Shown here: in pieces, positions 1 to 35,114 of the stretch | Position numbering within the stretch: position 1 is the stretch's first letter | How the letters are laid out: every line of letters starts with the position of its first letter | IMG/VR virus record: IMGVR_UViG_3300040807_000712 | Location: 1 to 35,114 of that record | Strand: one strand, 5' to 3' | Source: a virus | DNA length: 35,114 bases | Program-made: the position numbers and the translations under genes | The notes under the pieces: model-generated | Databases searched by the model: none | What the model saw: only the letters and a program-made list of their open reading frames with translations | What the model was told of the DNA's origin: nothing

Positions 1-122
1 AAGAAATGCCAGGTATTACTAATGAAGGTGATACAGTAAAAGGTTGGTTGACAGAAAGTGATGTTGATGCTATTATAAGTAAAATGTATTTTTTAACAGG
101 CACAACACCGAGGCAAGTATGA
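1..122 (+). CDS. 3' end of an unidentified protein (truncated by window edge)
   Basis: An open frame enters from the left edge with its first complete codon at 3, and runs 39 codons to a TGA at 120-122. It ends in ...FLTGTTPRQV. The stop overlaps the ATG of the next gene (ATGA at 119-122), the usual sign of translational coupling in a phage operon. The visible tail is mixed-charge with no motif I recognise, so no function is proposed. That it is coding is inferred from the open frame and the overlap. Confidence 0.6.
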   Translation, partial: EMPGITNEGDTVKGWLTESDVDAIISKMYFLTGTTPRQV

Positions 123-343
123 AAAAGTCAAAGTTTGAACGTTACCTAAGACCTACCGTCTTTTCGCCCAAGGGCCATTGGATGGTAGGCACTATCTGGC
201 CTATGCAAGGTAGTAAAGATAATGTTTATAATGTAGAACTACATGACAAAGGTTTTAACTGCGATTGTCCTGGATTTACATTTAGAGGTGCTTGCAAGCA
301 TTCACAAGCAGTATTAAAGAAAGTTGAAAGGGCAATGGCATGA
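119..343 (+). CDS. Mini SWIM-type zinc-finger protein
   Basis: A 74-residue protein. The C-terminal half contains CDCPGFTFRGACKH, which fits the SWIM zinc-finger signature CxC...CxH. SWIM fingers bind nucleic acid or protein in MuDR transposases, SWI2/SNF2 ATPases and bacterial proteins, usually as one part of a larger protein. Here almost the whole product is the finger plus a basic N-terminus (MKKSKFERYLR) and a basic C-terminal helix. The start has GAGG a few bases upstream and overlaps the preceding stop. The gene overlaps the ligase start by ATGA, so the two are probably co-translated. A role as a small DNA-binding accessory to ligation or replication is inferred only from this neighbour. 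Confidence 0.72.
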   Translation: MKKSKFERYLRPTVFSPKGHWMVGTIWPMQGSKDNVYNVELHDKGFNCDCPGFTFRGACKHSQAVLKKVERAMA

Positions 344-1647
344 GAACACAACCAGACGCAATTATTCGTCAACTTGAAATCCACAATAGTCGCTTAGACA
401 AAGAAGGCATTATTCGAGCGGCATACGACGAAGGATTGCCAGAGTTTTTTGAAGGTCTTACAATGGCCCTAGATCCACTTGTAACATTTGGAGTAAAGCA
501 GGTGCCTGAGCGTTCAGATGTGTTGAGTGGACAAGGATTGTCTTGGGAAGTGTTTAAAGAACTTGCCGAAAAATTACAACAGCGTGAGCTAACTGGACAT
601 GCGGCACGTGATGCTATTGAACTAGCAATGGGTGTTGCTACTACAGAACAGTGGAATGATTGGTACCGTCGTATCCTTATCAAGGACTTACGTTGCGGTG
701 TTAGTGAAAAGACTGTAAACAAAGTAGTACCTGGAACTGTACCTGTGTTTACTTGTGCTCTTGCTCATGATAGTGCCAAGCACGAAAAGAAAATGGTAGG
801 TCCTAAGCAGATTGAAATTAAACTAGACGGTGTTCGAGTACTTACAGTTATTAAAGGTGACAAAGTAGAAATGTTTAGTCGTAATGGTAAACAATTTCAC
901 AACTTTGATCACATCATTAACGAAATCAAAGAGGTGCTAAAAGAACATCCTGTACCTTATCCGCTTGTTTTAGACGGAGAAGTAATGAGTGCTAACTTTC
1001 AAGATCTTATGAAGCAGGTGCACCGTAAGGACAACGTAAAAGCGAATGATGCTGTGCTACACTTGTTTGATACTATTCCATTAGGTTGTTTCTTAAAAGG
1101 CGAGTGGGATAAACCACAGAGTTTTAGAAGCCTTATTACTAGCCATTGGGTACGTGATCATCAAAGCGTTTTAAAGCACGTACAGGCACTTGAATGGGAA
1201 GATGTAGACTTAGACACTCCTGAAGGACAACAACGCTTTGTAGAGCTTAATAAAGCGGCTGTAGACGGTGGATATGAAGGAGTTATGATCAAAGATCCTG
1301 ATGCACCGTATGAATGTAAGCGTACTCATGCTTGGCTCAAAGCAAAGCCATTTATTGAAGTAACATTGGAGGTAAAGGAGATTGAAGAAGGTACTGGCCG
1401 CAACGAAGGACGCCTTGGAGCGTTTGTCTGCGAGGGAATCGACGACGGAAGACATATTCACGTTAATGTTGGCAGCGGCTTCACTGATGCTAATCGTGAC
1501 GATTTTTGGAACAGCCGTAATGATATTATCGGCAATTTAGTAGAGGTACGAGCAGATGCTATTACGCAAAATCAAGACGGTACTTATTCGCTTCGTTTCC
1601 CAAGGTTCAAAACCTTCCGCGGATTTGAAGTCGGCGAAAAAATCTAA
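340..1647 (+). CDS. ATP-dependent DNA ligase (T4 gp30-like)
   Basis: A 435-residue protein with the nucleotidyltransferase motifs of ATP-dependent DNA ligases in order: motif I KLDGVR (161-166, adenylated Lys161), motif III FSRNGK (179-184), LDGEV (211-215), motif IV YEGVMIKDP (312-320) and motif V WLKAKP (332-337). An OB-fold-like C-terminal region follows and ends RFPRFKTFRGFE. The N-terminal ~150 residues match the helical DNA-binding region expected of this family. It seals nicks by ligase adenylation, AMP transfer to the 5' phosphate and phosphodiester formation, serving phage replication and repair. It is a little shorter than T4 gp30 (487 aa). It overlaps the SWIM gene at its start. 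All key motifs look intact. Confidence 0.95.
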   Translation: MRTQPDAIIRQLEIHNSRLDKEGIIRAAYDEGLPEFFEGLTMALDPLVTFGVKQVPERSDVLSGQGLSWEVFKELAEKLQQRELTGHAARDAIELAMGVATTEQWNDWYRRILIKDLRCGVSEKTVNKVVPGTVPVFTCALAHDSAKHEKKMVGPKQIEIKLDGVRVLTVIKGDKVEMFSRNGKQFHNFDHIINEIKEVLKEHPVPYPLVLDGEVMSANFQDLMKQVHRKDNVKANDAVLHLFDTIPLGCFLKGEWDKPQSFRSLITSHWVRDHQSVLKHVQALEWEDVDLDTPEGQQRFVELNKAAVDGGYEGVMIKDPDAPYECKRTHAWLKAKPFIEVTLEVKEIEEGTGRNEGRLGAFVCEGIDDGRHIHVNVGSGFTDANRDDFWNSRNDIIGNLVEVRADAITQNQDGTYSLRFPRFKTFRGFEVGEKI

Positions 1648-1676
1648 ACCAAACATTTGTGTATGGGATTTAGAAC

Positions 1677-1919
1677 GTGAAGGCTAAGTATGTCTTACAC
1701 GAGTTTACAATGGGCGATGTGGATGATGTAGAAATCTATGTAGCAGAGCCTATTTATAACTGGCAGCAGACACCCGAAGGCAAATGGGCAATGGAAAAAG
1801 CAGAAGATGTATACTGGACTTCTACTCCAAACCCTCACACCTATGGACACCGCATTAAGATTATTGGCACACTCAAAGATAAGTATGCTACATTCTACGA
1901 ATTAAAGAAAGCACGATGA
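1677..1919 (+). CDS. Conserved-looking small phage protein, function unknown
   Basis: An 80-residue acidic, aromatic-rich protein (VLHEFTMGDVDD near the N-terminus, then YNWQQTPEGKWAMEKA). It starts at GTG 1677, with GGGA eight bases upstream; the first in-frame ATG (1710) would delete the FTMGD segment. The stop overlaps the deaminase ATG (ATGA at 1916-1919), which supports it as a real member of the operon. I recall similar short proteins from T4-like marine phages but know no function. There are no TM segments, cysteine clusters or enzyme motifs. Confidence 0.7.
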   Translation: MKAKYVLHEFTMGDVDDVEIYVAEPIYNWQQTPEGKWAMEKAEDVYWTSTPNPHTYGHRIKIIGTLKDKYATFYELKKAR

Positions 1920-2332
1920 ATCGTATAAATCAAATGCTTACTCGGCTGGCTATTAGTTCGGGCGGATTTGAATCAAGTCGAAGAGTGCCAATGGCCGCTG
2001 GCATTACCTATAAGAAACATCTCATTTCTACAGGTGTTAATCGAAGAAAAACTCACCCAATGATGTTAGGTGAAGGATACCGCACAGATCAACTGTTTAT
2101 GCATGCCGAAGTAGACGCTATACGCAACGCTCTACGCTTGATTACACCCGAGCAACTCAAACAGTGCGACTTACACATAGTACGTGTTAAACGACCGCAT
2201 ATTGCGTCTAACAGGTGGGTATACGGTCTTGCTAAACCTTGTGCAGGCTGTTCTAATATAATCAAGAGCTATGGCATTAAAAGAGTTTTTTGGTCTGAAG
2301 ATGAGTCAAAAATACTTGACTTTGTAGCATAG
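1916..2332 (+). CDS. Zinc-dependent cytidine/dCMP deaminase-fold protein
   Basis: A 138-residue protein with the cytidine-deaminase signature: HAE at 63-65 (zinc ligand His63, proton-shuttle Glu65) and PCAGC at 108-112 (zinc ligands Cys109 and Cys112). This fold hydrolytically deaminates C, dC, dCMP or related bases. It is shorter than T4 dCMP deaminase (Cd, 193 aa). It also lacks an obvious extra N-terminal zinc site, so the substrate is uncertain. Placement directly downstream of ligase fits nucleotide-pool metabolism (dCMP to dUMP) during replication, but other deaminase-fold activities such as RNA or pterin/riboflavin deamination cannot be excluded. The start is set by the 4-nt overlap with the preceding gene. 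Confidence 0.85.
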   Translation: MNRINQMLTRLAISSGGFESSRRVPMAAGITYKKHLISTGVNRRKTHPMMLGEGYRTDQLFMHAEVDAIRNALRLITPEQLKQCDLHIVRVKRPHIASNRWVYGLAKPCAGCSNIIKSYGIKRVFWSEDESKILDFVA

Positions 2333-2376
2333 TGGCTATATAGTAATAAAATAATTGAAATTGCAAGGACAATACA

Positions 2377-3669
2377 ATGGCACTTCCAAAAACAAAACGT
2401 AAAGCACCTAGAGCTGCTCCTCGTATCAAACGAGGTGGTAAAATCGAAGCACCGGGTTGGGACGGCTGGGAAGAATGGACTGGTCAGCAGATTCATCGTC
2501 ACAGACAACACACCCGTCAGTTCTATTACGAAGAATTTAAACCCGCAGATCTTTATCCCGCAGTTTTTGAATGGATGGAAAAGAGTGGCGAGTATACTAA
2601 AGAACAAATTAAACATGCAAAAGCAATGCCTAACACTTTTATTAGTGTTACAAGTGCTATTGTTGCAAAGCAGTTTCTAAATGGAATGCCGGGGTATGTA
2701 AAAGCTGAAGATGAATATTGGCAAAGTCTTCCAGGAACAATAGGCGAAGCAAAAGATCCAAAGATATTTTTACAAAAAAGAATTGAACATTATATCGAAG
2801 AAGGCTCAAAGGTTGTTGTTGAAAAGAAAGAAGAAGCCAAAAACGAAGCTAAGAAGCATGTTCCTACGATTCAAGAACGTATTCGCGATCAAGCATACGA
2901 AATGGCAGAACCAATTGATGAATGGTTAGAAGTTTGGATTAGCGATAAAGATAACTTTGATCCTAAAGGATTTGACTTTAAAAAACATTTTAAAAAGATA
3001 CAACCTAGCCAAGCACATGCTCGTAAAATGCGATCTTTTTGGGAGTCTGAACTTGAAGACTTTAACGAACTAGAACGATTCCCTACTGCTGGCCAACTTA
3101 AGAAGATGAGCGAGTTTGAAGCAGATCAATGGGCACAACTTAAAGAAGGTTATAGTCATCTTAAAAAATCAGACATTGCAAAGTATCGCAAAGCAATTGA
3201 GACTGTAAATGCAGAGCTTGACTTTATTATTGAACAAGCAAAAGCAACACGTAAACCACGTAAGCCTAAGCAACGTTCAGCAAGTAAGATTGTTGAAAAG
3301 CTCAAGTTTAACAAAGCAGATGACAAGTATTCACTTGCATCAATTGATCCTACACTTATTGTAGGTGCAAACGAGCTTTGGGTGTTTAATGTTAAAACAC
3401 GTAAACTAGGTAAGTATGTTGCATCTAATGTAGACCCTAAAGGACTAATGCGCGATGGTACAGGTCTTAGTGTAAAAGGTACAACTATTATCGGATTTGA
3501 TGAAAAGAGCAGTGTACAAAAAACTTTGCGTAAGCCAGAAGAACAACTAAAAGAGTTCAAAGCTGCAGGCAAAGTTGCACTACGCAAGTTCTTAGAAGAA
3601 ATCAATACTACAGATACCAAACTAAATGGTCGCTGTAATCCTGATACAGTGCTTCTAAAGGTATCTTGA
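2377..3669 (+). CDS. Unidentified 430-residue phage protein
   Basis: The start ATG has AAGGA ten bases upstream (GCAAGGACAATACAATG). The N-terminus is strongly basic (KTKRKAPRAAPRIKRGGK). It is followed by a Trp/Tyr-rich stretch (PGWDGWEEWTG, RQFYYEEF), a charged helical region (KKEEAKNEAKK), another basic patch (ATRKPRKPKQRS, about 291-302), and a more globular C-terminal segment with LWVFNVKTRKLGKYV. No catalytic motif is visible. The basic patches could bind DNA, or the protein could be internal to the virion. Its stop abuts the fibre-like gene at 3666/3681. I do not recognise a named family. Confidence 0.8.
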   Translation: MALPKTKRKAPRAAPRIKRGGKIEAPGWDGWEEWTGQQIHRHRQHTRQFYYEEFKPADLYPAVFEWMEKSGEYTKEQIKHAKAMPNTFISVTSAIVAKQFLNGMPGYVKAEDEYWQSLPGTIGEAKDPKIFLQKRIEHYIEEGSKVVVEKKEEAKNEAKKHVPTIQERIRDQAYEMAEPIDEWLEVWISDKDNFDPKGFDFKKHFKKIQPSQAHARKMRSFWESELEDFNELERFPTAGQLKKMSEFEADQWAQLKEGYSHLKKSDIAKYRKAIETVNAELDFIIEQAKATRKPRKPKQRSASKIVEKLKFNKADDKYSLASIDPTLIVGANELWVFNVKTRKLGKYVASNVDPKGLMRDGTGLSVKGTTIIGFDEKSSVQKTLRKPEEQLKEFKAAGKVALRKFLEEINTTDTKLNGRCNPDTVLLKVS

Positions 3670-3675
3670 TAAATA
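3668..3675 (+). promoter_or_regulatory. Possible late promoter GATAAATA
   Basis: GATAAATA matches the NATAAATA form of the T4-type late promoter reported for marine T4-like phages. It overlaps the stop codon of the upstream gene and ends only 5 nt before the ATG at 3681. If it acts at -10, transcription would start at about that ATG. That gives a leaderless message, unlike the 20-21 nt spacing seen elsewhere here. It may be coincidental. Confidence 0.3.
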
Positions 3676-3680
3676 GTTAT

Positions 3681-4820
3681 ATGAAGAACAAATCAGTTGA
3701 CCCAATAACTCTAAAACATTCGCAAGAAGGTTTGATTCAGTTAGCAGAATTGCTAGGAACACTAGCAACAGTGCCAAGTGATGTAAAGCCTAATGTGGAC
3801 GATATTCCTCAGGGTGGAATAAGCGGAAATAAAATTAATGGCGGAACTATTAGTAATTTTAGTTCTGTTGGTATTAAAGACAGTGCTACTAAGTTATCTG
3901 TACTAATAGACGACGATGGTATTAGTACAGATAAAATAGATGTTGACGAAGTAGTAGGCGATACTACAGTATCCGGAAACTTAGATGTAGACGGTGATCT
4001 TACTGTCCGCAAAATATATGCAGATGAAATTGCAGGCGACCTAAGAAATAGTTCTTCAAAATCCTTAGAGTTTAGTGCTACAGACGGAACAGTATACAAC
4101 AAAGGTTTGTTGTGGCAAGGCGATGGCACATCAAAACAACTAGTATTAAAGAATAATCCAGTCAGACTGTGGTCTAGTATTAGTATTGATATGGCTAGAG
4201 ATGCTGCTTATTATATTGGTAGTGAGCCGGTAATATCATCATCAGGATTAGGAAATAGCGTTAGATCAAGCAAACTAAGATCTGTAGGTACACTTGAGTC
4301 TTTAGATGTTGCTGGACATGTTTCGTTTGGCGATGGTTTTAGATATAATACTGATACTGATAGACTAGGTATTGGTACTGAGCAACCAAATGGTAACTTC
4401 GCAGTGCAAGGCTGGGGAAGTGAGTTTGTAGTTGATGTAGACGACACTGACATTCGTATTGGTGCATTTAGTAATTCAGGTGTTCATTTAATTACAGATG
4501 ATACTCCTAGAATTAGTATTAGTAAATCAGGCAAGGTTGAATTCGGTATTAGAGGTGCTAATTCAGCAGATGTAAATATACACGGCAAACTTGGTATTGG
4601 AGTAACATCAGTTAATGATGTATCTCTAGAAACTAACGGTTCTGTTAGATTTGAAGGTAAAAAGTTTGCAGTATCTAATACAGAACCTGTAGACGGAAAT
4701 TGGAACAAAGGCGACATTGTTTGGAATTCAGATCCAAGACCTACATCATATGTAGGATGGGTATGCGTTAAAAGCGGAACTCCAGGCGAATGGAAAACTT
4801 TTGGTTCTATATCAGTTTAA
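3681..4820 (+). CDS. Fibre-like virion structural protein
   Basis: 379 residues from ATG 3681. An in-frame TTG at 3666, with AAAGG upstream and overlapping the previous stop, is an alternative start adding five residues. The sequence is poor in cysteine and rich in G, S, D, V and I, with short beta-strand repeats typical of trimeric phage fibres: GNLDVDGDLTVRKIYADEI in the middle, then RLGIGTEQPNGNFAVQG, and later KLGIGV. The C-terminus (NWNKGDIVWNSDPRPTSYVG...GTPGEWKTFG) resembles the tip domains of phage and bacteriocin fibres. Probably a virion appendage or receptor-binding protein, by sequence style only. The next gene has its own late promoter. Confidence 0.78.
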   Translation: MKNKSVDPITLKHSQEGLIQLAELLGTLATVPSDVKPNVDDIPQGGISGNKINGGTISNFSSVGIKDSATKLSVLIDDDGISTDKIDVDEVVGDTTVSGNLDVDGDLTVRKIYADEIAGDLRNSSSKSLEFSATDGTVYNKGLLWQGDGTSKQLVLKNNPVRLWSSISIDMARDAAYYIGSEPVISSSGLGNSVRSSKLRSVGTLESLDVAGHVSFGDGFRYNTDTDRLGIGTEQPNGNFAVQGWGSEFVVDVDDTDIRIGAFSNSGVHLITDDTPRISISKSGKVEFGIRGANSADVNIHGKLGIGVTSVNDVSLETNGSVRFEGKKFAVSNTEPVDGNWNKGDIVWNSDPRPTSYVGWVCVKSGTPGEWKTFGSISV

Positions 4821-4848
4821 AACTAAACATAATCCTAACAATAATCAC

Positions 4849-4856
4849 TATAAATA
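4849..4856 (+). promoter_or_regulatory. T4-type late promoter TATAAATA
   Basis: A perfect match to the T4 late promoter box, in the 74-nt non-coding gap between the fibre gene and the two-TM gene, 38 nt before its ATG. In T4 this box is recognised by the sigma-like gp55 with gp33 and the gp45 clamp. The expected transcription start is about 4862. It probably drives the genes from 4895 onward late in infection. Confidence 0.72.
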
Positions 4857-4862
4857 TTTGTG

Positions 4863-4882
4863 CTAGAACACTAAGTTTCTAG
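4863..4882 (+). promoter_or_regulatory. Hairpin at predicted 5' end of late transcript
   Basis: CTAGAA (4863-4868) and TTCTAG (4877-4882) form a perfect 6-bp stem with an 8-nt loop. It starts where transcription from the upstream TATAAATA box should begin and ends just before the AAAGGGAAA ribosome-binding site of the gene at 4895. It could protect the 5' end or modulate translation. It is not a terminator, since no U tract follows. Confidence 0.4.
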
Positions 4883-4894
4883 AAAGGGAAATCT

Positions 4895-5209
4895 ATGTAT
4901 AAAAAAACAGAAAAAGAGGCACAATACTGGCGTTATGCGGCGTGGACACTACCATTTGTCGCACTAGCCATCCTTATAGGCGAAAAACTACTAGGCTTTG
5001 ATACAGCACCTACATCAATCGTAATCGCTGTTACATTTGTCGCAACCACTGTATTCTGGTGGTGGTGGGCGATAAGTAAAATAGTATATATGATAAAATG
5101 TTCTCACAGAGTAGAGAGTAATTTTGAAGCAATAAAAAATGAACTAAGCGAGATAAAAAAAGATGTGGGCAATAGGCAACGGAGAGAGCCGGACTCCGAT
5201 CAAGATTGA
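4895..5209 (+). CDS. Small two-TM membrane protein
   Basis: A 104-residue protein preceded by AAAGGGAAA. It has two predicted membrane segments, about residues 14-34 (WTLPFVALAILIGEKLLGF) and 39-67 (IVIAVTFVATTVFWWWWAI). A charged, probably coiled-coil tail (RVESNFEAIKNELSEIKKD) follows. The run of four tryptophans at the end of TM2 is distinctive. The size and topology would fit a holin or an inner-membrane host-takeover protein, but no lysis partner is nearby, so neither is claimed. The last 47 nt overlap the next gene in another frame. Confidence 0.8.
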   Translation: MYKKTEKEAQYWRYAAWTLPFVALAILIGEKLLGFDTAPTSIVIAVTFVATTVFWWWWAISKIVYMIKCSHRVESNFEAIKNELSEIKKDVGNRQRREPDSDQD

Positions 5210-5762
5210 TCTTCTCGAAGGTCCAAAAGTAGGGTGTAATGCCCTATGGAGAGATTACTACACTGATTATCTAGTATGTGTTGATAAACGTATGATGTCA
5301 GAATGTTTGCGAGCAAACGTAAATGGCAAAGGCACATTACTATATACAAGATCTGATTGGTATGATAGATTTATAGCAGAACGTGTTCGTCCAGTTCCGC
5401 CATTGCCTTATAAAGGTGACGAAAGAGCAGACGAACCCTTTCATTGGGGTAGCGGACCGTATGCTATACTTATTGCTGCAATGTATGCAAAAGAAGGATT
5501 TGTCAATCTAATAGGTTTTGACCTATACAGTAAAGACAAACTTGTTAATAACATCTATAAAAACACACCTAACTATTCGATATCTAATAAAAGAGCAGTA
5601 GATCCAAGATATTGGATACATCAAACAGGTATGATTTTTAACTGTTTTCCTAAAATTCAGTTTGTTATATATCAAACCGACAATTGGGAAATGCCAACAG
5701 CCTGGAATTATCCTAATGTAAAGGTTGACAATATAAGTAATATCATATATAATAAAGACTAA
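5163..5762 (+). CDS. GNGxSR-motif protein, possible nucleotide-sugar/glycan enzyme
   Basis: A 199-residue protein starting MWAIGNGESR, with the start 47 nt inside the preceding gene; no later methionine would keep this motif. The GNGxSR opening, the internal WGSGPYAILIAAMYA and NLIGFDLYSKDKLVNNIYK recall DUF115/CST-type sialyltransferase-like proteins, where an N-terminal GNGPS-type loop binds nucleotide-sugar. That similarity is by eye and weak. I recall related proteins in T4-like marine phages without known function. A GT-A-like glycosyltransferase two genes downstream (6272) makes a glycan or surface-modification role plausible. Cytoplasmic: no signal peptide or TM segment. Confidence 0.7.
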   Translation: MWAIGNGESRTPIKIDLLEGPKVGCNALWRDYYTDYLVCVDKRMMSECLRANVNGKGTLLYTRSDWYDRFIAERVRPVPPLPYKGDERADEPFHWGSGPYAILIAAMYAKEGFVNLIGFDLYSKDKLVNNIYKNTPNYSISNKRAVDPRYWIHQTGMIFNCFPKIQFVIYQTDNWEMPTAWNYPNVKVDNISNIIYNKD

Positions 5763-5824
5763 CTAATAGGACTTGGCGTCAACCCTTCTAATTCTGCCGC
5801 CACATATTTATAGGAGAAAAATAT

Positions 5825-6271
5825 ATGGCATATTACAGCACAAAACATTACGGACACAACATTGGTTTATCAGCAGTATTCCGTCAACCTAATGCAGAGC
5901 ATTCACACTGTCATTTGCTACACGGTTACAGTCTAGCATTTACATTTACATTTGGTTGTGATCATTTAGATAACAAGAACTGGGCAGTAGACTTTGGTGG
6001 ACTAAAACCGCTTAAAGCATGGCTAGAAGATCACTTTGATCACAAAGTAGCAGTAGATGCAAACGATCCAGAAATGGAAACTATGATAATGCTAGAAAAT
6101 TTAGGACTAGCGGAAATTAGAGTTTTTGATGGTGTTGGTGCAGAGAAGTTTGCAGAACACGCATTCAACTTTGCAGACAAACTTGTACGTGAACAAACAG
6201 ACAATCGCTGTTATTGTGTACGAGTAGAATGTGCAGAGCACGGAGCAAATTCAGCAATCTACGAGGCATAA
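5825..6271 (+). CDS. QueD-like 6-carboxy/6-pyruvoyl-tetrahydropterin synthase family protein
   Basis: A 148-residue protein with AGGAG eight bases before the ATG. The T-fold landmarks are present: SAVFRQ (16-21), CHLLHGY (29-35) corresponding to the C-x3-HGH site, NWAVDFGGLK (52-61) and FDHKV (71-75). The C-terminal VRVECAEHGANSAIY carries the substrate-binding Glu region. Canonical QueD makes 6-carboxytetrahydropterin from dihydroneopterin triphosphate on the way to preQ0 and queuosine. Here the usual His of the first site reads Phe19 and HGH reads HGY, so two of three zinc ligands seem changed, with Cys29 and His33 kept. I recall marine bacterial and phage relatives with the same FRQ...HGY pattern. 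Pathway membership is therefore uncertain; no queC, queE or folE is in this window. Confidence 0.82.
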   Translation: MAYYSTKHYGHNIGLSAVFRQPNAEHSHCHLLHGYSLAFTFTFGCDHLDNKNWAVDFGGLKPLKAWLEDHFDHKVAVDANDPEMETMIMLENLGLAEIRVFDGVGAEKFAEHAFNFADKLVREQTDNRCYCVRVECAEHGANSAIYEA

Positions 6272-6985
6272 ATGCAAGACCGCTGGTTCGTATGCTTAAA
6301 GCACGGGACTAAGTATGATGCAGAGTATGTGAATACTCTGCATTCTATGTTCAAACGAAATGCACCTAGTGATGTTCGTTTTGCTTGTTACACCGATAAC
6401 AGAAATAATATTAATAAAGATATTGAAACTTTTGATTTACCATTTGTTGGCAATGTAACAGGTTGGTGGTACAAGCCTTTATTTTTTAAACCTGATTTAC
6501 CTACTCAAGGTACAATATTATATTCAGACCTAGACGTCATAATCTTTAATGACATTGGCAAATTTTATGATGTATATCCTAACAAGTTTTGTATACTTAG
6601 AGACTTTACAAGAAAAATGCGCCCCGATTGGCCTAAGTTTAACAGCAGCATTTTTAGATTAGAAGTCGGCAGTCATTCTTACGTTTATGAAAATTTTATT
6701 AAAGATCCTCGCAAGCACATAAGATTACATCACGGCGATCAAGATTATATCTACGAACAAGTTATAAAAGGTAATCATTTATATCAATTGTATCCTGACA
6801 GTTGGGCACAAAGTTATAAGTGGGAAATGCGCAACATGGCAAAGATAACTAGAATAGACGGAGTTCGAACATTTGCTGAAAAAGGACATCCGTACATTAA
6901 GAAAGATACAAGCATAGCAGTATTTCACGGACAACCTAATCCTCGAGAATGTAACGATGATTGGGTGATTGACAATTGGAAATAA
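6272..6985 (+). CDS. GT-A-like glycosyltransferase
   Basis: A 237-residue protein whose ATG follows directly after the preceding stop. It shows a GT-A-type arrangement: an N-terminal strand-rich region, WWYKPLFF (65-72), ILYSDLDVII (82-91) with DLD at 86-88 as the likely metal/nucleotide-sugar DxD motif, FNSSIF (123-128), GDQDYIY (155-161) and a C-terminal FHGQPNP (218-224). These fit the nucleotide-diphospho-sugar transferase superfamily. Donor and acceptor are unknown; virion fibres, DNA or host surface glycans are all possible. It sits between the QueD-like gene and uvsE in one run of genes. Confidence 0.75.
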   Translation: MQDRWFVCLKHGTKYDAEYVNTLHSMFKRNAPSDVRFACYTDNRNNINKDIETFDLPFVGNVTGWWYKPLFFKPDLPTQGTILYSDLDVIIFNDIGKFYDVYPNKFCILRDFTRKMRPDWPKFNSSIFRLEVGSHSYVYENFIKDPRKHIRLHHGDQDYIYEQVIKGNHLYQLYPDSWAQSYKWEMRNMAKITRIDGVRTFAEKGHPYIKKDTSIAVFHGQPNPRECNDDWVIDNWK

Positions 6986-7028
6986 AGGTGTTATAATGGA
7001 TTTGAAATTTACAACTTGCGGAGACTAT

Positions 7029-8126
7029 ATGTCGCAGACACAAAAACGTATCGGTTTTGCATGTAAGTACATGCATCCTGATCAAACACAAAAGAAAAAG
7101 TTACTAGAGGAAATACAACGTCCGCTAAATACTCGTAGCACAACAGTACAGTGGCTCAACAGACAGACACGTGATGTTGCTGAAGAACGCTTGTGGGACA
7201 TTATGGTCCATAACATTGCGTCATACAAAAGGTTGATTGAGTATGTTGGAAGTCTCCCCCCTCAACTTAGAATGGTCAGATTGGGTAGTGATGTACTTCC
7301 TGTTTATACCGAGCCTACTTGGTGTTATTTTTGGCGTAAGCCAGATGTTATTGAATATTGCGACAAAGAATTTGCAAAAGTTGGAGAAACAGCAAGAGCA
7401 CTCGATGTCCGACTATCAATGCATCCGGGACAATTTACTGTACTTGCCTCAGATAATCCGGAAATTGTTGAGAGGAGCATAGAAGAATTTGAATATCACA
7501 CCGATGTCATCCGCTGGATGGGTTATGGACGCAAGTTCCAAGACTTCAAGTGCAACGTACACATCTCAGGCCGCAAAGGTCCAGCCGGTATCAAAGACGC
7601 ACTTAAACGCCTCTCGCCGGAGGCAAGAAACTGTATTACAATCGAAAACGACGAAAACAAATGGGGACTCGAACACAGCCTTGAGCTTGCAGACGATCTC
7701 GCTTTGGTGCTAGACATACACCATCATTGGTGTAGGGAAGGAGAATATATTGAACCTAATGATGAACGCTTTGAACGTGTTATCGATAGTTGGCGCGGTG
7801 TGCGCCCTGTCATTCATTACAGTGTTAGCCGTGAAGATGTACTCACAGGTTTTAATTCAAATATACGACCAGACATGGGTGCATTACTTGAACAAGGATA
7901 CAAAAAAGCTAAACTAAGAGCACATTCTGATTATATGTGGAATGATGCTGTAAATGATTGGGCATTAGAATTTTTAGACTATGCAGACATCATGGTCGAG
8001 TCTAAATGCAAGAATCTTGCAAGCATTGACTTATATAAATACAAAGACGCAAAGGAAGATTATGAACTATTTGAATCAAATGTACGGGCGCAAAAAGCCT
8101 ACGGACCAGACCCAATCATCATCTGA
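7029..8126 (+). CDS. uvsE: UvsE-like UV-damage endonuclease
   Basis: 365 residues from ATG 7029, which has GGAG seven bases upstream and gives the family-like opening MSQTQKRIGFACKY. ATG 6996, with AAAGG upstream, is an alternative adding 11 residues. TIM-barrel metal-binding landmarks follow: VRLGSDVLP, MHPGQF (His132-Phe136), ENDEN from 206, DIHHHW (229-234) and HYS (263-265). UvsE/UVDE cuts 5' to UV photoproducts using a metal cluster, starting alternative excision repair. It suits a sunlit-water phage. The motifs appear intact, and the length is close to or slightly above typical UVDE cores. Its last 65 nt contain a late promoter and the start of the next gene. Confidence 0.92.
   Translation: MSQTQKRIGFACKYMHPDQTQKKKLLEEIQRPLNTRSTTVQWLNRQTRDVAEERLWDIMVHNIASYKRLIEYVGSLPPQLRMVRLGSDVLPVYTEPTWCYFWRKPDVIEYCDKEFAKVGETARALDVRLSMHPGQFTVLASDNPEIVERSIEEFEYHTDVIRWMGYGRKFQDFKCNVHISGRKGPAGIKDALKRLSPEARNCITIENDENKWGLEHSLELADDLALVLDIHHHWCREGEYIEPNDERFERVIDSWRGVRPVIHYSVSREDVLTGFNSNIRPDMGALLEQGYKKAKLRAHSDYMWNDAVNDWALEFLDYADIMVESKCKNLASIDLYKYKDAKEDYELFESNVRAQKAYGPDPIII
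8034..8041 (+). promoter_or_regulatory. Late promoter TATAAATA inside the 3' end of uvsE
   Basis: A perfect TATAAATA box lies within uvsE coding sequence. It ends 20 nt before the ATG at 8062, which has its own AAGGA. The same motif-to-start distance occurs at 9158 and 18888, supporting real promoter use despite the coding context. Confidence 0.65.
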
Positions 8127-8352
8127 TAAAAATCCAAATCGTGTTACTGGAGGGCTTCGTGCTCAAGGCGTAGATACTATTACTATGTTAGGAGAAGATG
8201 GTTCAAGCCAAGAACTTCCTACACTTCAATATGTGCGATCACTGGAAGAACAGTCAAAAAAACAGCGAGCGGCTATAAACGTTTTAGAACGCAAGCTCGC
8301 TCGCCAAGAAACTGCAATTAGTCAATTACAGTCTGCTATTTCGCGCTCTTAA
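8062..8352 (+). CDS. Small coiled-coil protein, function unknown
   Basis: 96 residues from ATG 8062, chosen because AAAGGAAG lies five bases upstream and a late promoter box 20 nt upstream; the frame stays open to 7981 but without such signals. The N-terminal half is polar and disordered-looking (RKKPTDQTQSSSDKNPN). Then LGEDGSSQELPTLQYVRSLE leads into a heptad-like C-terminal helix (KQRAAINVLERKLARQ...). Possibly a small oligomeric virion or assembly protein expressed late. The start overlaps uvsE by 65 nt, and the end overlaps the convergent minus-strand gene by 17 nt. Confidence 0.72.
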   Translation: MNYLNQMYGRKKPTDQTQSSSDKNPNRVTGGLRAQGVDTITMLGEDGSSQELPTLQYVRSLEEQSKKQRAAINVLERKLARQETAISQLQSAISRS

Positions 8353-8611
8353 GTCTAGCTAAAATTTCATCCTTCTTAAGACTTGCATTGGCAGGAATGC
8401 CTCTATGCTTTGCTTCTTTAAGAAGTTGAGTTTTAGTTAACTTATTGAAATCGCAACCTTTGCCTGAGCCTTTTTTCTTGGTAGACTTAGCAGAGGATTT
8501 TGTAGTTTTAGGCTTAGATACCTTTTTCTCTACAGCTGGTGCAGGCTCTGCTGCTGGCACAACTGGATCTGAAGGTCCGATACCTAAAAGTTTCTTTAAC
8601 CAATTTATCAT
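8336..8611 (-). CDS. Small basic protein with SAP/Rho-N-like C-terminal domain
   Basis: A minus-strand gene of 91 residues with a strong ribosome-binding site (TAGGAGG upstream of ATG 8611). It begins MINWLKKLLGIG, an amphipathic helix. A Pro/Ala/Lys-rich linker (PAAEPAPAVEKKVSKPKTTK) and a C-terminal helix-turn-helix-like segment follow: LTKTQLLKEAKHRGIP then KKDEILARLK. That pattern resembles SAP or Rho N-terminal domains, which bind nucleic acid. Likely a small DNA/RNA-binding protein; its role is unknown. It converges on the 8062 gene and diverges from the 8669 gene. Confidence 0.75.
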   Translation of the reverse strand: MINWLKKLLGIGPSDPVVPAAEPAPAVEKKVSKPKTTKSSAKSTKKKGSGKGCDFNKLTKTQLLKEAKHRGIPANASLKKDEILARLKSAK

Positions 8612-8633
8612 AATTTTCCTCCTATAGGAACAA

Positions 8634-8648
8634 TTATTTACTAAATAA
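8634..8648. promoter_or_regulatory. Palindromic divergent late-promoter-like element
   Basis: TTATTTA-C-TAAATAA is a perfect 7-bp inverted repeat with a one-base centre, in the 57-nt gap between two divergent genes. Read on either strand it gives a TAAATA core, as in the late box TATAAATA. The cores lie 21 nt before the ATG at 8669 (+) and 23 nt before the ATG at 8611 (-), close to the 20-21 nt spacing elsewhere. It lacks the canonical AT before TAAATA, so promoter function is inferred. Confidence 0.45.
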
Positions 8649-8668
8649 AATACAACAGGAGATTAAAA

Positions 8669-8836
8669 ATGGTTAAAAAATTTATTGTTGATAGACTAGG
8701 TGAACGTACTACATTAGACGGTGCTGTATTAATTGGTGCTGGTATTGCGTTCTTAATCTTTAAACCAATTGCAAGTCTCGTAGCATATGGCGCTATTGCA
8801 TATGGTGCGTGGACTATGTTCAAAAAAGAAAAATAA
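8669..8836 (+). CDS. 55-residue membrane protein
   Basis: ATG 8669 is preceded by AACAGGAGATTAAAA, a good ribosome-binding site. The product starts MVKKFIVDRLGERTTLDG. Its hydrophobic core (AVLIGAGIAFLIFKPIASLV then AYGAIAYGAWTM) could form one long or two short membrane segments, and it ends in FKKEK. I recall similar tiny proteins from T4-like marine phages, function unknown. The gene ends exactly one base before the 3' end of the convergent minus-strand gene. Confidence 0.75.
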   Translation: MVKKFIVDRLGERTTLDGAVLIGAGIAFLIFKPIASLVAYGAIAYGAWTMFKKEK

Positions 8837-9124
8837 TCACAACTTACTAATAGGGAGATCAGAACTCGCAGGCAGGTTCCATACTTGTTTTCGTTCTACT
8901 CCCTTTTTCTGAGCAAACTTCTTACTATCGCAGTTATTACACACGTGAAAGTAATTGTTGTTTAGACGTTTTGGATCCATTTTTCCACGTTCTCTTTCAA
9001 ATTCAGTATCACAATTATCACATCTTAGTATTACTATTCTTTTGTCTCTATAGTAATTGTGCATATGACCGTTTTTACTACGTCTTTGATGCCGCTCTCT
9101 AATTGAAATTTCTTTTATAAACAT
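8837..9124 (-). CDS. Zinc-ribbon-like small phage protein
   Basis: A 95-residue minus-strand protein with two paired-cysteine knuckles, RCDNCDTEF and HVCNNCDSKKF, separated by about 25 residues. This forms a four-Cys zinc ribbon. The N-terminus is basic (KEISIRERHQRRSKNGHMHNYYRDKR), suggesting nucleic-acid binding. The C-terminus is WNLPASSDLPISKL. I recall this layout from T4-like marine phages, where it is unassigned. No clear ribosome-binding site is visible before ATG 9124. It could be a transcription or HNH-nuclease-related accessory, but no HNH residues are evident. Confidence 0.75.
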   Translation of the reverse strand: MFIKEISIRERHQRRSKNGHMHNYYRDKRIVILRCDNCDTEFERERGKMDPKRLNNNYFHVCNNCDSKKFAQKKGVERKQVWNLPASSDLPISKL

Positions 9125-9157
9125 AACTATATTTACATTAAGATTATAAAACAGATC

Positions 9158-9165
9158 GATAAATA
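9158..9165 (+). promoter_or_regulatory. Late promoter GATAAATA upstream of iscA-like gene
   Basis: GATAAATA matches the NATAAATA late consensus of marine T4-like phages. It ends 20 nt before the TTG start at 9186, in a non-coding gap. It may drive iscA and the first giant virion gene together, as only one base separates them. Confidence 0.62.
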
Positions 9166-9185
9166 CATTAAATTAGGAGACCATA

Positions 9186-9563
9186 TTGTTCGTAGTTACC
9201 CTTACTGAAGCTGCAAAAAGCAAAATAATTGAACTTTGTAATGCAAAACCTGATAGTTTTGGTGTGCATTTAGGCTTAAAAGGCGGAGGTTGTGCAGGGT
9301 TTGAATACGAATGGGATATGATCGATAAAGACAAAGTAGGTGTTAATGATGAAATTATTGACTGTGGTCAAGGTAATTTAGTTATTGATTCTATGAGTTT
9401 AATGTACTTATTTGGTAGTGAAATTGATTACACTACAGACGTGTTTGCACAACAGTTTGTTGTAAACAATCCTAATGCACAAAGTGCATGTGGCTGTGGA
9501 GTGAGTGTTAATTTCAACAATCAGTCATTAGAAGACAACATACAAATTTTGGAGCTCAAATAA
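9186..9563 (+). CDS. IscA/HesB-like iron-sulfur cluster carrier
   Basis: 125 residues with the A-type carrier signature: GGGCAGFEY (Cys36), FVVNNPNA (91-98) and CGCG (Cys102 and Cys104). The three conserved cysteines that bind Fe-S clusters or iron are all present. These proteins pass Fe-S clusters to target apoproteins in the cytoplasm. The start is TTG 9186, with TAGGAGA upstream; no ATG or GTG exists nearby in frame. It lies under a late promoter and one base before a giant virion gene, an odd place for a housekeeping-type gene. The target is unknown. Such genes occur in marine T4-like phages as host-derived metabolic genes. Confidence 0.9.
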   Translation: MFVVTLTEAAKSKIIELCNAKPDSFGVHLGLKGGGCAGFEYEWDMIDKDKVGVNDEIIDCGQGNLVIDSMSLMYLFGSEIDYTTDVFAQQFVVNNPNAQSACGCGVSVNFNNQSLEDNIQILELK

Positions 9564-9564
9564 A

Positions 9565-12500
9565 ATGGCAAGACAAGAAGTAGATATCGGCGTTGAAGGT
9601 AATGACGGAACCGGTGATAGCGTCCGCGAGTCGTTTCGTAAGGTAAACGAAAACTTCAGAGAAATATATGCAGTTGTAGGTAAAGGTGGCCAAATTAGTT
9701 TTACTAGTTTGTCTGATACACCAGACAGCTTAGACGAGTTTGAAGGCGGCGGAGTAAAAGCATTTATACCCGTAGTAAAACAAGACGCTACAGGAATTAG
9801 AATATCTGAACTAGCATCGGACAGCGCCTTTGGAGAGGGTGCTGTAGACACTATTCAATTTGATGTATCTGTTGATGGTAAACTTATTCTTAGTATTGCT
9901 AATGTTAGATTGATTACTGATCCAGCACCAACACTAGGTGGTCCTTTAAATGCTGCTGGACAAGTTATTGCTAATGTTGATACTGCAAATATTTCTGCGT
10001 TTAACAACGTACACGGTACTGCTCTTTCAGTTGATGATATTGTAATTGATAAAAAGTTTGCTGATAAATCATATATTCCACGCCAATTGCCAGGCGAAAC
10101 AATTAATGTTCCAGAAGAACCTGCAGATCAAGTAGACTACGAATTTAGTTTTAGTGTTTTAACAGGTGATAATAGAGCTAATGTCACAGCACACGGACTA
10201 ACTAGAGGTTCTGACGGCGCTCCATATATTTTTAAAACAACAGGTGCTGGCCTAAATTGGTCAAGAACTGTTTTTGACGAAGCTGAACAACAATTTGTTT
10301 CTCAGAGTTCTTTAGATACAGACGAAGATGGAAATTTAATTTATAACAAAGTTCAAAACGGTGACACAGTGTACATTGGTGTTATTGATGTAAACAATAT
10401 CGGACTTTGGTTTAATGCTGCCGAGGCATTGGATTCAGATGTAGCAAATAGAGAAAGATTACGTCTTAAATTATCACTTATCGATTCTCAAGAATTAAAA
10501 TTACAAGATGCAAACTATGATGAAACTCTTGAAGGGTTCTTCTTACGTAAGCAAGTAATGCCAAGAGAAAGTATTGTTAGACGACAAGGTGATAAAATGG
10601 AAGGTGCTCTTATCTTGCATGATCACCCGGGTGATTTAGCAGGCGCAGGATCTCCTAATGGCGACGATGACTTACAAGCAGTTTCAAAATTATATGTTGA
10701 TAGTCAATCACAAGAATCAAGTGCTAATATTTTTGTTAGTACAGTAGGTGACGATGATCAGTTGATTGCACCTCCAGGTAAAGAAGGTGCATCATTAGCA
10801 TACGCATATAGAACAGTAGGTGCAGCAGCAAGAAAAGCAGAAGCAATACAAATTGCATCGTCATATGAGCCAGGTCCTTACATGCAGGATATTATTAGTT
10901 CAAGAACTATTGATCCTAATTCTCCTCCAGTAATTGAAAAATCGAGAGTACAAACCGGCGGCATTAGTGTTGGCGGTAATGTTAACAGACAAAATACAAA
11001 AACTATTATTGATGCTAACATAGACTTTATTATTGCAGAAGTTATTGCATGGGCACAAACACAAATAACAAACAAAGTTACAACTAATCTTGCTGATATT
11101 GTTGTAAACTGGACAGGGCGTGTATTTGATGTAAAATTAGCTGAAGATGAACTCCTTAAAGCAATTAATGCATCAACACTTGATTACCTAAGTGGTAACT
11201 CAGTTAACTTCTTATCAAATAGAGCAGCAATTGAATACTATCAAGACGAATATGGAAGGTCACAAGCTGGCTTAATTAAAGAAGTCTTTGCTACATTACT
11301 TGAAAGAACAAGATCAATAGTTGGTAGTATAATTATTCAATCACAAGTTGATCCTGTTTATCAAAGTATATACGACCAGCAGTACATAAGTTTTGGTGCA
11401 GACGTTCCAGATCTAGACGATCTAGCATTTGTTGCTGGTGATTCTGGCACACTTCAATTACAGCGTAACATTATTAAAAATGGAGTCTTTAGTGCAAGTG
11501 ATGTTCCTACTACAGGTACACGTTTTGTTATGTTCTTCTCAAATACTGTAAACGGTGTAAGTGAATCAGGCTTTGTTGATCAAGGTAATCCGCAAAACAG
11601 AGATTTAAGAGTTGGTAAAATTATTAGAGGTAAGACATCCGGAGCACTAGGTAGAATTATTTCTTATTACACAGGTGCTGATGCTGTTAATAATCCAGGT
11701 TCCGATGATGACAGAGTCGAATTGGAACTACTAAAACCAATTGAGTTTATTGTTGGAGAAAATTTAGAGTATGGTAATATTGTAAATGAAAGAAATATTA
11801 CCATAAAGATAGAAACAGGTACATACTACGAAGACTATCCGATTAAAGTTCCACCAAATGTATCATTAGTTGGTGACGAATTTAGACGTGTTATCATAAG
11901 ACCACGTCGTAGAACGTCTCAGTCGCCCTGGGCTTCTATATACTTCTATAGAGATCAAGAATTTGATGGCTTAACTGGTAATCCAAATACTAGTGTTACT
12001 GGTATAGCTGATACAAACTTACCAACATCAGGCGAGGCATACACAAATCCTTTAACAGGTGAAGTTGATGGTTACTTTGGTCGACACTATCTAGTTAAAC
12101 CAGGTGCCCCTAAAAACGTTGACAGATTAGGTACTCTTGCTTTTGATAATCCAGGTAGCTATGTAAATGCAGCAACTCTAATTGAAAAGAACAGAGAGTT
12201 TATTCAAGAAGAAATTATTGCGTTTATTGAGTATAGAATTGCTGCAAACTTTGGAGGCTTTATAAATGTATTCAATCCTAGTTTTAATGATCAAGCAAAA
12301 GATAGATATAGAAATTATGTCGGTGCTTGGGTAGACGCTATTACAAAAGACTTGCGAGAAGGCGAAAATTTAAATGTATTAGAAGCTCAGGCTAATATCT
12401 TCTTTGAGTTACAAGAATATCCAGATGAAGATCAGGTACTTGCTGGTTCTTTGATTAATATGTTGCAAATGATGCAAGATATGGTTAACAACCTAGTTTG

Positions 12501-15500
12501 GGTAGATAATTTTGTTCAGCCGTACAGAGGAGCAGGACATCCTGTTCAATACATCAACACAAATCTTGTTGTTGAGGACGGTATTGATGCAGACTCAGAA
12601 ATACTAGACAAACAAGTATCTTTACTTGACTTTGCTATTGAGCCAGCAGTTACTACTGACGAAACAAACTATAACTGTGCAAAATTGTCAACAGACTTAG
12701 ACGTGTTCTTAATGAATGATGCAACAATTTTGCGTAATATGACAGTTCAAGGTCACGGTGGATTTATGTGTGTGCTTGATCCGGAAGGACAAATACTTAC
12801 TAAATCTCCATATATTCAAACAGGTTCAAGTTTCTCTCAGACTTTAAACAGACAAGCATTTAGAGGTGGTATGTTAGTTGATGCTTTCTGTGCTAACACT
12901 CCGATGAAAGTTACAAGTAAAACTAATAACTTTAGATTAAGAGTTGAGGCAGAAAAGAATTCGGGCTTGTATATTAGAAAACCACAAACACCTGCACCGT
13001 TTTATATTGACGGTATTAGATATCAGGTTAATGATATTATTGAATATGACAGAGGTGGTATTAACGGTCCTGCTACTGCAACGCTTGTACTTGATGCACG
13101 TTCAGGTAAGATTAATCCAGATAATGTAACAGAGTTTTTAGGATTTGAGCCAGACCCAACCAACATTGTATTGTATCCAGACGGATACGATATTACACTA
13201 CAAACTGCTGGTAACCGATCACAGTTAGGTAACGACTTTACACAAGTTAACGACTTAGGTTACGGTCTTGTTACTATCAACGGCGGCTTGTCTGAAATGG
13301 TATCTATGTTTACATACTACTGTCATACAGCGTACTATGCAGGTAACGGTGGACAAATACGTTCTGTAGCAGGTTCAAACGCTAACGGTGTTTATGGACT
13401 AGTATCAGAAGGTAGTGATCCAAACGAAGTACCAGATGATGTTGTTTCAACAAATGACATGGTGCAAGGTGCTGTTACATTTAGTGCGCAGGTTGTACTC
13501 ACATTAACAACAGAACAAACAGTTGCAGTTGATGATATAATTACCTGCTCAAATAACACAGGTAGTGGTACAGTAATATTCCCTACAGTAGGAAATCAGA
13601 TATTCCTAAAAGATGTTACAGGAACATATGCTGTTGGTGAAGAAATTATTATCAATGGTACACCGGCAGCTGGTGTAGATATTACTATACTCGACACAAC
13701 TTCATATGAGAATAAAGAAGAATCACTAGCAATACACTTGTATGAAATAGAACATATTCCAACTAACAAAGGTGAAATTGAATATTATCACTTTGATGGT
13801 GCAACACCTTTAGATAGAATTGCAAGGTATGAACTAGCAAATATCGAAGTTGTAGACGAAATTACTGTTGATGGATATAGAATTGACTGTGCTGACTTAG
13901 GTATATCAGGTGCGCCTACAGCAATTGGCGAATATGATCCAGCTAACAGAACAGTAGACGAAACAGACCCAGTAACAGCAGTTACAGAAGCACAAATTAT
14001 TATTACAAAAGTAAGAGCAGAAGGTGGAAAATATAATGTAGCTATATTCAATAATGAAAAAGGTGAACATTATAAAGTTGGCGACACATTTACAATTAAA
14101 GGCAGCAAACTAGGCGGCACTGACGGTGCTGCACCAAATCACGATGCTACAGTAACAGTTACTAGAATTAATCAAAGTAGAGAAAATTTTGACTTAGGCA
14201 TTAATACTGGTTCTATTAGAAGTTTAAGTATTTCTGGTGATATTAATATAATTCCAGGCTATACTCCTTTACGTAATGGTCAAGTGTATAAGGCAAACTT
14301 TAGTACTTCAAATGATACTTTTGATAATGACGGTCTACTAGCCGATATTCCAACCGGACAGTATCTAACAATTAGACAAAACAATACACATACGTTCTCT
14401 GAAATTGAAAGTACAGGCGATCTAACTATTAGACCAAGTACAGCAATTAATTTCCAAGAAGACTTTGCATACACATATAGATCAATTAGTTTTGGTTCTA
14501 ATGATTCTGCAGGCGGCGAGTTAGATATTGATCAGTCATTGGTTGGTTTTGATTCAGGCTATGACTATATTAGATTAAATGTTGCTAGAGAAAGAATTGA
14601 TCTTACACCTGCAGACTTTGACGGAGCTCAAATATCAACTCCAATTAATGGAACTACACTTGGTAACACAACAGGTGATGTAAGCATAGCAATTAATAAA
14701 CTAACTGAAATTAGAGACATCTGGAGAATTAATAACAACTTCTTAACAGATGCAAACTACAGACCATCAGGGTTAACTGACGGTAGTAGAAATTATGATT
14801 TTACTGGTGAGCTTCCTAAAGTTATTGTATGGAATGGTAAGAAACATTATGTATATAACTATAGAGAATTTGTTTTTAATGATACAACTAACTTATATAA
14901 TGATCAAAGAAAAGTATATAACGAAAATCATTTATTTGCAGTAGTTGATCTTAAAGAAATTGAAGAAGTTAAATTAACGTTTGACTTAGTTGATGTTAAC
15001 GGCGAAGATGTTGCTCTAAGAACAACATTTCCAAGAATAGTATCTTATCTAGGTGGGATTTCAGAAGCAAGAATTAGACAGGTAGGAAATCAAACTGCTT
15101 GGGGTGTTGTTAAAATTGCAGGCAATAGAGCAGACGAAATCAAATTATACGAGTGGAGTGGTGTAAACTTTAACACAACTGGTGCTTTAGAAGTTTGGGA
15201 AGGTGATCCAGCAGATCCAGATCCAGCTACTGGTTCATGGACTGCAATGGTAGATCAAAATGGTGATCCTGTAATTCCATCAGCACAAATTATTAGAGAG
15301 TCAAATATTACAAACCAGGCAACTGGTATTGTTAGACCACTCACACAAGGCTTTTCAGGAACCATTACACTACGTGCGGGCTTGCAAGATGGTTCACCTG
15401 CTACAATTACAATTGATATTTCAACTTGTCGTGCAACAGGCCACGACTTCCTTGATATTGGTACAGGATCGTTTAACCAAAGTAACTATCCGAATGTTAT

Positions 15501-18500
15501 TTTAGGTTTCCCTTCCGCACAACCATTACAAGAAAATGAAATACAAGAACGTAACAAAGGTCGTGTGTTCTATGTAAGTACTGACCAAGATGGTTTCTTC
15601 CGAGTTGGAAGATTCTTTACAGTTGACCAAGGTACAGGTACAGTTACATTTGCGGCAAGTATTGCACTTTCAGATGTTGACGGTATTGGATTTAAACGTG
15701 GTGTTGTTGTTACTGAATTCTCAACAGACAGTGCAATGAGCGATAATGCTGACGATACTGTTCCAACAGAATCAGCAGTACGTGGTTATGTAAGTAGACG
15801 TTTAGGTTACGACCAAGCTGGTAATTCTGTTCCAAATCCGTTAGGTCCATCAGTGATTACACAGAATGGTGCTGTTCCGATGTTAGGCAACTTGAAAATG
15901 AATGGTAACACCATTGAAAACATTGCTCCAGTTGACATTAATAGTACACCAGGAACAACAGCAGTAAACAGAGACTATGTTGATCTACAAACTCAAGAAT
16001 ATGCAGCAGCAACTAGTCTAAGAGATGTTGAAAACGAAGGCGCCACAACAAACGAGTTCTTAGGATTTACCAATACTAAAACCATTTACATCTCATCAGA
16101 AACAAGTGAGCTAGGTGTAAATGCAACATTTGGAATTGGAAAATATTTAACTGACGTTACAGGATCTCAAAACTTTGGTAAAATTGTAGGCAACTACTCT
16201 AAGTTAGATATTTCGATAGGTAATGTTATTGTTGTAAGTTTTGAAGCAGGACCAGATTCATACGATCTAGTTACACCAGACGAAAATCCAACACCGATCT
16301 ATGACGGCGACGGAACATTTGATGTTGACGGAAATCTAACTGGCATCACTACAAGTGGCACACGTAATGGTTTAGTAATTACAGGGCCGTTTGCTGAAAT
16401 GATTAATATTTCAGAAGAACCATTTGTTGATGATGGCCAAGGCGGTACACAACCTGTAAGTGACATATCTTTAACTACACGTAGATTAGAAAACGACGAT
16501 CAAGCAGGTACTCCAACTATATTGGATACACCTACAGCATACTTTGACATGCAGATCAATCCAGAAGTTATTGTAAATGCTGATGTTAATACAGCAGCTG
16601 ATATTGAACAGTCTAAATTATATCTACAAGAAGCAGATAACTTTGTAACAGTTCAAACAGATATTCCAACTGAAAGCATTGCAGACATTGTACAAGGATA
16701 TACATATCAAATTGTTAGTCTAGGTGATACAACACAAACACAATGGAATAATGCAGCAGGAACTACTGGAGATACATATGTTGCTAACCAAACATTTGTA
16801 GCAGTATTAACAGGTGTAGGTGCTACTACAACCGGTACTGTAAAACGTGTAATAAGTAATTCTACATTACCAAAGGGTACAGTTACAAGACAAAACAACC
16901 AAGCAGAGCTAGGTTTATCAACATTTGACTTTGCCAACTTTAGAGTTACTAGAGGTTATGTACAATTAAAAAACAACGGTATTACTTTAGATAAAATTAA
17001 AAAAATTGGTAGTGATACTGTATTAGGTAATAGTGCAGCGTCAAGTGCAAATGTTGCTGAAGTAACATTTGATACAGTAGTTGATGAAGGTAACGGCCTA
17101 CAACATGATAACTTCAATACAGTAGATATTAATGGCAATCTAGCATCACCAGCTGACTATACAACAGCAGGTATAATGGAACGTACTGCTAACGACAGTT
17201 ATCGAGTTGCACCATTTACCACATCAGGTGCTAAAAACTCTGTTGTAAAAACTGATACTAACAGTGGTATTACTGCTGACAGTTATAAAATTGGAACAGG
17301 TTCTAGTCCAACAGTTCTTACAACTACTACAGATGATGGTTTAAAACTCAGCAATATACAAGGTGGACTTATATTATCAGCAGCAGGTGATATGACTGCT
17401 GATGGATTTGGACCCGATGTTAAGATTCCTGGAAACGTTAATATTGGTAAAATGGGAGATCCTAATGAAATTTCTGCTAGTTCTCTAACAGCAAGTACTA
17501 TGTATGAAATCCTTTCGCTAGGCGACGATGTAGGTCAAACCCCTACCAACTGGAATAATTGTGTTGCAGCAGCTGATCAAAGATCTGCTAATGGCGATTG
17601 GAAAGTTGGCGATACATTTATTGCAAACAATACCGGAAACGGAGATGGAACTGTACAAGTAGCAAATAACTTTACTCGCAGCACACTTCAAGAAGCTTCA
17701 GAGATTGCAGCAACTAGTCCATTTATTGCTGCTGATTGGATGTATACTTCCTTTATTGAAACTCCGAGAGAAAAGGGACTAGCAAGTACTGGTATTGCAC
17801 TAGGTAATGGTGCAGCAGGAGGTGGCGAAGGCCAAATTGGATTTGTAGTCGGCGACAGCAGCAACAATACAGTTAAGATACCATTTACTTTTGATAGTAC
17901 TGGTACATTCCCAGATCTTGATTCTACATATGATATTGGTACAGATGATAATAGATATAAAACTCTTTATGTAGACGACATTGAAATTACAAATGGTTTC
18001 CAAGCAGGATCTGCTACAGAAATAACAGACAATGCTGGCAATATTGATACACTATATTATATTGCATCCAAAGGAAGTACTGATTGGGGTGCAAAAACAA
18101 GTAACAATCCAACAACAGCAGCAGCAGCGTCTGGAGATTTAATTAGAATTACAGATACTGGTAACAACGGCAGTGGCACACTTGATTCGTATAAAATTAT
18201 ACTTAATGAAGAAACAGGTGATGCATGGTTTGCTAATGATGCACTTGTTGGCGGAGATGTAATTGCTAACAACATTTTAAATAGAGGCGCTGCCGGCACT
18301 AATACTGTTGGTACTGCAAGTAAAAAATTCCAAGCAATGTATGCTACTACATTCTATGGTACAGCAACACAAGCACAATATGCTGACTTGGCAGAAAACT
18401 ATTTAGGTGATGCAGAATATGAATCAGGAACAGTACTAGTATTTGGCGGTGATGCAGAAGTTACTGTAACTAATACAAAAGGCGACCATCGTGTTGCTGG

Positions 18501-18759
18501 TGTTGTAACAACTAATCCTGCTTATTTAATGAACTCACATTTAGAAGGAGATCACGTTACTGGCATTGCATTACAAGGTCGTGTACCATGTAAAGTAATT
18601 GGTAAAGTTTCTAAAGGTGATATGCTTGTAACAAGTGCAATACCAGGATATGCAATGGTAGATAATAATCCAAGCATAGGCAGAGTAATTGGTAAAGCAG
18701 TTGGAACAAAAGACGATGACGGAAAAGGCATTGTTGAAGTTGTAGTAGGTAGAGTCTAA
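9565..18759 (+). CDS. Giant virion/tail-fibre-like protein (3064 aa)
   Basis: One uninterrupted 3064-codon frame. The N-terminus (GNDGTGDSVRESFRKVNENF) and RQGDKMEGALILHDHPGD (about 340-357, with an HDH at 352-354) are familiar from marine T4-like phage fibres. Near residue 750 ETGTYYEDYPIKVPPNVSLV opens a pectate-lyase-like beta-strand region, followed by GQILTKSPYIQTGSSFSQ and FRGGMLVDAFCANTP. Three copies of a small G-rich module lie at 16681-18189. The C-terminus (AQYADLAENYLGDAEYESG ... GDHRVAGVVTTNPAYLM ... KGDMLV) resembles C-terminal domains of phage appendages that assist trimerisation. I infer a long tail fibre or baseplate-attached adhesin, secreted only by lysis. Cysteine is scarce. 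There are no frameshifts. Confidence 0.85.
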   Translation: MARQEVDIGVEGNDGTGDSVRESFRKVNENFREIYAVVGKGGQISFTSLSDTPDSLDEFEGGGVKAFIPVVKQDATGIRISELASDSAFGEGAVDTIQFDVSVDGKLILSIANVRLITDPAPTLGGPLNAAGQVIANVDTANISAFNNVHGTALSVDDIVIDKKFADKSYIPRQLPGETINVPEEPADQVDYEFSFSVLTGDNRANVTAHGLTRGSDGAPYIFKTTGAGLNWSRTVFDEAEQQFVSQSSLDTDEDGNLIYNKVQNGDTVYIGVIDVNNIGLWFNAAEALDSDVANRERLRLKLSLIDSQELKLQDANYDETLEGFFLRKQVMPRESIVRRQGDKMEGALILHDHPGDLAGAGSPNGDDDLQAVSKLYVDSQSQESSANIFVSTVGDDDQLIAPPGKEGASLAYAYRTVGAAARKAEAIQIASSYEPGPYMQDIISSRTIDPNSPPVIEKSRVQTGGISVGGNVNRQNTKTIIDANIDFIIAEVIAWAQTQITNKVTTNLADIVVNWTGRVFDVKLAEDELLKAINASTLDYLSGNSVNFLSNRAAIEYYQDEYGRSQAGLIKEVFATLLERTRSIVGSIIIQSQVDPVYQSIYDQQYISFGADVPDLDDLAFVAGDSGTLQLQRNIIKNGVFSASDVPTTGTRFVMFFSNTVNGVSESGFVDQGNPQNRDLRVGKIIRGKTSGALGRIISYYTGADAVNNPGSDDDRVELELLKPIEFIVGENLEYGNIVNERNITIKIETGTYYEDYPIKVPPNVSLVGDEFRRVIIRPRRRTSQSPWASIYFYRDQEFDGLTGNPNTSVTGIADTNLPTSGEAYTNPLTGEVDGYFGRHYLVKPGAPKNVDRLGTLAFDNPGSYVNAATLIEKNREFIQEEIIAFIEYRIAANFGGFINVFNPSFNDQAKDRYRNYVGAWVDAITKDLREGENLNVLEAQANIFFELQEYPDEDQVLAGSLINMLQMMQDMVNNLVWVDNFVQPYRGAGHPVQYINTNLVVEDGIDADSEILDKQVSLLDFAIEPAVTTDETNYNCAKLSTDLDVFLMNDATILRNMTVQGHGGFMCVLDPEGQILTKSPYIQTGSSFSQTLNRQAFRGGMLVDAFCANTPMKVTSKTNNFRLRVEAEKNSGLYIRKPQTPAPFYIDGIRYQVNDIIEYDRGGINGPATATLVLDARSGKINPDNVTEFLGFEPDPTNIVLYPDGYDITLQTAGNRSQLGNDFTQVNDLGYGLVTINGGLSEMVSMFTYYCHTAYYAGNGGQIRSVAGSNANGVYGLVSEGSDPNEVPDDVVSTNDMVQGAVTFSAQVVLTLTTEQTVAVDDIITCSNNTGSGTVIFPTVGNQIFLKDVTGTYAVGEEIIINGTPAAGVDITILDTTSYENKEESLAIHLYEIEHIPTNKGEIEYYHFDGATPLDRIARYELANIEVVDEITVDGYRIDCADLGISGAPTAIGEYDPANRTVDETDPVTAVTEAQIIITKVRAEGGKYNVAIFNNEKGEHYKVGDTFTIKGSKLGGTDGAAPNHDATVTVTRINQSRENFDLGINTGSIRSLSISGDINIIPGYTPLRNGQVYKANFSTSNDTFDNDGLLADIPTGQYLTIRQNNTHTFSEIESTGDLTIRPSTAINFQEDFAYTYRSISFGSNDSAGGELDIDQSLVGFDSGYDYIRLNVARERIDLTPADFDGAQISTPINGTTLGNTTGDVSIAINKLTEIRDIWRINNNFLTDANYRPSGLTDGSRNYDFTGELPKVIVWNGKKHYVYNYREFVFNDTTNLYNDQRKVYNENHLFAVVDLKEIEEVKLTFDLVDVNGEDVALRTTFPRIVSYLGGISEARIRQVGNQTAWGVVKIAGNRADEIKLYEWSGVNFNTTGALEVWEGDPADPDPATGSWTAMVDQNGDPVIPSAQIIRESNITNQATGIVRPLTQGFSGTITLRAGLQDGSPATITIDISTCRATGHDFLDIGTGSFNQSNYPNVILGFPSAQPLQENEIQERNKGRVFYVSTDQDGFFRVGRFFTVDQGTGTVTFAASIALSDVDGIGFKRGVVVTEFSTDSAMSDNADDTVPTESAVRGYVSRRLGYDQAGNSVPNPLGPSVITQNGAVPMLGNLKMNGNTIENIAPVDINSTPGTTAVNRDYVDLQTQEYAAATSLRDVENEGATTNEFLGFTNTKTIYISSETSELGVNATFGIGKYLTDVTGSQNFGKIVGNYSKLDISIGNVIVVSFEAGPDSYDLVTPDENPTPIYDGDGTFDVDGNLTGITTSGTRNGLVITGPFAEMINISEEPFVDDGQGGTQPVSDISLTTRRLENDDQAGTPTILDTPTAYFDMQINPEVIVNADVNTAADIEQSKLYLQEADNFVTVQTDIPTESIADIVQGYTYQIVSLGDTTQTQWNNAAGTTGDTYVANQTFVAVLTGVGATTTGTVKRVISNSTLPKGTVTRQNNQAELGLSTFDFANFRVTRGYVQLKNNGITLDKIKKIGSDTVLGNSAASSANVAEVTFDTVVDEGNGLQHDNFNTVDINGNLASPADYTTAGIMERTANDSYRVAPFTTSGAKNSVVKTDTNSGITADSYKIGTGSSPTVLTTTTDDGLKLSNIQGGLILSAAGDMTADGFGPDVKIPGNVNIGKMGDPNEISASSLTASTMYEILSLGDDVGQTPTNWNNCVAAADQRSANGDWKVGDTFIANNTGNGDGTVQVANNFTRSTLQEASEIAATSPFIAADWMYTSFIETPREKGLASTGIALGNGAAGGGEGQIGFVVGDSSNNTVKIPFTFDSTGTFPDLDSTYDIGTDDNRYKTLYVDDIEITNGFQAGSATEITDNAGNIDTLYYIASKGSTDWGAKTSNNPTTAAAASGDLIRITDTGNNGSGTLDSYKIILNEETGDAWFANDALVGGDVIANNILNRGAAGTNTVGTASKKFQAMYATTFYGTATQAQYADLAENYLGDAEYESGTVLVFGGDAEVTVTNTKGDHRVAGVVTTNPAYLMNSHLEGDHVTGIALQGRVPCKVIGKVSKGDMLVTSAIPGYAMVDNNPSIGRVIGKAVGTKDDDGKGIVEVVVGRV
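16681..16851 (+). repeat. Copy a of a dispersed Y-x-I-x-x-x-G module (protein level)
   Basis: YTYQIVSLGDTTQTQWNNA, then GDTYVANQTF and a closing GTV. This layout recurs at 17470 and 18010 in this gene and at 32650 and 33430 in another gene. The copies share pattern rather than nucleotide identity, so they are old or diverged. Confidence 0.5.
17470..17661 (+). repeat. Copy b of the dispersed module
   Basis: MYEILSLGDDVGQTPTNWNN, a longer middle, then VGDTFIANNTGNGDGTV. The opening and closing elements match copy a; the middle is expanded by about ten residues. Confidence 0.5.
18010..18189 (+). repeat. Copy c of the dispersed module
   Basis: LYYIASKGSTDWGAKTSN, then GDLIRITDTGNNGSGTL. The most diverged of the three copies in the giant gene, placed just before its C-terminal assembly-type domain. 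Confidence 0.4.
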
Positions 18760-18911
18760 TGTCTAGTAGTAAAAGAAAACAGGGCAAAAGTTTTGTACAC
18801 GAAAACGGTAAACGAACTACAGTTATTGCAAACAGGGGTCCTCGTTTGCAAGTAAAGATTAACGGAAATCCTAAAGTAACGGATTCCGATAAATATAAAA
18901 AACAGGATTAA
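18759..18911 (+). CDS. 50-residue basic protein
   Basis: ATG 18759 overlaps the last base of the giant gene's stop (TAATG), and TAA lies at 18909-18911. The product (MSSSKRKQGKSFVHENGKRT ... GPRLQVKING ... KYKKQD) is very basic, with no hydrophobic segment. Evidence that it is coding is the tight overlap, the open frame filling the gap between two virion genes, and similar codon choice. A small virion, scaffold or nucleic-acid-binding protein is possible, but the function is unknown. Confidence 0.6.
   Translation: MSSSKRKQGKSFVHENGKRTTVIANRGPRLQVKINGNPKVTDSDKYKKQD
18888..18895 (+). promoter_or_regulatory. Late promoter GATAAATA inside the small basic gene
   Basis: GATAAATA ends 21 nt before ATG 18917, the same spacing as the boxes at 8034 and 9158. 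It lies within the 3' end of the 50-residue gene. It may start a late transcript covering the fibre genes from 18917 to the end of the window, as I see no other such box before their starts. Confidence 0.58.
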
Positions 18912-18916
18912 TTCGA

Positions 18917-21900
18917 ATGGCAAATAGATATCCAATTATAGTAGATACCACAAACGGAAACCAGTTTCGTGAATTACCCGAAGGTGATAATCTTTTATTA
19001 ACTGGCAGTAGCATTGTAAATGCACTAAACATTAGTGCAATTGGCACAATTGAAGCACAGAGAATTGTAATTCAAAACACCGAATTTACTGGTAGTTACG
19101 AAGAACTAAGCGACAAACCAGCTATTCCAAGTACAATTTTAGAACTTGGAATATTAGATGGTTCATCTGGACAAGTTTTAACAACAAACGGCTCTGGAAT
19201 AATTAGTTTTCAAAACATACCTTTACAAGATCCTGTTGTTGGAGGCGATTTAAGCGGAACAGCAAGCACTGCTCAAATCCGAGCAAACACTGTTGGCGTT
19301 AACGAGTTAGATGTTGTAGAAGGACAGTCGGGTCAAGTTCTTGCAACAGACGGCGCCGGTAACCTACAGTTTATAACAATGACAGGAGGCACTGGCGGCG
19401 GAGGCGGTGCATCTAATTTCTTAGAATTAAGTGGTACAATTGGTCTTAATCAAATTCAAGATGATTTTATATCTGAAATAAAATTAAAAATTGCAAACAA
19501 CGGTGTTGAAGGTCAGTACCTAACTATTAATAGTGATGGAGATTTAGAATACAGAGCATTACCAGAAGCAGGTGCAGTAAGTTATAATGACCTAACCGAT
19601 AAGCCTGTTATACCCACATCATTGTTAGATTTAAGTGTTGCAGATGGCAATGCTGATGATTATCTAGTTACTGATGGTTCTGGAAACTTTAGTTTTGTTG
19701 AATTAAACAGTATCAAAGGATTGTCATTTTCAGGTACAACAATATCATCAACTTCAGATAATACAAATGTAACTATAAATGCAAAAGGTACAGGTTATTT
19801 AGGTATTTTAGGAACTAATGCAGTTGTTATTCCGTCAGGAACTACAGCAGAAAGAGGAACTATACCTGCAGGCGGTATTAGATTTAATTCAGAATTAAAT
19901 GCATATGAAGGCTTTGACGGAACATATTGGGGCAGCCTAGGAGGCGTTAAAGATGCCGACCAAGATACTACAATTACCACTGAATCATCTGCTGGTGCAG
20001 ACGAAGATACACTTACATTTACAACCGGTGGTATTGAAAGTGCAACACTATCAGCGAATCTATTAAACATTGCACAAGGTGTTGATGTTAAAATTAACAG
20101 TACACAAAGTGCATTAGACTTTGACACTGGTGCATTAAGTGTTGACGGTGGTGTAAGTATTCGAGGTAACCTTTTAGTTAGCGGATCAATTGACGTAGAC
20201 CAAACATTTGATACAAGTGCGTTATTACAAGTTCAAACTTTAACAGATACATTAACAAATATTGTTACAGTTACCGCTAACGATATATCTTATTTTAAAG
20301 CAAATCAATATGTAAGATTATACAATGCAAGTCCAACAGAGCTTGATGAGGATAATCTTCCTATTCCACCTTTAGATCAAACAACAACAAATCTATCTTT
20401 AGCGGTAGCAGCAGTTGGATTTGGAGAGCCAGATGCTGGCGACGAAACACCATTTGATTATCGAATTGCACAAATGGACATAACAACAGGTAAAATTAGT
20501 TCAGCAACAATTAGTGCTATTGTTGATCTTCCAAGTGCAGCACTAAGCGGGTTTAACAATAACAACAATGTGCAATTAACATTGAGTAGACAAAGTGCTA
20601 ACCACGCAATCTGTGTTTACAGAAAAGTTGGTGCAGAAGTACAGCATAAATTAATTTATGTATTAGGTCCAAAAGAACTTCAAGCAAATTTAAGTAACAT
20701 ACAGTGGACTGACTATTATGATTTTGATAGAGTAGATTGGGCTGGCAAAGATTTTACAAATGCATTTACTGAAACTAGTGGAGTAGTACATGTTCCGCTC
20801 GTTCCGCCTGCTAATCCTGTAAAAGGTTGGATAGACACACGAATTACTAGCATCGACCTTGATAACAATCAACTTGAACTAGATGATAGTTTTGTATCAA
20901 GTTCAGCTTCGACAAGCATTGTTATTGACGATACTATAAATCTTCAAGCATCTATTAATCAAGCTAAATCACAAAATAGAAACAGTGTTGAACTAGAAAA
21001 TAGAACATACTATGTTAAAGAACTTAATTTACCATCAGATTTTACTTTTTATGGTCAAGGCGATCAAACTCAATTAATTAAAACTCCATGGTCAATGAAT
21101 ACTGCAACAGCAAGTAACTCAGTAATTAGACTAGATGACGACAATTATACCAGTTTTAAAAATGTAAGTCTTAAGAATCTTCGAATTGATGGAAACTTTG
21201 TAAACCAATTCCTTGCTTCAGACATTGCAAATCCGTATCTAAACTATGCAGTTCATATGTATGGTCAAGATATATTGATCGAAAATGTTGAAATACAAAA
21301 TGTAATTGGTGGAGGAGTATACAGCTTTGACCCTTCAATTACACAAGACCTTACACTTTTAAATTGCGAAATAACAAATGGAACACTAACATATGTATAT
21401 GAGGGATATGGTCCTGTATTCTTTGACGAATGTAGGAATGTTAAAATAGCTCACAATACATTTAGAGGGTTTCCGGGACCAGTTAGTATTGGTGCAGTAC
21501 AAAAAGGAATTGTAAGTCCTAATGTAGTTGATGACTGTGGTTCGGGTATATTTGCATATGGCGCAAGTAAAATTATTCTTACCCCAAACGTTATACTTGG
21601 TGCAGCAGGCGAGTTTATACAAAATCCAGACGTATTAAATTCAGAATACGATCAAGTTAATATTCAAATAGAACAAAATACAGATTACAATAGTACACAA
21701 TATGTATACCAAGAAAATGGTCAGTTCTTTGATTTTACAGCAAATCAAGGACGTCTTACAATGTTTATAAATGAACTAGTGAAAACTAACAATGTTGAAG
21801 AACTTTCAACAGATTATTCAGAGGATATTGTAGGCAATCCATATGCTGAATTTATACAATCAGCAGCCGACATGCAACAGGGTAATTTTGCTTTTAGAAT

Positions 21901-22312
21901 TACGCAAGCAAAAGTAAATGATTTACTTGGTAGAGCAAACTATGCATCACTAAGTGCAGCTAATCCAAATTCACAAGGTTTAGTATACAGAATTGTTGCA
22001 ACAGAATATGTTTACAATGGTACAGCAAGTATTGTATCAGAAGGTAATCAACAACCAGGAGGGCCGTTTGTTGTAACAGTAAATGACTTGACTGGATTAA
22101 CTATAGGAACAATTATCAGACTCGAAAATCACGCAACAACTCCACCCAATGCATCACAGGACGGAGAGATAACAGCAATAAATACTACTAACAAGACTGT
22201 AAGTATTGATTTTGGTGATACGTTTGGTGATATAACAGATGTAGCAAACGGAACAACAGGAAGAATACTAATACAAAATAATTTTGTAGTCGTCAAAGGG
22301 AAAATTAACTAA
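18917..22312 (+). CDS. Fibre-like virion protein with parallel beta-helix segment
   Basis: 1131 residues. The N-terminal part has repeated fibre units: EELSDKPAIPSTILELGILD (from 19099), DLTDKPVIPTSLLDLSVADG (from 19591), and GQVLATDGAGNLQF. A glycine run (GGTGGGGGA) follows. Around residues 670-910 a pectate-lyase-like parallel beta-helix is suggested by INLQASINQAKSQNRNSVEL, LPSDFTFYGQGDQTQLI, SLKNLRIDGNFV, DILIENVEIQNVIGGGVYSF, NVKIAHNTFRG and GSGIFAYGASKIILT. Phage beta-helices of this type bind or cleave host polysaccharide. Catalytic residues cannot be assigned by eye, so enzymatic activity is open. The last A of the stop is the first base of the next gene's ATG. Confidence 0.82.
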   Translation: MANRYPIIVDTTNGNQFRELPEGDNLLLTGSSIVNALNISAIGTIEAQRIVIQNTEFTGSYEELSDKPAIPSTILELGILDGSSGQVLTTNGSGIISFQNIPLQDPVVGGDLSGTASTAQIRANTVGVNELDVVEGQSGQVLATDGAGNLQFITMTGGTGGGGGASNFLELSGTIGLNQIQDDFISEIKLKIANNGVEGQYLTINSDGDLEYRALPEAGAVSYNDLTDKPVIPTSLLDLSVADGNADDYLVTDGSGNFSFVELNSIKGLSFSGTTISSTSDNTNVTINAKGTGYLGILGTNAVVIPSGTTAERGTIPAGGIRFNSELNAYEGFDGTYWGSLGGVKDADQDTTITTESSAGADEDTLTFTTGGIESATLSANLLNIAQGVDVKINSTQSALDFDTGALSVDGGVSIRGNLLVSGSIDVDQTFDTSALLQVQTLTDTLTNIVTVTANDISYFKANQYVRLYNASPTELDEDNLPIPPLDQTTTNLSLAVAAVGFGEPDAGDETPFDYRIAQMDITTGKISSATISAIVDLPSAALSGFNNNNNVQLTLSRQSANHAICVYRKVGAEVQHKLIYVLGPKELQANLSNIQWTDYYDFDRVDWAGKDFTNAFTETSGVVHVPLVPPANPVKGWIDTRITSIDLDNNQLELDDSFVSSSASTSIVIDDTINLQASINQAKSQNRNSVELENRTYYVKELNLPSDFTFYGQGDQTQLIKTPWSMNTATASNSVIRLDDDNYTSFKNVSLKNLRIDGNFVNQFLASDIANPYLNYAVHMYGQDILIENVEIQNVIGGGVYSFDPSITQDLTLLNCEITNGTLTYVYEGYGPVFFDECRNVKIAHNTFRGFPGPVSIGAVQKGIVSPNVVDDCGSGIFAYGASKIILTPNVILGAAGEFIQNPDVLNSEYDQVNIQIEQNTDYNSTQYVYQENGQFFDFTANQGRLTMFINELVKTNNVEELSTDYSEDIVGNPYAEFIQSAADMQQGNFAFRITQAKVNDLLGRANYASLSAANPNSQGLVYRIVATEYVYNGTASIVSEGNQQPGGPFVVTVNDLTGLTIGTIIRLENHATTPPNASQDGEITAINTTNKTVSIDFGDTFGDITDVANGTTGRILIQNNFVVVKGKIN

Positions 22313-25300
22313 TGTCTAGCTTGAACAATATAAACAATAACACATCAGTAGTAAACGTTGGTCGAACAACACCAGTTACTCCGGGCGCACAACCTGCGGC
22401 AAAGAGTATTCCAGTTGTTGTTGCAACAGACCAAACAGCTATTCCTGTTGTAGAACAGAATAAAATACAATCAGAAGTTGCACTTTCGTTACTTGGTATT
22501 CCAAGATCAGAAGTTGCATTAGGTATTTTTGCAGATGTTAACACATATGATGTTAACCCAACAGAATGGTCGACAGAGCCGTTAGAGTACTCCGAAGTGT
22601 CTAACACACTACCGCAGTATTCAGGAATAGGCGGCAACTTAGGATGGGGAGTTAAGCACTTGCCAGAAGAATCAGGTGCAATGGTAATTGCTCCACCAGA
22701 CGAAGTTGCAATATTAACATCCAAGCGTTTTTTCCGTTATCAGCCAGGACGTGTTTCCGCAGCAACCTTTGGTATTAAAAGTTCAAGCTACCAAGGCGAT
22801 GTGTTAGGAAGTGAACAGCGTCCGCAAATACGTAATCCAGGCGTAAACAAATACGGTATTTTTGATAAGTTTGATGGTTACTATTGGGAAACAAGCGACA
22901 CAGGCGAAGGCGACCAGTTCCGTGTAGTAAGACGTACACAATCTATTATTAGAGTTAATCCATTACCGTTTGGTAATCAAGCAGGTGAACAGTTAGAAGA
23001 TCATGCACTAGGTGGTAAGCCGCCGGCACAAGAAGCAAGTGATTTTAATCAATATCCAACTGCTACAAAATATCTAAGCGAAAATAGATTTAGTATTATT
23101 GAAAAATCTGTTATACAAAATGAAGCAGTTAAGTGTCACAGAGATGTAGGCTATTTCTTAGACGGTGCTACATTTGACGTAACACTAGGAACAAACTATA
23201 ATGCTACATTCCAAGGTCTAGCAGAAGCGAACTCAAATGAGTATCAAGATGATAATACACTTCCTGCAGAAGTTATTACTGCTATTGCTAATACAAGGTC
23301 AGAAGTTAAAGCACTAGATGGTGTAGATACAACAGGTGATGCAGCAGTAGATATCTATTTTGATAGGATAGAAGCAATTTGTGTAGATGGTCCAACTAAA
23401 GTAGACTATAGTTCTGCAACACAAACAGAACAAATAAACTTCTTAAAAGGTATTACATATACAAACCCAACTAGTGGTGCAACAGCAGGACAAATTGCAG
23501 CTAAAGATGCAATTCTTGCTAACTTAGATTTTTTAACAGAAGAAGTTAACAGTTTCATTGGAAACTACTTTTCATCTCACACAGGACAAATTGAAGCCAA
23601 GTGCGAAAGAGATGTATTGTTTGCAGTACAAGCAGTTGCATATGATGTATTATATGGCGGTAACAGTGCTACACATGATGCAGCACGTTTCTTCTTTTAC
23701 GATGGATTTAGCAAAAGTGATCAAACACTAGCAGTTACAGAACAAACTGTTCTTGCATATAAGCACTTAAAAGGTGTAATCGACGATATTATCTTAGGGC
23801 AAGCATACGCTCCGCAAGCACGTTGTACTAGAGATTTAGAATACATACTAGAAGGTGTTGGTTACGATATTACATTAGGTACTAACTATCATGCAACTTT
23901 CTTAGGGCTTGCAGAATCTAACAGTTCTGAATATCCTGAAGATAGTAGTGCAGCACTAAGTTCAGCTGATGGCAGTGTTACTGCACCATGGGCTAGAGTT
24001 GTTGGAGCAATTAATGACACAGAAACTCAAGTTAAAGCATTAGCAGGTGTAGATGCAACAGCAGATTTAGAAGTTGACACATTCTATGACAATTTAAGAG
24101 CAGTTTCAGCAGATCAAAATACTCGTGTTGAATACTATTCAGAAACACAGCAAAAACAAATTGATTTCTTAAAAGCTATTACATTTACAAATCCATCAAG
24201 CGGACGTACAGCAAGTCAATTAGCATGTAAAGATAAAATTCAAGCAAACTATGATTTCTTAACAGCAGAAATAAATGCTTGGGTAGAACAACAGTATCCT
24301 AACTCAAAACATCCAGTTGCAAAATGTACTCGTGATGTGTTGTTTGTAGCAAACGCAGTTGCACACGATATGTGTTACGGTGGTAACTTTGCTACTGTAG
24401 AAGCAACAGAGTTCTTCTTCTACGAAGACTTTGCTCAAACTTCAGATGTGCATAAAAACCAAACAGTTGCAGCATATGAAAGACTAGTAGCAATTATTGG
24501 TAATGTTGTTGAAGGAACTGCTATTACACGTTCACCAGGTAATACAGTAACACAGGTTACTTCAGGCACTGATGCAGACATAGCAGACGGGGCAGCGACA
24601 GAAGCTCTTGTGCAAATTGTTGTAGATGCAATTGATGCAGAAAACGATACAGGCTTGCCAGCAGTTGTTAATCCAGATACATCATGGGCGGCTGCTTCAC
24701 TAACAAATGCTAAAACAGCAATTGACACAGATGCAAACACTATTGCAACAAGTGCAAGTGCAACAGCTTATAGTGGTTACACACAAAACAGTCAATCACA
24801 AAATACTGCAAATGTAGGTACTATTGCAGAAGCTAAAAAAGCAACAGATTTGATGGCAATTATTTTAGGTGTTATCAAGGAAGGCGATATTATTAAGAGC
24901 TTGCCTGGTAACAGAGATGTACCAGATAGAAGTTGGAGAGGTGCCGGTTCATTAACTGACGCAGCAGATGCTATTGATGCAAACAAGCAAACAATATTAG
25001 ACACAGTTGCTCCAATTGATCTAAGCAGTACAGATGATGTTAAATGTTTACGTGACTTAGAATTTGCACTAGATGCATATATTGCTGACTTGCGTTGGGG
25101 CGGTAATGGTCATACAATTACAAATGCTACTACGTATCAAACAGCATTATTATTAGATGCAGAACGTGAAGGCGAAACACACTACTACTTCCGTTATGTG
25201 CTAAGAGACGAATTATATAAATTAGGCGAATTAGAAGCTAGAGATAAAGTAGCAGACCTTGCAGCATATATGCTTCAAGCAGTAACTAAAAATGGTACTC

Positions 25301-28074
25301 CGGGTAGTAAGTATCCTCCAGTACCAGGACCTGATGGAACTACAGGTGCTATCACACAAGCACAGGTTGCAGCAGCAACATATGGTCAAAAACCAAAACT
25401 TGATACAATCTTTGGCGTTTATGACAAGTACCTAGGTTATTTAATTGGTGAAAGTTTAGCATACGATGCTACTCAATTTGTAAATGCAGAAAAAGGATTT
25501 TCATACGCAGATGCACAAGCATACGAAAATGTTCTTAAATTTAAGTGTTTAAGAGATGTTAAGTATGTTGTTAGAGGTTATGCTAGTGACTTACAATACG
25601 GTGGTAATGCAGCCACAGCGTATAATGCTAAAAAATATTACTCAGATGGCGAGCTAAAAGTTTATTCACAAACTGACGGAAATGGTGTTGTTGCAGAAGT
25701 TGAAAGACACAAATACTTGTTATGGTTATTAACAGGACAACAACCGGGTGAAGTATTCAGTGGAACACAAACTACGTTTTCACTATCAGGTTATACTGAT
25801 GTTTGCACATTCTTTGCACTAAGCGATGCACAAAAAGTTAGATTAACAGATCTAGCAACAATTATTATAAACAACTTTAATAACGAATACACAGGTTCTG
25901 TAGAATTTGGTTCAGCAGGACAGTTTGGCGATTTAGTTATTTTACGTGATGGATTAATAATGGTTCATGCAGCAGTTTATGATCCTTCATTACTTAAGAA
26001 GAAATACAAGGCACCGGCAAAACTTGATGTAGACAACAATGCTATTGCTTATGCAGGCGAACCAGTTATCATAGGTTCTTACGTAAACTATTATGGAGAT
26101 TGTCCAGACTTAGTAAATGGTAAGACATACTTCGTTGCAAATGTAACTGGACCTAAAGGTACTGTAATACAGTTAAGAGATCCAACAGAAGCAGGATTTA
26201 ATGAGTTTGACGTTAACCCAGACGATGCTGTAATTGATATAACAGCAACAGGCAACGGGCCACACTACATTGAAACACCTGTTCCGTTTATTGTACCTAA
26301 CGTATACGAAGATGTTGATCCAGCGTGGACACTAGGACAAAGACGTTATGACGGTATGTTCCCATATATGTACACAGATACAGGAACACTACCTGCAGAT
26401 GCAAACTCAATTACAGCAGGATTTATTGATACTGCTATTGATACTGCACAAAATGCAGCACAACTAAAAACACAAATTGACGATCTTAACTTTAAATATA
26501 AAACATGGGTTAGAGATAACGTAGATCCAACTTACTTTAGCGTATATGAATATAGAGTAGGTAGATCAAGATTTAGTGGTGATGCCCTAGATGGACAAAC
26601 ACGTACAGCAGTTTATTCAGATAATGTACTAGACAAACGTGCAGGTGAAGTATTTAGAAACGGTGATGTAGCAGCAGAGCAAACATCAGTTTGGGACTTT
26701 GACTTTAGTAAGGTAACTATGCTTAAAGTTGAATTTAGTTGGTATGGTGCGGTTGGTGCTCTATTCTTAGCATATGTTCCTGTAGACAACGGTGATGCTC
26801 GTTGGGTAAGAGTACACCATCTACGTTGTTCAAACCAGTTGAAGATATCTTCGCTAGGTAACGCAACACTTCCAATTACATATCTAGTTTATGGTGGCGG
26901 CAGTGAAAACAGATTTGGTATAACAAATAGTTCAAGGCTTGCTAATCCATATGGTACATATTCAGAGTACCTTGTTAAGTATGGTGCTTCATACTATATT
27001 GATGGTGGTGACCGTGGTACTGTAAGATTGTTTAATCATAGTTCAGACACACCAACTGATATAAATGGATCAAGATATACACTAGGAGTAGACAGTGCAA
27101 ATGCTGACGATCCAGTATCACCTTACATACAAGTTACTAACCGTGGACCATTTGATAGTGGAAACAGAGAAGCTCCAGTAGTAAGTACATTTTATATTGG
27201 CGCACAAGTTATTACTGGTAACTCGCAAGACCAAAACGTAAAAGTTGTTTGGATTGATGCAACAAACGGTTACTTGTATTTGAACAAACCAATTAGCCAA
27301 GTTAGTTCATTAAGTGTTATTGTTGACAGACCAGCACTAGTATACGGTTTAAAAACTAAAGATAATATTGTATCAGGTGACGGTGATGATGTGCGTAACC
27401 GTGTACAGGTTTATCCAACACGTTTAAGTGTAGGATCTTCAGGTAATGTTAATGCTAAACTAACATTACTTAAAACACCAATATATCAAAATAATGTACA
27501 AACAGTTGGCACACTTAGTGTTGCAGCAGAATCTGATGTAAACGCAAGTTATACTATTCCTGTAGATAACATCACTTATTTAAAAGAAAACGGTGACTTT
27601 ACTTATGGTTGGTTCTTAGCAAGTCTAAACGGCAGTGAAACATTAATTAATGTATTGGGTAGATTAGAAAAAGAAAGTGATGCATATCATTTTTATCCAA
27701 CTGAAATTTATAACGGTACACTAGTTCTTGCATCGGGCGCAACTTTCTTAAAAGACGGTGTTTTTGATCCAAATGGAAATGAATTAAATCCAAGCGAAAC
27801 TACATTTGAAAAAGAACGTTTAAGTTCTGTAGAAGTAGCACTAAGAGCGCAAGCACCTATTCCAGGAACAGGTATTTCTTTAGCAAGTTACTACATTGCA
27901 CCAGGTGCAGAAGAATTTGACTTAGCAACATATTTTGATTATAATAAGGAGTATATAAGTTATCCACTTACTGACGAGATCGCAACACTTTGGTTAGCAG
28001 CATATAGTAACCAAACAGCTACAACTGATACACAGGTTTCGTTAAGTGCGAGCTTTACATGGGAGGAGCAATAA
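22312..28074 (+). CDS. Large virion protein with repeated RD...GGN modules (1920 aa)
   Basis: AAAGGGA precedes ATG 22312, which shares one base with the previous stop. The N-terminal ~230 residues (LLGIPRSEVALGIFADVNTY, RYQPGRVSAATFGIKSS) and the C-terminal half (KVTMLKVEFSWYGAVGALF, YVPVDNGDARWV, KYGASYYIDGGDRG, FEKERLSS) are paralogous to the next gene. Between them lie about 900 residues with six KC/RC-x-RD...D...GN modules starting at residues 274, 430, 504, 671, 911 and 1078. Examples are KCERDVLFAVQAVAYDVLYG and KCTRDVLFVANAVAHDMCYG. The first four form a tandem duplication. The cysteine at each module start is unusual for a cysteine-poor fibre. I recall such modules in marine T4-like virion proteins. 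Probably a structural or adhesion protein of the tail. Confidence 0.82.
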   Translation: MSSLNNINNNTSVVNVGRTTPVTPGAQPAAKSIPVVVATDQTAIPVVEQNKIQSEVALSLLGIPRSEVALGIFADVNTYDVNPTEWSTEPLEYSEVSNTLPQYSGIGGNLGWGVKHLPEESGAMVIAPPDEVAILTSKRFFRYQPGRVSAATFGIKSSSYQGDVLGSEQRPQIRNPGVNKYGIFDKFDGYYWETSDTGEGDQFRVVRRTQSIIRVNPLPFGNQAGEQLEDHALGGKPPAQEASDFNQYPTATKYLSENRFSIIEKSVIQNEAVKCHRDVGYFLDGATFDVTLGTNYNATFQGLAEANSNEYQDDNTLPAEVITAIANTRSEVKALDGVDTTGDAAVDIYFDRIEAICVDGPTKVDYSSATQTEQINFLKGITYTNPTSGATAGQIAAKDAILANLDFLTEEVNSFIGNYFSSHTGQIEAKCERDVLFAVQAVAYDVLYGGNSATHDAARFFFYDGFSKSDQTLAVTEQTVLAYKHLKGVIDDIILGQAYAPQARCTRDLEYILEGVGYDITLGTNYHATFLGLAESNSSEYPEDSSAALSSADGSVTAPWARVVGAINDTETQVKALAGVDATADLEVDTFYDNLRAVSADQNTRVEYYSETQQKQIDFLKAITFTNPSSGRTASQLACKDKIQANYDFLTAEINAWVEQQYPNSKHPVAKCTRDVLFVANAVAHDMCYGGNFATVEATEFFFYEDFAQTSDVHKNQTVAAYERLVAIIGNVVEGTAITRSPGNTVTQVTSGTDADIADGAATEALVQIVVDAIDAENDTGLPAVVNPDTSWAAASLTNAKTAIDTDANTIATSASATAYSGYTQNSQSQNTANVGTIAEAKKATDLMAIILGVIKEGDIIKSLPGNRDVPDRSWRGAGSLTDAADAIDANKQTILDTVAPIDLSSTDDVKCLRDLEFALDAYIADLRWGGNGHTITNATTYQTALLLDAEREGETHYYFRYVLRDELYKLGELEARDKVADLAAYMLQAVTKNGTPGSKYPPVPGPDGTTGAITQAQVAAATYGQKPKLDTIFGVYDKYLGYLIGESLAYDATQFVNAEKGFSYADAQAYENVLKFKCLRDVKYVVRGYASDLQYGGNAATAYNAKKYYSDGELKVYSQTDGNGVVAEVERHKYLLWLLTGQQPGEVFSGTQTTFSLSGYTDVCTFFALSDAQKVRLTDLATIIINNFNNEYTGSVEFGSAGQFGDLVILRDGLIMVHAAVYDPSLLKKKYKAPAKLDVDNNAIAYAGEPVIIGSYVNYYGDCPDLVNGKTYFVANVTGPKGTVIQLRDPTEAGFNEFDVNPDDAVIDITATGNGPHYIETPVPFIVPNVYEDVDPAWTLGQRRYDGMFPYMYTDTGTLPADANSITAGFIDTAIDTAQNAAQLKTQIDDLNFKYKTWVRDNVDPTYFSVYEYRVGRSRFSGDALDGQTRTAVYSDNVLDKRAGEVFRNGDVAAEQTSVWDFDFSKVTMLKVEFSWYGAVGALFLAYVPVDNGDARWVRVHHLRCSNQLKISSLGNATLPITYLVYGGGSENRFGITNSSRLANPYGTYSEYLVKYGASYYIDGGDRGTVRLFNHSSDTPTDINGSRYTLGVDSANADDPVSPYIQVTNRGPFDSGNREAPVVSTFYIGAQVITGNSQDQNVKVVWIDATNGYLYLNKPISQVSSLSVIVDRPALVYGLKTKDNIVSGDGDDVRNRVQVYPTRLSVGSSGNVNAKLTLLKTPIYQNNVQTVGTLSVAAESDVNASYTIPVDNITYLKENGDFTYGWFLASLNGSETLINVLGRLEKESDAYHFYPTEIYNGTLVLASGATFLKDGVFDPNGNELNPSETTFEKERLSSVEVALRAQAPIPGTGISLASYYIAPGAEEFDLATYFDYNKEYISYPLTDEIATLWLAAYSNQTATTDTQVSLSASFTWEEQ
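23131..24537 (+). repeat. Diverged tandem duplication of about 230 residues
   Basis: Unit 1 (23131-23820) and unit 2 (23821-24537) match throughout at protein level: DVTLGTNYNATFQGLAEANS against DITLGTNYHATFLGLAESNS; QINFLKGITYTNPTSGATA against QIDFLKAITFTNPSSGRTA; RDVLFAVQAVAYDVLYGGN against RDVLFVANAVAHDMCYGGN. The repeat keeps frame. Confidence 0.8.
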
Positions 28075-28077
28075 TCC

Positions 28078-31000
28078 ATGCCTCAGATTAAGATAGGTCA
28101 TGATATTATACCCATACCTACAGTTAAAACCCTTGTTCCGCTTTATGATATTGTACAAGGTGTTCCTCTACGTGATAGTAATGGGAATATCCTTGTAACA
28201 GAAGAAGAAGGTCCTGTAGAAGCATTATCTAAAGCAGAAAACTCTTTAAGTGTTGTAGTAAACAACGAAGCACCTGATACATCTTTAGGTATACAAGAAA
28301 TATTTGCTGAAACATCGGAAGTTTCTACAACATTATTAGGTATACCTAGAGGCGAAGTACAGTTAAGTTTATTCTCAGACGTATCAACATATGGTCGTAA
28401 TCCTGAAGAATGGGAGTTTTATCAATTTAATGGCGTATTTGGACGTCCGGTCGGATGGTATAGACGCAACAATAAAATTTATGGCGACCATTATTATACT
28501 CGCCTTGTAGAAAATATTAATGAACAAGCATTAACAATTGAAAGTTTTCCTGTAGCATTTACTGCACCAAATGGTCCAAACTATCCTAACTACAATGTTC
28601 AGCGATGGGCAAGGTATACAAAATTTGTAGAACTTGGAAATATTCTGTTCCAAGAATTTACTGGCGTGTATCCTGATTTTGCTAAAAATACTTTTTTAGA
28701 TCCTGCTCTAGTTTACGAACAAGATGATGAAATTATATACCCTGAAGACGAGCAATACGGATATGACCTAATAGAAGTATGGTGTCAAGCATGGATGGAT
28801 ATGCGTGATAGTTTATTGCTACATCCTGGCACAGGTAAGCCTATTAAATTTCCAAACGGATATGACGCTACAAACACTCGTCCAGGTGCAAGCAGTACTA
28901 ACAAATATTACGGACAATTAACAAGTAAAAAAGCATACAGATATCAGCCAGGACGTATTTCAGGATTTACATATGGTTTCCGTTGCTCACGTGACGAAGC
29001 ATCATTAGAAAATATTATAGAATGGGGAATAGGTAATCCTACTGATCAATATGTGTTTCAAATTAGAGGTCCACAATTTAACATTGTTAGACGTAGTACT
29101 GTTAGACTTCCAAACGAAGTATTAAATAATATGGGTTTCCAACCTGAAGATCAAGTAGTTGTTCAATCTAGAGAACCGTATAGCGAAGATGAATTTTACG
29201 AACTAGTTATTCAAAGAGAGTTCTTTAATGGTGATCCGTTAAATGGTAATGGACGTAGTGGATACTTACTTGATCCAACTAAAGTTACTATGTATAAAAT
29301 TGAATTTGGTTGGTACGGTGCTATTGGTGCAAAATTTTATGCATATGTTCCTGTAGACAATGGAGATGCACGATGGGTGTTAATACACACATTAACAATC
29401 GAAAACCAATTAGGCGAACCATGTTTGCAAGATCCTTATTTTAAATTCTTATATCTACAAGATATTAATGATACTTCAAGTGTTAGAACTCCACAATACT
29501 TGTATAAGTATGGTGCTTCGTGTTATATTGACGGTGGTGATAATTCAGCAGGTAAATTTTACACTTATTCTGCAGATAGCAAGCCAGTAAATGCTGCAAG
29601 AGATAATAGTATTTTAGGAATATATCCTAAGCAAGTTATTAGAAACCAAGACGGTATTGCAAAGCCAAATAAAAAGAACGTGTACCCTGTAGATTTAAAA
29701 GTCGATACAGATCAATTAACACAATTAGAAGTAAGAGAGATCGACGGCTGTCCTGGTTTTGGGCATCATTATAGTCCTAGTTTACATGCAACTCAAAACG
29801 GACAAATTAGAAGCATTAATGTTGACGCCTCTGGGCAAAACTTTACTATTAATCCACAAGATCCAATTGCTATAACTAATATTACTAAAGATTCATATGC
29901 AACAGTAACTACTGCAACAGCACACGGATACTACGATAAACAAAAGGTTACTATTGAAGATGTTGTTGGTATGACGGAAGTTAATACTTATGAGTATTAT
30001 GTTTATGTATTCAGTGATACTACATTTGGTCTTTACACAGATGCTAATTTAACTCTTGCGGTTGACAGTAGTTTATATAGTGATTACGTTAGTGGAGGTA
30101 CTGCCGCAGGGTATCCTATATTAAGAACTATTGATGAAGATGCAAAACTAATAGTTAACGGAGTATTCAGCACATATGCCGATCCAACAGGCGAAGATGG
30201 AGGCACTTTTCAAAGAATTGGTTTGGAAGACCTTTACATCAAAGCTCCTGACGTATTACCACAAGAAGTACGTATAGCAGGAGGAGTAGATGGTGTTGTA
30301 GAGCTTACTACACTAGATTTAACACAAGTTAGATTTACAAGTTATTATGATGCTGTAGCAGGAGCAACATATCCTATTACAGGAAATGCTTTTGATATTA
30401 ATTTTTTAAATCCTGTAAGAAGAGAGTCTTTTGGTCATTTTTGTGAATTTATAGTTGGAGTAACAGAAAAGAAACCAGTACTAGTTTCAGAACTAAATCC
30501 ACAAGGTACACCAGTTGAAAAATTAAAATTTCAACGCAAGGATGGTATAACAAATGATGATCCTGCATTAGGCGATGTACTATATGCAGAGTTTACACAG
30601 TCAAGTATATATAGAGACAGAGACGGCTATGAAGAAAATGAAGGCGATTCACCAGCAGGTGTTAGATTAGATATTGATTATAGATTGCCTCGGCCGGCAG
30701 GTGCAGATTCTGGAGTTTGTTCTGGCGTAACAATTACTATAGATGACAGGCTTGAATTCCAAGTTAACTATCAAACTGTTAATCCTGTTACACAACAAGA
30801 AGATGGACATTATATTATTTGGGAGTCAGAGCCAAGTGAACTATTAGGCGACTTTTTACTAACAGGAGGAGAGTTTGGTATAGGAGATAATTCAAGTGGA
30901 TTATTCTTTACCGGCGAAATTGACGACTATATTGCAAATGCTCAAAGCCAAGCTATTGCATATTATGCTCCAATAAGCGGCGACCCTCAAAATGCTTCGT

Positions 31001-31530
31001 TTACCTTAAAACTAAGTCCAATTCGAATTGAAGATAAATCAGTAACTGGCGACGACAGAAAATATGTTTCAAAATCAAAAATCTTTAGTTTCCAACCAAA
31101 ACCATTGTATGCAACAATATGGATGCGCGACAATGCCCGAGTAAATAATATTACTATTACTGAGTTTATTAATGGAACAACAAGAGCATTTAGCCCAGAG
31201 TGGCTTACAAATGACGGCATAGAAATTGTTACAAGCGGAAGTTCTTTAACTAATGTTCCTGCTGCAAACTATCTTGAAAAAGAAAGATTAGCAAGTACAA
31301 GTGTTGATGTACAAAATGTTCAACCTTTAAGACCAGGTATACTAAAAGATACCCTTTATGTTGCACCGAATAAAAGTAACTCATTTAAACTAGATAGTGT
31401 TTATGGCCCAGATAGAACAACCATATCGCCGGGAGTGTTAAATACAACAGCAACTTTCGTAACAGCAAGAAGTTTAGAAAACAATGACGAAAATCTTGTA
31501 AGCGTAAGTATTACAACTAAGGAAGCATAA
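28078..31530 (+). CDS. Fibre/baseplate-like virion protein, paralogue of the preceding gene
   Basis: 1150 residues; GGAGG lies ten bases before the ATG. It matches the ends of the 1920-residue protein: TTLLGIPRGEVQLSLFSDVS, RYQPGRISGFTYGFRCS, KVTMYKIEFGWYGAIGAKF, YVPVDNGDARWVLIH, KYGASCYIDGGD and LEKERLAST. It lacks the RD...GGN insert. Around residues 596-678 it has a separate module, SYATVTTATAHGYYDKQKVT then VVGMTEVNTYEYYVYV and SDTTFGLYTDANLT. This is a small beta-domain pattern I know from marine phage fibres. Likely a virion appendage component acting with its neighbour; no enzyme motif is seen. Confidence 0.8.
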   Translation: MPQIKIGHDIIPIPTVKTLVPLYDIVQGVPLRDSNGNILVTEEEGPVEALSKAENSLSVVVNNEAPDTSLGIQEIFAETSEVSTTLLGIPRGEVQLSLFSDVSTYGRNPEEWEFYQFNGVFGRPVGWYRRNNKIYGDHYYTRLVENINEQALTIESFPVAFTAPNGPNYPNYNVQRWARYTKFVELGNILFQEFTGVYPDFAKNTFLDPALVYEQDDEIIYPEDEQYGYDLIEVWCQAWMDMRDSLLLHPGTGKPIKFPNGYDATNTRPGASSTNKYYGQLTSKKAYRYQPGRISGFTYGFRCSRDEASLENIIEWGIGNPTDQYVFQIRGPQFNIVRRSTVRLPNEVLNNMGFQPEDQVVVQSREPYSEDEFYELVIQREFFNGDPLNGNGRSGYLLDPTKVTMYKIEFGWYGAIGAKFYAYVPVDNGDARWVLIHTLTIENQLGEPCLQDPYFKFLYLQDINDTSSVRTPQYLYKYGASCYIDGGDNSAGKFYTYSADSKPVNAARDNSILGIYPKQVIRNQDGIAKPNKKNVYPVDLKVDTDQLTQLEVREIDGCPGFGHHYSPSLHATQNGQIRSINVDASGQNFTINPQDPIAITNITKDSYATVTTATAHGYYDKQKVTIEDVVGMTEVNTYEYYVYVFSDTTFGLYTDANLTLAVDSSLYSDYVSGGTAAGYPILRTIDEDAKLIVNGVFSTYADPTGEDGGTFQRIGLEDLYIKAPDVLPQEVRIAGGVDGVVELTTLDLTQVRFTSYYDAVAGATYPITGNAFDINFLNPVRRESFGHFCEFIVGVTEKKPVLVSELNPQGTPVEKLKFQRKDGITNDDPALGDVLYAEFTQSSIYRDRDGYEENEGDSPAGVRLDIDYRLPRPAGADSGVCSGVTITIDDRLEFQVNYQTVNPVTQQEDGHYIIWESEPSELLGDFLLTGGEFGIGDNSSGLFFTGEIDDYIANAQSQAIAYYAPISGDPQNASFTLKLSPIRIEDKSVTGDDRKYVSKSKIFSFQPKPLYATIWMRDNARVNNITITEFINGTTRAFSPEWLTNDGIEIVTSGSSLTNVPAANYLEKERLASTSVDVQNVQPLRPGILKDTLYVAPNKSNSFKLDSVYGPDRTTISPGVLNTTATFVTARSLENNDENLVSVSITTKEA

Positions 31531-31534
31531 ACAA

Positions 31535-34429
31535 ATGGCAATTGAAGGCGAATTAAAGTTTGGACTTAATGTAAACCGAAACCTAGCAGATATTGTTAAC
31601 AATACGCAAGCTCTAGCAAACATAGGCGTGGACATAAAAGACTTAGATGTTATTCGTGGTGCAGCAGGCGACTTAGGCATTACAGCAGACGATGTTAGAG
31701 CTCTTAGTGGCCTTAATGTTCCAGTACAAACATATCTAACTAAACTTTATACTGATACACAACAATATGCAAGTATTATTGATCAAACAGCAGGAACAAC
31801 AGAGCCTTTAAAAGGCAACCTAACTATTAATGGACAGCTAGGTGCTGCAAGTATTAAGTATCAATATATTGATAAAGCAGACGATATAACACTAAAATAT
31901 GCAGATATTTCAACAAGTCGTATATCTAGTTGGAGTTCTCCAGACAGTCCAAACTCTACAGAAATAAGTCCTATTTTTTATGGTGGTGCTGTAGAAGTTG
32001 ATGGGCCTGTAAAAACACCTGAAATTGAATTATTAGATCCTCCAATCGAAGTTCGTTTTAGGGATTCCGAAGTTCCGACACACAAAATAGAAATAGAACT
32101 AAACGGTAGTACTTTATATTTTTATGCTATGAAAGGTATTCCTTTGGTGTTTAAAGGTTTCTTTAGAAATCTTGATAGTGATCTAAGATTAGTTAATAGA
32201 GGTGCAGTAAGTTGGAGAATTGTCAACAATACTGCTGAATACTTAACTAGAGAATATGAAAACGTTGGTGGATCTGATACTACTCGAAGTTTTTTAAGAT
32301 ATAGAGACACTAGAGCTGCAAGTAAAAATATCGAAATATATCATAATCCAAACAATATTCGAACACTTCCGTTATATGCAGTTGGTATTGAAGAACTACC
32401 ATTGGCTTCTTTGGAAAGTTTACAGTACATATACATATATAGAAACTTAATTAAAACAATGCCAGACTTTACTGTTTTTGCACCAAATCTACTATTGTTA
32501 GATATACGTGAAAATAATATGGAGTTAAGTGGTGATCCAAATCTTAGATCTTTTAACCAAGCAGTTGTTGATAGAATACCAAAAACTGTAACTGAAATAC
32601 GTTTTGGAAACACATACAATGGTTCTATCACAGGGAACTTTAAACCAGATACAATTACAGACGGAAATCTTGTAATTGGAAGACAGTATACAATATTGAC
32701 ATTAGGCGACGGTCAAGGTGGAGCAGTTTCAAACTTTGCAACAGTGGGTGCTGGAACAAATGCTTTCTACCAAACATTTACCGCAACAGGTACTGATGCA
32801 GGTGGAACAGGAACTGTCGCAGATTTAACAACAGGATTACCTAAACTAGTTACTCTTAATTTAAACAGTCACAGTAGAGGCGGAGCAAGAAACTTTTTTG
32901 GTAGAGATAGTGCAGACCCAGATGGATTTTTACCCGAAGTACATATAACTTGTAGAAATTATTATGCATATCGTAATCAATTTGATAATATACCAGATAG
33001 TGTAATGTCATTACCAGATCTAAGAGTGCTTAATTTATATGCTAATAGTATAACTGAACCTAATTTTAGAATTGATAGTAACAATATTGATTACATTAAT
33101 ATTGGAAATAATCAGGGTATTAACAATCCAAATCTAACAGGAAAAACTGCATTAAGAAACTTTTATAATCATTATCAACGAGGCGGCAGTATCACAGATG
33201 ACGGACTATTATATACTCCAGCAGGAGATTATAAGTTTTTAAACTGTAGTTCTTTACAAAGAATTTATTGCTACAGTAATAGATATTACGGACCAATTGG
33301 TAAATTCCAAGGTAATAATGTACTGTATCAGTTTGAATCAAGATACAGTAGAATATCGGGTGGTAAAATGATTGATGCTATTGATATGGAAGATGGCATA
33401 GAATATCAAATTTGGTATAACCCTGATGTAACAACAAATAATATTGTTCTTGACGAATACTATCAAATTGTAGACAGTAGTGATTTTGACTTTACTACAT
33501 TAGGTGCTGCTAATAATACTGTCGGAACAGTATTTCAGGCTACTTCTACTACTGCTACAAACGCAACAAATGCTAGAGTTAGAGTGGACTTTACACAAGT
33601 TGGAGCAGGTGCAAGTACAAAGTATACAGTGTTTACAGCAGACTTATCAACAAATTCTATAAACTATACTAATATTAGAGTAGTAGATAGAGAATATGTA
33701 TTACATGAAGATTTATTTGATGATTGTTTTACAACTATGCAGTATTTTAGAATAAGCAGTAGTAGCTTATTTAATGCACCACTTCATCCAGACTTATTTG
33801 CAAAATCATCTAATATGCGTGGATTAGAAATACGTAGTTTTAATAGAGGTATAACAGGTAATATACCAAGTTTTGCATCGATGCAACGTTTAAGATATGT
33901 TGTATTTTTGCAAAATAAATTTACAGGACCAGTACCAAGTTTATTTAATAATCCAAGTGTTTACTATGTACACCTATATCAAAACTTGTTATCAGGCGCT
34001 GTTCCTGTTATTGAAAGTTTAGGATTAAGATATCTGTACCTACATAGAAATCAGCTAACTGAGTTTAACGGTCTTGCAACACCTAATATCTTAAGACTAT
34101 TCCTTAGTTACAACCAAATTGCAGGTAATGTTCCTTCAATGAGTAATTTAGAATTGTGTTATGACTTATATCTAAACAATAACTTGTTTAGTGGCTATAC
34201 AGTAGGTGCTATTGTTGGTATGAGATCATTAAGAAGATTTGATTTAAGTAATAACCCAACACTTACAGGTCAAGCAGTAAATGATATTATTGCCGATTGT
34301 GTTGCAAACTATGAAGCAAATCCACGTAGTGGTGTAAGTGTAAACTTAGCAAACACTGCAACAATAACAGGCGAAGCAGTAGAACAACTAGAGTTCTTAA
34401 GAGCTGCTGGTTGGAATATGAGGAACTAA
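31535..34429 (+). CDS. Fibre-like virion protein with leucine-rich repeats (964 aa)
   Basis: The N-terminus (RNLADIVNNTQALANIGVDI, LDVIRGAAGDLGITADDVRA) looks like a fibre-attachment region. Leucine-rich repeats begin near residue 278 (LPLASLESLQYIYIYRNLIK, NLLLLDIRENNMELSG), continue through PDLRVLNLYANSI, and form a clear block at about 783-912 (FLQNKFTGPVP, HLYQNLLSGAVP, YLHRNQL, FLSYNQIAGNVP, YLNNNLFSG, DLSNNPTLTG). The N-x-L/F-x-G-x-x-P form resembles plant-type LRRs, which bind proteins or glycans. Two copies of a G-rich module (32650 and 33430) interrupt the LRR series. Likely a receptor-binding appendage. AAGGA precedes the ATG. Confidence 0.82.
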   Translation: MAIEGELKFGLNVNRNLADIVNNTQALANIGVDIKDLDVIRGAAGDLGITADDVRALSGLNVPVQTYLTKLYTDTQQYASIIDQTAGTTEPLKGNLTINGQLGAASIKYQYIDKADDITLKYADISTSRISSWSSPDSPNSTEISPIFYGGAVEVDGPVKTPEIELLDPPIEVRFRDSEVPTHKIEIELNGSTLYFYAMKGIPLVFKGFFRNLDSDLRLVNRGAVSWRIVNNTAEYLTREYENVGGSDTTRSFLRYRDTRAASKNIEIYHNPNNIRTLPLYAVGIEELPLASLESLQYIYIYRNLIKTMPDFTVFAPNLLLLDIRENNMELSGDPNLRSFNQAVVDRIPKTVTEIRFGNTYNGSITGNFKPDTITDGNLVIGRQYTILTLGDGQGGAVSNFATVGAGTNAFYQTFTATGTDAGGTGTVADLTTGLPKLVTLNLNSHSRGGARNFFGRDSADPDGFLPEVHITCRNYYAYRNQFDNIPDSVMSLPDLRVLNLYANSITEPNFRIDSNNIDYINIGNNQGINNPNLTGKTALRNFYNHYQRGGSITDDGLLYTPAGDYKFLNCSSLQRIYCYSNRYYGPIGKFQGNNVLYQFESRYSRISGGKMIDAIDMEDGIEYQIWYNPDVTTNNIVLDEYYQIVDSSDFDFTTLGAANNTVGTVFQATSTTATNATNARVRVDFTQVGAGASTKYTVFTADLSTNSINYTNIRVVDREYVLHEDLFDDCFTTMQYFRISSSSLFNAPLHPDLFAKSSNMRGLEIRSFNRGITGNIPSFASMQRLRYVVFLQNKFTGPVPSLFNNPSVYYVHLYQNLLSGAVPVIESLGLRYLYLHRNQLTEFNGLATPNILRLFLSYNQIAGNVPSMSNLELCYDLYLNNNLFSGYTVGAIVGMRSLRRFDLSNNPTLTGQAVNDIIADCVANYEANPRSGVSVNLANTATITGEAVEQLEFLRAAGWNMRN
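32650..32823 (+). repeat. Copy d of the dispersed module, inside the LRR series
   Basis: ITDGNLVIGRQYTILTLGDG, then TNAFYQTFTATGTDAGGTGT. It lies between LRR-like TEIRFGNTYNGSITGNF and LPKLVTLNLNSHSR, as if inserted between two repeats. Confidence 0.5.
33430..33590 (+). repeat. Copy e of the dispersed module, inside the LRR series
   Basis: LDEYYQIVDSSDFDFTTLGA, then NNTVGTVFQATSTT. It matches the opening and FxA portions of copies a and d and again separates LRR-like stretches. Confidence 0.45.
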
Positions 34430-34430
34430 T

Positions 34431-35114
34431 ATGGCAGGTGCATTACAAGGATTTGTTAAATCCGGAAACTTAATTGAGAACACACAAGATAGAACAGCAC
34501 TTAATAACTTAGGTACTGCTCCAATTGCTGATGACATTTCTCTTTTTATTAACAATAATTCTAACACGTCAGAATTAACTATATTTGCAGGCGAATATGA
34601 TAGAATTAGTGGTCTTGTTACTATTGTTAATAATACAGCAGAACTATCAAGATTAAGAAGCGCAGTATTTACAAACGGTGATCCTATTTCAATTGAATAC
34701 TTGGACGGCACTGTTATTAAAGAAGCAGGATTTGTAAGAGACAGTGATGGCGAAACTACATTTGGTTTTGCAAATAATGTTCAATTAGATGACGAATTTA
34801 CTTTTAGACCCGATGGCGACTTTAAAGTTATACGTTCTGATAAAGTTGTATTAGACAATCTTACATACTTAGGTGTTGAACAAGATACTGCAAGTTTTAG
34901 TTCAGGACTATCTGCAGGTGACGGCGACGATAATAGCAACACATTTGGAGTAATTGATGATTTAGACTATGCAGAAGCGTTTCAAGAAATTTACCAATAT
35001 CTTGATGTTGCAAAATATCAAGCACGAAAGAAATTTGTAAACGACGAAGATGTTGCTACAGATGATAACTTTGAATTAGAAGGCGTGTTTACTATTAGAG
35101 ATCCTGGTAATACT
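34431..35114 (+). CDS. N-terminal part of another fibre-like protein (cut by window edge)
   Basis: ATG 34431 lies one base after the preceding stop, with GAGGA six bases upstream. The frame is open for 228 codons to the end of the window. The start (MAGALQGFVKSGNLIENTQD then ALNNLGTAPIADDISLFINN) resembles the N-terminus of the 964-residue protein (NTQALANIGVDIKDLDVI), suggesting a shared virion-attachment segment. The rest is acidic and beta-rich (FTFRPDGDFKVIRSDKVVL). Likely a further member of the appendage cluster. Confidence 0.72.
   Translation, partial: MAGALQGFVKSGNLIENTQDRTALNNLGTAPIADDISLFINNNSNTSELTIFAGEYDRISGLVTIVNNTAELSRLRSAVFTNGDPISIEYLDGTVIKEAGFVRDSDGETTFGFANNVQLDDEFTFRPDGDFKVIRSDKVVLDNLTYLGVEQDTASFSSGLSAGDGDDNSNTFGVIDDLDYAEAFQEIYQYLDVAKYQARKKFVNDEDVATDDNFELEGVFTIRDPGNT

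Follow-up and report, generated by a model that had tools for sequence, protein, structure and literature searches.

Tandem modules with a predicted phycobiliprotein fold and a putative bilin-attachment motif in a phage tail structural protein

The presence of a repeated, cysteine-bearing module inside one very large phage structural protein, encoded next to a paralogue that has none, raises the question of what such modules are and what they might contribute to a virion. The stretch of DNA analysed here, referred to throughout as the window, is an IMG/VR virus fragment of 35,114 bases in which nucleotides 22312-28074 (+) encode a 1920-residue virion structural protein; its relative is the virion structural protein AEZ65692 of cyanophage S-TIM5, and the large structural genes of the window in general are related to structural genes of that phage. 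Upstream genes encode an ATP-dependent DNA ligase, a dCMP-deaminase-like protein, QueD, a glycosyltransferase and UvdE, with the UV endonuclease UvdE and QueD-like genes at 6969-8126 and 5825-6271, 5' of the structural cluster. At 31535-34429 lies the gene for a 964-residue protein with leucine-rich-repeat matches (PF12799, PF13855), an unusual neighbour for phage tail genes. Profiles of PHROG 5342, 4527 and 701 (tail fiber / virion structural protein) match the modules of the 1920-residue protein, and these are whole-protein families in which the module carries no assigned fold or function.

A preliminary description of the locus had recognised six modules, each opening with K/R-C-x-R-D, in an array ending at nucleotide 25660. 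All six sites were recovered at the residues proposed (Table 1), and a module HMM finds exactly six domains in the protein, within an insert of about 970 residues. The array itself ends only at about residue 1205 (nucleotide ~25926), and the internal GGN ascribed to the modules is present in four of them, M1 and M3 both having GTN. The repeat is above chance, slices of M1 and M3 aligning at 1e-53 and those of M2 and M4 at 1e-18, and 14 of the 15 module pairs beat shuffled sequences with z of 3.7-64, M1/M4 reaching only 1.1. Judged from these alignments, a two-module unit was duplicated in tandem to give M1-M2 and M3-M4.

Table 1. Features of the module-bearing gene and of its downstream neighbour, in window coordinates.
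Feature	Residues	Coordinates	Strand	Motif, Cys, internal triplet	Remarks
N-terminal scaffold, 1920-aa protein	1-233	22312..23010	+		~54-70% identity to orthologues with or without modules; two blocks align with 1150-aa paralogue
M1	274-429	23131..23598	+	KCHRD, Cys275, GTN	HMM E 9.6e-15
M2	430-503	23599..23820	+	KCERD, Cys431, GGN	HMM E 2.5e-20
M3	504-670	23821..24321	+	RCTRD, Cys505, GTN	M1 tandem copy, 51% identity; HMM domain
M4	671-910	24322..25041	+	KCTRD, Cys672, GGN	M2 tandem copy, 47% identity; HMM domain
M5	911-1077	25042..25542	+	KCLRD, Cys912, GGN	HMM E 4e-20
M6	1078-1205	25543..25926	+	KCLRD, Cys1079, GGN	HMM E 7e-28, top-scoring copy
C-terminal scaffold	1206 to stop	25927..28074	+		begins GDLVILRDGLIMVHAAVYDPSLL; residues 1412-1588 align with 1150-aa paralogue
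Module-free paralogue, 1150 aa		28078..31530	+		directly downstream in almost every orthologous locus of sufficient length

The 1150-residue neighbour had been described as essentially the same scaffold without the modules. It is indeed a paralogue, but a partial one: only three blocks of the two proteins align (residues 29-112, 135-233 and 1412-1588 of the 1920-residue protein, 33-38% identity), and the sameness of the scaffold was therefore overstated. Inheritance of the modules from this paralogue was ruled out, as it has none. Its residues 609-676 match E1_FCCH (PF16190) above the cut-off, possibly through a common beta-domain fold. Cleaner proof that the modules are an insertion comes from orthologues with an empty site. 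A search of IMG/VR for relatives of the window locus yielded 73 loci, in which the orthologue carries six modules (L002-L004), four (L006-L020, L024, L027), two (many loci) or none; all copies are placed between the same scaffold segments, and in the zero-copy forms, which represent the empty site, the C-terminal scaffold comes shortly after the N-terminal one. The same gene pair with no modules in the second gene was seen across orthologous loci, and the S-TIM5 protein AEZ65692 is likewise a scaffold orthologue, in a genome without any module. Degenerate leftover modules were not found in zero-copy orthologues (best HMM E 0.04; hhalign aligned only the LRDGL scaffold). By BLAST correspondence the four-module form is M1-M2-M5-M6 and the two-module form M5-M6, a pattern from which the array seems to have expanded by pairs.

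A first lead to the nature of the modules came from a fibre fragment of S-WAM2, for which 14 of 14 matches in the PDB were phycocyanin alpha, with the alignment at the chromophore site. When a profile of 35 modules was compared with 177,635 PDB sequences, 29 of the 30 matches at E<=10 were again phycocyanin alpha (top E 0.028), and profile positions 1-22 aligned on phycocyanin alpha residues 83-104, the C84 site, in a register that sets module K1-C2-x-R4-D5...G20-G21 on K83-C84-x-R86-D87...G102-G103. Because the individual E-values of this search are weak (0.03 and up), the fold was subjected to three further tests. Aligned by hhalign with a reference profile of 31 cyanobacterial CpcA/CpcB-type sequences, across which C84, R86 and D87 are invariant, the modules of T4-like cyanophages gave a probability of 93.9 and a score of 47.9 over 61 columns covering helix B and helix E, and those of the window family a probability of 75 and a score of 36.6 over only 26 columns; among the controls, none of 36 other phage families exceeded 17.5 and none of 120 column permutations 17.2, and the reversed profiles gave 12.9 and 9.8. 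For the T4-like modules, sequence homology is detectable beyond the motif, helix B included. Within the window, a helix-B-like segment of the form N..(F/I)I stands upstream of M1, M2, M4 and M5, that before M2 being LANLDFLTEEV and that upstream of M4 QANYDFLTAEINAWVEQQYP. The Pfam Phycobilisome model matched none of the 35 modules at E up to 10.

Structure prediction points to the same family. AF2 without templates models residues 225-1228 of the 1920-residue protein as all-helical (mean pLDDT 68.9); the helices that bear the Cys in M1, M5 and M6 belong to its better-predicted portions. The motif is borne on helix 271-292 in M1, on helix 907-929 in M5, where helices 933-943, 950-970 and 974-992 follow, and on helix 1065-1096 in M6; M2 is predicted to form helices 426-448, 452-466 and 473-494. 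Foldseek was read from the best 50 PDB matches for each AF2 model. Among the matches listed for the window array, all those with a probability of 0.95-1.00 are phycobiliproteins (TMt 0.48-0.66); the E-values are only 2.9e-3 to 0.5, and the matched family is uniform. For a T4-like module taken from a different contig, an independent model (pLDDT 86.7, pTM 0.80) gave essentially only phycobiliproteins among the 50 PDB matches listed, at probability 1.00, counting as such one entry titled 'bacterial fluorescent protein' on account of its phycobiliprotein-like length and its rank. BFVD models of tail or structural proteins of S-PM2, S-WAM2, S-CAM1 and S-ShM2 show the same fold. The concern voiced in the preliminary description, that the modules might differ in fold, was not borne out, the predicted fold being common to them. 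It is thus very probable, on the models and profile alignments, that the modules are divergent phycobiliprotein-fold domains, belonging to the bilin-binding branch of the globin superfamily, and by the same lines of evidence the module is a new branch of this fold in a new place, the phage tail. No earlier case of a phage structural protein with a phycobiliprotein fold was found in the families, structures and literature searched; the earlier remark that no role had been described holds for the modules themselves, although the fold family to which they are assigned is famous.

The modules extend well beyond the window family. T4-like cyanophage proteins of 3,000-6,700 residues, with annotations that include short tail fibre, tail fibre and baseplate wedge subunit (gp7), carry several each, and odd module numbers (3, 5, 7) are common among these phages. 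One 2773-residue IMG/VR protein (L096 3732-12050) has 12 modules, many of them about 162 residues apart, which is nearly as long as one phycobiliprotein chain. In tblastn searches of 50,697 phage records, modules of S-WAM2 matched 348 and those of another contig 249, the matched records being by name Synechococcus and Prochlorococcus phages, cyanophages, and one marine single-cell virus; a 70-residue query from M6 matched no phage. Modules are absent from pelagiphage HTVC008M, P-SSP7, P-SSM2 and S-TIM5.

Conservation within the module is concentrated on the motif. A profile iterated over relatives of the window and T4-like cyanophages comprised 64 clusters (62% identity); variability is lowest in columns D5, C2, D16, K1 and R4, and so the C, R and D of the motif are all among the five most conserved. 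The cysteine was proposed at the outset to be conserved in homologues, and this held: C-R-D is kept in 64 of the 67 non-redundant modules of the window family and the motif Cys in 70 of the 72 modules of T4-like cyanophages, figures that are upper bounds since the collecting HMM contains the motif and favours copies that bear it. The exceptions form a single lineage of two-module proteins (L022 7765-11439; L023 7938-11618; L034 7400-11080) in which both modules have lost the Cys and kept the remainder of the motif in part. The Cys is also missing from some array copies of bilin-reductase phages, and the domain can thus exist without attachment.

Three functions had been suggested for this cysteine. 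Metal binding finds no support, there being no second ligand pattern apart from the lone Cys and Asp. A disulfide within the module was rejected as unlikely on Cys counts, 55 of the 67 non-redundant window-family modules having no other Cys within -60..+94 and no conserved in-module partner being present. Pairing between the cysteines of neighbouring modules, or of fibre-trimer subunits, could lock the tail protein, and would suit both the many two-module proteins with exactly two array Cys and the joint loss of both in the one Cys-less lineage; we nevertheless consider it improbable, given the odd module numbers of T4-like phages, the scarcity of a second Cys nearby and the position of the residue within C-x-R-D at the phycocyanin register. 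The third suggestion, a covalent function, is the best fit, since phycobiliproteins attach their bilin through a C-x-R-D motif (PMC10151467).

The reading that we favour, at a rough probability of 0.57, is that these phages carry a biliprotein on their tail, a string of divergent phycobiliprotein-fold domains of which each intact module most likely binds a linear tetrapyrrole. A structural protein of the tail, or one associated with the baseplate, would hold the modules like beads on a string, the Cys-x-Arg-Asp of each standing at the start of a helix equivalent to phycocyanin helix E. The motif Cys would form a thioether to ring A of the bilin, with the Arg and Asp holding other parts of it; in phycobiliproteins, and in some bilin biosynthesis-associated globins (BBAGs), the bilin is borne on the Cys of C-x-R-D and is hydrogen-bonded by the Arg and Asp, and C-x-R-D globins of the BBAG type can load bilins without a lyase (PMC10151467). 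The attachment itself is, on balance, probable. The bilin could be supplied by the phage's own heme oxygenase and bilin reductase or by a cyanobacterial host, and its attachment to the motif Cys of every module would line up pigments along the tail or baseplate, for which a light-responsive adsorption or an optical role may be proposed. It is also possible, although we think it rather unlikely, that modules taken from a phycobiliprotein or BBAG-type globin bind no bilin and act only as rigid helical spacers by which the tail protein is lengthened, with C-x-R-D retained for folding or packing. Copy numbers that rise by pairs (0, 2, 4, 6) are spacer-like, and the Cys losses just described show that its absence is tolerated; yet a spacer leaves unexplained why Cys, Arg and Asp are near-invariant precisely at the chromophore-site position when most other columns vary.

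If the modules do bind bilins, the genes for bilin synthesis become relevant, and relatives of the window have them. The genes for heme oxygenase and for a ferredoxin-dependent bilin reductase are adjacent in the records G006 (six modules), G008 (four), G002 and G003 (two each), and G020 (two) has bilin reductase; psbA is absent from all of these module-bearing records of the window lineage. G006 is a 99% relative of the window with a short bilin reductase frame (161 residues), and in G003 tens of kb separate the reductase (at 35.6 kb) from the module gene of the same genome (at about 72 kb). In relatives of the window the heme oxygenase gene comes first and the bilin reductase gene overlaps it or directly follows, as at L189 899-2133, L190 1010-2255, L191 940-1969 and L192 961-2254; cassette neighbours in L190 and L191 resemble ClpS and Hsp20, and L191 is a 99% window relative whose reductase frame has only 161 residues. 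Searching in the other direction, from the bilin reductase, 10 of 26 contigs were found to carry modules, in several different giant proteins. Among bilin-reductase contigs of at least 50 kb the proportion is 8 of 10, versus 0 of 20 among random IMG/VR contigs that meet the same length threshold (Fisher p 7.7e-6, uncorrected for contigs that are not phylogenetically independent and for a random set that is not habitat-matched). For this enrichment the bilin-free spacer offers no reason, but bilin genes and modules are uncoupled, as that account would allow, in G004, which has bilin reductase and psbA and no modules, and in P-SSM2, which carries bilin genes and is itself without modules. In the S-TIM5-like group, both long module-free genomes (W01, which is S-TIM5, and G004) have psbA and no tested module-bearing contig does.

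The restriction of tblastn matches to cyanophage records, the one marine single-cell virus aside, might also suggest that the modules imitate host phycobiliproteins and, with no chromophore of their own, bind a phycobilisome component, linker or lyase. Phycobilisomes, however, are intracellular and phage tail proteins act outside the cell; the modules are divergent and yet retain the chromophore triad, and those bilin-reductase phages that lack psbA may not infect cyanobacteria. Such mimicry is accordingly very hard to credit. The pigment-attaching residues in the modules, together with pigment genes in relatives, suggest that the tail of these marine phages may be coloured and perhaps able to sense light.

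A further class of genes to consider is that of the bilin lyases. T4-like phages often encode CpeT, and in S-RSM4, ACG-2014e, Sf-FR1, Syn1 and S-WAM2 its gene immediately precedes the fibre gene that bears the modules. It was not found beside that gene in S-B64, S-CAM22, S-WAM1 or P-HM1, nor anywhere in the eight window-family records tested, and CpeT was on these grounds ruled out as an obligate partner; its adjacency may reflect a shared region of gene gain. In several Synechococcus phages the CpeT-type bilin lyase gene and the giant module-bearing tail-fibre gene that it closely precedes were located at L075 11321-24438, L079 13338-24954, L080 10424-25350 and L103 13998-27296. Cluster C phages encode the lyase CpcV (PMC10665884).

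One conceivable use of bilin-loaded modules in the baseplate or tail fibres is as a photoreceptor carried on the virion, through which adsorption would become dependent on light and which would give a purpose to the bilin genes of the phage (heme oxygenase, bilin reductase and bilin lyase); we regard this as doubtful. Adsorption of S-PM2 is reportedly light-dependent, and P-SSM2 is said to adsorb in the dark. P-HM2 does not adsorb in the dark, and P-SSP7 infects in the dark (PMC7112961). The proposal fits these four phages, with five modules in P-HM2 and nine in S-PM2 versus none in P-SSP7 and P-SSM2, a correspondence that is suggestive only, host physiology being an adequate alternative.

Should the domains carry bilins, a possible answer would be at hand as to why phages free of photosystem genes make bilin pigments, the purpose of the phage hemO-pcyX/pcyA cassette being called 'still enigmatic' (PMC11480375). 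CpeT and the other bilin lyases of phages would gain a possible substrate of their own, and light-dependent adsorption of cyanophages would become directly testable. Even as apo-domains, the modules would represent an antenna-protein fold turned into a modular building block of the tail in hundreds of cyanophage records.

Comparison with known systems places the modules among familiar proteins in an unfamiliar arrangement. With phycobiliproteins (C-phycocyanin alpha, phycoerythrin beta, cryptophyte biliproteins) they share the predicted globin-like fold, a (K)-C-x-R-D on the helix that carries the chromophore Cys84, the 18-residue spacing from the Cys to the Gly-Gly turn and a helix-B segment in register. 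They differ from phycobiliproteins in being tandem beads inside a giant virion protein and in having a further, near-invariant Asp at 14 residues beyond the Cys; structural alignments give about 11-18% identity, and the Pfam phycobilisome family is not matched. The BBAGs and photoglobins are similarly kin of phycobiliproteins outside photosynthetic antennae, some with C-x-R-D, and are associated with heme oxygenase and bilin reductase genes (PMC10151467), but BBAGs stand alone and cluster with the bilin genes, whereas the structural protein in which the modules recur is encoded tens of kb from such genes. Finally, relatives of the window carry the same two-gene cassette as the phage hemO-pcyX/pcyA systems, for which the accessible part of their description names no phage-encoded bilin acceptor (PMC11480375), and the tail modules described here are a candidate for that acceptor.
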